DNA of 64,000 nucleotides, taken from NCBI RefSeq assembly GCF_011806425.1, contig NZ_JAATOV010000002.1, positions 434,001 through 498,000 on the forward strand, read 5' to 3'. Of the stretch, positions 1 through 64,000 are shown in pieces (within the stretch, counting starts at the first letter, position 1; the number at the start of each line of letters is the position of its first letter). A program made the position numbers and the translations under genes. The notes under the pieces are model-generated. The model searched no databases. It was not told where the DNA came from and saw only the letters and a program-made list of their open reading frames with translations. Source of the stretch: Thalassospira lucentensis. Lineage in GTDB: Bacteria > Pseudomonadota > Alphaproteobacteria > Rhodospirillales > Thalassospiraceae.

Positions 1-1
1 A

Positions 2-832
2 ATGATGCCGGTCAACTCGATCGTTGAACACGCCGAAACCCAAGATGCCATCGCAGCAGGCATTCTCGACGGCCACATCACCGACACCAGCTACTTCACC
101 GGTAAAGACGCGGCATTTGGCCTGATTGCCAACCCGGTTGGCGCATGGTCGGCCCCGTCCGAAATGCTGCGCTTCGTCGAATATGGCGGCGGCAAAGAAC
201 TGATGAACAGCTTGGTCGAACCTTATGGCCTGCACTTCATCGGTGCTGTCACCCCGGGCCTTGAAGCGTTTGTATCATCCGTTCCGCTTGATGGGGTTTC
301 CGATCTTAAAGGCCTGAAAATGCGTGCCCCAGAAGGCATGGTTCAGCAGGTATTTGCCGCGGCGGGTGCATCACCTGTGAACATTCCGCAGTCGGAAGTT
401 TTCACATCGCTTGATAAAAAAGTGATCGATGCGGCCGATGCGACCGTGTTTTCCACCAACCAGGCGATGGGCCTGCATGATGTGGCAAAACATCCGGTTT
501 ATCCAGGCTTCCACTCTATGCCGATGCTCGAAGTGTCGATTAACAAAACCAAATGGGATTCCATGCCCGACGACATCAAAGCCATCCTTGAAATGTCTGT
601 CCGCGATCTGGCCTATGACATGGATGCGCGTCTGGCGATGAAAGACATGGAAGCCGTTGCCAAAGCCCGCGAAGAAGGTGGTGTTACCATCCATAACTGG
701 TCGGCAGAAGAGCGTGCGAAATTCCGTAAAATCGCAACCAGCCAGTGGGAAACCGTGGCCGAACGTTCAGAAAATGCCCAGCGCGTTTACGACACGCTGG
801 TCAAATATCTGACCGAACAGGGCATGATGTAA
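2..832 (+). CDS. dctP: TRAP transporter solute-binding protein DctP (5' truncated)
   Basis: Periplasmic substrate-binding subunit of a tripartite ATP-independent (TRAP) importer for organic acids or similar carboxylates. Only the C-terminal 276 residues are in the window; about 60-70 residues, including the signal peptide, lie upstream of base 1, so the methionine at base 2 is internal. The family hallmark is the Arg in LKGLKMRAPEGMV (about residue 105), which salt-bridges the ligand carboxylate, followed by the hinge and the helical C-terminus. It precedes dctQ and dctM on the same strand, so the three form a complete DctPQM system. The ligand cannot be told from sequence. The nearby ACC deaminase makes an amino-acid-like acid conceivable, but that is speculation. 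Confidence 0.92.
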   Translation: MMPVNSIVEHAETQDAIAAGILDGHITDTSYFTGKDAAFGLIANPVGAWSAPSEMLRFVEYGGGKELMNSLVEPYGLHFIGAVTPGLEAFVSSVPLDGVSDLKGLKMRAPEGMVQQVFAAAGASPVNIPQSEVFTSLDKKVIDAADATVFSTNQAMGLHDVAKHPVYPGFHSMPMLEVSINKTKWDSMPDDIKAILEMSVRDLAYDMDARLAMKDMEAVAKAREEGGVTIHNWSAEERAKFRKIATSQWETVAERSENAQRVYDTLVKYLTEQGMM

Positions 833-905
833 GCATCTGAATGCCAACCGGTTTACCGGTGTTTATCGGCGGTGCCGTGCCCTTTCGGCCCGCCGGTAAC
901 GACCT

Positions 906-990
906 GAATACAATCCGGTCGCACCCGATATAAGAGACGATATCTGGTGATGAAAGCCCTCCCTCTGTTACCGGATTGTATTCACCAGAT
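906..990 (+). repeat. Interleaved inverted repeats between dctP and dctQ
   Basis: The 285-bp gap between dctP and dctQ holds two long complementary pairs. GAATACAATCCGGT (906-919) is a perfect 14-nt complement of 970-983. ATCTGGTGA (942-950) complements 982-990. The second 5' arm lies inside the loop of the first stem and its 3' arm lies just outside, so both together would give an H-type pseudoknot, or the two stems could be alternatives sharing bases 982-983. No U-run follows. Likely roles are mRNA end protection or differential expression of the binding protein over the membrane subunits; this is inference. Confidence 0.6.
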
Positions 991-1117
991 TGCTTAAAAA
1001 CCGCGCGTTACACGTATGCCATGCTGTGCCAGATGTGTAACGAATACGCGCCTTAAGTGCAGATGCGTCCAACCGACCTGATGTGCCCTTTTGCCTCGCA
1101 TTGTAAGGATGCTGACT

Positions 1118-1735
1118 ATGGCGACCAGCCCGACAGACCCGACACACAAAGAAATCCCGCCCGCCGTTGATCCCGACATTCTTGTTGAGCAACCCGAAGA
1201 AGTCCCCGCTGTTGCTGGCCTTTTGGGCCGGGCGGTCGACAAGATCAGTTCGGTTTTTGCCCTTGGATTTTTGGTGGCGATGGCGGTGCTGATTTTTGAA
1301 ATCGTCATGCGTCACGTGTTTAACAGCCCGACCCTTTGGGCCCATGAAACCACAACGTTTTTATCGGCTGTCGGGTTTGTGTTTGGCGGGCTTTATTGCG
1401 CATCGCGTAACCGGCATATCCGGGTTGTGATCATTTATGACATTGCCGGGCCCAAGCTGCGCCGAGCCCTTGATATCTGCATTTCGATTATCTGTGCGTT
1501 GGCATCAGGCTTTTTCACATGGGCCGCATGGTTGATGGTCAAACGCGCCGCGATCAAGCCGGATGGCAGCATCCATCTGGAAACGACGGGCAGCGCGTTT
1601 AATGCGCCATACCCCGGCATGCTTAAGATCTTTTTGATGGCGATTTTGATCGTGCTGACGGTTCAATTCATCGTTTTGACGATCAATTATGCACGTGGAA
1701 AACACGATAATGTGCAGACAAAATCAGGCGCATAG
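1118..1735 (+). CDS. dctQ: TRAP transporter small membrane subunit DctQ
   Basis: Small integral-membrane subunit of the TRAP importer, which scaffolds DctP docking onto DctM. About 205 residues with four hydrophobic segments (roughly residues 45-65, 80-100, 120-145 and 170-190) and the family-typical first helix ending in EIVMRHVFNSPTLWAHE. I chose ATG 1118 because AAGGA at 1105-1109 sits 8 nt before it; TTG 1091 and ATG 1109 are in frame but lack a site. The N-terminal extension rich in Pro and acidic residues is longer than usual. It is followed after 125 bp by dctM, an unusually large gap for a pair that is often overlapping or fused. Confidence 0.9.
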   Translation: MATSPTDPTHKEIPPAVDPDILVEQPEEVPAVAGLLGRAVDKISSVFALGFLVAMAVLIFEIVMRHVFNSPTLWAHETTTFLSAVGFVFGGLYCASRNRHIRVVIIYDIAGPKLRRALDICISIICALASGFFTWAAWLMVKRAAIKPDGSIHLETTGSAFNAPYPGMLKIFLMAILIVLTVQFIVLTINYARGKHDNVQTKSGA

Positions 1736-1860
1736 GATGCCGATGATCATGGCTGTGAAATCCCGTAAAATCACAATAAGTAATATTATATTATTTATGT
1801 CTTCTGATAGGTCGCTTTGCCCCGATCATGGGTCGGCAAAGTGCAACAGGATAAATCCCG
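1736..1860 (+). other. AT-rich spacer with hairpin between dctQ and dctM
   Basis: This spacer has a strikingly AT-rich stretch (about 1765-1800) followed by a hairpin, CTTTGCC at 1815-1821 pairing with GGCAAAG at 1835-1841, shortly before the dctM ribosome site (AGGA near 1848). It could hold an internal promoter or RNA-processing site that sets DctM levels apart from DctQ. No open reading frame is credible here. Confidence 0.4.
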
Positions 1861-3168
1861 ATGTTTGAGTTGCAATCCATGGGCATCGAATATGGCACGC
1901 TGGCCATGTTCGTCATGCTGCTTGTTTTCCTGATGACCGGCATGCCGCTTGCGTTTGTCACGCTTTTGATCGCGCTTATTTTCACCTTGGGCTGGTTTGG
2001 CCCGATGGCCGTGCCGCTGATCACAAGCCGGGTCTATTCGTTTGTGTCGTCCTTTGTCTTTGTCTCGGTGCCGATGTTCGTGCTGATGGCGGCGATTTTG
2101 GACAGATCGGGCATTGCGCGCGACCTGTTTGATGCCATGCGCCTGTTTGGCGGGCGTCTTAAAGGTGGGGTTGCGGTTCAGACGATCTTTGTCGCGGTGA
2201 TCCTGGCCGCCATGAGCGGCATCATCGGTGGCGAGATTGTCTTACTCGGCCTGATTGCCTTGCCGCAAATGTTGCGCCAGGGCTATGACAAGAACCTGGC
2301 CATCGGGGTGGTTTGTGCCGGTGGGTCGCTGGGCACCATGGTGCCGCCATCGATCGTTTTGATCATTTATGGCCTGACCGCGAACGTATCGATCGGTGAT
2401 TTGTTCACATCGGCCTTTATTCCGGGCTTTATGCTGGCGGGCTTTTACGTCGCCTATGTTTTATTCCGATCCTATACCGGCAAAAACATTGCCCCGCCCC
2501 CGCAAACAGAAGCCATCCCAACGGCTGAGAAAATGCGCCTGCTTAAGGGGCTGTTCCTGCCGATTTTGGTGGTGCTGTGTGTGCTGGGGTCGATCTATGG
2601 CGGCATTGCATCCGTGACCGAGGCATCAGCTGTTGGGGTTGCTGGCGTGATCCTGTCGACCGTTTTGCGCGGCGAGTTTTCATTGCCAATGCTTAAAGCA
2701 GCCACCCTTCAGACCCTGTCGACCTGTGGCATGATTGTTTGGATCGGGATTGGCGCATCGGCGATTGTCGGGGTGTTCAACCTGATGGGTGGGATCAAGT
2801 TCGTGTCGGGCCTGATCACCGGCATTTCAGACGATCCAACCACCATCATCCTGTTCATGATGCTGATCCTGTTCGTGCTGGGCATGTTCCTTGATTGGGT
2901 GGGCATTGCGCTTTTGACCATGCCGATCTTTGTGCCGATTGTGAAACAGCTTGGCTTTGATCCGGTTTGGTTCGGGGTGCTGTTTGCCATGAATATGCAG
3001 GTCAGCTTCCTGTCCCCACCATTTGGACCAGCGGCCTTTTACCTTAAATCGGTGGCACCGCCCGACATATCCTTGGGCGATATTTTCAAGGCCCTGCTGC
3101 CATTCATCTGTTTGCAGATTTTGGCCGTGGCAATCCTGATCATCTTCCCGGGCATTACCGGGCGATAA
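1861..3168 (+). CDS. dctM: TRAP transporter large permease DctM
   Basis: Large membrane subunit (435 residues, usual size for the family) that forms the sodium-coupled transport channel of the TRAP system. The sequence is a run of about 12 hydrophobic segments. Typical DctM stretches include VSVPMFVLMAAILDRSG in the first half, GGSLGTMVPPSIVLIIYG around residues 155-175, and the repeat-related second-half motif LGMFLDWVGIALLTMPIF, with SPPFGPAAFYLKSV near the end. ATG 1861 follows an AGGA at suitable distance. It closes the operon; the convergent hairpin at 3172-3210 separates it from acdS. Confidence 0.95.
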   Translation: MFELQSMGIEYGTLAMFVMLLVFLMTGMPLAFVTLLIALIFTLGWFGPMAVPLITSRVYSFVSSFVFVSVPMFVLMAAILDRSGIARDLFDAMRLFGGRLKGGVAVQTIFVAVILAAMSGIIGGEIVLLGLIALPQMLRQGYDKNLAIGVVCAGGSLGTMVPPSIVLIIYGLTANVSIGDLFTSAFIPGFMLAGFYVAYVLFRSYTGKNIAPPPQTEAIPTAEKMRLLKGLFLPILVVLCVLGSIYGGIASVTEASAVGVAGVILSTVLRGEFSLPMLKAATLQTLSTCGMIVWIGIGASAIVGVFNLMGGIKFVSGLITGISDDPTTIILFMMLILFVLGMFLDWVGIALLTMPIFVPIVKQLGFDPVWFGVLFAMNMQVSFLSPPFGPAAFYLKSVAPPDISLGDIFKALLPFICLQILAVAILIIFPGITGR

Positions 3169-3171
3169 CAA

Positions 3172-3210
3172 AAAGAAGCCGGTACCAAATAAAATGGTAC
3201 CGGCTTCTTT
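3172..3210. terminator. Bidirectional terminator between dctM and acdS
   Basis: A perfect 16-bp stem (3172-3187 with 3195-3210) and a 7-nt AT loop, flanked by A-runs on the left and T-rich sequence on the right, so it can serve dctM on the plus strand and acdS on the minus strand. Confidence 0.9.
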
Positions 3211-3236
3211 CGTTTTTAGCTTAACACACCCGGCAA

Positions 3237-4253
3237 TTAGCCGTTGCGATAGAGATAGCTGTACGCATTGATTGCCGGTACACCACCAAGATGGGCGTAA
3301 AGGACTTTGGAGCCTTTCGGGAAATAGCCCTTTTTGACCAGATCAATCATGCCCTGCATCGATTTACCCTCGTAAACCGGATCGGTCATCATGCCTTCAA
3401 GGCGACCGCAAAGACGGATGGCCTCGTTGGTTTCATCAGATGGCACACCATAAGCCGGATAGGCGTAATCTTCGATCAGGGTAATGTCCTTGTCGGAAAT
3501 GCCGCCTTCAAGTTCAACCAGATCAGCGGTTTTTTCAGCAATCGCCAAGACCTGCGCGCGGGTTTGTTCCGGGGTTGCAGAGGCATCGATGCCAATTACT
3601 TTGTCGGCACGGCCATCCGCGGCAAAGCCAACGGCCATCCCGGCATGGGTCGAACCGGTCACGGTGCAAACCACGACATAATCAAATTTAAAGCCAAGCT
3701 CCGCCTCTTGGGCGCGGACTTCCTCGGCAAAGCCAACAAAGCCAAGACCGCCATATTTATGGACAGACGCCCCCGCCGGAACCGGATAAGGCACCCCGCC
3801 TTTGGCTTTGACGTCTTTAAGGGCGGCTTCCCAGCTTTCGCGAATGCCGATGTCGAAACCTTCGTCAACCAGCTCAATCTCAGCACCCATCACACGGCTC
3901 ATGAGGATATTCCCGACACGGTCATACACCGCATCGTTAAACGGCACCCAGCTTTCCTGAACCAAGCGGCATTTCATGCCGATTTTGGCCGCAATCGCCG
4001 CAACCTGACGGGTGTGGTTTGACTGCACGCCGCCAATGGTCACCAGCGTATCCGCGCCTGATTTGATCGCGTCAGGAATGATGTATTCCATTTTACGGAC
4101 TTTGTTGCCGCCAAATGCCAGCCCGGAGTTACAGTCTTCGCGCTTGGCATAAAGTTCGACATCGCCGCCGAGATGCTCGGACAGGCGTGGCAGTTTTTCA
4201 ATTGGGGTCGGACCGAAGGTCAGTTTGTATTTTTCAAATTTCTTAAGGTTCAT
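3237..4253 (-). CDS. acdS: 1-aminocyclopropane-1-carboxylate (ACC) deaminase
   Basis: PLP enzyme that opens ACC, the plant ethylene precursor, to 2-oxobutyrate and ammonia; cytoplasmic. The 338-residue length is exactly that of Pseudomonas/Burkholderia AcdS. The PLP lysine is Lys51 (in FGGNKVRK), the nucleophile candidate is Ser78 (GGVQSN), and Tyr294 is present. The two residues that distinguish true ACC deaminases from D-cysteine desulfhydrases, Glu295 (VYEGKS) and Leu322 (AHLGG), are both present at the family numbering. Divergent from an Lrp-type regulator, the arrangement seen for acdS-acdR in other proteobacteria. The upstream TRAP transporter is convergent. Function is near certain from the diagnostic residues. 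Confidence 0.95.
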
Positions 4254-4413
4254 TGCGCACTCCCTGAAAATGCATTGAAACTGCGATCAGGCTAGCGGAG
4301 GTGCGATGAAAGGTGCTCTCGAATTTCAACCAATACTTTGACCCGATCTCTTTCAATCTTCGATAGATGTACTTATTGTTTTGAAATTGGTCATTCAAGC
4401 GGAAGATTCATTC
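4254..4413. promoter_or_regulatory. Divergent acdS/acdR promoter region
   Basis: 160-bp spacer between the start codons of acdS and the Lrp-type regulator. It contains the ribosome site of acdR (GGAAG at 4401-4405, 8 nt before ATG 4414) and AT-rich stretches around 4320-4390 fitting an Lrp-family operator. I cannot point to a clean Lrp box or a consensus -35/-10 pair. Confidence 0.45.
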
Positions 4414-4878
4414 ATGGCATCAGAACTTGATAAGATTGACTACAAGATTTTGCGCCTGTTGCAGCAAGATGGCCGCATGGGCAACGCGGAAATCGCCAAA
4501 CGGGTCAATGTCAGTGCGGCCACCTGCCACCGCCGAACACAGCGCTTATTCGAAGATGGCTATGTCAAAAACGTGCGGGCACAAATCGCCCCGGAAAAGG
4601 TTGATCGCGGCGCGCTGGTGATGGTGGGCGTGGTGCTGGATCGGTCGACACGCGAAAGCTTTGCCGCGTTTGAGGATGCCTGCCGGGCATTGCCCTTTAT
4701 CCTTGATTGCCATCTGGTGGCCGGGGATTTTGATTATTTCCTTAAAATCCGGGTCGGCGACATGGCCGACTTTAATCACCTGCACGGGGATCAACTGATC
4801 GCGCTTCCGGGGGTGCGGCAAACACGGACATTTTTCGTCATGAAGGAAGTGGTTGATAACGCACCGTTGGCGTTTTGA
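4414..4878 (+). CDS. acdR: Lrp/AsnC-family transcriptional regulator, AcdR-like
   Basis: About 154-residue leucine-responsive-type regulator. The N-terminal AsnC helix-turn-helix covers roughly residues 1-60 (DKIDYKILRLLQQDGRMGNAEIAKRVNVSAATCHRR is the region, with the recognition helix near SAATCHRR), and a C-terminal RAM/Lrp ligand-binding ferredoxin fold follows (CHLVAGDFDYFLKIRV, then PGVRQTRTFFVMKEV). ATG 4414 has a well-placed GGAAG; the frame opens upstream at TTG 4381 without support. In other acdS clusters the divergent Lrp protein AcdR activates acdS in response to ACC and is antagonised by leucine, so the same job is inferred here. The symbol is assigned by context, not by a unique motif. 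Confidence 0.8.
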   Translation: MASELDKIDYKILRLLQQDGRMGNAEIAKRVNVSAATCHRRTQRLFEDGYVKNVRAQIAPEKVDRGALVMVGVVLDRSTRESFAAFEDACRALPFILDCHLVAGDFDYFLKIRVGDMADFNHLHGDQLIALPGVRQTRTFFVMKEVVDNAPLAF

Positions 4879-4920
4879 GACCGCAGCAGCGGAAAAATCG
4901 CCGATCCTTGCAAAGCCAAC

Positions 4921-7095
4921 CTAGTTCGAAAAGGATTCTGCGCGGATGGTGATGCGTCGGTTTTGGGAGGCACCATCGCGGTCGAGCACGGTGATGTCGT
5001 AAAAGCCCGGACCATCTGGCATCCATGTGACGTTGCGTTTCCATGGGTCTGAGTCAATCGGCACACCATTGACGATCCATCTCAGCGGGCGCAGCCCGTT
5101 TCGGGCGCGCAGTGGCAATCCGCGTTGTTTCAAATCGCGCAGCAAAAACACCGCGTCATCGGCGGGGGACACGATATTCAAGCCATTGACGGCCAGTTTA
5201 ATGTCGCCCGGCTTTTGCGACGAGAAGCTTTTTAAAAGGTCCGATGCCGGCTGTTTCCACGCGTCAAAGGCGACTTGTTGCTGGTTTGAGATGCGTTGGC
5301 GCGGGAGTTTTTCAAACACGGAAAACAGGATCGGGGCAGCGTTGCGAAGGCCCGTTTGATTAGGGACCGGTTGGCCAGATGCCTTGCCGACCCAAACGCC
5401 CACGGTGTAATCCCCGGCATAGCCAAACGCCCAGCCATCGCGGTAGCCATAAGAGGTGCCGGTTTTAAACGCGATGGGCATGCGGTGATCATCGACAGTC
5501 ACCTGATAGCCCCGTGGACGCGGCGTTTTTTGCAAAATGCCGGTGATCCATGACTGAGTTTGGCGCGAGACCAATTCGGGGTGCGTTTGGCAGGATGGGG
5601 TTAGGTCTGCATTGGCGCTGGTATTCGTGCCAGTCTGATTGGCATCATCCCCCTGCCACAAATCGTCAGTTGCGGGATCGACGTTTTCGCGCAGATAGCG
5701 AAGCGCGCAGTTGCGGCGGTCCGATGCCAAGGCGCGGTAAATTCCCATCATATCATCAAGACGCACCCCAACGCCGCCCAGCGCAATGGCAAGGTTGGGG
5801 ACTGCGGTATCTGAGGGCAAACGCAAATCAAGACCATTGCGGTGCATGGTTTGGCTAAACCGGATCGGGCCATAGCGTTCAAGCACCTTTACCGCCGGGA
5901 TGTTGAGGCTATAGCGCAGGGCGTCGGCAACACTGATCTGGCCGTATTCCTGATGATCAAAATTGGACGGGGCATAGCCACTATTTATGATCGACCGATC
6001 CCAGATCATGGTTTGCGGATGGGTTTGCCGATCATCAAATGACAGGGCATAGATAAAGGGCTTTAAGGTCGATCCGGGCGATCTGACCGCGCGGGTCATA
6101 TCGACAAAACCGTGGCTGACAACATCAAGATAATCGCGCGATCCCAAATGGGCGACAACATGGCGGGTCTTGTTTTCCACCACCATGATCGCGACCGACA
6201 ATTCCGGCGATGCGGTACTGACGTTAAATTCAACAAGCTTTTGCAGGTCCGCCTGCAAGCGCGGATTGATCGTGGTTTTGATGCGGGTTTGATCGGGGTG
6301 CGATGCCACCAACTGTTCGCTAAGATGCGGGGCAAGCATTGGCATGGCGTATTGGAGGTGTGGCACAGGTTCGCCAAGGGCCTCGGAGTATTCGTGCACC
6401 GTGATCAGATCGTTTTGACGCAAACGATCAAGAACCTTGGCCCGTGCTGCGCGCGCGTGATCCGGAAAGCGATCCGGGCGCATTTGGCTGGGCGATTGCG
6501 GCAACACGGTCAGCAAGGCGGCCTCGGCAATTGTAAGATGGCCCGGTTCCTTGCCGAAATAAGCAAGACTGGCACTTCTGACACCTTCGAGCCGTCCGCC
6601 AAACGGGGCCAGTGTCACATACATATCCAAGATTTCGGATTTCGAAAAATGCCGTTCGAGCTGTATGGCGCGCAGGATTTCGATGCCCTTGGAGACCAGC
6701 GTTCTGTCACGCGGTTCGAGCAAACGGGCAACCTGCATGGTTAAGGTCGACCCACCCGATACAATATGCCCGGATGCGGCCCATTGCCCCAATGCGCGCA
6801 GAAGTGCCAACGGATCAACGCCAAAATGGCTTTCAAAGCGTTGATCTTCGTAGCCCATCAAAAAGCGCAGATATTTTGGATCGACCTCTGCCGCGTTTGT
6901 TTCAAGGCGCAACAAACCATCATTGGTGCCAAACACCCGCAAGGGCTGATCATTTTCGCCCTCCACCACGACCGAAAGATCCCCCAGCCGTGACAGGTTG
7001 GGTGGGACCGCCCAATCAAGCACAAACAGGCCCGCAACGGCGAGCGCACAAACACCCGCCGTTCCAAAGACCCATTTTTTTACCCGACCGGGCAT
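4921..7095 (-). CDS. pbpC: Penicillin-binding protein 1C
   Basis: Bifunctional class A peptidoglycan synthase, 724 residues, anchored in the inner membrane by a segment near residues 9-28. The glycosyltransferase 51 domain carries its catalytic Glu in YEDQRFESHFG (Glu83) and the second motif GGSTLTMQ. The transpeptidase domain shows the SxxK motif in SPGSTLKPF, SLN as the SxN motif, and KTGTS. The C-terminal ~90 residues match the PbpC-specific BiPBP_C domain. It lies 34 bp downstream of the alpha-2-macroglobulin gene and is almost certainly co-transcribed with it, the conserved pbpC-yfhM pairing of many proteobacteria, taken to couple cell-wall repair with protease defence. Confidence 0.95.
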   Translation of the reverse strand: MPGRVKKWVFGTAGVCALAVAGLFVLDWAVPPNLSRLGDLSVVVEGENDQPLRVFGTNDGLLRLETNAAEVDPKYLRFLMGYEDQRFESHFGVDPLALLRALGQWAASGHIVSGGSTLTMQVARLLEPRDRTLVSKGIEILRAIQLERHFSKSEILDMYVTLAPFGGRLEGVRSASLAYFGKEPGHLTIAEAALLTVLPQSPSQMRPDRFPDHARAARAKVLDRLRQNDLITVHEYSEALGEPVPHLQYAMPMLAPHLSEQLVASHPDQTRIKTTINPRLQADLQKLVEFNVSTASPELSVAIMVVENKTRHVVAHLGSRDYLDVVSHGFVDMTRAVRSPGSTLKPFIYALSFDDRQTHPQTMIWDRSIINSGYAPSNFDHQEYGQISVADALRYSLNIPAVKVLERYGPIRFSQTMHRNGLDLRLPSDTAVPNLAIALGGVGVRLDDMMGIYRALASDRRNCALRYLRENVDPATDDLWQGDDANQTGTNTSANADLTPSCQTHPELVSRQTQSWITGILQKTPRPRGYQVTVDDHRMPIAFKTGTSYGYRDGWAFGYAGDYTVGVWVGKASGQPVPNQTGLRNAAPILFSVFEKLPRQRISNQQQVAFDAWKQPASDLLKSFSSQKPGDIKLAVNGLNIVSPADDAVFLLRDLKQRGLPLRARNGLRPLRWIVNGVPIDSDPWKRNVTWMPDGPGFYDITVLDRDGASQNRRITIRAESFSN

Positions 7096-7129
7096 GCGTT
7101 ACCCCCTGCGTTGCAGGCTGTTTGCCAAG

Positions 7130-10100
7130 TTACTTACCAGATGCACTTGCCGAGGTGACCACAAGGCTGGACGTGGCCCCACGTGCGAAGAATTCCGGTT
7201 TATACATATCTTCGATATAGGGGGCTGGCAGTTCATAGGTGCCCGGTGTGACCGCACGCACCACGTAAGACAACCGGAATGTCGGGTCTTCGTAGGCGCC
7301 ATACCCGCCTTCGCCAAGGTTGATCGCGGCAACAAAGCGATCATCGCGTTCGGCACGGAATTGGGTCCGCGTCAGGTCATTGGGGCCGAGTTTGAGTTTT
7401 TCATCTAGCTCGGCAAAGTGTGCGTTGCTTTCAATTTCAAACCCGGCGGGCAGCAAATCAACAACCAAAGCCCGGTGGGACAATTCGGTTTTGCTTTTGC
7501 CGGTCAGAACAACAATCAACCGATCCCCGGTTTGGACGTTGTCCAAGGTTACGCGATTGCCGTTCAGATCATAATAGGTACGGTCAATCGTCAGACCATT
7601 TGCCACCGCCTTAAGCGGTTCTGCCGGAATACCGGTACTTGCCCATTTGGCAAAGAGCGGGCCATCGCCAACGTTTTTGATGCTGTATCCATCACGCACA
7701 AGATCAGGTGTCAGCACCATGTGGTAGCTGTGGGCCGGTTGCATATCCTGCCCGTTCAGATTTACCGAGATCGACTGGTCATCGCCGCCTTTGACATCGG
7801 CGGTGATTTCAGTCGCGGCCTGAACCAGCCATGCCTTTTCCTGCGTGCTGGTATAGCGGGCCTGTTCGGATTGCTCGGTCACCGTGGTCATCAAGGAAAG
7901 ACGATCCTGTTCGCTGGCAAAGATGCCTTTGGGCAGGGTCAGAATTGCCGACAGATCACGCAATGCGGTACCGTAACTATGATAATGGCGACGGTCGGTG
8001 CCAAGGTCCTTGGTCAGGTCGGCCATCGTAAGTGTCGGCGCGTCCGCACCGTGGGTCAGCAAGGCGGCACTGACCTGTGCCCGGGCCAAAGACCCGATGT
8101 CATCGCCCAGCAGGCGATTGGCTTCGTATTTCAGGTTCGACAGCGAATAACGATCATTGCGTGCCAAAACCAGCAACATGTAAGCGCGGGATTCGGGCGC
8201 GTAACGTTCTTGGCGGACGATGTTCTGCATCCAATCAAGGGATGCGTTAAACCGTGCGTCAATCACCGTGTAATCATGGGCACGTGCCGAAGTCAGGAAG
8301 TCCATGGCATAGGCGGTCAGCCACGGTTCCGCGTCGCTATCGCGGTCCCACATGCCAAAGCTGCCATCGTTGCGTTGCTTGGCCAGCAAGCGGGCGATGC
8401 CGTTATTGACTTTGTCATCAAGGCTGGCTTCTTCGAATTCCACGTCCTGCCAACGTGATTTGGCATCAGCAAAGGACAGCATCGGGAAGACCCGGCTGGT
8501 GGTTTGTTCAAGGCAGCCATACGGATAGCGATCCAGTGCCGCGATCAAGGTCGCAACATTGATTTCAGGCAGCGATGACAGGGTCAGGTTCATCTTGGCC
8601 GTTTCTGGCAAGAAGACGCCAAGATCAGCAGATGTGACATCAAGTGTGTCACCACTGATCAATTCGGTTTGACCGGGATGGGTTTCCCACGGCTGGGCCG
8701 GGCGTACTTGCATATCCCATTGGCGCTGTTGCGCGTAGCCATCCGGCCCGGTGATATCAAGGGTCAGTTTACCAGTGCCCACCTTTTGGGCCGTTAGGTT
8801 AAACCGTGTTTCGATCTGATCGCCTTGGCCGAGCGTGCCGGTCCAGACCGGCTGTGCGACGGTGAATTCATCACTGACCGAAAGCGACGCGCGGTAATCC
8901 CCCGCCGGGCCGCTTAGATTGCGCAGGCGAATGGGAATATCGGCCACATCGCCGGGTGCCAAGAAGCGGGTCGGCAGCAATTCAGCAACGACCGGGGAAC
9001 GCACAAGCATATTGTCCGCCCCGCCACCCGTGGCAGATTTGCTATAGGCGACCGCAAAGAAGCGCAGTTTGCCGTTAAAATCAGGCAGATCGAAAGTGAC
9101 AACGGCCTTGCCATTTTTATCGACATCAACGGTATCGCTGGCAAGGGCGACGGATTTAAACACCCGTGCGCTCAGTGATCCTTTGTTGCCCAGTTCGGCT
9201 TCATCACCACCAGAACGCAGGGTTCCGGCGTCGCCCTTTTGCGGGGCGATCAGATGGCCATAGAGATCATGATAGGCAAGTTGAAGCTGTTGCTGCGCTA
9301 AAAGATCAAGGTCAGGACGCGGCGCCTTATAGCCGGTCAGGCGCAAGATGCCCTCGTCAACGGCAAAGACATTCAGGCGAATGTCTTCGTTGCCGACCGC
9401 CTCGCCCGTCAGGGTGACCGGAACGCTTATTTTGCTGGAAGGCAGGGCTTCTTTTGGCAGATCAAAGTCAACTTTGATCTGATGGCTGTTTTTATCGAAC
9501 GAGACCCATTTCGCCCCGACGGCACGGAACGAACCATGTTGATCCTTATCCAGCCCCGGACGATATGCGGTTGCCAGAACATAGGCACCACTGCCCCATT
9601 CTTCCTTTACCGGGATGCTAAAGGCGGTGCCATCGCCCGACAGATCGAACTCTTTGCGCCAAAGAATGTTTTTGTGCGCAATGGTGACTTGAAGGCGGCC
9701 TTCAAACGGGGCCTGAACAAATCCTTCGATGTCATCGCCCGGTTTGACGTCATCAGCCTTAACACTCAGGCCCAGCTTATCTGGGCGATCTGGTGATTGG
9801 CCATTCGACCACCAGCCAACGTGGAAGGTGCTATCGGCGGCACTGCCGGTTTGCGGATCACGGACGACCGCACGGTAATAGCCCCATTGGTCAAAGCCAC
9901 GTTCAAAGGTCACTGTGCCGTCGGCACCGGTTTGAACAGATTGATGGGCGACGGGGATGTCATATTTGTCGTAACTGGCTTCCCAGCGGCCGTCTTGATA
10001 GAACCAGTTGTAATCGCGGTCTTCGCGGATCCATTCGACCTGCAAGGGATGATCGACCAGCGGATCGCCATTGGCATCAACCACCAACGCATCAAATTTG

Positions 10101-12208
10101 GCCGCCTGCCCATATGAAAGGGTTTCGCCATCAAACTGCGCACGGATGCCAACAAAACTGTCGCTGCTGCGCAGTGGCAGGGTGGCGGTGGTGCGGCTTG
10201 GGCGGCCATCAATATCGGCGACTTCGATATTGAGCCGCACCGAAAGCGGCGATGACACATCAATTTCGTCAAAGGCCGGGACTTTTAGAACCGCAGCCCC
10301 GTTGGTATCGCTTTTGACCGCGTCAAACGGCTGGCGGATTTTGGCGGTGTCGTCCTGAAGACCGAAATAGTAATTTTCGTGATCCTCAAACGGTTTGTGA
10401 TCCACCGTTAAGAACGCATCCCCACTGGCCATCAGGCCAGATCCGGGTGCGCCAAACAGATAATCGGTTTGAACGTCAACCGGCATCGCCGCGCCAAACG
10501 CCATATAAGGGGCGGTCAGATGGGCGGTGACTTCGAGGCGTTCGGGCACGAATTCTTCGACCTGGACTTCAAGTTCGCCGATGGGGGGTGCCTTGGGATC
10601 GCTATAGGCGGCAATGCGCCATTTGCCGGTTGCCGCCGCCGACGACACCGGAATATCCACACGCCCCCCGCCAAGATTGTCGGGGGTATCGACAGTTTTA
10701 AAGGCTTCCTTGCCGTCGGGTTGATACATCACGATGGTGACGGGCAAAATGGTGCTGACCACGGCCTTATCATTGCGGAGCAAATAGCCCAGTTTGACAC
10801 TTTCGCCCGGACGATAAATGCCGCGTTCCGAATACAAATATGTTTGCAGCGGCTTGGGCGCAGGTTTGCCCGCAACACCATGATCCGACAGTTCAAGTGG
10901 CGGCTGGGTCAGGGAGATAAACGAAAAATCGCCGTCCTCGGTTTCGGCGGTCAGGTAAACAGCCTGCTTGCCGCCTTTGCCATTCAGCAACGCGCCGGAA
11001 AAATCCGCCCAGCCGTCAGAACGGCTTGTGGCTTCGCCCAGGATTTCATTGTTGCGCGCGACCAGCTTTACCGTGACATCGTCCACCGGCTTGGCCGATT
11101 TAAGGGACCGGACCTGCACGGACAGGCCGTTTTCCCCGCCATAGGCCGAAAGGCCAAGATCGGTAACCACCATCCATTGGGTGGGTTGGTTGTTCCAGGT
11201 ATCTTCGTCATCCGGGTCGCTTGCCACCAAAACATACAGCCCCGGCTTAAACGCCGAAACCATGTCACGCAGCGGAATTTGGGTGACGACTTCTTTGTCC
11301 TGCTGATTGCGGATATCAAGCGAACCCGACCAAACTTCGGCGCCAATGCTTTCGTCGATCTGGCGCATGTCCCAGTTATCAAGTTCGCGCACCAAAAGAC
11401 CGCGGGTCACGGTGGCGACGATATTGCGTTCGACAATGCGATAGAATTTCAGATCCACCCGATCCTGATTGACCGTGGTGATTGGCAAAACCGGCATGTC
11501 GCTTTTTGGCAGGATATAGCTTTTTGTGCCCAGCGTGATTTCGGCTTTGCGTGCGCCCATTTTGACCGTTTCTTCGATGTCACGGCCCAGTTCAAACCCG
11601 TAATCGCCCTTAAGCCCCTTGCGCAGGGTAACGATGGTGGTTTGCGAATGCGGCAGGCCAAGAACGCACAGTTTTCCGTCATTCACATTGACCGAATAAT
11701 CACGTTTCGGGCTGACATCGACATAGGATCGAAGATCAAGGTCCTGATCGGCGCGAATGGGGTGATCCAGCTCAAAACAAACTTCGGTCAGGGCATTTTC
11801 ATCGGTGATGGTGACGTCTTGAAGGAACATATCCCCGGTCAGGAACGTGCGAAGCGATGCGATGCGTGCCTGATAGCGGGCGGAAATGCAGTCATGGGTT
11901 TTCGGATCAAGCGCACTTGGATCATTCCCAATGCCCGGTGCGCAGGCATCATTTAAGCCGCGCAGCCAGTCGCGCTGATCGCTTTTGATCTGTGCTTGTT
12001 GGGTCGAAAACTCGGTCGCGGCGCCGTAGACCTTGGCCATTTCAAGATCAAGCTTGGCGATGTCAGCATTTTGACAGATGGCGTTTTCAATCGGGCGCGA
12101 AGCATTGGCACAATCAAAACTTGCGGCATATGTCACCGGCTCTTGCGCCAAGGCGGGGAGTGTAACCAATACCATCAACAGGCCAAGCAGCCATTTCGCG
12201 CAACGCAT
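7130..12208 (-). CDS. Bacterial alpha-2-macroglobulin with N-terminal LprI-like domain
   Basis: Giant periplasmic protease trap (about 1692 residues). ATG 12208 is preferred because AGAGG precedes it by 5 nt; ATG 12223 has no site. A Sec signal ends near LPALAQ with no lipobox cysteine, unlike lipoprotein YfhM of E. coli. Residues about 30-125 form a Cys-rich LprI/DUF1311-type domain (FDCANASRPIENAICQN at its start, paired Cys later). Then come the macroglobulin domains, a bait region, and the thioester motif YGCLEQTTSR (Cys codon at 8513-8515, about residue 1232), with the terpenoid-cyclase-like domain and receptor-binding-like end. A cleaved bait exposes the thioester, which covalently captures the attacking protease. 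Family assignment is very strong; the LprI fusion and missing lipid anchor are noted as odd. Confidence 0.93.
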   Translation of the reverse strand: MRCAKWLLGLLMVLVTLPALAQEPVTYAASFDCANASRPIENAICQNADIAKLDLEMAKVYGAATEFSTQQAQIKSDQRDWLRGLNDACAPGIGNDPSALDPKTHDCISARYQARIASLRTFLTGDMFLQDVTITDENALTEVCFELDHPIRADQDLDLRSYVDVSPKRDYSVNVNDGKLCVLGLPHSQTTIVTLRKGLKGDYGFELGRDIEETVKMGARKAEITLGTKSYILPKSDMPVLPITTVNQDRVDLKFYRIVERNIVATVTRGLLVRELDNWDMRQIDESIGAEVWSGSLDIRNQQDKEVVTQIPLRDMVSAFKPGLYVLVASDPDDEDTWNNQPTQWMVVTDLGLSAYGGENGLSVQVRSLKSAKPVDDVTVKLVARNNEILGEATSRSDGWADFSGALLNGKGGKQAVYLTAETEDGDFSFISLTQPPLELSDHGVAGKPAPKPLQTYLYSERGIYRPGESVKLGYLLRNDKAVVSTILPVTIVMYQPDGKEAFKTVDTPDNLGGGRVDIPVSSAAATGKWRIAAYSDPKAPPIGELEVQVEEFVPERLEVTAHLTAPYMAFGAAMPVDVQTDYLFGAPGSGLMASGDAFLTVDHKPFEDHENYYFGLQDDTAKIRQPFDAVKSDTNGAAVLKVPAFDEIDVSSPLSVRLNIEVADIDGRPSRTTATLPLRSSDSFVGIRAQFDGETLSYGQAAKFDALVVDANGDPLVDHPLQVEWIREDRDYNWFYQDGRWEASYDKYDIPVAHQSVQTGADGTVTFERGFDQWGYYRAVVRDPQTGSAADSTFHVGWWSNGQSPDRPDKLGLSVKADDVKPGDDIEGFVQAPFEGRLQVTIAHKNILWRKEFDLSGDGTAFSIPVKEEWGSGAYVLATAYRPGLDKDQHGSFRAVGAKWVSFDKNSHQIKVDFDLPKEALPSSKISVPVTLTGEAVGNEDIRLNVFAVDEGILRLTGYKAPRPDLDLLAQQQLQLAYHDLYGHLIAPQKGDAGTLRSGGDEAELGNKGSLSARVFKSVALASDTVDVDKNGKAVVTFDLPDFNGKLRFFAVAYSKSATGGGADNMLVRSPVVAELLPTRFLAPGDVADIPIRLRNLSGPAGDYRASLSVSDEFTVAQPVWTGTLGQGDQIETRFNLTAQKVGTGKLTLDITGPDGYAQQRQWDMQVRPAQPWETHPGQTELISGDTLDVTSADLGVFLPETAKMNLTLSSLPEINVATLIAALDRYPYGCLEQTTSRVFPMLSFADAKSRWQDVEFEEASLDDKVNNGIARLLAKQRNDGSFGMWDRDSDAEPWLTAYAMDFLTSARAHDYTVIDARFNASLDWMQNIVRQERYAPESRAYMLLVLARNDRYSLSNLKYEANRLLGDDIGSLARAQVSAALLTHGADAPTLTMADLTKDLGTDRRHYHSYGTALRDLSAILTLPKGIFASEQDRLSLMTTVTEQSEQARYTSTQEKAWLVQAATEITADVKGGDDQSISVNLNGQDMQPAHSYHMVLTPDLVRDGYSIKNVGDGPLFAKWASTGIPAEPLKAVANGLTIDRTYYDLNGNRVTLDNVQTGDRLIVVLTGKSKTELSHRALVVDLLPAGFEIESNAHFAELDEKLKLGPNDLTRTQFRAERDDRFVAAINLGEGGYGAYEDPTFRLSYVVRAVTPGTYELPAPYIEDMYKPEFFARGATSSLVVTSASASGK

Positions 12209-12312
12209 CGCAACCTCTGTCATTTTTTTGATTTGCGGGGAATATGATCCCTAAACCACCGCACAATAACGGCATTTAAAAGGTAAGTCGCGCCCAAAGG
12301 TGCAAATAAAAA

Positions 12313-12338
12313 CGGGCGGCCCCACACGGAACCGCCCG
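12313..12338 (-). terminator. Terminator of gor
   Basis: 7-bp GC stem (12313-12319 with 12332-12338). On the minus strand it is followed directly by a T-run, so it is an intrinsic terminator for glutathione reductase. Confidence 0.8.
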
Positions 12339-12373
12339 ATGATTACTTGCGAAATATCGAATTTTCGCCGGTC

Positions 12374-13735
12374 TTAACTTTCGACCGGGAACCGCATGGT
12401 GACGAATTCCTCAGCCGCCGATGGATGCACGGCAACGGTCTGGTCAAACTGGGCTTTGGTCGCGCCCATACGGACCGCGATGCCGATACCCTGAATGATT
12501 TCTGCGGCATCCGGGCCAACCATGTGTGCGCCAAGCACGACATCGGTGGTTTTATCGACAATCAGCTTCATCAGCGTTTTTTCATCGCGCCCCGAAAGGG
12601 TGTGGCGCATTGGCTTAAACGTGGATTTGTAAATCAGCACGTCGCCGCCCTTGGCGCGCGCTTCTTCTTCGGACAGGCCGACAGTGCCGACAGGTGGTTG
12701 GCTAAACACCGCAGTCGGGATGGCTTCATAGCCCATCGACCATGGCTTACCGCCAAAGACGGTATCGGCAAAGGCCATGCCTTCTTTGATCGCGACCGGG
12801 GTCAGTTGGATATGATCGCGGACATCGCCAACGGCATAAATGTTGGGCACGCTGGTTTGCAGCCCTTGATTGGTGATGATCGCACTGTTGTCTTTAAGCT
12901 CGACACCGACTTGTTCAAGCCCCATGCCATGGGTTTTGGGCTGCCGGCCGGTGGCGAACATGATGGCATCAACGGTTTGATGTCCGCCCCCGGTTAATGT
13001 CAGAGACAGCGATCCGTCATCGTTCTTTTCAATCGCGGTGACGTTGCTGTGCAGTTTAAGGTCGATGCCCTTTTTAACGATTTCCTCGGCCAGATGGTCG
13101 CGGACATCGTGATCAAACCCGCGCAGGATTTGATCACCACGGTAATATTGCGTGACCTTTGAGCCAAGCCCGGCAAAGATGCCGGCAAATTCCACCGCGA
13201 TATAGCCGCCGCCGACCACCGCAATGCGTTCTGGCAGGTCTTCAAGGTGGAAGGCCTCATTTGACGAAATCGCGTGTTCGATGCCCGGAATATCAGGCAA
13301 CGTTGGCGTGCCCCCCACCGCAATCAGGATGCGGTCGGCGGTGACTTCTTTGTCACCGACTTTGATGGTGTGGGCGTCTTTGAGGACCGCACGGCTTTCG
13401 AACAGTTCGATGTTCGATCCGGCCAGAAGCTTTTTATAAATGCCATTCAGACGGTCAATTTCCTTGTCCTTATTGGCAATCAATGTCTTCCAGCTAAAGC
13501 TGGCCTCGCCCGGCAGGGTCCAGCCATAGGACGCGGCATCTTCGAAATCCTCGGCAAAATGTGCGCCGTAGACCAGCAGCTTTTTGGGGACACACCCGCG
13601 AATGACGCAGGTGCCGCCAACGCGGCTTTCCTCGGCGATGGCGACCTTGGCCCCATAGCCAGACGCCACACGTGCCGCGCGCACACCGCCCGATCCGGCA
13701 CCAATAACAAACAAGTCAAAATCATAGTCCGACAT
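12374..13735 (-). CDS. gor: Glutathione-disulfide reductase
   Basis: FAD enzyme of 453 residues that reduces oxidised glutathione with NADPH in the cytoplasm. The N-terminal FAD Rossmann motif is GAGSGGVRAARVA (residues 12-24). The redox disulfide is GGTCVIRGCVPKK (Cys43/Cys48), the CxxxxC spacing and basic flank expected of this subgroup. A second GxGxxA/G dinucleotide motif (VVGGGYIAVEFAG) binds NADPH, and the C-terminal HPSAAEEF contains the catalytic His-Glu pair. Monocistronic, with its own terminator. GshA (41795-43165) elsewhere in the window makes the substrate. Glutathione rather than mycothiol or trypanothione specificity rests on overall similarity. Confidence 0.93.
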   Translation of the reverse strand: MSDYDFDLFVIGAGSGGVRAARVASGYGAKVAIAEESRVGGTCVIRGCVPKKLLVYGAHFAEDFEDAASYGWTLPGEASFSWKTLIANKDKEIDRLNGIYKKLLAGSNIELFESRAVLKDAHTIKVGDKEVTADRILIAVGGTPTLPDIPGIEHAISSNEAFHLEDLPERIAVVGGGYIAVEFAGIFAGLGSKVTQYYRGDQILRGFDHDVRDHLAEEIVKKGIDLKLHSNVTAIEKNDDGSLSLTLTGGGHQTVDAIMFATGRQPKTHGMGLEQVGVELKDNSAIITNQGLQTSVPNIYAVGDVRDHIQLTPVAIKEGMAFADTVFGGKPWSMGYEAIPTAVFSQPPVGTVGLSEEEARAKGGDVLIYKSTFKPMRHTLSGRDEKTLMKLIVDKTTDVVLGAHMVGPDAAEIIQGIGIAVRMGATKAQFDQTVAVHPSAAEEFVTMRFPVES

Positions 13736-13996
13736 GCGGAAATCCTTATTTTCGATCTATTCGTGACATGGCGCCAAATGTAGGCAGATAATCCCAAGAG
13801 TCGAGGGATAATCAGGGATTGTTGCCGTAAAATTCCCGTGACCACGGGCCATAAGTCCGGCAATCCCCGCAAAATCAAAACATGTGACCAAACGCGACTT
13901 CAAAATCATGCCAACCAACCATGGCATTTCAAAAGTTTTTTGCTATATCTTATGCAGACGCAATGGGGATTGCCGAAACGATACAGGATTACCTTT

Positions 13997-14416
13997 ATGA
14001 GTGATCATATGCACGCTCACGATGCGTCTTTTGATAACAGCCCAAGCTTTGTGGATGAGCGTGGCGGGAATACCGCCCTTGTCTGCTATGGCTTGATGAT
14101 TGCAACGTTATTCACAGCGTTTGCGACCGGGTTGATTGCCCTGATTGTGGCTTATATCGCCCGCGAAGATGACAATCACTGGACCAACAGCCATTACACA
14201 TTCCTGATCAGAACGTTTTGGATCAGCATCCTTTACACGATCATTGTCGGGTTCTTTAGCTTTGTCATCGGCTGGATCCCCCTTATCGGCTGGGCAGTTG
14301 TGAGCCTGATGGTCCTATTTACCACCGCATGGTTTGTTGGCCGCAACGTCATTGGACTTTTGCGCGCCCTTGCGGGACGCCCGATTGATAATCCGCGCAG
14401 CTGGTTGTTTGGCTAA
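13997..14416 (+). CDS. Small membrane protein of the DUF4870-like family
   Basis: 139-residue inner-membrane protein of unknown function. After a hydrophilic His/Asp-containing N-terminus there are three to four hydrophobic segments (about residues 30-52, 70-90, 92-115). The WTNSHYTFLIRTFW block between the first and second resembles the conserved W-SH-QIRTFW block of a family widespread in alphaproteobacteria. ATG 13997 is chosen because AGGA lies about 9 nt upstream; the frame runs open to 13838 without another site. It sits alone between gor (divergent) and dgt (same strand, after a hairpin). Confidence 0.75.
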   Translation: MSDHMHAHDASFDNSPSFVDERGGNTALVCYGLMIATLFTAFATGLIALIVAYIAREDDNHWTNSHYTFLIRTFWISILYTIIVGFFSFVIGWIPLIGWAVVSLMVLFTTAWFVGRNVIGLLRALAGRPIDNPRSWLFG

Positions 14417-14457
14417 GCCCAACACGGGTTCAGAATTACCGTTTTGACGCAATAAAC

Positions 14458-14487
14458 GGGTGCAATCGGCTTTGTCTGATTGCACCC
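14458..14487. terminator. Perfect 10-bp hairpin upstream of dgt
   Basis: GGGTGCAATC (14458-14467) pairs with GATTGCACCC (14478-14487) around a 10-nt loop. There is no T-run on either side, so as an intrinsic terminator for the preceding membrane-protein gene it is weak. It could instead be a 5' leader structure of dgt, whose start is 68 nt further on. Confidence 0.55.
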
Positions 14488-14554
14488 GACTCCTTGGACC
14501 GTTAAAGTCCCCGATCAGGGAAAACATAACGACACGGACAGGGGTAGCACCGCC

Positions 14555-16003
14555 ATGACATTGGCGCCGCAGGCACCAGATGCAAAAATGCGCTGGGAAG
14601 ATCTTCTTTCATCGCATCGGCTGGAATTTAAAGATGGCAAAATCCGCACCCCGGATGGCGCGCCCTTTCCCACACCCGATGGCCGCAGCCCGTTTCAGAT
14701 CGATGTCGATCGCATCATTTTTTCATCCTCGTTCCGGCGGTTGCAAAATAAAACGCAGGTCCATCCGTTATCGGAAAATGACCATGTCCATACCCGCCTG
14801 ACCCACACGATCGAAGTTGGGTCGGTTGGACAGTCGCTTGGTCTTATGGCGGGGGCGCATATCGTCAAACACCTGCCCAAAGACAGCGACACCACGGTCG
14901 CCGATATCGGCTATATGGTGCAAGCCGCGTGCCTGGCACACGATATTGGCAACCCACCCTTCGGGCATTCCGGCGAAGATGCGATCAATGAATGGTTCAC
15001 CACATCGCGCCTTGCCAAGGATGAACTGACATCGCGTCTTTCGGGGCCGGAACTTGAAGACCTGCGCCATTTCGAAGGCAATGCGCAGGGCCTTCGGATT
15101 ATCAGCCAGCTTGAAATGAAGCGGTTTGACGGTGGGTTGAACCTGACCTATGGCACGCTTGGCAGTTTCATCAAATATCCGCGCAGCACGTCCGTCCCCG
15201 ATAGCCGTCGGCGCGAATATACCGGGCTTAAAAAGCCGGGCTATTACCAATCTGAACGTGACATCGCCTTTGCAATTGCCAAGGTGTGCGGTCTTAGCCC
15301 GCTTGACGGGTTTGATGGGGCGTGGCGGCGCCATCCGCTGGTGTATCTGGTCGAGGCGGCCGATGACATTTGCTATTCCGTGGTTGATTTGGAAGATGGC
15401 TGGGAATTGGGCTGTGTGACATTTGACGAGGTTGAACGCGCCTTGGCCCCGATTGCCCGCCACCCGGATAAATATGATGGCGATGCAGATCAGCGCTGGA
15501 ACGATTTGCGCGCGGAAGCTTGGTATGCGGAAAAATCAGAAGATGACCGGATCGGGTTCTTGCGCGGTAAAGCCATTGGCAATCTGGTTAAGGCCGCGGT
15601 GGATGCGTTTATCGCCAATGAAGATGCGCTTTTGACCGGCACGCTCGAAGGCGACTTGCTGGCCAATACCCCGCTTGGCGCCGATGCCAAGGCCTGCAAG
15701 AAACTTGCGGTCGAGAAAATCTATAACGCGCCGCATGTCCTGCCGATTGAGATGGCCGGGTTTGAGGTGATTAATGGCCTGCTCAATAGCTTTGTCCGCG
15801 CGGCGATTGATATTGACGAACATATCAACCACGGCAAGCGCCTGCCGCCGCAGGCGGATCGAATTGATAAGCTGCTATCGGGCAAGATTTCAGATGCGCC
15901 GAACCTTTATAGCCGCCTGATGCGGGTGATGGATTACATTTCCGGCATGACGGATCGCTATGCGGTCACGCTGTTTCGGAAGCTTCAGGGCATTACAATA
16001 TAA
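14555..16003 (+). CDS. dgt: dNTP triphosphohydrolase (dGTPase-like)
   Basis: HD-superfamily hydrolase (482 residues) that splits dNTPs to nucleoside and triphosphate, helping keep dNTP pools balanced. The metal-binding HD signature is present: HTRLTHTIEV supplies the first His, AHDIGNPPFGHSGE gives the HD pair, and DDICYSVVDLEDG near residue 270 supplies the last Asp. The N-terminal IIFSSSFRRLQNKTQV block is typical of this family (type 1/3 dGTPase-like). ATG 14555 gives the expected family length; the frame continues upstream to 14480 without a better start. Ends convergent with cysH over a strong shared terminator. Confidence 0.9.
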   Translation: MTLAPQAPDAKMRWEDLLSSHRLEFKDGKIRTPDGAPFPTPDGRSPFQIDVDRIIFSSSFRRLQNKTQVHPLSENDHVHTRLTHTIEVGSVGQSLGLMAGAHIVKHLPKDSDTTVADIGYMVQAACLAHDIGNPPFGHSGEDAINEWFTTSRLAKDELTSRLSGPELEDLRHFEGNAQGLRIISQLEMKRFDGGLNLTYGTLGSFIKYPRSTSVPDSRRREYTGLKKPGYYQSERDIAFAIAKVCGLSPLDGFDGAWRRHPLVYLVEAADDICYSVVDLEDGWELGCVTFDEVERALAPIARHPDKYDGDADQRWNDLRAEAWYAEKSEDDRIGFLRGKAIGNLVKAAVDAFIANEDALLTGTLEGDLLANTPLGADAKACKKLAVEKIYNAPHVLPIEMAGFEVINGLLNSFVRAAIDIDEHINHGKRLPPQADRIDKLLSGKISDAPNLYSRLMRVMDYISGMTDRYAVTLFRKLQGITI

Positions 16004-16007
16004 ACGC

Positions 16008-16039
16008 AAAAAACCCGGCCACATCAGGCCGGGTTTTTT
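16008..16039. terminator. Bidirectional terminator between dgt and cysH
   Basis: 13-bp stem (16008-16020 with 16027-16039) of AAAAAACCCGGCC type with a 6-nt loop, giving U-tracts in both directions. Confidence 0.95.
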
Positions 16040-16057
16040 ATTGGATATATTCCACTA

Positions 16058-16801
16058 TCAAATGATGTAGTGAATGCCGCATTCGGTTTTGTCCTGCCCG
16101 GCCCAACGTCCGGCGCGGACATCGGTTGTGCCCGGATCGACCCGATCGGTACAGGGCATGCAGCCAATGGACAGGAACCCATCAGCCTGAAGCGGATGGC
16201 GTGGCAAGGCGCGATGTTCGAAAATATCGTCGATATCTTCGCGTTTGTAGCCCGCCAGCGGATTGATCTTGATCCGCGTGCCTGCCTGCTCGATGGCGGA
16301 CAACACGTCCCGTTCGCCGCCATGGAAACGCTTACGCCCGGTCAACCATGCGTCATAGCCTTCTAGTGCGCGTTGAAGCGGTTCAACCTTGCGCAAATAG
16401 CAGCATTTCGCGACGTCAGAAGCAAACAACATCCCGTCGGGATCGTCGGCTTTAAGCTTTTGCTCGTCCGGGCGCATGATGCGGATGTTGGTCAGGCCAA
16501 GCTGATCGACCAATTGTTCGCGGTATGTGTGGGTTTCGCCAAACAATTTGCGGGTATCAAGAAAAATGATCGGCAGATTGGCGTCCACCTCCGCCACCAA
16601 GGCCAGCAAGGCGGCTGCCTCTGTACCAAAGGATGAGGTCATGGTGATCTTGCCGTTGAATTCTTCGTGCACCATCGGTTCGATCAGCGACACACCCTGA
16701 AGATGGCCGTATTTATCCAGCAACCGGGCGGTGCGGTCCGCGGCCTCGTCAACTGACATGGAGCCGCCGGTGACGATGTCTTCTTCGCGCATGATACTCA
16801 T
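16058..16801 (-). CDS. cysH: Adenylyl-sulfate (APS/PAPS) reductase CysH
   Basis: Assimilatory sulfonucleotide reductase (247 residues) that makes sulfite from activated sulfate. It has the CC...CxxC iron-sulfur ligands of the APS-reducing type (KCCYLRK and GCMPCTD), the PP-loop-like nucleotide motif near SSFGTEAA, and the catalytic C-terminal ECGIH. The four ligand cysteines mean a 4Fe-4S enzyme that probably prefers APS, as in most alphaproteobacteria. The start at 16801 is set by an ATGA overlap with the stop of the upstream siroheme gene; GTG 16810 is an alternative. Co-transcribed with that gene, which supplies the sulfite reductase cofactor. No sulfite reductase is within the window. Confidence 0.93.
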   Translation of the reverse strand: MSIMREEDIVTGGSMSVDEAADRTARLLDKYGHLQGVSLIEPMVHEEFNGKITMTSSFGTEAAALLALVAEVDANLPIIFLDTRKLFGETHTYREQLVDQLGLTNIRIMRPDEQKLKADDPDGMLFASDVAKCCYLRKVEPLQRALEGYDAWLTGRKRFHGGERDVLSAIEQAGTRIKINPLAGYKREDIDDIFEHRALPRHPLQADGFLSIGCMPCTDRVDPGTTDVRAGRWAGQDKTECGIHYII

Positions 16802-17358
16802 GGCAGCCACCCCCGTTGATCGATGTATTCATCGGTTTTGCGCAACAAGGTTGGCATATCGGCCCCGTCGGCCTTCCATTTTTCGCGCTGATGGGACAAC
16901 TCGCGCAGGCGCTGATCCCAGCCGGGGACCAACCATTTTTCAATCGCACGCCGAATACGTCCGGCAAGCCGCGGGCTATGCCCGTTGGTTGAAACCGTGA
17001 TCATAAGATCACCGCGTTGCACCCGTGCGGGAGAGAAAAAGTCGCAATATTCTTTGACGTCTTCGACATTGGCAATCGTGCCAACCGCCTTGGCCATGGC
17101 GGCCAGTTCGGCGGCCTTGTCATGTTCAATCCCGACGATAAACAGGATGGAGGCCGCGTTGATGTCGGTTGAATTTGGCAAATACGGTTTCAGCCGATCC
17201 CCGGCCTGTTGGGCCAGTTCGGGTATTGGGTTATCTGAATAGACAGTGACGTAGCGCGCCCCATCACCGTCAAGCTGGTGCAACCGGTTCAGCGTGGGCT
17301 GATCGTTGCCGACCAAAGCGACCGAAAGCCGCGACAGGTCCAGATTGATGGGAAACAT
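16798..17358 (-). CDS. Siroheme synthase N-terminal-type protein (precorrin-2 dehydrogenase/ferrochelatase, Met8-like)
   Basis: 186-residue protein matching the CysG N-terminal module, which oxidises precorrin-2 and may insert iron to give siroheme for sulfite reductase. The C-terminal half has the diagnostic block NVEDVKEYCDFFSPA and then GDLMITVSTNGHSPRLAG, with the conserved Asp pair. The NAD-binding glycine loop near residue 15 is degenerate (ALVGNDQPTLNR where Met8 has a GGG-type loop), a divergence I associate with alphaproteobacterial homologues. The SUMT methyltransferase half of CysG is absent and must be encoded elsewhere. Overlaps cysH by 4 nt. Which of the two activities it retains is not visible. 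Confidence 0.85.
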   Translation of the reverse strand: MFPINLDLSRLSVALVGNDQPTLNRLHQLDGDGARYVTVYSDNPIPELAQQAGDRLKPYLPNSTDINAASILFIVGIEHDKAAELAAMAKAVGTIANVEDVKEYCDFFSPARVQRGDLMITVSTNGHSPRLAGRIRRAIEKWLVPGWDQRLRELSHQREKWKADGADMPTLLRKTDEYIDQRGWLP

Positions 17359-17689
17359 CGTCGATCCTCAATATGGTTTTCTACTTGTTGTCCATAACAA
17401 TGAGTGTGGTAGCGCATAAATTCAATACATTTTTTATGTGTTTTATAATTATACAACATTTTTTTAAGTGTTTAATTTACGCAAACAGAACTGATTTATT
17501 GGTGATCTAGAAGCGATAAAATAATCGTATCGCTGTGCATGCATTTTGCGGCAATTCGCCCTATATTGGGCGAAATCGCGTCTTGCGCCCCAAGGACCAC
17601 GCGCTAAAGACGGGTTAAACACGGGCTAAAGACATGCGCAGCAGACCACCCGATTGCGCCACCGACATAACTTGACGAGAGAACCATCC
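17359..17689. promoter_or_regulatory. AT-rich divergent spacer between siroheme gene and ctaA
   Basis: 331 bp without a gene. Bases about 17390-17530 are strikingly AT-rich compared with the surrounding DNA, with T- and A-tracts around 17455-17475 that would be curved. It should contain the promoters of the cysteine operon (minus) and ctaA (plus), plus probably a LysR-type (CysB/Cbl) site. I see no clean consensus hexamers. The ctaA ribosome site is the GAGAG around 17677-17681. Confidence 0.4.
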
Positions 17690-18757
17690 ATGCAAAGCGG
17701 TACGTCCACCCCCCTGTCAGATACGGCGGCGCAAATCCCCGGCATGCCCAGTGTTGCGCATAAGAATGTCGCGATCTGGCTGTTTTGCTGTGCGGCGATG
17801 GTGTTTATCATGGTGGTGATTGGTGGCCTGACACGGCTGACCGAGTCGGGTCTTTCGATTGTTGATTGGCGCCCCTTTACCGGGATTATCCCGCCTTTGA
17901 CCGATGCGGATTGGGCCACCCTTTATGCCAAATACAGCCAGTATCCAGAGTTCCAAAAAGTGAATGCCTGGATGTCGGTTGATGATTTTAAAAACATCTT
18001 CTGGCTGGAATTTATTCACAGGCTTTGGGGCCGGTTAATCGGCGTCGCCTTTTTCATTCCGTTTGTGTGGTTTCTGGCCAAAAAATCGATTGATGGCGCG
18101 ACCAAATGGAAATTGTGGGGATTGTTCATCCTTGGCGGTTTGCAGGGGTTGATGGGCTGGTACATGGTGATGAGCGGTCTGGTCGACCGCCCCGATGTCA
18201 GCCAATACCGCCTGACGGCGCATTTTGGCTTGGCACTGGTGATTTTCATTGCCCTGTTGTGGGTTGGATTTAACCAATATGCCCCGCGCAGTACCAAAAC
18301 CAACGGATCAAAACGCGCAATGCAATTGCTATGTCTGATCGTATTTACCGCCCTTTCGGGTGGCTTTGTTGCCGGCCTTGACGCCGGGTATGCCTTTAAC
18401 ACCTTCCCGCTGATGGATGGGCAACTGATCCCCGATGGGCTTTATGTCTTTGACCCAACATGGCTGGCGCCGTTTGAAGATCACATGACCGTGCAGTGGG
18501 ATCATCGCTGGCTTGCAAAGCTGACCTTTGTCTTGGTGCTGGTGTTCTGGTGGCGGGCCGGAAAATGGGACCTGTCGCCCGATCAGCGCTTTGCAACGCA
18601 TCTGGTGTTGGCGGCGGCCTGCCTTCAAGTCGCCCTTGGCATTTCAACCTTATTGTCGGTGATCTGGTTGCCGCTTGGGGTGGCCCATCAAGCCGGTGCG
18701 GTGCTTCTGGTCGGCATGACAACCTATGCGGCGTATAAGCTTCGCCACGTTTCATGA
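17690..18757 (+). CDS. ctaA: Heme A synthase CtaA
   Basis: Inner-membrane enzyme (355 residues, about eight TM helices) that oxidises heme O to heme A for aa3-type cytochrome oxidase. The conserved histidines are visible: EFIHRLWGR (helix II), AHFGLALVIF (helix IV), DHRWLAKL (helix VI) and VAHQAGAVLL (helix VIII). The first helix ends GGLTRLTESGLSI, a family signature. It is of the alphaproteobacterial type without the paired extracellular cysteines. ATG 17690 follows GAGAGA; the upstream in-frame start at 17654 lacks a site. Stands alone, ending convergently with the DUF3422 gene. Confidence 0.95.
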   Translation: MQSGTSTPLSDTAAQIPGMPSVAHKNVAIWLFCCAAMVFIMVVIGGLTRLTESGLSIVDWRPFTGIIPPLTDADWATLYAKYSQYPEFQKVNAWMSVDDFKNIFWLEFIHRLWGRLIGVAFFIPFVWFLAKKSIDGATKWKLWGLFILGGLQGLMGWYMVMSGLVDRPDVSQYRLTAHFGLALVIFIALLWVGFNQYAPRSTKTNGSKRAMQLLCLIVFTALSGGFVAGLDAGYAFNTFPLMDGQLIPDGLYVFDPTWLAPFEDHMTVQWDHRWLAKLTFVLVLVFWWRAGKWDLSPDQRFATHLVLAAACLQVALGISTLLSVIWLPLGVAHQAGAVLLVGMTTYAAYKLRHVS

Positions 18758-18781
18758 TGCTTTGAATATTCACACCGCAAC

Positions 18782-18812
18782 AAAAAAGGGCAGCGTATAG
18801 CTGCCCTTTTTT
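18782..18812. terminator. Bidirectional terminator between ctaA and the DUF3422 gene
   Basis: 13-bp stem AAAAAAGGGCAGC (18782-18794) with its complement at 18800-18812 and a 5-nt loop, giving U-tracts both ways. Confidence 0.95.
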
Positions 18813-18834
18813 AATGAATGATGACCTTGCAGGG

Positions 18835-20103
18835 TCAGGCATCTTCGCGATGCAGCGCCTTTTTGATCCGGCGCATCGATATCCAGATTGCCGCCAGCAC
18901 CACCGGCACGGCGATCCCGGTTGCCATCCGATCATGGATCGGCAGGCCAGCGTCCTTTAGGGCCTTGAACAAATATCCCAAAAGCCCGACCGCGTAATAG
19001 GTGATCGCGGCCACAGACAAGCCTTCGACAGTTTGTTGCAAGCGCAGTTGCAATTTCACCCGGCGGTCCATGCTGGCCAGAAGGTCGCGGTTTTGCGCCT
19101 CTAGCAAAATATCAACGCGCGTACGCAGCAGGTTGTTGGCGCGCGCCACGCGTTTTGACAAAACTTCTAATCGATCACCGATATTTTGACAGGTGCGCAT
19201 GGCCGGGGCCAATCGACGTTCCATAAATTCGGTGATGGTTTGCAGGCCCTCGACCCGTTCTTCGCGAAGTTCAATCAGGCGGGCCTGCACAATCCGGTAA
19301 TAGGCGCGTGCGGCACTGAACCGATAATTCAGCGATGCGGCCATTTCTTCGGTTTGGGCGGCAAGGTCGGTCAGTTTGGACAGGGTTTCTTCGTCGTTAT
19401 TTTGGGTTTTGCTGGCCATTTCGGCGGTAATTTCCGACAGGCGCGTGTCAATTTCAGATACCTTGGGCGTTGCGTCATGGGCCAGCGGAAAGGCCAAAAG
19501 CGCCATCATGCGATAAACTTCAATTTCTTTAAGCCGCTGCACCAGTCGCCCGGTTTGTAGTTGTTCCATCCCCTGATCACGGATCAGGATACGGCCAAAG
19601 CCATCGCCATGCAGGCGAAAGTCGGTCCAGACTTTGGCGGTTCCGCCCAAAACACGGCTGCCGGTCAGGCCGTTATGATCAAACAGGCGCGAAATTTCTT
19701 CTTCGTTGCGTCCGGTTTTTTCGACCGCAATGTGCAAACCGACAATTAACTGCCCCGGCGTTTCAGACAGCCAGTCTTGCGGGATCAAATTAATCACCGG
19801 GTCTTTGAACGGGTCATCAAATTCCGCGGATCGTTTGAAAACATAGACGGTAAATTCCGCGTGGCGTTCCCAAATAACGGTGAACCCGTCACAGGTGGCT
19901 TCGTAATATTTTTGGTCTGAAGCCGGGGGTGTCAGGCTGTAGCGGTGACAAAAAGACAGAAAGTGATCGCGCACGTCCTGATCCAAGTCTTCGCCCGCGT
20001 GAAAGGCAATGCAGGAGCACCGCGCCGGGCTTGAAACCCCGCCAAATGGGCGGGCGTGAATTTCATTATGCAGTGCGACGCGCTGGGGATGTTCAACAAA
20101 CAT
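18835..20103 (-). CDS. DUF3422 family inner-membrane protein
   Basis: Uncharacterised 422-residue protein. It begins EHPQRVALHNEIHARPF, the DUF3422 hallmark, has a globular N-terminal ~200 residues, then long helical and probably coiled-coil stretches (about 215-350), and ends in two TM segments (about 352-373 and 392-410). That layout suggests a cytoplasmic domain tethered at its C-terminus. ATG 20103 gives the conserved start; GTG 20109 is two codons upstream. Its 5' end and promoter are part of a 57-bp sequence repeated at 20763-20819 (see repeat entries). Function unknown; the family is common in alpha- and betaproteobacteria. Confidence 0.85.
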   Translation of the reverse strand: MFVEHPQRVALHNEIHARPFGGVSSPARCSCIAFHAGEDLDQDVRDHFLSFCHRYSLTPPASDQKYYEATCDGFTVIWERHAEFTVYVFKRSAEFDDPFKDPVINLIPQDWLSETPGQLIVGLHIAVEKTGRNEEEISRLFDHNGLTGSRVLGGTAKVWTDFRLHGDGFGRILIRDQGMEQLQTGRLVQRLKEIEVYRMMALLAFPLAHDATPKVSEIDTRLSEITAEMASKTQNNDEETLSKLTDLAAQTEEMAASLNYRFSAARAYYRIVQARLIELREERVEGLQTITEFMERRLAPAMRTCQNIGDRLEVLSKRVARANNLLRTRVDILLEAQNRDLLASMDRRVKLQLRLQQTVEGLSVAAITYYAVGLLGYLFKALKDAGLPIHDRMATGIAVPVVLAAIWISMRRIKKALHREDA

Positions 20104-20152
20104 TGCCACGGGCTTTCATAATTGGCCATTGCGGTCTATATAAACCATTCGG
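20096..20152. repeat. 57-bp direct repeat, copy 1 (start and promoter of DUF3422 gene)
   Basis: Nearly identical to 20763-20819 in the same orientation. The core 20110-20144 is 35/35 identical, and the flanks differ at a few positions. On the minus strand it contains the DUF3422 start codon and a TTTATATA box that may be its -10 element. The two copies bracket a lower-GC stretch with one small secreted-protein gene. Confidence 0.9.
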
Positions 20153-20289
20153 GCCTTGAGGATATCCTCCGCCCGAACAAACATATGTGCAGAAGAACGT
20201 CGAAGGCATCAGAAACCTAAATTGACTAAGAAAAACACCTTTAGTGCTTAACTCAAAACCACAAAGTAATTACCAAAACTTACTTAGTC

Positions 20290-20307
20290 TTGCCTGCTAG
20301 CAGGCAA
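20290..20307 (-). terminator. 18-bp perfect palindrome at the end of the small secreted-protein gene
   Basis: TTGCCTGCTAGCAGGCAA is fully self-complementary and contains the TAG stop of the gene on the minus strand. An additional pair GACTAAG/CTTAGTC lies at about 20224-20230 and 20284-20290. Probable transcription terminator or protein-binding palindrome. Confidence 0.5.
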
Positions 20308-20629
20308 CGCCAATAAGGATTTTGGTATTATCCTCATTGCGACCATCCAACTCTGGAAGCCTCTTGAGTGGTTGGGTGCATCCTCGGGGTTTTATGTACT
20401 CAACTGCGATATCTTCGGCGACTTCTAGGTCCATGGGCTGACCGTCTTCTCGCTCAATCACAATTAAATAAGGCTGGCTAAACAAAACGATATACGTATC
20501 CAATACATACGTAATTCCGTCTCTGCTGATATCAGCATGGTTCTCTTCAACCAAAACGACTTTCCCTGCGTGGGCGGTAGTTGAGATAAAAAGCCCCATA
20601 AAAAATATAAACTTAATAACATTGTTCAT
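20297..20629 (-). CDS. Small secreted protein of unknown function
   Basis: 110 residues that I do not recognise. The N-terminus is a clear Sec signal (basic-poor MNNVIKF, hydrophobic core to about residue 18, cleavage near AHA-GK), leaving about 88 mature residues with two cysteines (in RGCTQP and the terminal GVAC) that could form a disulfide. A good ribosome site (AGGAAAG) precedes ATG 20629. Base composition is visibly more AT-rich than the neighbours, and codons such as ATA and AAA are frequent, suggesting recent acquisition. It lies inside the direct-repeat-bracketed islet 20096-20819, and the second repeat copy places a duplicate of the DUF3422 promoter upstream of it in the same direction. 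Confidence 0.65.
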   Translation of the reverse strand: MNNVIKFIFFMGLFISTTAHAGKVVLVEENHADISRDGITYVLDTYIVLFSQPYLIVIEREDGQPMDLEVAEDIAVEYIKPRGCTQPLKRLPELDGRNEDNTKILIGVAC

Positions 20630-20991
20630 GGTTTGACTTTCCTGAAATTTTTTCTAGTCGGATGATCGATGTCGTCGAACAGAACAGTTTTATTTGGCGC
20701 TCATCCCTTCGCCTACAGAACCACATAAATTTCATTTATCGGATAACGCACTGGGGAGCATGACAAACACTTCCAAGGGCTTTCATAATTGGCCATTGCG
20801 GTCTATATAAAACACTCGGATGACGGTTTTGGAACGTGTTTCAAACCGTAACCCGACATACCCTGTATAGACGAAAGTCAAAGGTGGCAGAAACCCCAGA
20901 ATGCATAAGGGTAAATACTGTCACAGATGCTTTTATAATATGGGGAAAATCATTTGCCCGGCCAACGTATCGACGGCCCCAAGGAGGTTTC
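20630..20991. other. Spacer holding repeat copy 2 and the tldD leader
   Basis: 362 bp without a convincing gene. The left part (20630-20762) is AT-rich and belongs to the islet. Repeat copy 2 occupies 20763-20819. The remainder leads to tldD, with a TATAAT hexamer at 20934-20939 and the strong site AAGGAGG at 20981-20987. An in-frame extension of tldD from 20836 exists but looks non-coding. Confidence 0.6.
20763..20819. repeat. 57-bp direct repeat, copy 2
   Basis: Second copy of 20096-20152 with its identical 35-bp core at 20777-20811. Here the sequence is not part of a coding region. Its minus-strand TTTATATA box points toward the small secreted-protein gene about 150 bp away. Confidence 0.9.
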
Positions 20992-22425
20992 ATGACCGAT
21001 CTTCGCACCACCGACAATCTGTTTTTCGCCAATGGTGATCTTGATCGCGAACGGCTTGAAAATCAGGTCAATGACGCGCTTGGCGCTGCAGAAGACGGGG
21101 AACTGTTTTTGGAATACCGCCAGTCGGAAAGCCTGGTTTGGGACGACGGGCGTCTGCGCAGTGCCAATTTTGATACCGCACAGGGATTTGGCCTGCGTGC
21201 GGTTGCCGACGAAGCCACCGCATTTTCCCATTCAAACGAACTGTCCAACGATGCAGTCGCGCGTGCGGCCGAAACCGTTAAAGCGGTTGGACAAGGGCGG
21301 TCTGGCAAGGTCGATCTTGGATCGATTGGCACCAACATTTCGCTTTATTCCGATGTGAACCCGCTGGGCGAAACCACGTTTGAAGCCAAAGTTGATCTTT
21401 TGGCGCAAATTGATGCCTATGCCCGGTCGCGTGATCCCCGCGTTTCGCAGGTTTCCGCATCAATTTCCGGTAACTGGCAGGCGGTGCAAATCTGGCGTTC
21501 GGGTGGGCAGCGCATTGGCGACATTCGCCCGTTGGTTCGGTTTAATGTTTCGGTCGTTGTCAAACAGGGCGACCGCATGGAAACCGGATCGCACGGCGAA
21601 GGCGGGCGAATTGGCTATGACGGGTTCTTTGATGAAAAAACCTGGAAATCAGCCGTCGACGAAGCATTGCGCCAAGCGGTTGTGAACCTTGATTCCGTTG
21701 CGGCACCGGCCGGTGAAATGACCGTGGTGCTTGGCCCGGGCTGGCCAGGTATTTTGCTGCACGAAGCGATTGGTCACGGGCTTGAAGGTGACTTTAACCG
21801 TAAGGGCACATCGGCCTTTGCCGGGCTTTTGGGCCAGCGCATTGCATCGCCGGGTGTCACGGTTGTTGATGACGGGACGATCCATGATCGCCGTGGGTCG
21901 CTTTCGATTGATGACGAAGGCACCCCGACCCAGCAAACGGTTTTGATTGAGGATGGTATCCTTAAGGGCTTTATGCAGGACCGATTGAACGCGCGTTTAA
22001 CCGGGGTGAAATCCACCGGTAATGGCCGCCGCCAATCTTATGCCCATGCCCCGATGCCGCGCATGACCAACACCTATATGCATGGCGGGGATAAAGACCC
22101 GGCAGAAATTCTGGCTTCGGTTAAGAACGGGATTTATGCGGTGAACTTTGGCGGTGGTCAGGTTGACATCACATCGGGCAAATTCGTGTTTTCCGCATCA
22201 GAAGCCTATTTGATCGAAGACGGCAAACTTGGTGCCCCGGTCAAGGGGGCGACCCTGATCGGGAATGGCCCTGACAGCCTGACCAAGGTTTCAATGGTTG
22301 GTAACGACATGAAACTTGATAACGGCATTGGCACGTGCGGCAAGGACGGACAAGGCGTTCCAGTCGGTGTTGGTCAGCCAACCCTTCGCATCGATGGCCT
22401 AACAGTTGGCGGGACGGCGGTATAA
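20992..22425 (+). CDS. tldD: Metalloprotease TldD
   Basis: Active subunit (477 residues) of the TldD/TldE zinc protease, which in other bacteria trims leader peptides of microcins and RiPPs and degrades CcdA. The zinc motif HEAIGHGLEGD (HExxxH, about residue 258) is present. The C-terminal segments DRLNARLTGVKSTGNGRR and MTNTYMHGG are typical of TldD. ATG 20992 is decided by the perfect AAGGAGG 5 nt upstream. The partner TldE is encoded at 54074-55423 rather than adjacent. Ends in a terminator hairpin. A CcdA relative also lies in this window (52903-53145), which is noteworthy because TldD/E was reported to act on CcdA. Confidence 0.95.
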   Translation: MTDLRTTDNLFFANGDLDRERLENQVNDALGAAEDGELFLEYRQSESLVWDDGRLRSANFDTAQGFGLRAVADEATAFSHSNELSNDAVARAAETVKAVGQGRSGKVDLGSIGTNISLYSDVNPLGETTFEAKVDLLAQIDAYARSRDPRVSQVSASISGNWQAVQIWRSGGQRIGDIRPLVRFNVSVVVKQGDRMETGSHGEGGRIGYDGFFDEKTWKSAVDEALRQAVVNLDSVAAPAGEMTVVLGPGWPGILLHEAIGHGLEGDFNRKGTSAFAGLLGQRIASPGVTVVDDGTIHDRRGSLSIDDEGTPTQQTVLIEDGILKGFMQDRLNARLTGVKSTGNGRRQSYAHAPMPRMTNTYMHGGDKDPAEILASVKNGIYAVNFGGGQVDITSGKFVFSASEAYLIEDGKLGAPVKGATLIGNGPDSLTKVSMVGNDMKLDNGIGTCGKDGQGVPVGVGQPTLRIDGLTVGGTAV

Positions 22426-22471
22426 GCCGTCCACGTAACCCAAGCGGGATATCAGTGATTTTCGTTTTGAG

Positions 22472-22505
22472 CGGGCGCATGGTTTAAACTGTGCGCCCGA
22501 TTTCT
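22472..22505 (+). terminator. Terminator downstream of tldD
   Basis: CGGGCGCA (22472-22479) pairs with TGCGCCCG (22492-22499) over a 12-nt loop, followed by ATTTCTTT. Confidence 0.75.
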
Positions 22506-22641
22506 TTGCCCGCGCCAATGCATGAAAGTAGCTTGCAAAGCAGATGAAATCCCAACAGTCTGTCATCAGTCAAATCTATTAGGCGCCGACAACATCGATC
22601 TATCAACGCCTCAACGCATCATAAGCACCAAAGAGACCGTG

Positions 22642-23664
22642 ATGAATTTCTCGTCTGATAATGTTTCACCGATCTGTCCGGAAATCCTTGCGGCGATTGC
22701 TGCGGAAAGTGAAAGTTCGGCCCTGCCCTATGGTGCGGATGATCAAAGTCAGAAACTTGATGCGGCGTTTTCCAAGCTTTTTGGCACTGACGTTGTCGTG
22801 GTGCCGGTGGCGACTGGCACGGCGGCCAATCTGGTCGGGCTTTCGGGGTTGGTATCGCCGTTTGGCGGGGTTGTTTGCCACCATCACGCCCATATCAACA
22901 TGACGGAATCGACCGGCGTTGCCTTTTATGGCGGCGGGGCGAAGCTTATGGGGATTGATGGCCCGTCGGCCAAGATCGAGGCCGAAACACTTGATACGTT
23001 TTTAACTGCCCACAGCCCCAACGGCATGCATTCGGTCGACCCTGAATGTGTTGCCATCACCCAATCGACGGAATTTGGCACGGTTTACAGCGTTGATGAA
23101 GTGCGCGCGATTGGCGATGTGTGTCAAAAGCATAACATGCGGCTGTTTATGGATGGGGCGCGGTTTGCCAATGCGGTTGCCGCCCTTGACTGTCACCCCG
23201 CCGACATCACGTGGAAGGCCGGGGTCGATGTTTTGAGTTTCGGGGCGACGAAAAACGGCGCCTTGGCGGTGGATGCGATTATCCTGTTCGATCCCAAATT
23301 ACGTCGTCACACCGAGAAAAGCCGCAAGCGCGGCGGGCATCTTTTTTCCAAGCATCGCTACCTTGCCGCACAGCTTTTGGCCTATGTGCAAGATGACCTT
23401 TGGCTGCGCAATGCACGCCACGCCAATCAAGCGGCCTTTGCCTTAATGGAAAGCCTGCAAACACTTGGTTCGCGGGCGGCCTTTCCGCCCCAAGGCAATG
23501 AGCTGTTTATGCATATGCCCGATACGCTTGCCCAGAAGCTTCGCGATGCGGGACTGGTGTTTCGCCCATGGGCATCAATCGGCCCGGATGCCTATCGGTT
23601 TGTTTGCGCGTGGAATAGCCCGGTCGATCAAATTCGTGGCTTGGCCAAAACCATCGGCGGTTAG
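22642..23664 (+). CDS. ltaE: Low-specificity threonine aldolase, paralog 1
   Basis: PLP-dependent fold-type I enzyme (340 residues) cleaving L-threonine/allo-threonine or other beta-hydroxy amino acids to glycine and an aldehyde. The start block MNFSSDNVSP and the PLP lysine in SFGATKNGAL (about residue 207) are family hallmarks. ATG 22642 aligns with the start of the next paralog; upstream frame to 22522 is non-coding in character. Followed by a second, clearly homologous copy 175 bp downstream in the same orientation, so the pair arose by tandem duplication and has since diverged. Whether both accept threonine is unknown. Confidence 0.88.
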   Translation: MNFSSDNVSPICPEILAAIAAESESSALPYGADDQSQKLDAAFSKLFGTDVVVVPVATGTAANLVGLSGLVSPFGGVVCHHHAHINMTESTGVAFYGGGAKLMGIDGPSAKIEAETLDTFLTAHSPNGMHSVDPECVAITQSTEFGTVYSVDEVRAIGDVCQKHNMRLFMDGARFANAVAALDCHPADITWKAGVDVLSFGATKNGALAVDAIILFDPKLRRHTEKSRKRGGHLFSKHRYLAAQLLAYVQDDLWLRNARHANQAAFALMESLQTLGSRAAFPPQGNELFMHMPDTLAQKLRDAGLVFRPWASIGPDAYRFVCAWNSPVDQIRGLAKTIGG

Positions 23665-23839
23665 GCCACCCTATTCTAATCCTGCCTTTCCGTCCTAAAC
23701 CATTCCTCTGAGATGGCGCTGTTTGACGCGACGTTTCTGTCCGCCATTGCCTTTGTCGGCGGTTGCGTGTGATAAACGTTGCCCTGTTAAGCATGTGCTT
23801 CGCACCTGCTTTTTGCCCCAAATCCATGCGAGAGATCCG

Positions 23840-24859
23840 ATGAATTTTGCGTCTGACAATGTGTCACCCTTTTGCCCCGAAATCCTTGAAGCCTTGGCCA
23901 ATGAGGGCAAAAGCAGCGCGCCGGCCTATGGCGGAGATGATATCAGCACGCAACTTGATGCGGCATTTTCCAAGCTGTTCGAAACCGATGTTGCGGTTAT
24001 TCCAGTAGCAACCGGAACAGCAGCCAACTGCATTAGCCTGTCAGCACTTGTATCGCCCTATGGCGGCGTTGTGTGCCATCACGAAGCGCATATCAATGAA
24101 GATGAAAGCACAGGCGTTGCCTTTTTCACCGGCGGTGCCAAGCTTTTGCCAATGGAGGGGCCGACGGCAAAGCTTGAGGCCGATGAGCTTAATCAGTTTG
24201 TCGCAGAGCAAGCCAATCGCGGCATTCATTCGGTCGCCCCGGAATGTGTAGCGATTACCCAAGCAACCGAACTGGGCACGGTTTATTCCGTTGAGGAAGT
24301 CAACGCGATTGCCGAGGTTTGCCGCAAACACGACCTGAAACTGTTTATGGACGGCGCGCGGTTTGCCAATGCGGTTGCGCATTTGGGCTGCACGCCAGCC
24401 GACATCACCTGGAAAGCAGGCGTTGATATCCTTAGCTTTGGCGCGACCAAAAATGGCGCGATGGCCGTGGACGCGATTGTTCTGTTTGATCCGGCCCTTA
24501 AAACCCGCATCGAACAGGCACGCAAACGCAGCGGGCATCTGCATTCCAAGCATCGCTATTTGGCGACGCAACTTTTGGCCTATGTGCAAAACGATGTGTG
24601 GCTGAAAAATGCCGGGCATGCCAACGAAGCCGCGACGGTTCTTGCCGATCTTTTGTGCCAGCATGGCGCACACCTTGCCCACCCAGCAGAGGGCAATGAA
24701 TTGTTCGTCAATCTTGACCTTGGCGTTGCCGATAAATTGCGTGCGGCAGGCGTTCAATTCCATCCATGGCCGTCGCTTGGCGCGAACGTTTATCGCTTTG
24801 TCGCGGCATGGAATACCGACATCGCGCAAATCCAAGGCCTTAATGAACGCCTAGATTGA
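23840..24859 (+). CDS. Low-specificity threonine aldolase, paralog 2
   Basis: 339-residue PLP enzyme, colinear with the preceding gene from MNFASDNVSPFCPEIL through the PLP lysine block SFGATKNGAM to the C-terminus. Identity by eye is well over half, with no indels of note. ATG 23840 is preceded by AGAGAT and matches the paralog start. Differences cluster in the middle (residues about 95-130) and near the C-terminus, where substrate-distal or subunit contacts lie. Likely functions are glycine supply or breakdown of phenylserine-type or 3-hydroxy amino acids; the division of labour is unknown. No nearby glycine-cleavage genes. Confidence 0.88.
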   Translation: MNFASDNVSPFCPEILEALANEGKSSAPAYGGDDISTQLDAAFSKLFETDVAVIPVATGTAANCISLSALVSPYGGVVCHHEAHINEDESTGVAFFTGGAKLLPMEGPTAKLEADELNQFVAEQANRGIHSVAPECVAITQATELGTVYSVEEVNAIAEVCRKHDLKLFMDGARFANAVAHLGCTPADITWKAGVDILSFGATKNGAMAVDAIVLFDPALKTRIEQARKRSGHLHSKHRYLATQLLAYVQNDVWLKNAGHANEAATVLADLLCQHGAHLAHPAEGNELFVNLDLGVADKLRAAGVQFHPWPSLGANVYRFVAAWNTDIAQIQGLNERLD

Positions 24860-25265
24860 TTTTGGCTTTTCGGGCGGGGAAATATTGAAACGAATCATTA
24901 AAATTCAAGGGGATACTAAATGCTCAAAACAGCATATTCCCGACACAATATTCGTTTTCCCTGCCCGAGCCCTGAAAAAAATGCACCCCTCCCATACCTG
25001 AATGTGAGGGTGATTTTCATAAAAATAACAGACACTTGACATAAATTCATCAATCTTGGGACGAGACGCCTATACGTAAAACCACGCAGGAAGCGTTGAC
25101 GATACCTAGAAACCCTGATTATTTTCCCTCGTCGATTGCCAACATAAAGTTTTGTTGGATCGGGTAACCCCGTCCGTTCCAATGCGCAAGCCAGCAAGCA
25201 TGACTTTCAAGAAGATCATGTTGCTTGGGTCATTGTGTGCGGACCAGCCTTGAGGGAGGCATTTA
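24860..25265. promoter_or_regulatory. Long dpp operon leader region
   Basis: 406 bp without a credible gene. The first 200 bp are AT-rich and contain a TTGACA at about 25035-25040 but no good matching -10 at 17 bp. The end has the strong dppA ribosome site GAGGGAGG just before ATG 25266. The length suggests a regulated promoter or a long 5' leader, but I recognise no riboswitch class. Confidence 0.5.
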
Positions 25266-26873
25266 ATGAAAGCGAATTTCGTCAAAGTGGCGCTTGGTGC
25301 AGGCCTGCTTGCAGCCACGGCACTCGCTGCTCCGACCGCCGCTTCGGCAAAAACCTTGGTTTATTGCTCGGAAGGAAGCCCAGAAGGCTTTAACCCGTCG
25401 CTTTACACCTCGGGTACGACCTTTGATGCGAGCTCCAGAAACGTCTTCAATCGTCTTGTCGAATTCAAACGCGGCACCACGACGATCATTCCAGGTCTGG
25501 CAACCAGCTGGGATGTATCGGCAGACGGTCTGGAATATACCTTCAAACTGCGTGAAGGCGTTAAGTTCCACACCACCAAAGATTTCACCCCGACCCGTGA
25601 TTTCAATGCGGATGACGTGATTTTCACGTTCAAACGCCAGTGGGATAAAAACCATCCCTATCATGGTGTGTCAGGCGGGTCTTACGAATACTTCAACTCA
25701 ATGTCGATGCCTGATCTGATCAAGGACATTGTCAAAGTTGATGATTACACCGTCAAATTTGTTCTGAACCGTCCAGAAGCTCCGTTCATTGCCAACATGG
25801 CGATGGATTTCGCATCTGTTCTGTCGGCTGAATATGCTGACAAAATGATGGAAGCTGGTACGCCAGAAACGGTTGACCTTAACCCGGTCGGCACCGGTCC
25901 GTTCCAGATGGTTCAGTATCAAAAAGATGCGGTTATCCGTTACAAAGCGTTCCCAGAATACTGGAAAGGCAAAGCGGCAATCGACAACCTGATCTTTGCC
26001 ATTACGCCTGATAGCACCGTGCGTTATCAGAAGCTTAAAGCTGGCGAATGCCATGTCATGCCGTATCCGAACCCGGCCGATCTGACCGCGATGGAAGCAG
26101 ATGCTGACATCAACCTGATGAGCCAGGAAGGTCTGAACGTTGGTTATCTGGGTTATAACACCCAGAAAGAACCGTTCACCGATGCGAAAGTGCGTAAAGC
26201 ACTGAACATGGCAATCAACAAAGACGCCATCATCGAAGGTGTGTATCAGGGTGCTGGTTCGCCTGCGAAAAACCCGATCCCGCCAACGATCTGGTCGTAC
26301 AACAACGACATCGTTGATGATAAGTACGATCCGGAAGCCGCCAAAGCCATGTTGGCAGAAGCTGGTTACCCGGATGGGTTCAAAACCGATATCTGGGCCA
26401 TGCCGGTTCAGCGTCCGTACAACCCGAATGCCCGCCGTATGGCCGAGCTTATTCAGGCTGACTGGGCGAAAGTCGGTGTTGACGCTGAAATCGTATCCTA
26501 CGAATGGGGCGAATACCTTGAGCGCACCAAAAAAGGTGAACAGGGTACCTTCATGCTCGGTTGGACCGGCGATAACGGCGACCCCGATAACTTCCTGGCC
26601 GTTTTGCTTGGCTGTGATGCCGTTGGCAGCTCGAACCGTGCACAGTGGTGTGACGAAGAGTTCAACAACCTGATCCAGCAGGCAAAAACCACTTCGGACG
26701 TTCTTGAGCGTACCCGTCTGTACGAAGAAGCACAGGTTGTCTTCAAACGTGAAGCACCTTGGGCAACCATCGCACACTCGGTCGTTTTCGAACCGCTGCG
26801 TAAAGAAGTTGTCGACTACAAGATCGATCCGTTCGGTGGTCACATCTTCTATGGCGTTGACCTCGAAGATTAA
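25266..26873 (+). CDS. dppA: Dipeptide ABC transporter substrate-binding protein
   Basis: Periplasmic binding protein of family SBP_bac_5, 535 residues, with a Sec signal (cleavage near AASA-KT). The mature start, KTLVYCSEGSPEGFNPSL, closely follows E. coli DppA, as does the C-terminal GCDAVGSSNRAQWCDEEF stretch with its disulfide cysteines. It should deliver dipeptides (and possibly heme or ALA, as E. coli DppA does) to the DppBC channel. Codon use is unusually smooth and frequent-codon rich, suggesting high expression. First gene of dppABCDF; a hairpin right after it (26896-26920) would let most transcripts stop here, giving the excess of binding protein typical of such systems. Confidence 0.95.
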   Translation: MKANFVKVALGAGLLAATALAAPTAASAKTLVYCSEGSPEGFNPSLYTSGTTFDASSRNVFNRLVEFKRGTTTIIPGLATSWDVSADGLEYTFKLREGVKFHTTKDFTPTRDFNADDVIFTFKRQWDKNHPYHGVSGGSYEYFNSMSMPDLIKDIVKVDDYTVKFVLNRPEAPFIANMAMDFASVLSAEYADKMMEAGTPETVDLNPVGTGPFQMVQYQKDAVIRYKAFPEYWKGKAAIDNLIFAITPDSTVRYQKLKAGECHVMPYPNPADLTAMEADADINLMSQEGLNVGYLGYNTQKEPFTDAKVRKALNMAINKDAIIEGVYQGAGSPAKNPIPPTIWSYNNDIVDDKYDPEAAKAMLAEAGYPDGFKTDIWAMPVQRPYNPNARRMAELIQADWAKVGVDAEIVSYEWGEYLERTKKGEQGTFMLGWTGDNGDPDNFLAVLLGCDAVGSSNRAQWCDEEFNNLIQQAKTTSDVLERTRLYEEAQVVFKREAPWATIAHSVVFEPLRKEVVDYKIDPFGGHIFYGVDLED

Positions 26874-26895
26874 GACTATTCAACACCTTGCCGAA

Positions 26896-26920
26896 GAGGC
26901 CCGGTTTTCCGGGCCTCTTT
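26896..26920 (+). terminator. Attenuating terminator between dppA and dppB
   Basis: Perfect 9-bp GC stem GAGGCCCGG (26896-26904) with its complement (26909-26917), TTTT loop and a short T-run. It is inside the operon, so it probably reduces read-through into dppBCDF. Confidence 0.85.
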
Positions 26921-26993
26921 GCAATTCCGCAAAACAGAGAGAGACGTCCGGCCGCACGTTTAACGTGGTTGGATATAATAAAGGCCCGATGGC

Positions 26994-28004
26994 ATGCTAG
27001 GTTTCTTTATGCGCCGTTTGGGTGACGTCATCCCGACATTCTTTGGCGTTACCATTCTGGTGTTTCTAATGATCCACCTGATCCCGAGCGACCCGATCCA
27101 GATGATGGCCGGCGAGCGCGGTGTTGATCCGGAACGTTATGCTGAACTTCAAAAAGAATACGGCTTTGATCAGCCGCTTGTTGTTCAGTACTTCAATTAT
27201 CTTGGCGGCGTTTTGCAGGGCGATTTGGGTAAATCCTTCGTCACGAAACGTCCGGTAATCGAAGAGTTCGCAACACTGTTCCCCGCCACCATTGAACTGA
27301 GCGTGATGGGGATATTATTTGCCGTCATAATCGGTCTGCCTCTTGGGGTTATTGCCGCCATATATAGGGGAAAGTGGCTTGATCACTTAACCATGAGCGT
27401 CTCGTTGACCGGCTATTCGATGCCGATCTTCTGGTGGGCGCTTTTGCTGATCATGTTCTTTTCGACGACCCTTGGCTGGACCCCGGTATCGGGACGTTTG
27501 TCGGTCTTTTATTATATCGAACCCACCACCGGCTTCATGTTGATCGATACGTTGATGAGCGATGAAAAAGGCGCTTTCATCAGTGCGCTAAGCCACCTTA
27601 TCCTGCCAACCATTGCATTGGGGACGATCCCGATGGCGGTGATTGCGCGCATGACGCGGTCTTCAATGCTGGAGGTTTTGGGCGAAGAATATATCCGCGT
27701 CGCACGTGCCAAGGGACTTTCCCCCATGCGGGTGATCATGGTCCATGCACTTCGCAATGCATTGATCCCGGTGATTACGGTCATCGGCCTTCAGGTCGGT
27801 GTGCTGTTTGCCGGTGCGATCCTGACCGAGACCATTTTCTCATGGCCGGGCATTGGCAAATGGATTGTCGAGGCACTGAACCGACGCGATTACCCCACCA
27901 TTCAAGGCGGCATTTTGATGATTGCCTTTGTGGTGATGGGCGTAAACCTGCTTGTTGATCTGATGTATGGGGTGATCAATCCCCGCATCCGGTACAAACG
28001 TTAA
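26994..28004 (+). CDS. dppB: Dipeptide ABC transporter permease DppB
   Basis: Inner-membrane permease of 336 residues with six TM helices. The N-terminal block RRLGDVIPTFFGVTILVFLMIHLIPSD, rendered here only as RRLGDVIPTFFG, is typical of DppB/OppB. The EAA loop that contacts the ATPases is visible as VARAKGLSPMRVIMVHALRN near residues 237-256. ATG 26994 is the first start; ATG 27009 is an alternative five codons in. Followed by dppC after 12 nt. Confidence 0.95.
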   Translation: MLGFFMRRLGDVIPTFFGVTILVFLMIHLIPSDPIQMMAGERGVDPERYAELQKEYGFDQPLVVQYFNYLGGVLQGDLGKSFVTKRPVIEEFATLFPATIELSVMGILFAVIIGLPLGVIAAIYRGKWLDHLTMSVSLTGYSMPIFWWALLLIMFFSTTLGWTPVSGRLSVFYYIEPTTGFMLIDTLMSDEKGAFISALSHLILPTIALGTIPMAVIARMTRSSMLEVLGEEYIRVARAKGLSPMRVIMVHALRNALIPVITVIGLQVGVLFAGAILTETIFSWPGIGKWIVEALNRRDYPTIQGGILMIAFVVMGVNLLVDLMYGVINPRIRYKR

Positions 28005-28016
28005 GGGGCACGGGAA

Positions 28017-28940
28017 ATGACAAGTCAAAACACACCGTCAACCGCGCCGGAAGATGCAATCGACGAAACCATGGGCAAGCCACCAAGCCCGTTCATGGAA
28101 ACATGGAACTATTTCCGTAAAAACCGCGGCGCATATGTCGGGTTGATCGTCATTGCGATCATCCTGTTTGTTGCCGCCTTTGCGGACGTGATTTCACCAT
28201 ACGATCCGATCCTGCAGGACCGTACGGCATTCTTGAAACCGCCGATCTGGATGGATGGGGCCGATCCCCGGTATATCCTTGGCACCGATGCGGTCGGCCG
28301 CGATATTTTGTCGCGCCTGATCCATGGCGCGCAGCTTTCGGTTTCCATTGGTGTATTCGTTGTGATCGCATCAATGATCGCAGGCATCATGCTGGGCGTT
28401 ACGGCCGGGTATTTCCGCGGTTGGATCGAAGTTGGCATCATGCGCCTGATGGATACCATGCTGGCCCTGCCGAGCCTGATCATGGCGATGGCGATTGTCG
28501 CGATCCTCGGCCCGGGGCTTGAAAACGCCATGCTGGCGATCGCGATTGTGCAGCTTCCCCACTATGTGCGTTTGTCGCGCGCATCCGTGGTGACTGAGCT
28601 TAACAAAGAATATGTCATTGCATCGCAGATCGCCGGTGCGGGTCATATGCGCCAGATGTTCATCAACATCCTGCCAAACTGCATGGCGCCGCTGATTGTT
28701 CAGGGTACTCTTGGTATTTCCAGCGCCATTCTCGATGCTGCGGCCCTTGGCTTCCTTGGCCTTGGTGCACAGCCGCCGCTGCCTGAATGGGGAACGATGC
28801 TGGCCGAAGCCCGCGAATTTGTTGGCTCTGCCTGGTGGGTAATCACCTTCCCCGGTCTTTGCATCCTCGTCACCGTGCTTGCCTTTAACCTGATGGGTGA
28901 TGGTTTGCGCGATGCCCTTGATCCCAAAATGAAGCGGTAA
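28017..28940 (+). CDS. dppC: Dipeptide ABC transporter permease DppC
   Basis: Second permease (307 residues). A cytoplasmic N-terminal tail with the OppC-N motif (ETWNYFRKNRGAYVGL) precedes the first TM helix at about residues 42-62. The motif LGTDAVGRDILSRLIHGAQLS and the EAA-like loop around ASQIAGAGHMRQMFINI are standard for DppC. Pairs with DppB to form the translocation pore. Four bases separate its stop from dppD, indicating tight coupling. Confidence 0.95.
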   Translation: MTSQNTPSTAPEDAIDETMGKPPSPFMETWNYFRKNRGAYVGLIVIAIILFVAAFADVISPYDPILQDRTAFLKPPIWMDGADPRYILGTDAVGRDILSRLIHGAQLSVSIGVFVVIASMIAGIMLGVTAGYFRGWIEVGIMRLMDTMLALPSLIMAMAIVAILGPGLENAMLAIAIVQLPHYVRLSRASVVTELNKEYVIASQIAGAGHMRQMFINILPNCMAPLIVQGTLGISSAILDAAALGFLGLGAQPPLPEWGTMLAEAREFVGSAWWVITFPGLCILVTVLAFNLMGDGLRDALDPKMKR

Positions 28941-28943
28941 GTC

Positions 28944-29957
28944 ATGGCTCTTCTCGAAGTTAAAAACCTAACAGTCGAGTTCGGCTCCGAAGATAAGCCG
29001 TTTCGTGCTGTTGATTCCGTCAGTTACTCGGTCGATCGCGGCGAAGTTCTTGGCATCGTTGGTGAATCGGGTTCTGGTAAATCCGTTTCATCGCTTGCGA
29101 TCATGGGGTTGATTGATTTCCCCGGGCGCGTCACCGCCGACAGCCTGACCTTTGATGGTCAGGACCTGTTGACGATGGCGCCGAGCAAGCGTCGTGCGAT
29201 TACCGGCAAAGACATCGCCATGATTTTTCAGGATCCGATGTCGGCCCTTAATCCGTGCTTTACGGTCGAAGCCCAAATCATGGAGGCCCTTAAGGTCCAT
29301 GAAGGGGGCAGCAAAAAGCAACGGCGTGAACGCACCCTTGATCTTATTAATCAGGTGGGTATTCCCGATCCGAAGTCGCGTATGACGGCCTATCCTCATC
29401 AGCTTTCGGGTGGGATGAGCCAGCGTGTTGTGATTGCAATGGCGATTGCCTGTCAGCCGCGTCTTTTGATTGCCGATGAGCCGACCACCGCGTTGGATGT
29501 GACCATTCAGGCCCAGATCATCGACCTGCTTTTGAAATTGCAGGAAGACAGTGACATGGGGCTTTTGTTGATCACCCACGATTTGGCACTGGTGTCCGAG
29601 GCCGCCAACCGCATTCAGGTCATGTATGCCGGTCAGCTGTTTGAAAGTGGCCCGGCCGACAGCATCTTTACCGCACCACGCCATCCTTATACGCAGGCGT
29701 TGCTTGAAGCATTGCCGGAACGTTCGGTCGGTCGTGACCGGCTGAGCACCATTCCCGGGGTGGTTCCGGGGCAGTATGACCGTCCCAAGGGCTGCTTGCT
29801 GGCCCCGCGGTGCCGTTATGCCAATGATCACTGCGTCGCGTCGCAGCCAGAGGTCACCGACTTTAACGGGCGTGACGTGCGGTGTTTCTATCCGCTTGAT
29901 GACCAAGGGCTGCCAACAGGCCAAACAAACAGCCAGAATGTCGGGGAGACCGTATAA
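28944..29957 (+). CDS. dppD: Dipeptide ABC transporter ATPase DppD
   Basis: ATP-binding subunit, 337 residues. Walker A GESGSGKS (about 39-46), Q-loop [11 protein letters not shown], signature LSGGMSQRV, Walker [13 protein letters not shown] and H-loop LLITHDLAL are all intact. The C-terminal oligopeptide-type domain carries the cysteines C-x6-C-type cluster ([15 protein letters not shown]) that coordinates an iron-sulfur cluster in some Opp/Dpp ATPases. Stop overlaps the dppF start by one base. Confidence 0.95.
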
Positions 29958-30952
29958 TGAGCTTTCTCGATAGCAAACCCGGCGTTCCATTGCTGGAATC
30001 CGATGACCTTGTACGTCACTACGAAGTTAATCGTGGGCTGGGTAAACCCAACGCGACGGTTAAGGCGCTTGATGGTGTTTCCTTTACGCTTGAAAGCAAG
30101 AAAACCTTGGCGGTTGTTGGGGAATCAGGCTGTGGTAAATCGACACTTGGCCGTCAATTGACCCTGATTGAAAAGCCAAGTGCCGGTCAGCTTAAAATCA
30201 ATGGCGATGCGGTTGGTGATCTTTCAGACAAAGACGCCAAGATGTTCCGCCGCACGGTTCAGATGATTTTCCAGAACCCGTATGGGTCGCTGAATCCGCG
30301 CAAAAAAGTCGGTCAGATCCTGGGCGAGCCTGTGCTGCTGAACATGGATCACCTTGGCCGCAAGGAACGCGAAGAACGCGTGCGTGACACCATGGCCAAA
30401 GTTGGCCTGCGTCCTGAGTTTTATAACCGTTATCCGCATATGTTTTCCGGTGGTCAGCGCCAGCGTATTTCAATTGCGCGTGCGCTGATCTTGGAACCGA
30501 AAGTCATCGTAGCGGATGAACCGGTTTCGGCCCTTGACGTTTCGGTTCAGGCACAGGTCCTTAACCTGATGATGGACCTGCAAGAAGAGATGAATGTCGC
30601 CTATGTCTTCATCTCGCACGATCTTTCGGTCGTGCGCCATATTGCAGATGACGTCATGGTGATGTATCTCGGGCGCGTCGCGGAAAAAGGCCCGACCGAG
30701 GAAATCTTTGCCAAGCCATTGCACCCGTATACGCGGGCACTTTTGGCATCGGCCCCAAAGATCGACCCGACACATCGTGTGAAGTCAGAACCCCTTACGG
30801 GTGAGCTGCCGTCGCCGATCAATCCGCCTTCGGGCTGTGCGTTTCATAAACGCTGCCCATTCGCGACCGAGGAATGTGCAAAAGTTCGCCCGGAACTGCG
30901 CATGTTCGAAGGCCGCGAAGTGGCGTGTCATCGGGTCGAAGAAATCGCCTGA
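29957..30952 (+). CDS. dppF: Dipeptide ABC transporter ATPase DppF
   Basis: Second ATPase, 331 residues, forming a heterodimer with DppD. Walker A GESGCGKST, Q-loop IFQNPYGSLNPR, signature FSGGQRQRIS, Walker B VIVADEPVSALD and H-loop FISHDLSV are intact. The C-terminal cysteine cluster (SGCAFHKRCPFATEEC) matches the family. ATG 29957 overlaps the last base of dppD. Last gene of the operon. Confidence 0.95.
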   Translation: MSFLDSKPGVPLLESDDLVRHYEVNRGLGKPNATVKALDGVSFTLESKKTLAVVGESGCGKSTLGRQLTLIEKPSAGQLKINGDAVGDLSDKDAKMFRRTVQMIFQNPYGSLNPRKKVGQILGEPVLLNMDHLGRKEREERVRDTMAKVGLRPEFYNRYPHMFSGGQRQRISIARALILEPKVIVADEPVSALDVSVQAQVLNLMMDLQEEMNVAYVFISHDLSVVRHIADDVMVMYLGRVAEKGPTEEIFAKPLHPYTRALLASAPKIDPTHRVKSEPLTGELPSPINPPSGCAFHKRCPFATEECAKVRPELRMFEGREVACHRVEEIA

Positions 30953-31366
30953 CAACAGGTGATCACCCGGAAACCCAAAAGGTTTCCGGGGAGACAAGGG
31001 AGCAAAGGGGCGCGCTGTAAAAAGCTGCGCCCCTGCGCATTTCAGAACCATATTTGCGTTCCCACGAGGAATTGTGGCGCGCAATAACTCCGCCACGATA
31101 AGCAAAGACCAAGTGACGCGGCCAAGCCAACGCATTACGCGACCAGTCACTCTCCGCGCTCAACCTGCCCGCAGGTCTGCCCAATGCCCTGCAAAACCGG
31201 TCGCCCTTTTTGTCAGGCCTTTGCCGACAAGGCACACAGGAAAGCTCCTATTTTCTTGCATATGAGGTCTGCCCTGTCGGATGCATTTTAGTGTTTTCTT
31301 AGGCTGCATCTTGGGCCATATATCCTGTGCAACGAGCTTAAAAATAAAACAAACGCAGAGGATTAC
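30953..31366. terminator. Gene-free spacer with two hairpins after dppF
   Basis: 414 bp without a convincing gene. Directly after dppF there is a 10-bp stem (30966-30975 with 30981-30990) and then a 7-bp stem (31007-31013 with 31027-31033), neither with a strong U-run but together a plausible operon end. The rest holds no recognisable element; the region before 31367 is AT-rich and likely contains the next promoter. Confidence 0.6.
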
Positions 31367-31717
31367 ATGTTTCTTATCTGGCGAGGATGGGGCATTTTGG
31401 CGCCCTTTGCCGCATTTATTGGTGCGCTGATTGCCATGTTCATTTTTGAACTGGTTGAACAGTTCGTTCCCCGGGTAATGTTGACCCCCGTGGTCATGCT
31501 TGGCGCGACGCTGGCGGTATTTTTGACCGCACACTTGTTGGAACGTACCGACAAGGGACGCGAATTGCTGGATGAAAAAACCGGCCAAACCGTCGTGCTT
31601 AAGCGCGGCGACAGCATCTTCTTCATCAAGGTGCGCTACTGGGCATACATCTTTGCGATTATCACGCTGATTATGTTTGTGGTCAGTCTGACAAGCGTGT
31701 TTGGCGGCGGCGCGTAA
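31367..31717 (+). CDS. Small membrane protein of unknown function
   Basis: 116 residues, not recognised. Three hydrophobic segments (about 7-28, 38-55 and 90-110) flank a short soluble stretch with ERTDKGRELLDEKTGQ, which looks like a cytoplasmic loop. It begins FLIWRGWGIL, and the same opening is, to my knowledge, shared by other small uncharacterised bacterial membrane proteins. ATG 31367 follows an AGAGGA site. Single gene, closed by a strong convergent terminator. Confidence 0.7.
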   Translation: MFLIWRGWGILAPFAAFIGALIAMFIFELVEQFVPRVMLTPVVMLGATLAVFLTAHLLERTDKGRELLDEKTGQTVVLKRGDSIFFIKVRYWAYIFAIITLIMFVVSLTSVFGGGA

Positions 31718-31740
31718 ACCGCCCTTAAAACAAGTATTCA

Positions 31741-31770
31741 AAACGGGCTGCCTGCTTGGGCAGCCCGTTT
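31741..31770. terminator. Bidirectional terminator
   Basis: 12-bp perfect stem (31741-31752 with 31759-31770) with a 6-nt loop between the small membrane protein gene and the convergent cupin gene. Confidence 0.93.
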
Positions 31771-31806
31771 TCATTTGTAGTCCATGCGCTCATGACACCC
31801 CCGACC

Positions 31807-32310
31807 TTAATCGCGGGTCAATGCTGCAATCATATCGGACGCGGCGGGCCATTTGGCGGTCAATGCTGCGCGCGTGCCCATCGAAAAATCAGCAAAGTCA
31901 AAGCCCGGCGCCACCGTGCAGCCCAAAAGGGCAAACTTTCCGCCCGGTTTCAGGCGTGCGCCCTGCCAGACATTTTTGGGGACAATCATTTGCGGTGTTT
32001 GCCCCGCCAGCAGGTCCTTGCCGATTTCGACATGCTTGTGTGTGCCGTCTTCAAACAGCTGCAATTGCTCCACCGGGTCGCCAAGATAATGGTGGAAAAT
32101 CTCGTCACTGGTCAGGATGTGCATGCCCGAAAAGGTATCAGGGGTCAGCAAATAATAAATCGCCGTACCAGTACTGCGCACCCCCAGATACCGGTTGCCC
32201 GGATTGCAGGTTTCAAATGCGCGGAATGTTTCAGCGTAGTAGCCGCCTTCGGGATGGGGTTGCAGGCCAAGTTTTTCGATCAGGTCGTCAATCTTGATGG
32301 CATCTGACAT
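31807..32310 (-). CDS. Cupin family protein (DUF985, cupin_5)
   Basis: 167-residue single-domain cupin. The opening LGLQPHPEGGYYAETFR is the DUF985 signature, followed by STGTAIYYLL and the metal or ligand pocket region FHHYLGDPVEQLQL, and the late segment VAPGFDFADF typical of the family. ATG 32310 is chosen because it gives the conserved start and has AGGGAAG upstream; in-frame extension to 32397 is unsupported. Enzymatic role unknown; some relatives are thought to bind sugars or nucleotides. Confidence 0.85.
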   Translation of the reverse strand: MSDAIKIDDLIEKLGLQPHPEGGYYAETFRAFETCNPGNRYLGVRSTGTAIYYLLTPDTFSGMHILTSDEIFHHYLGDPVEQLQLFEDGTHKHVEIGKDLLAGQTPQMIVPKNVWQGARLKPGGKFALLGCTVAPGFDFADFSMGTRAALTAKWPAASDMIAALTRD

Positions 32311-32447
32311 GGCGGGCTTCCCTGTGATTACGGCGTTTATATCCATCATCATGACGAAAAAAGGGGGAAGGCGCAAACCTTCCCCCGAATAGTCCAAAGC
32401 AATTTCAAGACGCCATCCACAAGATGGCTGCCTGCGATATAAACCGC

Positions 32448-32975
32448 TTAGTTGGCCATCTTGCTGTGGTCCATGTCGCCATGATCCATTTTACCATGGT
32501 CCATGTTGCCGTGATCCATATCGCCCATGCCAGCCGGACCTTTGGACTTCGGATCAAGCACATGGATCATGACCGGCACGTCACCAGCTTTTTCGAACTC
32601 CAGCGTCACATTGACCATTTCGCCTTCTTCAAGCGGCTTTTTCAGGCCGATCAGCATGACGTGGTAGCTGCCCGGTTTGAACATGACATTGCCATGCATC
32701 GGCACTTCAACACCGCCTTCGACTTCGCGCATTTTCATCACGTTGTCTTTCATGATGTGGGTGTGAAGTTCGGTTTTGTCGGCAAGGTCGCTGCGCACGC
32801 CAACGATGCGATCCGCATCACCGTGGTTTTCGACTTTAAAGAACGCCGCACCGTTGCGGACCTGTCCGATGGAGGCCTTGGTCCAGGCGTCTTTCACTTC
32901 GATATCCGCAGCAAAGGCGCTGGTGGCAACGAAAAGCGATGCGATGGTGGCAAAAACGGCAAACAATTTTTTCAT
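32448..32975 (-). CDS. Periplasmic copper chaperone PCu(A)C family, with Met/His-rich tail
   Basis: 175 residues with a Sec signal (cleavage near AFA-AD). The cupredoxin-like PCuAC (DUF461) fold binds Cu(I) with H71/H73, M80/M82 and the H105xM107 pair in GSYHVM; such chaperones deliver copper to the CuA site of cytochrome oxidase. The C-terminus (about residues 150-173) is an unusual five-fold M-D-H-type repeat that would add several extra copper ligands, similar to tails of periplasmic copper-storage or CopK-like proteins. It lies 74 bp downstream of the DUF2946 gene on the same strand, together a small copper-handling unit. CtaA (17690-18757) serves the same oxidase. Confidence 0.9.
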   Translation of the reverse strand: MKKLFAVFATIASLFVATSAFAADIEVKDAWTKASIGQVRNGAAFFKVENHGDADRIVGVRSDLADKTELHTHIMKDNVMKMREVEGGVEVPMHGNVMFKPGSYHVMLIGLKKPLEEGEMVNVTLEFEKAGDVPVMIHVLDPKSKGPAGMGDMDHGNMDHGKMDHGDMDHSKMAN

Positions 32976-33049
32976 AACATTTCATCCTGTTAACGGCGTG
33001 CACTGGCACCGCCGTGATTTCGATAGTCAGTTGGAAGTCAGATCGGAAA

Positions 33050-33544
33050 TCAGATGAAAGATGGCGGTGCGCGCGAATGACGAATGCGCGGAATGTCATG
33101 CCCCGCCGCAACACCCACCGCATGGGCATAATCGACATTATGGGGAACGGAAACAGGCGCCACATAAGGCGCATCAATATCGACCACCGCCCCATGGTGG
33201 GTCGCGCAAAGCGAACAGAACCCATGCCCCGCAGATTGTGCGGGTATATCAGGCGTGTCAGTGCCGCCATCAAGCGAGACGGCCTTAATACCCGTCCCAG
33301 TACAGATCAGAATAACGTTGCTGCCCGGTGTGGCCTGCGCGCCAGAAATGCCGTCAAACTGCCCGTTTAAAAGGGCGGGGACAAAGCCCGATTGGGTGAT
33401 TCCCGCAAGCAGGATGACAACCGCCATGGCCCATGTTTGAACAACACGGGCAACAGAAAAGCCAAAACGGCGATATGGGCGTTTGGTTGTATCCATAAAC
33501 GTGATATGCCCGATTTGAGGCGTCGCTGCAATGACATTGATCAT
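33050..33544 (-). CDS. DUF2946 family periplasmic/membrane protein, copper-linked
   Basis: 164 residues with an N-terminal TM or signal segment at about 32-50, a CSLC pair near residue 110 followed by a His-rich stretch (ATHHG), and the characteristic ending IRHSRAPPSF. These are hallmarks of DUF2946, small proteins usually found next to copper transporters or PCuAC. ATG 33544 has AAGG 7 nt upstream; ATG 33496 is an alternative start. Probably transcribed with the downstream chaperone gene. Role inferred from context only. Confidence 0.75.
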   Translation of the reverse strand: MINVIAATPQIGHITFMDTTKRPYRRFGFSVARVVQTWAMAVVILLAGITQSGFVPALLNGQFDGISGAQATPGSNVILICTGTGIKAVSLDGGTDTPDIPAQSAGHGFCSLCATHHGAVVDIDAPYVAPVSVPHNVDYAHAVGVAAGHDIPRIRHSRAPPSFI

Positions 33545-33580
33545 TGCCCCGCCTTAAGAATAACGTTCTTATTCTGATAC

Positions 33581-34066
33581 TTGATCGTTAAAATTGGAGC
33601 GACGACAAGCTCTGTCAAACTGCCCCACCCTGCCTTGCCGGGTACCGACTGGGCGGACAGTTTTACGATCACCACATCCCAAACCGGGATCACGCCGGAC
33701 ATCGCCGCCCGCAAGATTATGGAATCGCGTCCCGGATGGGTCGTGCGCTTGATGCAGTTTCGCGATCTGGTCATGCGGCCTTTCGGGTTGAAATCGGGCA
33801 TCAACGATCCGGACAATGCCGATATTATCGGAATTTTCCCAGTGATTTCGCGCAGCGATACATCGATTGTTCTGGGCTTGGACGACCGGCATCTTGATTT
33901 CCGCCTGATCATTGAAATCGAAGAAACCGCAACCAACCAAACCAAAATCAAGGCCACCACGGCGGTGAAACGTCACAACATGTTTGGCCGTGCGTATCTT
34001 GCGACGATCACGCCGTTTCATAATCGCATTGTCCCCGCGATGTTAAACGCGGCCTATTGTCCCTAA
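33581..34066 (+). CDS. DUF2867 family protein
   Basis: About 161-residue soluble protein matching DUF2867 (PALPGTDWADSFTI at the start, PGWVVRLMQFRDLVMRPFGL in the middle, HNMFGRAYLATITPFHNRIV at the end). Function unknown; the fold is START-like in some descriptions. The only start upstream of the conserved region is TTG 33581, preceded by an in-frame stop at 33575 and without a clear ribosome site, so the start is uncertain. Divergent from the DUF2946 gene with only 36 bp between them. Confidence 0.75.
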   Translation: MIVKIGATTSSVKLPHPALPGTDWADSFTITTSQTGITPDIAARKIMESRPGWVVRLMQFRDLVMRPFGLKSGINDPDNADIIGIFPVISRSDTSIVLGLDDRHLDFRLIIEIEETATNQTKIKATTAVKRHNMFGRAYLATITPFHNRIVPAMLNAAYCP

Positions 34067-34078
34067 ACCCACGCATGC

Positions 34079-34113
34079 AAAAGGCCGGGCTGAATGTGTC
34101 AGCCCGGCCTTTT
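34079..34113. terminator. Bidirectional terminator between DUF2867 gene and fumC
   Basis: 15-bp perfect stem (34079-34093 with 34099-34113) with a 5-nt loop and A/T tracts at both feet. Confidence 0.95.
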
Positions 34114-34139
34114 ATCATTTGGGGTATGGAAAAATGCGC

Positions 34140-35531
34140 CTAGATCATATCGCGCGCATTGACCAATTCATCAAACTTGTCCCCATCTAGGAAGCCAAGT
34201 GCGACGGTGGCTTCTTTTAGGCTGGAGCGATCTTTGTGGGCCTTTTTGGCGACCGCGGCGGCATTGTCATAGCCAATATGCGGGGCCAAGGCGGTGACCA
34301 GCATCAAGCTTTGTTCGACATAATGATCGATCTTTTCCTGATCGGCCTCTAGACCGGCAATGCAATTATCGGCGAAGCTGACCGAGGCATCGGCAATCAG
34401 GCGGATTGATTGCAGCAGGTTATAAATAATCACCGGCTTAAACACGTTTAGATCAAGGTGCCCGTTTGATCCTCCAACGGTAACGGCAACATGATTGCCC
34501 ATCACCTGTGCGCAGACCATCGTAAGGGCCTCTGCCTGGGTTGGGTTAACCTTGCCCGGCATGATCGATGATCCGGGTTCATTCGCGGGCAAGACCAATT
34601 CGCCCAAGCCACACCGCGGCCCCGAACCCAGCAGGCGAATATCGTTGCCGATTTTCATCAGCGATGCGGCAAGAACGTTCATCACGCCCGACATTTCAAC
34701 GCAGGCATCATGTGCAGCCAGGGCTTCGAATTTGTTTTCAGCAGTTTCGAACGTAAGGCCGGTGATTTTAGACGCCTGTTTGGCAAATTCGACATCAAAG
34801 CCCGATGGTGCATTCAACCCCGTCCCCAGCGCCGTTCCACCCTGGGCCAGTTTGCGCAGACGCTTAAGCGCATCGTCAATCCGGTCCAGCCCCAGTTCAA
34901 TTTGCATGGCATAGCCGGAAAATTCCTGCCCCAAGGTTAGGGGGACGGCGTCCTGCATGTGCGTGCGGCCGATTTTAACCGTGTCTTCGAATGCTTTGAC
35001 CTTGGCATCGAGGGTACTGCGAAGATGGTTTAAGGCAGGTTTGAGTTTTTCTTCGATTTCGACCACGGCGGCGATATGCATGGCGGTCGGGAAACTGTCA
35101 TTGGACGACTGGCCGCGATTGACGTGATCATTGGGATGGACAGGATCACGCCGCCCCATCGGTTTGCCAAGAATTTCACACGCACGGTTAGCGATCACTT
35201 CGTTGGTGTTCATGTTGGTTTGGGTACCCGACCCGGTTTGCCATACCACCAACGGAAAATGATCAAGCAACTTACCATCGGCAACTTCGCCCGCCGCGGT
35301 TTCAATGGCCTCCGCCAAATCCGCATCGAGATTACCAAGGGCGAGGTTCGCACGCGCGGCCGCCAGTTTTTGAATACCAAACGCCTTAATTAGCGCATCT
35401 GGCATCCGGTCCCCGCCAATGCGGAAATTCTGGGTGGAACGTTGTGTTTGCGCGCCCCAATACCGGTCTGCGGGGACTTCAATCGGGCCCATGGTATCAT
35501 TTTCGGTACGGGTATCTGGCTGTTTGGTCAC
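34140..35531 (-). CDS. fumC: Class II fumarate hydratase
   Basis: Iron-free TCA-cycle enzyme interconverting fumarate and malate, 463 residues, the standard FumC length. Signature [13 protein letters not shown] (about residues 316-328), substrate-site segments [13 protein letters not shown] and [13 protein letters not shown], and [10 protein letters not shown] near the end are present. The start is GTG 35531, decided by GGAGG 9 nt upstream; the open frame continues to 35642 with unlikely codons. The heat- and superoxide-resistant class. Monocistronic. Confidence 0.94.
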
Positions 35532-35684
35532 AATAGAATTCCTCCGTGTCAGAAAGCAAACTGACCGGGATGGGGCACCCGGCGCGGCAAGCAATGAAGT
35601 GTTTCTGCGAAGGAATATGGTTCGAAAACCGCACGAGCGCAAATGCGATTGATATTAAATCGCAAAATAAATGAGCTGTTTCGG

Positions 35685-36515
35685 TTATTGACCCTGCGCC
35701 GTCATCAGCTTTATGCCCGCATCGCGCAGCTGGGATATGAAGTTTGCGGGCGGAAGAAGATCGGTGATGATCCCGGTCAGCGCATCAAGCGGTGCGATGC
35801 TTTCCAGCGCGCAGTGATCAAACTTGCTGTGATCGACCATCAACCATGTTGCATCCGCCCGTTCCATCATCGCACGTTTGACCGCAACCGCACGCCGGTT
35901 GGCGTCACTAAATCCATCGGACGCAATACCCGATGCACCGATAAAGGCGATGTTTGCATGAAACCGACGCAGGAAATCGATGGTATCACTGCCATAGACC
36001 GCATTTTCACGCGGATCAAATTGCCCCGGACACATCACCACATCATCGCGGTCAGACACATCGCCCATGCCCTGCACCACCGCATAGCAATTTGTGATCA
36101 ATGTGCGCCGGATGCCGCCCAAGATAACGCCATTTAGGCCAAGATACGGGCCAAGCTGTGCGACGGTCGATCCCGCATCAATCATCACGACATCGCCGGG
36201 GTGAACCAAATCCGCCGCCAACCGACCGATATCGTTTACCCCCGGCACCGCACTTGATTGACGATCTGCCAGGTTGGGCTGCCCATCCATCGGGCGGGCC
36301 GATGCACCGCCAAATTCACGCGTAATCAGACCATTTGCACTTAGGGCATCAAGATCACGTCGGATCGTCTCGGTTGCGACATCGAATCGCTCGGCCAATG
36401 TGGCAACTCTCACATGGGGATGAAGGTTTAATTCCTGCAGGATGCTTTGCTGTCGTTGTTTTTTTCCAATCCGCAAAGCGGTGTCCCCGGCAAATACTGG
36501 CCTGATTAACGGCAC
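35685..36515 (-). CDS. DeoR-family transcriptional repressor, GlpR-like
   Basis: Up to 276 residues. The N-terminal DeoR helix-turn-helix is at about residues 18-75 (VATLAERFDVATETIRRDLDALSANGLI), and the sugar-phosphate-sensing DeoRC domain follows, with MIDAGSTVAQL and the closing FIGASGIASDGFSD and WLMVDHSKFD blocks that follow E. coli GlpR closely. Start is GTG 36515 or, more in line with the family, TTG 36476 with GGGG upstream. It is divergent from phnD-phnC-phnE-phnE-glpD, so it most likely represses that operon and its own gene and is released by glycerol-3-phosphate; the effector is inferred from homology and context. Confidence 0.85.
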   Translation of the reverse strand: MPLIRPVFAGDTALRIGKKQRQQSILQELNLHPHVRVATLAERFDVATETIRRDLDALSANGLITREFGGASARPMDGQPNLADRQSSAVPGVNDIGRLAADLVHPGDVVMIDAGSTVAQLGPYLGLNGVILGGIRRTLITNCYAVVQGMGDVSDRDDVVMCPGQFDPRENAVYGSDTIDFLRRFHANIAFIGASGIASDGFSDANRRAVAVKRAMMERADATWLMVDHSKFDHCALESIAPLDALTGIITDLLPPANFISQLRDAGIKLMTAQGQ

Positions 36516-36605
36516 AATCCCTAAGATGACCGCTATTTTACCAAGAGGAGCCGAAACCTTTTGTTACAGTTTTGTGTTGATTTCCAAACTTTTTCAAATT
36601 CATAA

Positions 36606-36622
36606 TGTTGGCAAAACCAACA
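36606..36622. promoter_or_regulatory. Candidate repressor operator
   Basis: TGTTGG-CAAAA-CCAACA, a perfect 6-5-6 inverted repeat in the spacer between the DeoR-type gene and phnD, embedded in a run of AACAA/AAACC-type repeats (to about 36648). Placement suits an operator for the adjacent repressor. It does not match the E. coli GlpR consensus. Confidence 0.45.
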
Positions 36623-36649
36623 ATAACAAAACCACAAAACCACAAAATC

Positions 36650-36665
36650 GCCGGGAAAACCCGGC
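36650..36665 (+). promoter_or_regulatory. Leader hairpin upstream of phnD
   Basis: GCCGGG-AAAA-CCCGGC, a 6-bp GC hairpin with a stable tetraloop followed by TTTCA, 28 nt before the phnD start. It could be an attenuator or mRNA-stabilising 5' stem. Confidence 0.5.
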
Positions 36666-36693
36666 TTTCACAGGGAAGAAAGGTCTAAGGATC

Positions 36694-37692
36694 GTGTTTT
36701 CGCATTCGAAAAAAATTGAAACATTGAAGTTTACCAGCCTGCTGGCAGCAATCGGCATGGTTGGCATGGCATCCGCCCCAGCAAAGGCCGCTGACGATTG
36801 CATTGCGCGCGGCGATCTTGACCAGATCTATTGCGACATGAACGGTGACCTTGTTGCCGATGCCCCGGCCGAAGATCAGCTGGTTGATCCCGATACACTT
36901 GTTTTTGCCTATACCCCGGTCGAAGACCCGGCGGTCTATGCCGATATCTGGGACCCGTTCCTTAAACATCTTGAAGAAGTGACCGGCAAAGACGTTCATT
37001 TCTTTGCGGTTCAGTCAAACTCCGCCGAAGTTGAAGCCATGCGTTCGGGCCGTCTGCATGTTGCAGGTTTCTCGACCGGGCCGACCCCGTTTGCAGTGAA
37101 CCTTGCCGGTGCGGTTCCGTTTGCACTGATGGGCGGAGATGATGGTCGTTTTGGCTATACGCTTCAGCTTTATACCCGGACCGACAGCGGGATTAATACG
37201 GTTGCCGATCTGAAAGGCAAACGCGTTGCCCATACGTCGCCGACGTCAAACTCGGGCAACCTTGCACCGCGTGCCCTTCTTCCGGGTCAGGGCGTTGTGC
37301 CGGACGAAGATTACGAAGTTGTCTATTCCGGGTCGCACGATCAGTCGATCCTGGGCGTTGTTGCCGGTGACTATGACGCGGCCCCGGTCGCATCCGAGGT
37401 TGTTGACCGTATGGCGCAGCGCGATCTTTATGATCCGAGCGAAGTTAAGGTCATCTACGAAAGCAAGCCTTTCCCGACCACGTCGTTTAACTACGCCTAT
37501 AACCTCAAACCTGAATTGGTTGAGAAAATCAAAGAAGCGTTCTTTACCTTTGATATGAAGGGCACGGCCCTTGGTGAAGAGTTTAAAGGTGTCTCGAAAT
37601 TCATTCCGGTTACCTATCAGGATGACTGGGCTGTTATTCGTGAAATTCAGGCCGCCAACGGTGTCAAATACACCCCGGACAACCTGAAGTAA
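36694..37692 (+). CDS. phnD: Phosphonate-type ABC transporter substrate-binding protein
   Basis: Periplasmic binding protein of the PhnD family, 332 residues. GTG 36694 gives an ideal signal peptide (two Lys, hydrophobic core, cleavage near AKA-AD) with AAGG just upstream; TTG 36724 is an alternative. The phosphate/phosphonate pocket loop is visible as HTSPTSNSGNLAP (about residues 180-192), and YSGSHDQSILGVVAGDYDAAPV supplies a His-Asp pair. The binding of a phosphorylated group is therefore expected. Because the operon ends in glpD and is controlled by a GlpR-like repressor, the natural ligand is more probably glycerol-3-phosphate or a relative than a phosphonate. Family is certain; ligand is inference. 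Confidence 0.9.
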   Translation: MFSHSKKIETLKFTSLLAAIGMVGMASAPAKAADDCIARGDLDQIYCDMNGDLVADAPAEDQLVDPDTLVFAYTPVEDPAVYADIWDPFLKHLEEVTGKDVHFFAVQSNSAEVEAMRSGRLHVAGFSTGPTPFAVNLAGAVPFALMGGDDGRFGYTLQLYTRTDSGINTVADLKGKRVAHTSPTSNSGNLAPRALLPGQGVVPDEDYEVVYSGSHDQSILGVVAGDYDAAPVASEVVDRMAQRDLYDPSEVKVIYESKPFPTTSFNYAYNLKPELVEKIKEAFFTFDMKGTALGEEFKGVSKFIPVTYQDDWAVIREIQAANGVKYTPDNLK

Positions 37693-37723
37693 TCCACACC
37701 ATTCCCATCTTGACGACCAAGCG

Positions 37724-37744
37724 GGGCCCGATGATTTCGGGCCC
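37724..37744 (+). terminator. Hairpin between phnD and phnC
   Basis: GGGCCCGA (37724-37731) pairs perfectly with TCGGGCCC (37737-37744) over a 5-nt loop, without a U-run. Probable partial terminator or 3'-end protector for the phnD mRNA segment. Confidence 0.7.
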
Positions 37745-37776
37745 TGTGATGGCCCATTTATATCCGGGGTAACGCA

Positions 37777-38574
37777 ATGCTGCGTATCAAAGAACTCGTA
37801 AAGCGCTATGGCAACGACAAGGCGGTTCTCAAGAACCTGAACCTTGAAGTACCGGGCGAAAGTGTCGTTTCCATTATTGGCGCTTCGGGGGCGGGCAAAA
37901 GTACCTTGCTGCGCTGTATCAACCGATTGGTCGAACCGTCTTCGGGGTCCATCGAACTTAATGGCACCGAACTGACCAGCCTTGAAGGCAAGGCACTGCG
38001 TCTGGCACGGCGCCGCATTGGCATGGTGTTTCAGGGGTTCAACCTGATTGATCGCCTGACCGTCATGGAAAACGTTCAATCCGGGCGTCTTGGCTATCTT
38101 CCGGCGTGGCGCGCGATGACGCGCAAATACCCACAAGAAGACATCGACCGGGCATTTCATTTGATGGAACGTGTGGGCATTGCCCATTACGCCAACAAAC
38201 GTGCCGATGAACTTTCCGGCGGGGAACGCCAGCGTGTCGGGGTTGTGCGCGCCTTGATGCAGGAGCCAGAAATCCTGCTGGCCGATGAGCCGACCGCATC
38301 CCTTGACCCGAAAACATCCAAACAGATCATGGAACTGCTGCGCGCACTGGCGTCTGAGCTGCATCTGCCGGTTCTGATCAACATCCACAACGTTAACGAG
38401 GCCAAGGAATATACCCAGCGTATTGTTGGCATGCGGTTTGGCCGCATCATTTTCGATGGCGAACCCGTCGATCTGAACAATGACGCGATGGACGAAATTT
38501 ATGCCGGTGTCCCAGCCGAAGAACGCGGCGGGGCCGAAAGCAGCACCCATTTGCGTGAGGTTGCGGCAAAATGA
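37777..38574 (+). CDS. phnC: Phosphonate-type ABC transporter ATPase PhnC
   Basis: ATPase of 265 residues. Walker A GASGAGKST (about 34-42), Q-loop MVFQGFNLIDRLTV, signature LSGGERQRVG, Walker B ILLADEPTASLD and a degenerate H-loop (NIHNVNEAKEY) are all typical of PhnC. Length and the NIHNV H-loop distinguish it from the polar-amino-acid group. Stop overlaps the first permease (ATGA), so the complex is co-translated. Energises the PhnE1-PhnE2 channel. Confidence 0.93.
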   Translation: MLRIKELVKRYGNDKAVLKNLNLEVPGESVVSIIGASGAGKSTLLRCINRLVEPSSGSIELNGTELTSLEGKALRLARRRIGMVFQGFNLIDRLTVMENVQSGRLGYLPAWRAMTRKYPQEDIDRAFHLMERVGIAHYANKRADELSGGERQRVGVVRALMQEPEILLADEPTASLDPKTSKQIMELLRALASELHLPVLINIHNVNEAKEYTQRIVGMRFGRIIFDGEPVDLNNDAMDEIYAGVPAEERGGAESSTHLREVAAK

Positions 38575-39377
38575 ACACGACCGTTGAAAAAACCGGTCGC
38601 ACCTGGAAAAAGCCGCCCTTTATCGCCAATCCGGCGATCCGTTGGGCGCTGATTATCGGGATTGCGGCCTATGTCTGGTGGGCCTTAACCAGCCTGCCAT
38701 TTGATTGGGATCGTATTCAACAAGGCATCCCACGCGCTATCCGCATTTTTAAGGGCGCATTCCCGCCCAGCTTCCTGCGGGGTGAGTTGCTGTTTGATGG
38801 CTTTATGGAAAGCATCAAGATCGCGATTGTCGCCACCCTTTTGGGGCTGGCACTAAGCGTTCCGATTGCCTTTGCATCCGCCTCAAATGTTGCGCCTAAA
38901 TGGCTTTATACCATCGGGCGTGGCGTGATCATTGTCGCGCGGTCATTCCATCCGGTCATTGTTGCCATCCTGTTTGTGAAGGCCGTCGGGTTTGGGCCGC
39001 TTGCGGGTATTTTGACCCTGACGATCTATTCGATCGGGTTTGTTGCCAAAATGCTGGCCGAGCGGATCGAAGAAATTGATTGGGGTCAGGTCGAGGCGAT
39101 CAAATCAGTTGGTGGGGGCACATTTGTCACCATGCTGTATGCCGTGATCCCGCAAATCATGCCCCGTCAGATCGGCCTTTCGATCTATCAACTTGATAGC
39201 AATCTGCGTGCATCCGCCATTGTTGGCATCGTCGGTGCCGGCGGGATTGGATCGACGTTGCTGAATGCCTTTGGGCGGTATGACTATGACTTCGCACTGG
39301 CGATTACGCTGTGCATCATTGGCGTTATCCTTGTCAGTGAAGCCATCAGCGGCCGGATCAGGAGGAACCTATGGTAG
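38571..39377 (+). CDS. phnE: Phosphonate-type ABC transporter permease PhnE, first copy
   Basis: Permease of 268 residues with about six TM segments. The PhnE EAA-type loop is seen as EEIDWGQVEAIKSVGGGTFVTML, here noted at about residues 165-187, and the following IPQIMPRQIGLSIYQLDSNLRASAI region, with the closing VGIVGAGGIGSTL motif, is diagnostic of PhnE. It overlaps both neighbours (4 nt with phnC, 7 nt with the next phnE). Confidence 0.93.
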   Translation: MNTTVEKTGRTWKKPPFIANPAIRWALIIGIAAYVWWALTSLPFDWDRIQQGIPRAIRIFKGAFPPSFLRGELLFDGFMESIKIAIVATLLGLALSVPIAFASASNVAPKWLYTIGRGVIIVARSFHPVIVAILFVKAVGFGPLAGILTLTIYSIGFVAKMLAERIEEIDWGQVEAIKSVGGGTFVTMLYAVIPQIMPRQIGLSIYQLDSNLRASAIVGIVGAGGIGSTLLNAFGRYDYDFALAITLCIIGVILVSEAISGRIRRNLW

Positions 39378-40195
39378 CCACCACACAAAATTCCGGTCCT
39401 GACGCCATCGCCCACCGCGAATGGTCCCGTTATAGCAGCAAGCAACGCTGGATGCGGTTTGGCGCGACAGCACTTGTTGCGCTGGCGGTTATCTGGTCTT
39501 TATCGACGATCAATATCATCTGGCCGTGGTTGTGGGATGCCCCACAACAGATGGGCGATTTGTTTGGGCGTATGTTCCCACCGTCCCTTGAGGGATGGAA
39601 AGAAATTGCCTGGACCCTTTTGGAAACGATCAATATCGCAACGATTGCGACATTCTTTGCCGTTTTCATGTCCTTGCCGATTGCCCTGATTTCCGCACAG
39701 AACACCACGCCGAACCGCTATACCCTATGGCTTGGCCGGTTTATTTTGGTCTCGTCGCGTTCGGTTAACACCATCATCTGGGCATTGCTGTTTGTGGCGG
39801 TGTTCGGACCGGGTGTTTTGGCCGGTATTCTGGCAATCGTGTTTCGATCACTTGGCTTCCTTGGCAAATTGCTGGGCGAAGCGATTGAGGAAATTGACCG
39901 TGCCCCGATTGAAGCCCTTGAGGCGGTTGGTGCATCGCGGTTCAAAATCCTGGTTTACGGGGTTATTCCGCAAGTCATGCCGACCTTCTTTGCCGTGTCG
40001 ATCCTGCGTTGGGACATTAACCTGCGCGAAAGTACGGTTCTGGGTCTGGTTGGTGCCGGGGGAATTGGCATCATCCTTCAAGGCGCGATTGATACCTTTG
40101 CGTGGCAGACCGTTGCAACGATCCTGCTGGCGATTATCGGCCTTGTGATCATTGGCGAGGCGATTTCAGCTTACCTGCGTAAAAAGGTGATCTAA
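39371..40195 (+). CDS. phnE: Phosphonate-type ABC transporter permease PhnE, second copy
   Basis: Permease of 274 residues, a diverged homologue of the preceding gene, so the channel is a PhnE1/PhnE2 heterodimer as in many alphaproteobacteria. The loop EEIDRAPIEALEAVGASRF and the LGLVGAGGIGIIL ending are present. Its ATG 39371 lies inside the end of the first permease, and its stop is separated by one base from the GTG of glpD, tying transport to glycerol-3-phosphate oxidation at the level of translation. Confidence 0.93.
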   Translation: MVATTQNSGPDAIAHREWSRYSSKQRWMRFGATALVALAVIWSLSTINIIWPWLWDAPQQMGDLFGRMFPPSLEGWKEIAWTLLETINIATIATFFAVFMSLPIALISAQNTTPNRYTLWLGRFILVSSRSVNTIIWALLFVAVFGPGVLAGILAIVFRSLGFLGKLLGEAIEEIDRAPIEALEAVGASRFKILVYGVIPQVMPTFFAVSILRWDINLRESTVLGLVGAGGIGIILQGAIDTFAWQTVATILLAIIGLVIIGEAISAYLRKKVI

Positions 40196-40196
40196 C

Positions 40197-41717
40197 GTGA
40201 CGAAAACGTACGACCTTCTGGTCGTAGGCGGCGGCATCAATGGGGCGGGTATCGCCCGTGATGCCGCCGGTCGCGGGCTGTCTGTTCTGTTGGTCGAACA
40301 GCGCGATCTTGCCTCGGCTACGTCTTCTTCCTCGACCAAACTTATCCATGGCGGCCTTCGATATCTTGAACATTACGAATTCCGATTGGTGCGTGAAGCG
40401 CTTCAGGAACGCGAAGTTCTGTTATCCGCGGCCCCGCATATCATCTGGCCACTAACATTTGTTTTGCCGCACCACCGCGGGTTACGTCCCAAATGGATGC
40501 TGCGCGCGGGTTTGTTTTTGTATGACCATCTGGCCAAACGCAAACGCCTGTCGGGGTCACGTGCGGTATCATTAAACGGCACCGCCGAAGGCGATCCGTT
40601 AAACAGTGCCTTTCACAGCGGATTTTCCTATTCCGATTGCTGGGTCGATGACGCACGCTTGGTCGTGCTGAATGCCCAAGATGCACAGGCACATGGCGCG
40701 GATATTCGCACCCGTACCCGGTGTGAAAGCCTTATGCGCAATGCCGATCATTGGCAGGCAACATTATCGCCAGAAGATGGATCGACCGAGGTTATCCATG
40801 CGCGATCTGTGGTCAATGCCGCGGGCCCGTGGGTCACAAACATCGTTGATCATGCGGGCCTTGGTGATAAGGCCGCAGGCTTGCGGTTGGTCAAGGGCAG
40901 CCACATTGTTGTGCCGCGCATTCATGATCACGACCATTGCTATATTTTTCAAAATAGCGATGGGCGCATTGCCTTTGCCATCCCCTATCAGCGTGACTAC
41001 ACCCTGATAGGCACCACCGATGTCCCCTATGACGGGGATCCGGCGATGGTTAAAATCAACAGCGATGAAATCGACTATATGCTTGATTTGGTGAATGGCT
41101 ATTTGGCCAAGCCGGTCACGCGCGACGATATCGTTTGGGATTATTCCGGGGTGCGGCCGCTTTATGATGACAAGAACGACAATGCATCGGCGGTGACCCG
41201 TGATTATGTCTTTGATCTTGATACCGGGGAACATAACGATGTCCCGCCGATCCTGTCGATCTATGGCGGCAAGATCACGACATATCGCCGCCTTGCGGAA
41301 CATGCGATGCAAAAGCTTTGCCCCGTACTTGGCAATTTTGCCCCCGATTGGACGGCGGATGCGATCCTTCCGGGTGGGGATATGCCAGACGCGGACTTTG
41401 ACCGTTTCCTGGCGACGGCCAAGGCGCAGTTTCCTTGGATGCCCGAACCGCTTTTGCATCGGCTCTCCCGGTGCTATGGCACGGCCCTTTATCAAATTAT
41501 CGGGGGTGCCTCGGAAACATCACAATTAGGACAACAGGTTGCGCCAAACCTGTATGAAGTTGAATTGTCCTACCTGATGGCGCATGAATGGGCCCGCACC
41601 GCAGACGATGTTTTGTGGCGCCGGACCAAGCTTGGCCTTGGGATGCAGTCTGATCAGGTCGCTGCAGTCACTGACTGGTTTGCCGCCCAAGCCCGACTTG
41701 GTCGGGCTGCACACTAA
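40197..41717 (+). CDS. glpD: Aerobic glycerol-3-phosphate dehydrogenase
   Basis: Membrane-associated FAD enzyme (506 residues, E. coli GlpD 501) oxidising glycerol-3-phosphate to dihydroxyacetone phosphate and feeding electrons to quinone. The alignment with E. coli GlpD is strong throughout: FAD motif GGGINGAGIARDAAGRG, STKLIHGGLRYLEHYEFRL (positions about 42-60), SDCWVDDARLV, VKGSHIVVPR, DYSGVRPL, GGKITTYRRLAEHA and RTADDVLWRRTKLGL. GTG 40197 starts one base after the phnE stop. No glycerol kinase or facilitator is in the operon, so the substrate should enter already phosphorylated. A terminator follows. Confidence 0.96.
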   Translation: MTKTYDLLVVGGGINGAGIARDAAGRGLSVLLVEQRDLASATSSSSTKLIHGGLRYLEHYEFRLVREALQEREVLLSAAPHIIWPLTFVLPHHRGLRPKWMLRAGLFLYDHLAKRKRLSGSRAVSLNGTAEGDPLNSAFHSGFSYSDCWVDDARLVVLNAQDAQAHGADIRTRTRCESLMRNADHWQATLSPEDGSTEVIHARSVVNAAGPWVTNIVDHAGLGDKAAGLRLVKGSHIVVPRIHDHDHCYIFQNSDGRIAFAIPYQRDYTLIGTTDVPYDGDPAMVKINSDEIDYMLDLVNGYLAKPVTRDDIVWDYSGVRPLYDDKNDNASAVTRDYVFDLDTGEHNDVPPILSIYGGKITTYRRLAEHAMQKLCPVLGNFAPDWTADAILPGGDMPDADFDRFLATAKAQFPWMPEPLLHRLSRCYGTALYQIIGGASETSQLGQQVAPNLYEVELSYLMAHEWARTADDVLWRRTKLGLGMQSDQVAAVTDWFAAQARLGRAAH

Positions 41718-41725
41718 TTCAAAAT

Positions 41726-41755
41726 AAAAGGCGGTGAAGAAATTCACCGCCTTTT
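41726..41755. terminator. Bidirectional terminator between glpD and gshA
   Basis: 13-bp perfect stem (41726-41738 with 41743-41755), tetraloop GAAA, and A/T tracts at both feet. Confidence 0.95.
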
Positions 41756-41794
41756 ATGCATTTGAAGTCATCTGGATCGCGCAATTGCGCAGGC

Positions 41795-43165
41795 TTAGTA
41801 AGCATATTCCTTGAACAGCGGATCGACCGAGCCATTCCACTCGGTTTCATACTTATCCAAGAATTCCTCGGCCAAGGTACGACCGCTTTCGGCGACGTCT
41901 TCGAGGCTATCAAGGAAGTGGCTTTCATCATCGCCATAGCCATCCATGCGACCCCGGTTTTTCAGGCCCTGCTTGGAAATTGCCAGAACGTCCTTGGCAA
42001 GATCCTGCACCGTGCCGTTTTTAAACTTGGTGGCAAGGGCGGTGCGCGGCACATCGTTACGCAGCGCTTCGCGTTCTTCGTTGCTCAGATCGCTGACCAA
42101 ATTCCAGGCGGCATCCAATGCGGCATCATCATACAGCAAGCCAACCCAAAGGGCCGGCAACGCGCAAATGCGTTTCCACGGGCCACCATCGGCACCGCGC
42201 ATTTCAAGAAACTTCTTAAGGCGGACTTCCGGGAAGGCGGTGGTCATATGATCTGACCAGTCATTCATGGTCGGACGTTCACCGGGCAACACATCAAGTT
42301 TGCCAGCCATGAAATCACGGAACGACTTACCCGCAGCATTGATGTATTTGCCATCGCGATAGACAAAATACATCGGCACATCGAGCATATAATCAACATA
42401 GCGTTCAAAGCCAAAACCGTCTTCGAACACAAATGGCAGCATGCCACAGCGATCCGGATCGGTATCGGTCCAAACGTTCGAGCGTGCCGACAAGAAGCCG
42501 CTTGGTTTGCCATCAATGAACGGCGACGCGGCAAACAGGGCCGTTGCGACCGGCTGCAAGGCCAAAGACGCGCGGAATTTTTTGACCATGTCGGCCTCGG
42601 ACGAATAGTCCAGGTTGACCTGAATGGTTGAGGTCCGCAGCATCATATCAAGGCCAAGATTACCGACCTTTGGCATATAATCGCCCATGATCGCGTAGCG
42701 GCCTTTTGGCATCCACGGGATGTCTTTGCGTTCCCATTTCGGGTTATGCCCGACACCAAGCATATCGATGCCAAGGTCATCACAAATCTGGCGCACCTGA
42801 TGCAGGTGGGTGTGTACTTCACCACAGGTCTGGTGAATATTTTTAAGCGGCGCACCCGACAATTCAATCTGCCCACCCGGTTCGAGCGAGACAGAGCATT
42901 TGTCCTTGGTCAGCGCAATGACATTGCCGTTTTCAATGACTGGTTCCCAGTCATAATGTTCGGCAAGGGCATTCAGCAGGGTTTTAACCCCACGTTCGCC
43001 TTCGTAAGGGATGGGGCGAAGATCATCGCGGGTGAAGGCGAATTTTTCGTGTTCGGTGCCGATGGCCCAGTCGCTTTTTGGCGTACAGCCGGACTCGAAC
43101 CATTCGACAAGCTGGCGCCGGCTTTCGATTACCGGGCTATCGCCAGTGGAGGCGCTGACAGTCAT
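41795..43165 (-). CDS. gshA: Glutamate-cysteine ligase, plant/alphaproteobacterial type
   Basis: First enzyme of glutathione synthesis (456 residues), joining L-glutamate and L-cysteine with ATP. It is the GCS2-plant class seen in alphaproteobacteria, not the E. coli class. Recognisable segments are [10 protein letters not shown] (about residues 35-44, substrate glutamate and metal ligands), [14 protein letters not shown], and [17 protein letters not shown]. In plants this class is redox-regulated by disulfides; several Cys are present but equivalence is not established. It begins 11 nt after rsmE, so the two form an operon. Confidence 0.94.
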
Positions 43166-43176
43166 AAGGGCTTCCC

Positions 43177-43977
43177 CTAATCTCTCGTGACGGGCTGGTT
43201 CGACCAGTCGCCGATACGATCCTGAAATACAGTTAACGCAGCAATTGCCGCCGTTTCGGCCCGCAAAATGCGCGGTCCGAGACTAACAGGGGTGGCAAAA
43301 GGCTGTTTACGGATATTTTCAAGTTCGTCGGCGCTAAAGCCGCCTTCAGGTCCAATCACGAGTGCATGGTTAATAACATTGACATTGTCGATAACCGAGC
43401 CAGCGCCCTTTGCCAAGAGCTGACTTAACACTTCACCAATTGGTGACCCTGATCCGGTTTCGTCACAAAACAGCAAATGGTTGTTTTCCGGGCACTTCGC
43501 CACCCAATCCAGCAGACGGACGGGTTCAAATATTTCTGGCACGGTCAGGCGTTCGCACTGCTCGGCGGCTTCGATCACCTGTGACTGCAACCGATCAAGG
43601 CGCACCTTATCGGTAATGCCGTGCTGGGTAATGACGGGCTGAAGCCGCCCGACCCCCATTTCGACAGCCTTTTCGATCAGAAAATCCAGACGCTGCTTTT
43701 TGATCGGGGCGAAAACAAGGGTCGGTCCGACTTCGGTTCCTTGCGGGCGCAATTGCCGTTCAACCGCAACACTTCCCTTCTTTTTACGCAATGCATTAAT
43801 GGTTGCGAGCCACTCGCCATCTAGACCATTAAATATCTTTACAGGCGTTCCGGGCTTGAGCCGCATCACATGTTCAAGGTAATGAGACTGTTCAGGGGAA
43901 AGTTCGATCTCGGATCCGGGCGTGATAGGATCGGAAACGAAAAGGCGTTGGCGCGCACGGGCGGCGTCTGCTGTCAT
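43177..43977 (-). CDS. rsmE: 16S rRNA (uracil1498-N3)-methyltransferase
   Basis: SPOUT-class methyltransferase (266 residues) that methylates U1498 in the ribosomal decoding centre. The N-terminal PUA-like RNA-binding domain ([29 protein letters not shown] at about residues 11-39) is followed by the knotted SAM domain with [34 protein letters not shown] and [13 protein letters not shown], all diagnostic. ATG 43977 is the likely start; an upstream ATG at 43989 is in frame. Co-transcribed with gshA and divergent from ubiA, a neighbourhood I associate with many alphaproteobacteria. Confidence 0.95.
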
Positions 43978-44050
43978 GGATATCCTCAAACATAGCCCAA
44001 AGCCAAAAAATGGCCGGGTTCGAATTCGTTAGGCGTTACATAGGTCGATT

Positions 44051-45004
44051 ATGACACAGGTCAACCAACCAATACAGACTGGCAAGAACGATATGCCCCA
44101 AGACGGCTGGATTGACCGTTTTGTGCCCGAACCCGCACGGCCGTATTTAAAGCTGTTGCGTCTGGATCGGCCGATTGGCACGTGGCTTTTACTGTTGCCG
44201 TGTTGGTGGTCGACCGCGATGGCGGGGGGCATTACGCCGGGCATTGGGGCAAAACAGATCGTCATTATGATGACGCTGTTTGCGATTGGCGCGCTCATCA
44301 TGCGCGGGGCCGGTTGTGTGATCAATGATCTGGCGGATCGTAATTTTGATGGCAAGGTCGAACGCACCATCACCCGCCCGCTTCCAAGTGGGCAGGTAAA
44401 AGTCTGGCAGGCATTGGTGTTTCTTGCCGCGATATTGTTACTCGGCCTTGCGGTTTTGGTGCAGTTTCGCATCGAGGCGATCATTGTCGGCCTGTGTGCC
44501 ATGCCAATTGTGATCACCTACCCGTTTATGAAACGCATCACCTATTGGCCGCAGGCGTGCCTTGGCCTAGCGTTTAACTGGGGCGCGCTTGTTGGTTGGG
44601 CCGCGGTGACCGGCACGGTCGAGCCAGCCGCAATTGCTGTGTATGCCGCCGGGTTCTTTTGGACACTGGGCTATGACACGATTTATGCCCATCAGGACAA
44701 AGATGACGATGCCAAAATCGGCCTGAAATCACTTGCGCTGCGTCTTGGCGATGCGACGCCGAAATGGGCAAAAGGGTTTTATATGGCAACCACCCTGTTG
44801 CTGGGCGTTGCCGGGACGTTGGCCGATTTGCATTGGTCGTATTTTGTCTTGCTGGGTCTTGCCGGTATTCATCTTGGCTGGCAGGTCGCGACGGTGAAAC
44901 TTGATGATGCGGCGAACTGTTTGAAACGGTTTAAATCCAACCGTGATTACGGATTGCTGGTGTTGGCCGCAATTGTGTTGTCACACCTGATTGCGATTGC
45001 ATGA
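44051..45004 (+). CDS. ubiA: 4-hydroxybenzoate polyprenyltransferase
   Basis: Intramembrane prenyltransferase of ubiquinone synthesis, 317 residues, about eight to nine TM helices. The first Mg-diphosphate motif is NDLADRNFDGKVERT (NDxxDxxxD, about residue 95), and the second is YDTIYAHQDKDDD (about 210). LLRLDRPIGTWLLLLPCWWS at the first helix is typical of UbiA. ATG 44051 is used; the ribosome site is weak (AGGT). Divergent from rsmE. UbiD, for a later step of the same pathway, is at 51055-52593. Confidence 0.95.
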   Translation: MTQVNQPIQTGKNDMPQDGWIDRFVPEPARPYLKLLRLDRPIGTWLLLLPCWWSTAMAGGITPGIGAKQIVIMMTLFAIGALIMRGAGCVINDLADRNFDGKVERTITRPLPSGQVKVWQALVFLAAILLLGLAVLVQFRIEAIIVGLCAMPIVITYPFMKRITYWPQACLGLAFNWGALVGWAAVTGTVEPAAIAVYAAGFFWTLGYDTIYAHQDKDDDAKIGLKSLALRLGDATPKWAKGFYMATTLLLGVAGTLADLHWSYFVLLGLAGIHLGWQVATVKLDDAANCLKRFKSNRDYGLLVLAAIVLSHLIAIA

Positions 45005-45152
45005 TATTTTAAAACAGACATTGGATAAATCAGGTCTGGGATTTTCAAAACGGAACCCCATCTGTTTGACATTCCGCTGGTTGGCATCGTGCTGTTTGTC
45101 ATCCTGTTTGAACACATTTCGTACATTTTAATTTACGTATAAGGGCCTGTTT

Positions 45153-46952
45153 ATGACCGCACCGCTGGCCTTGATGATTGCCGGGCTGATCCTTGCCGGG
45201 GTTGGTGCCCAATGGATGGCATGGCGCGCCGGTGTGCCCGCCATTGTGTTGCTGTCCGCGCTTGGACTGGCCTTGGGGCCGGGCACCGGCTGGATTGATC
45301 CGGTGGCCGATTTTGGACCGTTGTTGCAGCCGCTTGTCGCGGTTGCCGTTGCTGTGATCCTGTTTGAAGGCGGCTTGGCGCTGGATTTCCGGGAATTGCG
45401 CCACAGTGTCAGCGGCATCTTGCGCCTGACAACAATCGCCCCGCTTTTGGCCTGGTTGATGGGCGGTGTCGCAGCCCATTATCTGGCCGAATTGTCATGG
45501 CCGGTCGCGGCCCTTTTTGGCGGCATCATGATTGTCACCGGTCCAACGGTGATTGCCCCGCTTTTGCGCCATGCCCGCATGGCCAAACATCCCAGCACGC
45601 TTTTGAAATGGGAAGGGATTGTTAATGATCCGATTGGCGCGCTGTTTGCGGTTCTGGCCTATGAGATCATTGTCGCCCTGCATCGCGGAAATGACCTCAG
45701 CACCGCCATCGGGCATTTGGCCCTGACCATTATTGTTGCCATGGCGATTGGCCTTGTGGTGGGCTTTTGCACCGTTCAGGTATTCCACCGGGGTTGGATC
45801 CCGGAATTTTTAAAAGCGCCGCTGGTTTTAGGCGTGCTTTTGACCTGCTTTGCCGGGGCCAACATCGTTCAGGAAGAAACCGGTCTTTTGGCGGTCACGG
45901 TACTTGGTCTTGTGATCGGCAATGCGCATTTGATGGCGATTGATGAAATCCGCCGGTTTAAAGAAACCCTGACGGTTATTTTGGTTTCAAGCGTGTTCAT
46001 CATTCTGACCGCGACCTTGAAATGGTCGATGGTTGAAGAGCTGACCTGGGGGCATGGCCTGTTTGTTTTGGCGATGCTGTTTGTGGTGCGCCCGGCGTCG
46101 ATCATCGGGGCGTTGGCCTTTTCCAAGATTGATTGGCGCGAACGGATTTTGGTGGGCTGGATTGCCCCACGCGGCATTGTCGCCGTGGCGATTTGCGGCC
46201 TTTTTGGCACCGAACTTGTAAATCTTGGATATAGCGACGGCGCACTTTTGATCCCGCTTGCCTTTGCCATGGTGTTTTCAACGGTTGTGTTGCACGGATT
46301 TTCGATCCGTCCGATGGCGCGCTATCTTGACCTTGCGGTTAATGGTCCGCCCGGTGTTTTGATTGTTGGCGCCCAACAATGGACGATTGATCTGGCCACC
46401 CGTCTGGATGAGCTGGATATTCCGGTCGTGATTACGGATTCACGTTGGCACAGCCTGCGTCCGGCCCGCGAAGCCGGGCTGACCACTTTTTATGGCGAGG
46501 TGCTGTCAGAGGTGTTTGAGCATCATCTGGATACGTCCGCGTTGGGCAAACTGATCGCCACCACGGATAATGACGCCTATAACACGCTTGTCTGTACCGA
46601 CTTTGCCCCCGAATTTGGCCGTCGTGCAGTATTTCAAACCGGTATTCACCGATCCCCCGAAGATCGCGGTCGCCACAGTGCCAGCCAAACCTTGGGCGGT
46701 TTGCCGTTTTGTTCCGAACCGCTGACCACCGATGATATCCGTTATGCCTATCGCAGCGGTGCACAGGTGCGCCATACCCGGTTAACAGATACCTTTGGCT
46801 GGGAAGATTTCATTGGCCATCATGAAAAAGCCCCGCCGGTCTTGGCCCTTGTGCGTGGTAATCAGCTTTTCATCGGCTCCGAAATCCCCAAGGCCAAGGC
46901 ACGCGATGTTATTATCTATCTGGGCGAGCGTGATGCGGAAAACGGATCGTAA
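45153..46952 (+). CDS. NhaP-type cation:proton antiporter with C-terminal TrkA-N-like domain
   Basis: 599 residues. The first ~390 are a CPA1-type Na+(K+)/H+ exchange domain with about 12 TM helices; the ion-site helix is seen as EGIVNDPIGALFAV (about residues 153-166), with the Asn-Asp pair typical of electroneutral antiporters, and the family segment FEGGLALDFRELR near residue 73. Residues ~395-520 form a Rossmann domain (VLIVGAQQWTIDLATRLDELDIPVVITD) like TrkA-N/RCK regulators, with ATTDNDAYNTLVC; the last ~80 residues could be a small ligand-binding tail. This suggests gating by nucleotide or NAD(H). AAGGGCC precedes ATG 45153. Probable role: pH and sodium homeostasis. Confidence 0.88.
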   Translation: MTAPLALMIAGLILAGVGAQWMAWRAGVPAIVLLSALGLALGPGTGWIDPVADFGPLLQPLVAVAVAVILFEGGLALDFRELRHSVSGILRLTTIAPLLAWLMGGVAAHYLAELSWPVAALFGGIMIVTGPTVIAPLLRHARMAKHPSTLLKWEGIVNDPIGALFAVLAYEIIVALHRGNDLSTAIGHLALTIIVAMAIGLVVGFCTVQVFHRGWIPEFLKAPLVLGVLLTCFAGANIVQEETGLLAVTVLGLVIGNAHLMAIDEIRRFKETLTVILVSSVFIILTATLKWSMVEELTWGHGLFVLAMLFVVRPASIIGALAFSKIDWRERILVGWIAPRGIVAVAICGLFGTELVNLGYSDGALLIPLAFAMVFSTVVLHGFSIRPMARYLDLAVNGPPGVLIVGAQQWTIDLATRLDELDIPVVITDSRWHSLRPAREAGLTTFYGEVLSEVFEHHLDTSALGKLIATTDNDAYNTLVCTDFAPEFGRRAVFQTGIHRSPEDRGRHSASQTLGGLPFCSEPLTTDDIRYAYRSGAQVRHTRLTDTFGWEDFIGHHEKAPPVLALVRGNQLFIGSEIPKAKARDVIIYLGERDAENGS

Positions 46953-47066
46953 AGAACCGCTTGCCCCGACACCGCAAAGCCGATACTCCCGGGCGATGAT
47001 GACCGCCACCGCACCTAAGCCCAAAGCCGAGAAAACCAGATCACTCAAGACCAGAGCAGCAAAACC

Positions 47067-47783
47067 ATGACCGAAAACGTCTTTGCCGACGCCTTGGTAC
47101 CCGAGGTCGACGATCCGCAATTTGCCGATCTGATCGAAACCTTTACTGTGCCCGCACGTGTGCCGCTGGCCCCTGAGATTGAGATGTATCTGGCAACCCA
47201 CATCACCCCGCTTTGGCAGGCGACGGAAGATATTTTGGGCGTGCTTGATATTCCCCCACCCTATTGGGCCTTTGCATGGCCCGGCGGACAGGCCATTACG
47301 CGCTATATACTGGATCATCCGGAAATGGTGCGTGGCAAACGGGTTCTTGATTTTGCCTGTGGCGGCGGCATGCAGGCGATTGCCTGTGTGATGGCCGGTG
47401 CGGCCGATATTTTGGCCAATGATATTGATCCAGTGGCGATTACGGCAACGCGCCTGAATGCCAAGCATAACGACGTTGAATTTCCCACCACGACCGAAAA
47501 CTTTGTCGGCACCAGCGCACCGGAAAAACGGTGGGATGTGATTTTTGCTGGCGATGTTTGTTATCAGCAAGATATGGCAAATGCCGTACTGCAATGGCTG
47601 ATGGCCGAAGCACGCCTAGGCACCCGGGTTATTTTGGCTGATCCGGGCCGGACATACGCCCCGACCCACAATATTGACGAGCTGGAAACTTATGACGTTC
47701 CGGTCGATGTCGCGGTCGAGGATACCGACACCAAATTTACCCGCATCTGGCAGCTTTTGCCCGACCGGGAAAATTTGGCGTAA
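47067..47783 (+). CDS. Class I methyltransferase, ETFB lysine methyltransferase-like (METTL20 family)
   Basis: 238-residue SAM methyltransferase. Motif I is VLDFACGGGMQAIA (about residues 92-105), then NDIDPVAI and the post-motif FAGDVCYQ, whose D-x-x-Y pattern is typical of the METTL20 group that methylates lysines on electron-transfer flavoprotein beta (and, less, ribosomal L7/L12). WAFAWPGGQAITRYI just before motif I is also typical. Often annotated as PrmA-like, but it lacks the PrmA N-terminal domain. It follows the antiporter by 114 bp without obvious functional link. Confidence 0.8.
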   Translation: MTENVFADALVPEVDDPQFADLIETFTVPARVPLAPEIEMYLATHITPLWQATEDILGVLDIPPPYWAFAWPGGQAITRYILDHPEMVRGKRVLDFACGGGMQAIACVMAGAADILANDIDPVAITATRLNAKHNDVEFPTTTENFVGTSAPEKRWDVIFAGDVCYQQDMANAVLQWLMAEARLGTRVILADPGRTYAPTHNIDELETYDVPVDVAVEDTDTKFTRIWQLLPDRENLA

Positions 47784-47795
47784 TCAAAACCCGGA

Positions 47796-49493
47796 TTAGC
47801 CCGCGATGCTTTTCACACAGCGATTAAGTTCGCCAATGCCGTTAAACACGAACTGAATGTTTTTGGAAATGTCGTTGGTGACACCTGTCTGTTCCTCGAC
47901 GGCAGATGCAACCGTGTTGACATAGTCACTGACCGAGTTCGCTGATTCTGAAATTTGTCGGGTGGACTCAACGACGCGCTGGGTAATGCCCAGCATCGAA
48001 TTGATCTGTGTTTCGATTTGATCGGTTGCCTTGGCAGTTTGGGTAGCAAGGCTTTTGACCTCGCCCGCAACCACGGCAAACCCTTTACCGGCATCCCCCG
48101 CACGGGCGGCTTCGATTGTGGCATTAAGCGCCAACAGATTGACCTGATCGGCCAGTTCGCGAATGATTTGAACAACGCCAGTCATGGCCTCGGACGTCGT
48201 TTCCAACTCGTCACGGATACCATCGGCCATTTCGGATTTGGCGACGATATCATTCACCGCTATTTGTGATCGGTGCATGCTTTCGCTGATTTCCTGGATC
48301 GCGGCCAACATTTCCTCAGAGGCACTTGCCACGGCTTCTGCACTGGCTGTTGATCCTTCGGCAAGTTCTTCGGCGGTGTGACGGGTCATCACCTGTTTGG
48401 TGACATCGGTTGCATATTTCACCACCTTGAACGGGCGCCCGTTCATGTCAAATACCGGGTTATAACTGGCACTGATCCAAACTTCCTTGCCGCCCCGGCC
48501 CATGCGTTTAAATTCGCCGGTTTGATATTCCCCGCGTCGAAGTGCGGCCCAGAATGCGGCATATTCATCGCTTTGGGCATATTCGGGCATAACGCACATA
48601 CTGTGATTGTTGCCCTTCAAATCGGCAAGCGTATAGCCCATGGCGTTTAGGAAATTTTCATTGGCATCAATGATGGTGCCATCCATGTCAAACTCAATCA
48701 CCGCCTGAGATTTTCCGATCGCGGCGATTTGCCCGGCATAATCGGCGGCACGCAATTTATCCTGCGTGATGTCGGCGGCGTATTTCACCACTTTAAACGG
48801 CCGACCATTTAGATCCATGATCGGATTGTAACTGGCCTGAATCCAGACTTCCTTGTTGTTCTTACCAAAGCGCTGATATTCGCCGGTGGTGTAGTTGCCA
48901 GCACGCAGCGTTTTCCAAAACTGTTCATATTCAGCACTGTTGGCATATTCGCGCCCGACAAATATGCGGTGATGTTTGCCGACAATTTCATCAAGCTGAT
49001 AGCCCACCGCATCAAGGAAATTCTGGTTGGCCGACAGGATGGTGCCATCCATATCAAACTCAATCACCGCCTGGGATTTTCCGATCGCGGCGATTTGCCC
49101 GGCATAATCGGCCTTTTGGCGTTTATCAGCGGTAATATCGCTGGCGAATTTGAACACTTTGTACGGTTTGCCGTTACGGTTCAGGACCGGGCAATAGGTT
49201 GCCTGAATCCACACATCCTTGCCGCCCTTGCCAACCCGGTGAAACTCGGCGGTGAAAAATTCCCCTGCACCTAGGCGTTGCCAAAATTCCGCATATTCAG
49301 AACTTTCGACGTAATCCTTGGCAACGAACATGCTGTGATGCTTGCCTTTGACCTCGCTAAGCTCATAGCCCATCAACGCCAAAAAGTTCTCGTTCGCCGT
49401 GATGATTTTGCCATCAAGTGTGAATTCGATTGTGCCTTGTGACTTTTGGATTGCATCAACGATATGCGTATCATCACGACCTACACCAAACAT
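47796..49493 (-). CDS. Soluble chemoreceptor with three PAS domains
   Basis: Methyl-accepting chemotaxis protein of 565 residues without any TM segment. Three PAS/PAC units run from about 10-125, 132-247 and 254-369, followed by a short HAMP-less linker and a signalling domain whose hairpin tip is [19 protein letters not shown] (about residues 455-473). The PAS units are of the FIST/CrpP-like 'WIQA-Y-P' type and so similar that DNA repeats remain. Soluble PAS chemoreceptors usually sense redox, oxygen or energy state through heme or flavin; no cofactor residue can be assigned. ATG 49493 is chosen because GGAG lies 6 nt upstream. Confidence 0.9.
48672..48746. repeat. 75-bp internal direct repeat in PAS chemoreceptor gene, copy A
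   Basis: 73 of 75 bases match 49038-49112, exactly 366 bp (122 codons) away. Encodes the linker and start of the third PAS domain. Shows the PAS units were duplicated recently or are kept alike by gene conversion. Confidence 0.92.
49038..49112. repeat. 75-bp internal direct repeat in PAS chemoreceptor gene, copy B
   Basis: Partner of 48672-48746 and differs at two positions. Encodes the linker and start of the second PAS domain. Confidence 0.92.
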
Positions 49494-49655
49494 TGCAGTC
49501 TCCAAACAGACAAAGAAGGTCTGCCGTCAAACCAATGCGCAGGGATACGAACGCAACAAGATGACCGCGACCTCCCTAAAACAGGGGGCTGTGTTTGGGC
49601 GTAAGCGGCACCAGGGCGCTAACGGCAAACACCCTTTGCAACTTGGTGATTTCTC

Positions 49656-50405
49656 TTACCGCTTTAAATAGTGTGACATGATTTTTTGGCGAAGTTGGGG
49701 ATCGTCGATCAATTGCAAAATCAGGCTGGGACTTGGCGCATGGCCCGATCGCCTAGCAACATGGCATAACATGTCCCATTGGCTTTTGGCGGGGAAACGC
49801 CGATTGCGCCCGGCAATATCAATCAAGGCAAAGGTTTCTTCGCGGTCAAAACAATGGCCCGCCACCGATTGATAGCTGCCAACCCGATCTGGCGTCACAC
49901 CGCAATCAAGGGTGATTAACGCCCCATCGATCTGACTGTAATTGTAGTGATCTGGCACGGATTCCGTGCTGTGCATGTGGCTAAGCTGGGTCGGGGTTAG
50001 CCAGGTGACCGCAACCCGGACCGTTGTGCCCGGCGACGGGGCCAAGGTGGCGGGCAGTGCGCCATACCCGGTGATGTGTGCGGAATAGACAATATCATGC
50101 CCCGCCATCCAGCCAAACGTGACCGGCACGGGGTCCTGATGATTGGGCGGGGCAAATTTGCGCGCCAATTGCACCGGTGCGCGATTGGACCCAACAGCCA
50201 GAACCGGAGTACGACCCGCGATTAACGTTTGAATGTCATCGGTGCCGGTTTGGTGAACCGCACCATTTACAAACAAAAAATCATGATCGGGCGCATCATA
50301 GGGATACAGAAACGCGCGCAGGATTTCCTGCGCGCGTGGATGCTGTTCGACCTGTTGGCGCAACACGGTATCCGTGATTTTCTGCGCATCGGAAATCGAA
50401 AACAT
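49656..50405 (-). CDS. Uncharacterised protein, possible gamma-glutamylcyclotransferase-like fold
   Basis: 249 residues, not recognised with certainty. The segment PVLAVGSNRAPVQLARKF (about residues 66-83) resembles the Y/xGSN-xxxxxL loop of GGCT-like proteins, and the later VAVTWLTPTQLSHMHSTE resembles the V-x-G-x-x-xx-Lt-xx-xLd-xxE strand-helix of that fold. The first 60 residues (DAQKITDTVLRQQVEQHPRAQEILRAFLYPYDAPDHDFLF) and the His-rich centre are not typical. ATG 50405 is used; upstream frame has no site. No TM or signal. It lies 41 bp after the DUF4170 gene on the same strand. Enzyme activity is not claimed. Confidence 0.6.
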   Translation of the reverse strand: MFSISDAQKITDTVLRQQVEQHPRAQEILRAFLYPYDAPDHDFLFVNGAVHQTGTDDIQTLIAGRTPVLAVGSNRAPVQLARKFAPPNHQDPVPVTFGWMAGHDIVYSAHITGYGALPATLAPSPGTTVRVAVTWLTPTQLSHMHSTESVPDHYNYSQIDGALITLDCGVTPDRVGSYQSVAGHCFDREETFALIDIAGRNRRFPAKSQWDMLCHVARRSGHAPSPSLILQLIDDPQLRQKIMSHYLKR

Positions 50406-50446
50406 AGTCTTCTTAGTACTCAGATCTAAGATCGTTTGGGTCGCGA

Positions 50447-50803
50447 TTAACCTTCGACAACGCGATAACGGCAATTGCAGTTATCGACATGCTGCCAAGC
50501 CAGTTTCGACCACGCTTTTTCTGCATCCTCAAAGGTTGCATACGGACCGTGGCGTTCTTCTTCGCCGCCTACCGGGGTTTCAAAATCGGTGGTTTCGTAT
50601 TCGCCGCCAACGACCCAATATTCTTCGAGCCGTTCAACGCGATAACGCGAATTGGCGTCGTCAACCGACTGCCAAGCCATTTTCGACCAGTGCTTTTCTG
50701 CGTCTTCGAAGCTGCCAAACGGACCAACTTTGGTTTCTTCGCCAATTGGCTGATCAAAACCGGTATCCTGATAGGTGCCCCCGATAACCCAATATTTGGC
50801 CAT
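50447..50803 (-). CDS. DUF4170 protein, internally duplicated
   Basis: 118 residues made of two homologous halves: residues about 3-59 (YWVIGGTYQDTGFDQP... ...SRYRVERL) and 64-116 (YWVVGGEYETTDFETP... ...CRYRVVEG). Each contains the YWV-GG-Y and G-(F/Y)-FEDAEK-WSK-AWQ-VD pattern of DUF4170, a small family known mainly from alphaproteobacteria. Very acidic and Trp-rich. AAGGA 7 nt before ATG 50803 sets the start. Function unknown. Both halves keep the conserved aromatic residues, so both are probably functional ligand or protein surfaces. Confidence 0.8.
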   Translation of the reverse strand: MAKYWVIGGTYQDTGFDQPIGEETKVGPFGSFEDAEKHWSKMAWQSVDDANSRYRVERLEEYWVVGGEYETTDFETPVGGEEERHGPYATFEDAEKAWSKLAWQHVDNCNCRYRVVEG

Positions 50804-51054
50804 CTGTGCGTCCTTCATGCTTTTGGTGATTTTCCATGCCGCGTGTTGTGGGTCACGCGACTCAATTCCTTGCCCTTGTATACCCAAATGATGCGTCAAC
50901 CAAAACCGCAAAGTTTCGTATAACCTTGCAACGCAGCATTCCGACTGTATTTGGGGATGCGATTACAAAGTTGCAAACTCTTCTTTGCCAACAGCAAGGT
51001 TGTCCGATCTCGCAGCAACGCGTATGAAGACAACACGAATTCAAAGCTTAGCAG

Positions 51055-52593
51055 ATGACAGGTGCCATGCCCTATCAATCCCTTCGTGACTTCATGGATG
51101 TGCTGGAAAAATCCGGCCGTCTTGTTCGTGTCACTGAACCGGTTTCCCCCAACCTTGAAATGACCGAAATCCAGACCCGCCTTCTTGCCGAAGGGGGCCC
51201 GGCGGTCTTGTTTGAAAATGTTGTCGGGGATGACGGCAAAAAATATGACATGCCGGTTCTGGTCAATTTGTTTGGCACCGTGGACCGCGTGGCAGAGGGC
51301 ATGAACCGCAAGCCCGAAGAATTGCGCGAAGTTGGCGAAACGCTTGCCTTCTTAAAACAGCCAGAACCACCTGGCAGCCTGAAAGAAGCGTTTTCAATGC
51401 TGCCGCTGGCCAAAACCGTGATGGCGATGAAACCAAAAACGGTTTCCAAGGCACCCTGTCAGGAAATCGTCATGACGGGTGATGATGTCGATCTGTCAAA
51501 AATCCCCATTCAGTCGTGCTGGCCGGGTGAACCGGCCCCGCTGATCACATGGCCCTTGGTCGTAACCCAAGGCCCGTCCGCGGGCAAAAACGGCGGCGAC
51601 AAGCGCGATGTGTTTAACCTTGGCATCTATCGCATGCAGGTGCTGGGTAAAAACAAAACCATTATGCGCTGGCTAAAACATCGCGGCGGGGCGCAACAAT
51701 ACGCACGCTGGAAAAAGGAAAAACCCGATCCGCTGCCGGTCGCGGTTGTTTTGGGGGCTGATCCGGGCACCATTTTGGCCGCTGTGACCCCGGTGCCTGA
51801 TACCCTGTCAGAATATCAGTTTGCCGGGCTTTTGCGCGGGCAAAAGGTCGAGCTGGTCGATTGTAAGACCGTGCCGCTTAAGGTGCCTGCCACCGCCGAA
51901 ATCGTGCTTGAAGGCTATGTTTCACTTGATGAATCAGCGCCCGAAGGGCCGTATGGCGATCATACCGGCTATTACAACTCGGTCGATGAGTTCCCGGTAT
52001 TTAACATCACCGCGATTACCATGCGCAAAGACCCGATTTATCTGTCGACCTTTACCGGCCGTCCGCCAGATGAGCCGTCGGTTCTGGGCGAAGCGCTAAA
52101 TGATGTGTTTGTCCCGATCTTGCAGCAGCAATTTACCGAAATCGTTGATTTTTGGTTGCCGCCAGAAGGATGCAGCTACCGCATTGCGGTGGTGTCGATG
52201 AAGAAAGCCTATGCTGGTCATGCCAAGCGCGTGATGATGGGCGTTTGGTCATTCCTTCGGCAATTCATGTACACCAAATTCGTCATCGTCGTGGATGACG
52301 ACATTGATGTGCGCGATTGGAAAGACGTCATGTGGGCGATCTCAACCCGGATGGATCCGGTGCGCGACATCACCACGGTGACCGACACCCCGATTGATTA
52401 TCTTGATTTCGCATCTCCGGTCAGTGGTCTTGGCGGCAAGCTTGGCCTTGATGCCACCAACAAGTTCCCGGGCGAAACAAACCGGGAATGGGGCGAAAAA
52501 ATCTACATGGAAGATGACATCATCAACCGTGTGGACGAAAAATGGGACCGATACGGCTTGCCCGGATCAGGCAAGAAAATCTGGAAAGACTAA
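51055..52593 (+). CDS. ubiD: UbiD-family decarboxylase (ubiquinone synthesis)
   Basis: Prenylated-FMN decarboxylase, 512 residues, removing the carboxyl group from polyprenyl-hydroxybenzoate. Hallmarks are [26 protein letters not shown] (about residues 181-206, only partly quoted: NLGIYRMQ), [29 protein letters not shown] with the catalytic Glu region, and [19 protein letters not shown] (partly quoted: [10 protein letters not shown]). Length and order fit bona fide UbiD rather than aromatic decarboxylases. Start is ATG 51055 or ATG 51067; neither has a strong site. UbiX is not in the window. Convergent with the ccdAB module. Confidence 0.94.
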
Positions 52594-52612
52594 GGCCCCT
52601 CCAATTACGGGA

Positions 52613-52903
52613 TTAAATCCCGTGAAAAACCATATTCAATGCGTTGGTGAGTTTGAAGGCATCTTCAAATTCACCAGCTTTCTCCCCCAATTCTGATGTG
52701 CTGAGCGTCGCGATAAACTGCGGCAACCGCACCCAATCATCCCCACCAATTTTAATCACCGGATTAAGCCTGTCGGCAGGAAGGGGAAATTGAGAAGTCG
52801 ATTTTAAGGGAACCACGACGCGGGATCGAAAGTCTGACAAAAGTTCGGCCTGCACATCGACAACGTATCCTTCTTCAAACCGAAAGATATCCCCCCGCGC
52901 CAT
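52613..52903 (-). CDS. ccdB: CcdB-like gyrase-targeting toxin
   Basis: 96 residues matching CcdB along its length: YVVDVQAELLSDFRSRVVVPL (about residues 13-33, partly quoted: YVVDVQAEL), NPVIKIGGDDWV, the LGEKAGEFEDAF region and the C-terminal NALNMVFHGI. In F-plasmid CcdB the last three residues W-G-I contact GyrA; here the Trp is His, as in some chromosomal homologues. The open frame is complete. It is translationally coupled to ccdA (TGATG overlap at 52901-52905). If active it would poison DNA gyrase, but the antitoxin gene upstream carries a stop codon, so either the toxin is harmless, silent, or still neutralised. Confidence 0.85.
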   Translation of the reverse strand: MARGDIFRFEEGYVVDVQAELLSDFRSRVVVPLKSTSQFPLPADRLNPVIKIGGDDWVRLPQFIATLSTSELGEKAGEFEDAFKLTNALNMVFHGI

Positions 52904-53145
52904 CAGAATTTCCGATGCGATGCCAGTGGAACACCGTGCTGCTCGACGCAGGTCTTGCTTGCATCAATTGCAGCTTGGTTTTCCTACTTCCAAAGTTCGG
53001 CGCGACGTTTCGCAACTTCTTGCCTTAACCCCTGCTCCGCCGTTCGGGAAATATTGATCCCCAATACCTTTGCTTCGGTCAAAAGCGCAACATCAAGACT
53101 GATAGTGGTTGGCTTTCTCTGTGGCTTTGTCGCGGAGACTGTCAT
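52903..53145 (-). pseudogene. ccdA: CcdA-like antitoxin with in-frame amber codon
   Basis: The N-terminal ribbon-helix-helix DNA-binding part is intact (KPTTISLDVALLTEAKVLG, then NISRTAEQGLRQEVAKRRAELWK), but the codon after Lys is TAG (52984-52986). In the same frame beyond it, 26 further codons read a perfect CcdA C-terminus (ENQAAIDASK ... EQHGVPLASHRKF) ending in a TGA that overlaps the ccdB ATG. The TAG would be CAG (Gln) with one base change. The lost part is the disordered tail that binds and neutralises CcdB. Start ATG 53145 is the likely one (AAGG upstream); an upstream ATG at 53190 is in frame. Not a frameshift. Confidence 0.88.
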
Positions 53146-53205
53146 CACACTGAACCTTTTATGCGCATGATCTATGCGCATATTCTGCAAATGAACCCTA
53201 TAATA

Positions 53206-53835
53206 TTAATTTCGGAAAAATCGCCAGTGGTCGCCATTTTCTGCGGCTTCTTTGGAATAAAAGAACTGCGGCGCATCGCACATGAAATCATCAACCCGAA
53301 TGGCGAACTTGCAGAGTTCATCGTCGCCAATCACTTGGGACATGAATTCGGTGCTGTTTTCCTGCCAGCTCATCAGCGGCGGCGCGGTTTCATCGTAAAT
53401 GCAAAGTGCAACCTGTTCGGAGCTTTCAAACGGAAGATAATGGATTTCGCTTTGCAGTGTGCCGCCGTCATTGGTGACAAACAACATCGCAAATCGCGGA
53501 CCTTCCGGACTATCAAGGTCAACCCAGCCGGCAATCCGATCCACCGCATCGTCACAGGTAAAATCACCCGTCAGCATTTGATGCCGGTAATTTTGGGCAT
53601 ATTGCCCACCCTGCATACGCATTTCGTAATAGAGTTGGTTGGGGGTTACCGGATCAGCCTTCGCCCCGCCTTCTGTGGCACCTTTTTCGGGCAAAACCCC
53701 GTCAGACGTTGGCGTTTCATCGGCATGCGCAACGCCACCCGATGCGCCCCACACCCCAGATATACCCGATACATCCATTGCCCCCGCCAAAGCGAAAGCA
53801 AAAACAAAACCCGTCAACATTGCATGTTTGCGCAT
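53206..53835 (-). CDS. Secreted protein of unknown function
   Basis: 209 residues. ATG 53835 gives a good Sec signal (RKHAMLTGFVFAFALAGA, cleavage near AHA-DE). The mature part begins with a low-complexity Thr/Gly/Glu linker and then a compact region with four cysteines (FTCDD, LCIYD, ELCKF, FMCDA), probably two disulfides. Many acidic residues. I do not recognise the family. The frame continues upstream to 53970 but without a better start. Divergent from tldE. Confidence 0.7.
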   Translation of the reverse strand: MRKHAMLTGFVFAFALAGAMDVSGISGVWGASGGVAHADETPTSDGVLPEKGATEGGAKADPVTPNQLYYEMRMQGGQYAQNYRHQMLTGDFTCDDAVDRIAGWVDLDSPEGPRFAMLFVTNDGGTLQSEIHYLPFESSEQVALCIYDETAPPLMSWQENSTEFMSQVIGDDELCKFAIRVDDFMCDAPQFFYSKEAAENGDHWRFFRN

Positions 53836-54073
53836 ATTTTTTCCGTTTGCCTGTAAGGAGCCGTCCCAGTGATCGGGCGTTTGAACAACCCAACACCAAA
53901 TAGCGATAAAAGTCGCCAAAAGATATGCCCTTGCCGATCCATCTTTACCGCGCCACCTTTGGTACAGCAAAGCAATTGAAGCAAACCAGAAATCTGTTTT
54001 TGTTTCGCCCCTTTGCGAATGCGTCTACGCACCCTATAAAGTACCCATCACATTCCGAAGTAAGGGAGCTTCC

Positions 54074-55423
54074 ATGCCCAAGACCGACATGACACTTGAT
54101 CGCATCACCGATATTCTGGCCCGCGCAAAGAAAGCCGGTGCTGATGATGCAGACGCCGTTTATGTCGAAGGAACGTCGCTTTCGGTGGCGCAACGGCTGG
54201 GCAAAATGGAAAAGCTTGAACGTTCCGAGGGGGCCGATCTTGGCCTGCGGGTTTTGATTGGCAAGAAACAAGCCGTTGTTTCATCCTCTGACACCAGCGA
54301 TGCCGCCCTGAACGAATTGGTCGAACGCGCCGTTGCCATGGCAAAAAACGCGCCCGAAGATCCGTATTGCGGTATTGCCGACCCATCCGAACTTGCCGAA
54401 ACGTTTGACGTTGACGCGCTTGAGCTGTGCGAGCCGGGCGAAGTTGATCAGGACAAAATGATCGAATGGGCGACCGCCTGTGAAGAAGCCGCAAGATCGG
54501 TTGAAGGCATCACCAATTCCGAAGGGTCAGAAGCCGGTTGGGGCCGCCATCAAATTACGCTGGCCGCGACCAACGGTTTCATCAATTCCTATGCCGGGTC
54601 AGGAAGCCACATTTCAGTATCGGTTCTGGCCGGGACCGGCACGGCGATGGAACGCGATTACGATTATGACAGTGCAGTGTTTTCGACCGATCTTCGCGAT
54701 CCGGTCGATATTGGCAAAAAGGCCGCCGAAAAGACCTTGCGCCGCCTGAACCCGCGCAAAGTCAAAAGCGCACATGTGCCCGTCATTTTGGACCCACGCG
54801 TTTCGGCGTCCATCGTTGGGCATTTGTCGGGTGCGATCAATGGAGCGGGCATTGCGCGCGGTACCAGCTTCCTTCTTGATGCCATGGGCAACGAAATTTT
54901 CGCGCCGCATATCAACATTGTGGATGATCCGCACCGCAAACGTGGCCTTCGGTCCAAACCGTTTGACGCCGAAGGTGTCGCCAATCAGAAACGTCACCTG
55001 ATTGAAAATGGTGTGTTGAAAACCTGGATCATGGATTTGCGGTCCGCCCGCCAGCTTGGCCTGAAATCAACCGGTAACGCATCGCGCGGGGCTGGCAGCC
55101 TTCCGAGCCCATCGACCACCAACCTTTATATGGAACCGGGCACGATTTCACCGGCCGACATGATCAAGGATATCAAGCAGGGTCTTTATATCACCGAAAT
55201 GATCGGCAGCAGTGTGAACGGTGTTACCGGCGATTATTCGCGCGGTGCATCGGGCTATTGGATCGAAGACGGTGAATTGGTCTATCCGGTATCGGAAATC
55301 ACCGTCGCCGGGAACCTGAAAGACATGTTTAAAACAGTCGTCCCGGCAAGCGATTTGACCTTTAAATACGGCACCAACGCCCCAACACTGCGCATTGATG
55401 GCATGACGTTGGCCGGTCAGTAA
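54074..55423 (+). CDS. tldE: Metalloprotease subunit TldE (PmbA)
   Basis: 449-residue partner of TldD. It has the PmbA fold (DMTLDRITDILARAKKAGADDADAVYVEG at the start), but, as expected for TldE, no HExxxH zinc site. The C-terminal segments KSTGNASRGAGSLPSPSTTNLYM and SSVNGVTGDYSRGASGYWIEDGEL (both only partly needed: GDYSRGASGYWIEDG) are diagnostic. ATG 54074 follows AAGGGAG. TldD is at 20992-22425, so the heterodimer genes are separated. Family role: proteolytic maturation of small peptides and antitoxin turnover. Confidence 0.94.
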   Translation: MPKTDMTLDRITDILARAKKAGADDADAVYVEGTSLSVAQRLGKMEKLERSEGADLGLRVLIGKKQAVVSSSDTSDAALNELVERAVAMAKNAPEDPYCGIADPSELAETFDVDALELCEPGEVDQDKMIEWATACEEAARSVEGITNSEGSEAGWGRHQITLAATNGFINSYAGSGSHISVSVLAGTGTAMERDYDYDSAVFSTDLRDPVDIGKKAAEKTLRRLNPRKVKSAHVPVILDPRVSASIVGHLSGAINGAGIARGTSFLLDAMGNEIFAPHINIVDDPHRKRGLRSKPFDAEGVANQKRHLIENGVLKTWIMDLRSARQLGLKSTGNASRGAGSLPSPSTTNLYMEPGTISPADMIKDIKQGLYITEMIGSSVNGVTGDYSRGASGYWIEDGELVYPVSEITVAGNLKDMFKTVVPASDLTFKYGTNAPTLRIDGMTLAGQ

Positions 55424-55451
55424 AACGCCCGCTTAAAGACATGAGATAACG

Positions 55452-55486
55452 AAAAACGCCCGGTCCAATTGGAACCGGGCGTTTTT
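55452..55486. terminator. Bidirectional terminator between tldE and chemoreceptor gene
   Basis: 13-bp stem (55452-55464 with 55474-55486) with a 9-nt loop, five or more A/T at both feet. Confidence 0.93.
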
Positions 55487-55509
55487 TGTATCTATGCTAG
55501 ACGTGTTGT

Positions 55510-57558
55510 TTAGGCGGCACGGATTTTGGTAACGAAGGTATCAGTTGCCCCTTTAAGGGTATCGAAGTTCTGCGACAACATATCAACCGCCGTTAGCACA
55601 TCACCCGATGCCGTTCCGGCCTCATTGACCGCTTCTGACACGGTGACGATGTTCGAACTAACAACCGTCGTGCCGGTGGCGGCCTGTTCGATATTGGCGG
55701 CAATTTCACGGGTGGCCGCAGATTGCTCTTCAACAGCCGATGAAATGGTTGCAACGATACCTTCCATTTCGGAAATGGTTTTGCTGATTTGTTCGATCTG
55801 ATTAGATGCATTGCCCGTGCGGCTTTGCACACCGGCCACCTGACGCCGGATTTCATCGGTTGCCTTGGCCGTTTGCGAAGCAAGGGTTTTGACCTCGTTC
55901 GCGACCACGGCAAATCCAGCACCAGATGCCCCCGCACGCTGCGCCTCAATGGTCGCGTTTAGGGCAAGCATGTTGGTTTGATTGGAAATATCAGTGATCA
56001 GTTGCAAGACTTCCTCGATATCATTCGACGCGTCGACAAGCTCTGTCATGCTGGTAAAGGCTTCATGCGCCTGCTCAACCGCCTTTTTGGCAACTTCACT
56101 TGAAAATACGACCTGACGGTTTATTTCCTCAATCGCGGCATTGAGTTCTTCGGTGGCAGAGGCAACAGAATGGACGTTGCCACTTGCTTGCTCGGTGGCG
56201 GAGGCAACTGCCGTGGTTTGCTCGGACGCGTTTCGAGCAATTTGCGACATGGCATTTGCGGTTGCCTGCAATTCAACTGCCGCGGCGGCAACGGCTTCGA
56301 TGATACCACCGACACTGTTGGTGAAACTGTCGGCTGTTTGGTTCATGAAGACCCGCTGGGCATCTTTGGCGCGGGCTTCTTGTTCGCGGGCTTGTGCTTC
56401 GAGTTCGTCATTACGGATCGCACTTGCCTTAAACACTTGAACGGCGGCAGCCATCGTGCCGATTTCATCGCCGCGCCCCTGCCCCGGTACTGTCACGGTT
56501 AGATCATGATCGGCCAATTTGCGCATCACGCCCGCAATCGCAATGATCGGCTTTGACAGGCGATCACCAAGTATCCATGCTATTGCAATGCCCAAAACCA
56601 CCCCGGCAAGCGACGCAATCAGGATTTCTTTTTCTGCCAGACTGACTTTGGCGAGGACGTCTTGAAAGATGCTTTTTTCCACCGCAGAAAGTTCCTGTTT
56701 AAGGTCTTCTGCATCGGCAACGATCTGCGCACTTTCTTCGCGCATCGCGCCATTGACGTTTTCTTCGATCAGAAGCTCATCCGCGCGGATTTTTTCAAAC
56801 ACAGTGCGATAGTCGCGCAGTATCGTAACCGCATCGGCGAGAACTTGCTTGCCGTCTGGTGACACCAGTTTTTGATCAAGTGCGGTTAAGGCGGCTTCTA
56901 GTTTGCGAAACTCATCGGCGGACTTTTCGCCAAAGCTATCATCCTGGCGACCGATCAAGATGTTGGCATACAAACGCGCAAGCAGGGCATGCTCGCGGGC
57001 ATCTGACACGATTTGATAGGTTTCAAAATCACCGGTTCTTCCGGCATAGGCCGCCAATTGGTTTAGATCAGACAGGATTTTGATGCCGCTTGGTTCAAGC
57101 TCCTCAAGGATCAAGCTGTGGTATTCGTCGCTCAGTTGCTTTGCCTTGGTGAAATTGGCCAAATAAGCATCAAGCGACGCCGCGATATGATCAATTCGCG
57201 CACGGCGGTCTTCGCTAACGAACATTTCACGTGCGTGCTCGAGCATCGGTGCCAGTTCCTCTGCAATCAGGAAAACCTGCTTTGCATCGGCTTGATTGGC
57301 CGTATTGGCAAATTCACGTGCGTGAGAACTAAACTTTAGAAAGCGCGCCTCAATCTCGGAGATCGCCGACGCTTCTTCCACATAGACCGCATATTCTTCG
57401 ACATCGTGGCTTACCGAAACAAAGCTGACATAGGCAAAGGCAAGTGCCCCGATCAAAACCAGCAAAACCACGGAAAAGCCGCATAGAATTTTTGTACGTA
57501 CACGCATATCCGCAAACACCCCACCCTGCGCAATCGGCACCAAAGCACTCGACGCCAT
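55510..57558 (-). CDS. Transmembrane chemoreceptor with HBM-type sensor domain
   Basis: Methyl-accepting chemotaxis protein, 682 residues. TM1 is at about 25-48, the periplasmic part (about 50-312) is an all-helical module of HBM size (about 260 residues), TM2 at about 314-335, then HAMP (RLSKPIIAIAGVMRKLADHDL), and the signalling domain with the hairpin tip [23 protein letters not shown] (partly quoted: [15 protein letters not shown]). HBM receptors often sense organic acids. No pentapeptide tether at the end. ATG 57558 is supported by GGGAGAAG. It lies near the lipid kinase gene but is separately transcribed. Confidence 0.92.
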   Translation of the reverse strand: MASSALVPIAQGGVFADMRVRTKILCGFSVVLLVLIGALAFAYVSFVSVSHDVEEYAVYVEEASAISEIEARFLKFSSHAREFANTANQADAKQVFLIAEELAPMLEHAREMFVSEDRRARIDHIAASLDAYLANFTKAKQLSDEYHSLILEELEPSGIKILSDLNQLAAYAGRTGDFETYQIVSDAREHALLARLYANILIGRQDDSFGEKSADEFRKLEAALTALDQKLVSPDGKQVLADAVTILRDYRTVFEKIRADELLIEENVNGAMREESAQIVADAEDLKQELSAVEKSIFQDVLAKVSLAEKEILIASLAGVVLGIAIAWILGDRLSKPIIAIAGVMRKLADHDLTVTVPGQGRGDEIGTMAAAVQVFKASAIRNDELEAQAREQEARAKDAQRVFMNQTADSFTNSVGGIIEAVAAAAVELQATANAMSQIARNASEQTTAVASATEQASGNVHSVASATEELNAAIEEINRQVVFSSEVAKKAVEQAHEAFTSMTELVDASNDIEEVLQLITDISNQTNMLALNATIEAQRAGASGAGFAVVANEVKTLASQTAKATDEIRRQVAGVQSRTGNASNQIEQISKTISEMEGIVATISSAVEEQSAATREIAANIEQAATGTTVVSSNIVTVSEAVNEAGTASGDVLTAVDMLSQNFDTLKGATDTFVTKIRAA

Positions 57559-57875
57559 TGAACTTCTCCCTTGCTGACGGCAATGCTTTTCAACATCACA
57601 GACGACGCCTTTCGCCCTTTTCTGATCCCCTGTTTACCCGACCAACTTTTGGCATTACGGGTTGAAACAAAAAGACTAAAAAGCGCGTCCTTCAACTCAA
57701 ATGGGTGCTTGAAAAGGTTTTACAATCTAGGCTACCCCTTTGGGTAGGATCAGCATGTAAAGGGATAGGACCCGCAGGAAACAGCCAAAAATCATCCCGT
57801 CCCTTCACGCGAACAGGATCAACATTGACCGCGCTTATCGACATCGCAGCACGGGTCCTTCCAATGGGATAAGAC
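57559..57875. other. Gene-free spacer upstream of the HBM chemoreceptor
   Basis: 317 bp. It should contain the chemoreceptor promoter (minus strand) and the 3' end of the lipid kinase transcript. One small hairpin is seen, CTACCC/GGGTAG near 57730-57746. No open frame of merit. Confidence 0.55.
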
Positions 57876-58838
57876 CTATTTGTCTGAGGTGATTTGCAAA
57901 ATCGGGGTATTGGGCGATGTTAAAGCATCGCCCGGGCCATTATGTTGATTGGCATAAAGGGTTGGCACCATCAAGCGCACCGGATAGGGCGACAAACTGA
58001 TTTCACAGGGCAGCTTTCCAGCATTTTCGCCATCAATTTGGATCGGCGCAGGCCCGCAATGGCTTTTGATCGTCAGACGTTCGGTGCGCACCAGCGACAC
58101 ATCACTTTGTTTGTGCAAGCGGTGTAGCGTCAAAGCCAGGCCATAGCGCGCCAAGGCCCAAATGCCGTTGCCCGGCATCATCAAAACATCAAGCTGGTTT
58201 GACGTCAGGGACGCATCATCTGAGATCACAAACGCGCCGCCATAATGCTTGGCATGGGTAACGATGACACCAGAGGCGCGGTAATTTTCCCGACCAATGC
58301 ATACTTCAAAGTCACGGTGACGCGGGAAAAAGATGCTGCGCAATCCTTCAAGAACGTATGCGCCCTTGCCGATCAGGCGCTTTAACCGCAAGGACACGTT
58401 ATCTACCGTATCGGCATCCGCGCCCATCCCGACCATCAGGAAAAACGCACGGCCATTTACAACGCCCGGTCGCACCCAAACCATGCCGGGATTGTTGATA
58501 TAATCCGCAATTACCTTGGCCCGCAGGCTAAGCCCGACTTCAACGGCAAGTACATTGGCCGTTCCCAATGGAATGATGCCAATCGGGGGCACGTCATGCC
58601 CATCAATCTGGGCATCGAGCAACCCGTTCAATGCTTCGTTGAGCGACCCATCACCACCGGCAACAAATAACCGTTTATGTGCACGTACCTTTCGCGCCAA
58701 TTCACGGGCATGGCCGGGATGGGTGGTTTGCAGCAATTCAACCTTTACCCCGGCATGTTGCAGAATTTCCGACAAAAACCGTTGTTTATTCCCACCTGCG
58801 CGCGGATTGAAAATGATGGTCACTTCGGGCTGGGACAT
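57876..58838 (-). CDS. Diacylglycerol/lipid kinase family protein
   Basis: 320-residue member of the DAG-kinase catalytic family (YegS/DgkB type). The nucleotide site shows the first-strand NPRAGGNK (residues 11-18), the GGDGSLNEALNG motif (about 61-72) and IPLGTANVLA (about 89-98). Family members phosphorylate diacylglycerol or related lipids to phosphatidic acid using ATP. A PHO box in the divergent spacer is oriented toward this gene, and the neighbours are PlcP- and Agt-like, so it may recycle the diacylglycerol released by PlcP back to phosphatidic acid. Substrate is inferred from family and context. Confidence 0.87.
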   Translation of the reverse strand: MSQPEVTIIFNPRAGGNKQRFLSEILQHAGVKVELLQTTHPGHARELARKVRAHKRLFVAGGDGSLNEALNGLLDAQIDGHDVPPIGIIPLGTANVLAVEVGLSLRAKVIADYINNPGMVWVRPGVVNGRAFFLMVGMGADADTVDNVSLRLKRLIGKGAYVLEGLRSIFFPRHRDFEVCIGRENYRASGVIVTHAKHYGGAFVISDDASLTSNQLDVLMMPGNGIWALARYGLALTLHRLHKQSDVSLVRTERLTIKSHCGPAPIQIDGENAGKLPCEISLSPYPVRLMVPTLYANQHNGPGDALTSPNTPILQITSDK

Positions 58839-58906
58839 TCAGGTTCGTCTTCCGCAATAAAACCGAAATAGAAGCAAAGAACTTGCTAGGATATGAAGCA
58901 AAACAT

Positions 58907-58924
58907 GTAACAGTTGTTTGACAG
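58907..58924 (-). promoter_or_regulatory. Predicted PHO box (PhoB site)
   Basis: Read on the minus strand the sequence is CTGTCAAACAACTGTTAC: two 7-mers CTGTCAA and CTGTTAC separated by 4 nt, 14 of 18 matches to the E. coli PHO-box consensus. About 11 nt downstream on that strand is CATATC, a possible -10, in the usual PhoB-promoter arrangement toward the lipid kinase gene. The site lies 69 bp from that start and 133 bp from plcP. Confidence 0.65.
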
Positions 58925-59057
58925 AACCGCGAATTTTATGTGAACGGGTTATATATTCACGGGTTTTATTATAAACGGATACTGGTTGGGGACAGTATCC
59001 GGCGTCTTTAAAGGCCGGGTTCCAGCCATCCTTTTGGCAGGATACGGAGGGGCGGAA

Positions 59058-59975
59058 ATGACAGCGATGACGCTGCAACCGCATTACCGCACGGTCTGGA
59101 TATCGGATGTTCACTTGGGCACACGTGGATGTCAGGCAGACCTTCTTTTGGATTTCCTCAATGAAGTGACGGCAGATACCTATTATCTGGTGGGCGACAT
59201 TATCGATGGCTGGCGCCTTAAGAAAAGCTGGCATTGGCCCGAAAGTCACCACGCCGTTATAACCACAATCATGGACAAGGCCAAGAATGGCGCAAAAGTA
59301 ATCTTTGTGCCAGGCAACCATGATGAATTTGCCCGTGAATTTGTCGATATGACATTTGGCCATGTCGAAGTCAAAATGAACGACATCCACGAAACAGCCG
59401 ACGGCAAACGGCTTTTGGTAATCCATGGCGATGAATTTGACGGGGTTGTCAAATATGCGCGTTGGTTGGCCTATCTGGGGGATACGGCCTATAACTTCGC
59501 CATCACGCTCAACCGCTATTACAACGGAATTCGCCGCCGGTTTGGCTATGGATACTGGTCGCTTTCGGCCTATCTGAAAAACCGGGTGAAAAACGCGGTT
59601 CAATTCATCTGTAATTTTGAAAATGCCGTTGCCCACGCGGCCGCCAAACGCAAGGTGGACGGGGTGGTATGCGGACATATTCACCATGCGGAAAAACGCA
59701 TGATTGGCGATGTGCTTTATTGCAATGACGGGGACTGGGTTGAAAGTTGCACCGCCCTTGTCGAAGACAAAGACGGCAAACTTGAACTGATCCATTGGGC
59801 CGAAATGCGCCAAATGGCCATGACCCATTCAACAGCGGGTCGTGATGCCGCCAGTGCACCGTCGGTTGGTCTTGGCAAACTGATTTCCATGTTCCGTATC
59901 GCCCATGCTTCGGGCAAATCCGCATCGCACACATCCAAAAAAAGTGACGATGCACCGATTGGAAAGACTGCATGA
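59058..59975 (+). CDS. plcP: Calcineurin-like phosphoesterase, PlcP-type phospholipase C (LpxH-like)
   Basis: 305-residue metallophosphoesterase, usually auto-annotated as UDP-2,3-diacylglucosamine diphosphatase. All five metal motifs are present: SDVHLG (residues ~16-21), GDIIDGW, PGNHDEF, HGDEFDG and GHIHHAE. Relatives of the Sinorhizobium SMc00171 PlcP protein cleave phosphatidylcholine and phosphatidylethanolamine under phosphate starvation; the following glycosyltransferase gene (4-nt overlap) is the hallmark plcP-agt arrangement. ATG 59058 is supported by GGAGG and GGCGGAA. The protein lacks a signal peptide. Assignment as PlcP rather than LpxH/LpxI-type is from context and the adjacent PHO box. 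Confidence 0.78.
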   Translation: MTAMTLQPHYRTVWISDVHLGTRGCQADLLLDFLNEVTADTYYLVGDIIDGWRLKKSWHWPESHHAVITTIMDKAKNGAKVIFVPGNHDEFAREFVDMTFGHVEVKMNDIHETADGKRLLVIHGDEFDGVVKYARWLAYLGDTAYNFAITLNRYYNGIRRRFGYGYWSLSAYLKNRVKNAVQFICNFENAVAHAAAKRKVDGVVCGHIHHAEKRMIGDVLYCNDGDWVESCTALVEDKDGKLELIHWAEMRQMAMTHSTAGRDAASAPSVGLGKLISMFRIAHASGKSASHTSKKSDDAPIGKTA

Positions 59976-61099
59976 AAATACTGATCGTAACCGACGCCTG
60001 GTATCCACAGGTGAACGGTGTTGTCCGTACCCTTGAAACCGTACGGGGCGAGTTGGGCGCGATGGGGCATGACGTTCATGTTATCTCGCCCGATCAGTTT
60101 AAAACCATTCCCTGTCCGACCTATCCTGAAATCCGCTTGGCCCTGTTTGCCAAACGCAAAATGGCCGAGATGATCCAGGCCCTGCAACCAGTTGCAATCC
60201 ATATCTCGACCGAGGGACCATTGGGGCAAGCCGCACGCGCTTATTGTCTTAAACACGGTCTTCCTTTTTCGACCGCCTATCACACGCGTTTCCCGGAATA
60301 TATTCATGCCCGGATGCGGTTGCCGTTATCGATCTCCTATCGCGGCATGCGCCGGTTTCACGGCAAATCACAATCCGTGATGGTCGCCACCGAAAGCCTG
60401 CGTCAGGAATTATCAGATTGGGGGTTTGATAATCTGCATATCTGGTCACGCGGGGTGGACCTTGACCTTTTCCGGCCACAGGCAGATGCCAGCTTTGGCG
60501 ACCTCCCCAAACCCCATTGGCTGTTTGTCGGTCGGGTCGCGGTAGAAAAGAATATCGGCCATTTTCTGGACCTTGATTTGCCCGGCACAAAATTTGTTGT
60601 CGGCGATGGACCGCAATTAAACGAACTGCGCCAGAAATACCCCAACGCGCAGTTTCTGGGCAAAAAGGTTGGCCAAGACTTGGCTCATGCCTTTGCGGCG
60701 GCGGATGTTTTTGTCTTTCCCAGCAAGACTGACACATTTGGCCTTGTCATCCTTGAAGCATTGGCATCGGGCACCCCGGTTGCAGTCTTCCCGGTTCAAG
60801 GGCCCGCCGACATCGTACGCGGCACAAAGGCCGGTGCGATTGATGCCGACCTTGGCAAAGCAGCCCTCGCCGCACTTGAGCTTGATCCAAAAGATGCGCG
60901 GGCCTTGGCCGAAAGCTATAGCTGGCACAATTCCGCCAGCCAGTTCCTGCATAACCTTGCACCGTTTTCCGGCGGATTTGATGGAGTAGAAGCCGTCCGC
61001 ATGTCTGTCGAAGATGCGGCGCGTGGGCCTGCATCAGCCCATACCGATAACGAAAGCCACGCGCCCAGCAATGCCCCCCTTGGTCAACCAGCGCAGTAA
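59972..61099 (+). CDS. GT4 glycosyltransferase, Agt-like glycolipid synthase
   Basis: 375-residue GT-B retaining glycosyltransferase. The N-terminal Rossmann domain starts MKILIVTDAWYPQVNGVVRT (acceptor side, only partly diagnostic), with HTRFPEYIHAR further on; the C-terminal donor domain has FVGRVAVEKN and the E-x7-E-type SKTDTFGLVILEALASGTP. Homologues next to plcP make mono- and diglycosyl-diacylglycerols that replace phospholipids. Its ATG overlaps the plcP stop by 4 nt. Sugar (glucose or glucuronic acid) cannot be told. A 9-bp hairpin (61086-61109) covers its stop codon. Confidence 0.85.
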   Translation: MKILIVTDAWYPQVNGVVRTLETVRGELGAMGHDVHVISPDQFKTIPCPTYPEIRLALFAKRKMAEMIQALQPVAIHISTEGPLGQAARAYCLKHGLPFSTAYHTRFPEYIHARMRLPLSISYRGMRRFHGKSQSVMVATESLRQELSDWGFDNLHIWSRGVDLDLFRPQADASFGDLPKPHWLFVGRVAVEKNIGHFLDLDLPGTKFVVGDGPQLNELRQKYPNAQFLGKKVGQDLAHAFAAADVFVFPSKTDTFGLVILEALASGTPVAVFPVQGPADIVRGTKAGAIDADLGKAALAALELDPKDARALAESYSWHNSASQFLHNLAPFSGGFDGVEAVRMSVEDAARGPASAHTDNESHAPSNAPLGQPAQ

Positions 61100-61109
61100 C
61101 GCGCTGGTT
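61086..61109 (+). terminator. Hairpin overlapping the agt stop codon
   Basis: AACCAGCGC (61086-61094) pairs with GCGCTGGTT (61101-61109) around the TAA stop. No U-run; probable mRNA-end structure. Confidence 0.5.
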
Positions 61110-61144
61110 CGAACTGCTTTAACTATTGACGGACGTGGATCAAA

Positions 61145-61954
61145 TTAACGGCGTGTATCGTGCTTAAGAGTTTGGCGCAGTGTGCGATAGGCCAAAAGCC
61201 CATTAAGCGCATCCGTGCCCAACCAACGCCGAAACGGCCGCAAAATCAAATAAACTGGCAACAGCACCCCAACCACTTTGCGAAGGGGCTTAAGCTGCGG
61301 TGCGTCAAACCCAACCGCGGTGACATAGGCGTTCCAGCCAGAATGCAACAGTTCGGGGCGTTTCTTAAACCCGCGCTGGATCGAAAAGATAAACAGCAAC
61401 ACATCGCGCGCCTGTGCATCGTAAATCGGCATGCGCGCATTGGGGTCTTCTTCGAAATCGATAAACCCGATTTGACCATCATCGCGGATGGTCAAATTAC
61501 GCAACAAGGGCGCGCCGTGCGCGACACCCGCGCGGTGCAATCCGGCAAGACCTTGGGCCCCGGATGTAATCAGTTCTTCAATTGCATCTGTATCACCTTG
61601 GCGAAGATGTTCTTCGATCCGGGTTTGCAAGATCGCGCCATTATCGCCGATGGCAATCCAATCTTCGGTCTCTTCCACCAGATCGGGAACCAAAATCCCC
61701 TTATCGGACAGTTTGCGCAGAATGTTTGCTTCGCTGGCAAGGCCGGCTTTGCCCCCCGGCGAGACAGTTGGGCGCAGCATTGCAAGGCCTGTGACGGTGG
61801 CGAAAAAACGTTGCAGACGATGCCAGCCTTTTTGTTTTGGCGCGACCGCTTGCTTGATCCAGATACGCCGGTTCTGCCAGCGCAGCGCGAAAACGCGTGC
61901 TCCGACACCTTGCGCCATTGTATGTTCGACAAGTGCGTGCAGTTGCTCGTTCAT
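61145..61954 (-). CDS. Kdo/WaaP-like lipopolysaccharide kinase family protein
   Basis: 269-residue protein-kinase-fold member of the Kdo-kinase/InaA/RIO-like group. The nucleotide lysine is probably in RIWIKQAV (about residue 34). The catalytic loop reads HGAPLLRN (about 145, HxxP-type HG(D/A)) and the metal loop FIDFEED (about 165). The last third has hydrophobic stretches (VVGVLLPVYLILRPFRRWLG) that may touch the membrane. The catalytic Asp of the HGD loop is Ala here, which would weaken or abolish kinase activity unless an alternative base is used. Divergent from msbA, consistent with a role in LPS core modification. Confidence 0.75.
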   Translation of the reverse strand: MNEQLHALVEHTMAQGVGARVFALRWQNRRIWIKQAVAPKQKGWHRLQRFFATVTGLAMLRPTVSPGGKAGLASEANILRKLSDKGILVPDLVEETEDWIAIGDNGAILQTRIEEHLRQGDTDAIEELITSGAQGLAGLHRAGVAHGAPLLRNLTIRDDGQIGFIDFEEDPNARMPIYDAQARDVLLFIFSIQRGFKKRPELLHSGWNAYVTAVGFDAPQLKPLRKVVGVLLPVYLILRPFRRWLGTDALNGLLAYRTLRQTLKHDTRR

Positions 61955-62159
61955 TTTTTTATCTTATATGTCGTTTCGCCCGACCTGCTGACCGGCAGGT
62001 CAATTTTGTATCTGTCTCATGTGCGCTGCGGCTTGCCGCACCTGTCTGGGCATGCTAGCAACGGCGCATATCATTCAAACACACTTTAAAGCCGTATCCT
62101 TATCGATAGTATCAGCTTGATACAACTTGGAAATGGCCTGAACGACCAGGAAGAAGTCA

Positions 62160-63941
62160 TTGCGCAATAATCCGATGGACCCGACTGCTGAACACTGGCG
62201 CACTTGGCCAATGGTCAAGCGCATTGTGAAAGATGCAGTAGCGCCCTATTTCGGCAAAATTGTTCTTGCCTTGATTTGTATGGCCCTCATGGCGGCGGCA
62301 ACTGGCGGCTATGCCTATTTGATGGATCCGGTCATTAACGAGGTGTTCGTTAAACAAAACGAAGAAATGCTGATCCCGGTTGGCGTGGCTGTTCTTGCAT
62401 CCTTTGCGCTTAAGGGCTTTGCCAATTACGGCCAATCGGTTTTGATGAGCTATGTCGGCGGACGCATTCTGGCCGATATCCAAAACAAGCTTTATGAACA
62501 TGTTATCCGTCTTGATATCGGCTTTTTCCACAGCACAAACACCGGCAAACTGATCACGCGCTTCACCAGTGATATTACGTCAATGCGCGCGGCCGTCTCC
62601 GTCGCACTGACGGGCTTTGGTAAGGACCTTTTGACCGCAGTTGTTCTGATCAGTGTGATGTTTTATCAGGACTGGCAACTGGCGATCATCGCATTCACGG
62701 TCTTCCCTGCCGCGATTTTGCCGATTGCGCGCCTTGGCAAGCGCATGCGTAAGGTTTCAGCCAACACCCAACAACAGATCGGTGAATTTGCCACCCTTCT
62801 GGAGCAAACCTTTCAGGGTGTGCGCCACGTCAAGGCCTATGGCATGGAGCCATATGAATGCTCGCGCATGGAAAAACTGGTCGAAACCGTTTTCCAACTG
62901 AGCTTCAAGTCACAAAAAGTCAGTGCACGGTCGTCCCCCATCATGGAAACGCTGGGCGGTGCGGCAATCACGACGATCATTATTTATGGCGGTAGCCGTG
63001 TGATCGATGGAGCGAGCGATCCGGGCAGCTTCTTTTCGTTTATCACCGCCCTTTTGCTGGCTTACGAGCCGGTAAAACGCTTGGCCAACATCAATATGAA
63101 TTTGCAGGCCGGCCTTGCCGCATCTCAGCGTGTGTTTATGGTCATGGACCTTGAACCGGAAATCAAAGACGCGCCGGATGCAACCGAGTTGTCGATGTCG
63201 GGTGGCAACATCACATTTAACAATGTTTCGTTCGCCTATAACCCGGAAATCACTGCCCTTCGTGACATTGACCTTGATATCAAAGCAGGTGAAACCGTTG
63301 CACTTGTCGGGCCATCCGGGGCCGGTAAATCAACCATCCTGAACCTGATCCCACGTTTTTATGACATCGATAACGGATCAATTTCGATTGATGGTCAGGA
63401 TATCCGAAATGTCACCCTTGAAAGCCTGCGCCGCGCAACAGCCCTTGTCAGTCAGGAAATCACCCTGTTTGACGATACTGTGCGCGCCAATATCGCCTAT
63501 GGCCGGGCCGGTGCGACGGATGCCGAAATCGAAGAAGCAGCACGCAATGCCGCGGCTCATGATTTCATCGGTCAGCTGGAAGATGGTTATGACACCATTG
63601 TCGGGGAACATGGGGTGAAGCTTTCAGGGGGGCAACGCCAGCGTATCGCGATTGCGCGTGCCATGTTGAAAAACGCGCCCATCCTGCTGCTTGACGAGGC
63701 GACATCCGCCCTTGATACGGAATCAGAACGCCACATTCAAAGTGCGCTGACCGAATTGATGAAGGGACGTACGACCCTTGTGATTGCGCACCGTTTGTCG
63801 ACCATTGTTGATGCGGATAAAATCTGTGTAATCAATAACGGGCGTGTGACCGAACAGGGTAAACATGATGAATTGCTGGCACTTGGAGGGGCTTACGCGA
63901 ACCTCTATAATCTGCAATTCTCAGAAGAAAACGGAAACTGA
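62160..63941 (+). CDS. msbA: Lipid A/phospholipid ABC exporter MsbA
   Basis: 593-residue half-transporter that flips lipid A-core across the inner membrane. Six TM helices cover residues ~20-330. The nucleotide domain has Walker A GPSGAGKST (about 381-389), signature LSGGQRQRIA, Walker B PILLLDEATSALD and H-loop IAHRLST. Start is TTG 62160 with AGGA 8 nt upstream; ATG 62175 is 5 codons in but badly spaced. The linker and length match MsbA. The remaining bases to 64000 after its stop contain no further gene that I can support. Confidence 0.9.
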   Translation: MRNNPMDPTAEHWRTWPMVKRIVKDAVAPYFGKIVLALICMALMAAATGGYAYLMDPVINEVFVKQNEEMLIPVGVAVLASFALKGFANYGQSVLMSYVGGRILADIQNKLYEHVIRLDIGFFHSTNTGKLITRFTSDITSMRAAVSVALTGFGKDLLTAVVLISVMFYQDWQLAIIAFTVFPAAILPIARLGKRMRKVSANTQQQIGEFATLLEQTFQGVRHVKAYGMEPYECSRMEKLVETVFQLSFKSQKVSARSSPIMETLGGAAITTIIIYGGSRVIDGASDPGSFFSFITALLLAYEPVKRLANINMNLQAGLAASQRVFMVMDLEPEIKDAPDATELSMSGGNITFNNVSFAYNPEITALRDIDLDIKAGETVALVGPSGAGKSTILNLIPRFYDIDNGSISIDGQDIRNVTLESLRRATALVSQEITLFDDTVRANIAYGRAGATDAEIEEAARNAAAHDFIGQLEDGYDTIVGEHGVKLSGGQRQRIAIARAMLKNAPILLLDEATSALDTESERHIQSALTELMKGRTTLVIAHRLSTIVDADKICVINNGRVTEQGKHDELLALGGAYANLYNLQFSEENGN

Positions 63942-64000
63942 TCCGGGTAATTTCGGGATTTATCGGCGTGCAGTGGTATAAACGGATCATTAAAAGCGAA

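Follow-up and report, generated by a model that had tools for sequence, protein, structure and literature searches.

We found a six-gene locus in a window of 64,000 nucleotides of Thalassospira lucentensis DNA (the whole stretch that was analysed), in which a DeoR-family regulator gene is read divergently from a phosphonate-type transporter block that ends in glpD, with the positions and gene families that a preliminary description of this DNA had assigned. The locus consists of the following genes and features:

35685..36515, minus strand: DeoR/GlpR-type repressor gene, labelled gpxR by us, with its conserved part beginning at about 36464
36577..36606, plus strand: sigma-70-like promoter, TTGATT-18-CATAAT, in a block conserved across 15 aligned Thalassospira loci
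36606..36622, plus strand: inverted repeat TGTTGGCAAAACCAACA, candidate DeoR operator, directly after the -10 box
36694..37692, plus strand: gpxB ("phnD"), predicted periplasmic glycerol-phosphate-binding protein, with the 9LF9 match and nine ligand contacts
37724..37744, plus strand: hairpin GGGCCCGA-TGATT-TCGGGCCC between gpxB and gpxA, recognised by eye
37777..38574, plus strand: gpxA ("phnC"), ATPase, TIGR02315 above cut-off
38571..39377, plus strand: gpxC ("phnE"), permease, TIGR01097 above cut-off, overlapping gpxA by 4 bp
39371..40195, plus strand: gpxD ("phnE"), permease, TIGR01097 above cut-off, overlapping gpxC by 7 bp
40197..41717, plus strand: glpD, FAD-dependent sn-glycerol-3-phosphate dehydrogenase, gpx-linked paralog (NF008899, 2qcu, presumed active-site residues kept)
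41724..41757, no strand assigned: terminator-like hairpin with a 15-bp stem, 3' of glpD toward the convergent next gene, scored on the minus strand

All six gene products exceeded the cut-offs of their respective profiles (E-values: DeoRC, 3.2e-36; Phosphonate-bd, 1.3e-65; ABC_phnC, 4.5e-96; PhnE, 5e-77 and 8.4e-86; GlpD NF008899, 7.6e-234). The GTG at 36694 was picked as the gpxB start by comparison with relatives; the longest open reading frame opens at 36442. As described before, the stop codon of gpxD (TAA, 40193-40195) is separated by one base from the GTG start of glpD at 40197, and AAAAGGTG sits within the 3' end of gpxD, the last permease gene (by eye). Tight joining applies to the last four genes only, since the 84-nt gap between gpxB and gpxA holds a hairpin. 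This hairpin may serve an uneven expression of the solute-binding protein (SBP). A search for structured RNA elements found no Rfam family between 30000 and 46000, and no tRNA was found in the whole window.

The SBP scores above the cut-off of TIGR01098, the broad model for the phosphate/phosphite/phosphonate subfamily (214.8 versus 112 bits), but does not reach the PhnD equivalog TIGR03431 (135.2 versus 261.1 bits), and "PhnD" is thus merely a family name here. Annotated plasmid relatives of the protein carry the name phnD as well. Its nearest solved relative is GpxB 9LF9 (E 1.7e-99; 54% identity over 287 residues), followed by PtxB (9e-31). All nine published GpxB ligand contacts (head T111, G112, Y138, S168, N169, S170 and H199; tail R223 and T247) are kept, as T128, G129, Y155, S185, N186, S187, H215, R239 and T263. 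The same pattern occurs in 115 of 127 aligned rows, and nine further rows have S for the last T. PtxB, by eye, keeps four of the nine and has H/Y in place of the tail-binding R239/T263. Judged by its sequence, the window protein is GpxB, a binding protein of the PhnT family. In the GpxB tree, 9LF9 lies in the opposite half from the window protein, and the ligand assignment spans about 46% divergence. An AlphaFold model of GpxB was poor (mean pLDDT 65) and was set aside.

The transporter core is already known: according to the main text of Wang et al. (PNAS, 9 December 2025; PMC12718374), GpxB binds glycerol-1-phosphate (G1P) and glycerol-3-phosphate (G3P) with almost equal affinity (Kd about 1-2.5 uM), as reported for five GpxB proteins other than that of the window, crystal structures with both ligands were solved, and a gpxB ugpB double mutant did not grow on G1P or G3P. 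The ligand and transport assignment of the window system, which we take from these experiments on relatives, is thus predicted by analogy. The earlier proposal, in which a transporter of the PhnCDE family imports glycerol phosphate in conjunction with GlpD and by a route separate from GlpT and UgpBAEC, agrees well with the 9LF9 match and the nine contacts, while its statement that no such system had been described experimentally is superseded by that publication, and its list of ligands had missed G1P.

GlpD is specific for sn-G3P. The gpx-linked enzyme matches NF008899 over its full length (776.8 versus a cut-off of 360 bits) and is the strong full-length homologue of E. coli GlpD that it was said to be (2qcu, E 8.8e-166 across 495 residues). 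R54, Y55, H233, R317, R332 and K354, which we take to be the active-site contacts, are all unchanged. Across 15 gpx-linked Thalassospira GlpDs, 29 positions are fixed that differ from E. coli and from both of their own paralogs; one of them (256, V to A) is among 20 positions listed around the presumed active site. An altered stereospecificity was considered on this basis and is not claimed. The tree did not place the origin of the gpx-linked GlpD (long branches).

The arrangement is conserved. The preliminary description had suggested surveying genomes for it, and all 15 mapped Thalassospira loci, including the window, contain the six genes in identical order. Among 29 Thalassospira genomes, some of them related and therefore not independent counts, 24 contain gpxB, and each of these has an extra, distinct GlpD 2500-2518 bp past gpxB on the same contig and strand; none of the five genomes lacking gpxB has one. 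This co-inheritance, together with the conserved gene order, indicates that the arrangement is not due to chance. In the wider family it is a minority arrangement: among 124 mapped loci, 18 have GlpD after gpx, and these fall at four places in the GpxB tree (Thalassospira, Amorphus, Aureimonas and Deinococcus). In many relatives, HAD-IIA or HAD-IIB hydrolases adjoin gpx instead of GlpD, and no match to either family was found in the mapped Thalassospira loci. Five open reading frames neighbouring gpx at loci that lack a recognised regulator (L043, L105, L110, L135 and L142) revealed nothing recurrent (MnmA, a ZupT-like transporter, a TetR-type regulator, a peptide-ABC ATPase and a reductase).

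The regulator gene is divergent from gpxB in all 15 mapped Thalassospira loci. Its product scores above the Pfam cut-offs for DeoRC and HTH_DeoR and below all listed NCBIfam equivalog cut-offs, including the GlpR models (119.5 versus 300 and 97 versus 331 bits); the protein may act like GlpR, although by score it lies outside the GlpR equivalog. When compared with two gpx DeoR queries, taking the better match in each case, 43 gpx-linked DeoRs show 41-100% identity, versus 28-36% for eight other DeoRs of the genome. The trees did not establish a single gpx-specific DeoR clade: on long branches, one DeoR of this genome (L178) falls inside and another (L181) beside the gpx group, and no bootstrap tree joins the gpx DeoRs alone.

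The promoter was the only one found in a search of 36450-36750 (0.3 expected in shuffles), and its -10 box reads TATAAT in L087-L090. The adjoining repeat, TGTTG-N7-CAACA, is exact in 14 of the 15 Thalassospira loci, with one broken arm in L090. Its AA-core form, TGTTGNNNNAANCAACA, has one match in the 4.5-Mb genome; the looser form is also present in L077 and L171 of this genome, at one site in each, and in 13 of 100 window shuffles, and we therefore claim uniqueness for the AA-core form alone. Outside Thalassospira, the repeat (at most one mismatch) is found in 13 of 29 DeoR-linked loci examined and missing from 16. At 40 loci where gpx is accompanied by a two-component system or by no recognised regulator, it is absent throughout. 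Seven of the 13 are close Nitratireductor/Mesorhizobium relatives sharing one common variant, in which an arm is altered to ACCACA or GCCACA. The inverted repeat is likely the DeoR operator.

The earlier statement that glpK and C-P lyase are lacking is correct for the window and does not extend to the genome, which encodes elsewhere a Ugp-like operon (L170), GlpK with a glycerol-type ABC transporter, and C-P lyase with its own PhnD; GlpT had no match in the genome. Given these systems, the gpx locus represents a parallel route, probably a substrate-induced one for carbon. A search for a G1P dehydrogenase gave three genome matches above the Fe-ADH_2 cut-off, in a wide family that also matches 13 of 14 control genomes.

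The E. coli glp regulon comprises GlpR, GlpTQ, GlpFK and GlpD, and the gpx locus resembles it in joining a DeoR-family repressor, G3P import and GlpD, but differs in using ABC import rather than GlpT, in having no GlpK in the operon and in a DeoR protein that by score is not a GlpR equivalog. With PhnCDE and PtxABC the system shares SBP, ATPase and permease families, but not the SBP pocket or the gene partners. UgpBAEC, a G3P importer of the CUT1 family, handles the same substrate class with a binding protein of an unrelated class (PMC12718374), and the Ugp-like operon of this genome, unlike the gpx locus, has no GlpD among its open reading frames of at least 220 aa. The closest counterpart is GpxBACD of Phaeobacter sp. 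MED193 and Marinobacter DSM11874 (9LF9/9LFB; PMC12718374), which likewise combines an SBP of the PhnT family with ATPase and permeases, has all nine ligand contacts and coexists with a Ugp system in one genome; the Thalassospira operon differs by including glpD, the divergent DeoR gene and the conserved operator-like site. This wiring to GlpD and a dedicated DeoR regulator looks undescribed: "glpD", "DeoR", "operon" and "phosphatase" do not occur in the main text of PMC12718374, whose authors may nevertheless have seen the linkage.

A classic PhnCDE or PtxABC importer of phosphonate or phosphite that merely adjoins glpD would fit the TIGR01098, PhnC and PhnE matches and the phnD naming of plasmid relatives. 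We consider this highly improbable, because the PhnD equivalog cut-off is missed, GpxB is the nearest solved structure, the tail-binding R239/T263 is present where PtxB has H/Y (by eye), the extra glpD comes and goes with gpx, and a protein with a stronger Phosphonate-bd match is encoded on another contig of the genome, about 6 kb from the sole PhnJ. Phosphorus scavenging within the Pho regulon, with carbon use via GlpD as a secondary benefit, could be argued from the fact that imported glycerol phosphate of any kind ends in phosphate, and from the phoB-dependent induction of Ugp by phosphorus stress in Phaeobacter MED193 (PMC10132767). Such a role is unlikely as the main one: Pho-box control of gpx was rejected, as the best site upstream of gpxB (9/14) is matched by 64% of shuffles and not above chance, while the best Pho-box-like site upstream of ugpB reaches 11/14 (7% of shuffles as good, suggestive only). 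The gpxB locus number is moreover absent from the main text of PMC10132767, where the table may be a selection, and Gpx of MED193 was induced by G1P or G3P versus glycerol as carbon source (PMC12718374).

The near-equal binding of G1P and G3P (PMC12718374) also allows for archaeal-lipid G1P, or a glycerophosphodiester, as the physiological ligand, of which GlpD would handle a part. The HAD hydrolases adjoining gpx in many relatives, which could act on either enantiomer, would suit such a ligand, but they have no match in the mapped Thalassospira loci, and the sn-G3P-specific GlpD retains its presumed active-site residues. We regard this reading as rather doubtful.

We thus propose, with good confidence, that the locus is a DeoR-controlled operon of the Gpx type (PhnT family), in which the uptake of glycerol phosphate is joined to its oxidation, for the use of carbon and also phosphorus. 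GpxB would catch sn-G3P (and G1P) in the periplasm, and GpxA with GpxC and GpxD would bring it into the cell, where the presumably co-transcribed and translationally coupled GlpD could oxidize G3P to dihydroxyacetone phosphate and pass the electrons to the quinone pool. The divergently read DeoR-family protein, which we infer to be a repressor, would sit on TGTTG-N7-CAACA at the transcription start until released by a glycerol phosphate or a product thereof. Through this operon, G3P would induce the use of phosphorylated glycerol as a source of carbon (and phosphorus), alongside Ugp and bypassing glycerol kinase.

Glycerol phosphate is the backbone of membrane lipids. GpxB is reported as a widespread marine transporter, the regulation of which its authors left open (PMC12718374); the locus and its relatives supply testable candidates for two missing parts: for the regulation, a DeoR protein whose operator-like site is mapped, and for the consumption of the imported substrate, the linked enzymes. 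It is possible, and we suggest this only tentatively, that Gpx is a plug-in transport core with a catabolic partner that is swapped between lineages, the HAD proteins being the missing G1P phosphatases and the DeoR protein ("GpxR") a sensor of glycerol phosphate. If so, Thalassospira, Amorphus, Aureimonas and Deinococcus would use GlpD, which oxidizes G3P only, while many Rhodobacterales, Phyllobacteriaceae and Halomonadaceae would rely on HAD-IIA/HAD-IIB enzymes that dephosphorylate either enantiomer, and gpx would be controlled by a two-component system or by DeoR. Such HAD enzymes would let bacteria recycle the backbone of archaeal lipids. Furthermore, the "phosphonate transporter" label of these genes is likely a misannotation, as they probably encode transporters of glycerol phosphate, and this would affect estimates of marine phosphonate use.

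All six genes of the locus lie at the places and in the families that the preliminary description had assigned to them, as an ORF map and profile searches confirmed, and we regard the operon that it proposed as real and meaningful. The locus comprises the following features:

35685-36515, minus strand: DeoR gene, divergent from the operon
36694-41717, plus strand: gpxB (substrate-binding protein, 'phnD'), gpxA (ATPase, 'phnC'), gpxC and gpxD (permeases, 'phnE') and glpD, in this order
gap between gpxB and gpxA: hairpin
3' of glpD: terminator-like hairpin with a 15-bp stem

The longest frame of the binding protein begins at 36442, within the DeoR gene, but we chose the GTG at 36694 as its start because relatives align from this position. 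gpxA and gpxC overlap by 4 bp and gpxC and gpxD by 7 bp, and the GTG of glpD indeed follows one base past the stop of the last permease, with AAAAGGTG upstream. The host genome (4.50 Mb, 12 contigs) has a completeness estimate of 100%; the nearest named relatives among the best 80 of 526 confirmed ones are from Thalassospira (13 loci, 82-92% identity).

The transporter is of a kind that is already known. GpxB, a PhnT-family binding protein described by Wang et al. (PNAS, 9 Dec 2025; PMC12718374), reportedly binds glycerol-3-phosphate (G3P) with a Kd of ~1.0 uM and glycerol-1-phosphate (G1P) with a Kd of 2.5 uM; the same source gives two structures (9LF9, 9LFB) and a gpxB ugpB mutant that grows on neither compound. 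The earlier remark that no experimental description of such a system was known is thus not supported, and the accompanying guess of glycerol phosphate as substrate appears to be a good one, as GpxB is the nearest solved relative of the window protein (E 1.7e-99 against 9LF9; the next one, PtxB, 9e-31), which is identical to it at all nine ligand contacts (T128, G129, Y155, S185, N186, S187, H215, R239 and T263). The printed 9LF9 chain agrees with the published contact numbering at 9/9 positions; PtxB, read by eye, carries P, L, Y, S, T, S, H, H and Y at these places. An earlier hint came from the Rhodopseudomonas binding proteins RPA0699 and RPA0720, reported to be stabilised alike by G3P, 2-AEP and phosphate (PMC3223731). 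In a 127-row alignment (the window protein, 9LF9 and 125 relatives), the full contact pattern is present in 115 rows, the last threonine is replaced by serine in nine, and three differ otherwise. A caveat to this assignment is that the GpxB tree falls into two well-supported halves, the window's group (88 rows, all of at least 70% identity to the window protein except L040 from a Haloarcula plasmid) and the 9LF9 group (37 rows). Sequences from Pseudophaeobacter (L154) and Leisingera (L141), which we take to be kin of the experimentally tested Phaeobacter GpxB, fall in the window's half. Two loci (L061, L075) hold a tandem gpxB pair with altered contacts in one copy (AGYSNSHRQ, PGYSNSHRS), possibly a case of ligand diversification.

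Within Thalassospira, GpxB occurs in 24 of 29 genomes, the window's included, and is absent from five (threshold E 1e-80). All 29 genomes encode at least two GlpDs, and each of the 24 GpxB-bearing ones has one additional GlpD, 70-100% identical to that of the window and always 2500-2518 bp past gpxB on the same contig and strand. This class of GlpD is missing from all five GpxB-less genomes, which hold only paralogs at 53-61% (Fisher p = 8e-6 for the association, among relatives that are not independent). GlpD lies 3' of gpx on the same strand at 18 of the 124 mapped loci (window included): 15 from Thalassospira and those from Amorphus, Aureimonas and Deinococcus, whose GlpDs are 55%, 53% and 31% identical to the window's; Pararhizobium (L099) has a GlpD nearby, but on the opposite strand. 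On the GpxB tree the GlpD label needs four changes (bootstrap 3-5), which would fit repeated recruitment of GlpD to gpx; if only the starred branches are taken into account, a single change is required.

Partners of gpx were counted at 80 loci with 42 genus labels, a sample biased towards the half of the family that includes the window protein because it consists of the best 80 of 526 confirmed relatives. Homologues were scored if they started within the 2.5 kb that precede the gpxB match or between 3.0 and 5.5 kb past its start. This zone held 41 DeoR, 20 HAD-IIA, 18 HAD-IIB, 16 GlpD and 16 response regulator homologues, and the remaining flanks up to 8 kb, shorter at some loci, held only one further member of these five families, a DeoR. 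In this best-80 sample, at least one of GlpD, HAD-IIA and HAD-IIB was found in 27 of the 42 genus labels and none of the five families in 5. A class-wide sample contained GpxB at E 1e-50 or better in 34 of 385 genomes, and 47 of the 124 mapped loci, mostly from this sample, are labelled 'none', which argues against a universal partner rule. The tree label scores DeoR, response regulator or HAD-IIB only upstream on the opposite strand, and HAD-IIA or GlpD only downstream; HAD homologues in another orientation or place lie near gpx at L040, L047, L060, L063 and L067.

The archaeal gpx operon on the Haloarcula plasmid has a HAD-IIA hydrolase, a glycerophosphodiesterase and an ABC transporter of the sugar type in its neighbourhood, possibly a set for lipid-headgroup salvage. 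GpxB-type phnDCEE operons adjoin pst and ars genes on an Agrobacterium plasmid (L039) and aio genes on a Pseudorhizobium NT-26 plasmid (L041); both GpxBs (53-54% identity) retain all nine contacts. Phosphate genes reportedly occur within arsenic islands (PMC3834237), and gpx may here supply phosphorus as glycerol phosphate without arsenate import.

The DeoR-gpxB gap is conserved across 15 aligned Thalassospira loci, in which an A/T-rich block is followed by a promoter (TTGATT-18-CATAAT) and the repeat TGTTG-N7-CAACA, exact in 14 of them. The repeat occurs once in the 64-kb window versus 0.13 expected (a copy turned up in 13 of 100 shuffled versions); its AA-core form is found a single time in the genome, and the looser TGTTG-N7-CAACA form once in each of two other stretches of this genome (L077, L171). 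We scanned 400 bp upstream at 71 non-Thalassospira loci (L034-L037 and L092-L158, leaving out L038-L041 and the class sample). With up to one mismatch, the repeat was present at 13 of the 29 loci linked to DeoR (among these 13, seven closely related Nitratireductor/Mesorhizobium loci share one variant), at both loci where HAD-IIB was present and DeoR undetected, at none of 18 two-component loci and at none of 22 loci without a recognised regulator. On the plain reading, DeoR would repress its own locus by acting at this candidate operator. Apart from the repeat, conserved TGTTA/TGTTG and ACAAAAC elements lie on either side of the Thalassospira promoter (window 36560-36660), and an oligomeric DeoR may use them as additional half-sites. 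At 18 Rhodobacterales/Stappiaceae loci (L034, L036, L112, L119, L129, L131, L133, L134, L136, L137, L141, L145, L147, L148, L150, L154, L157, L158), a response regulator and histidine kinase replace DeoR divergent from gpx, which suggests that glycerol phosphate may be sensed outside the cytoplasm.

Among the matches listed in open-licence PubMed Central, a limited library without preprints, none dealt with an operon that joins gpx to glpD or to DeoR, and as far as this library was searched the GlpD coupling, the partner swap and the candidate operator are undescribed. The host genome also encodes parallel systems: glpK has as neighbours a second GlpD and an ABC transporter of the glycerol type that presumably resembles rhizobial glpSTPQUV, a further GlpD lies on contig 9, and a ugpBAEC-like operon is present (UgpB score 402.9, just below the cut-off of 411). 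The C-P lyase component PhnJ is encoded on contig 11, close to a Phosphonate-bd protein, and GlpT had no match in the genome at E 0.001. In co-culture of Ruegeria pomeroyi with the alga Micromonas, phnCDEE (SPO0780-0783), ugp and glpD are all reported to go up (PMC9870897). UgpB induction under phosphorus stress reportedly requires PhoB in Phaeobacter MED193 (PMC10132767), and at gpx no site resembling a Pho box rises above chance. From these two points and the parallel host systems we infer that Gpx-GlpD would serve as a substrate-induced carbon route, and Ugp as a phosphorus route.
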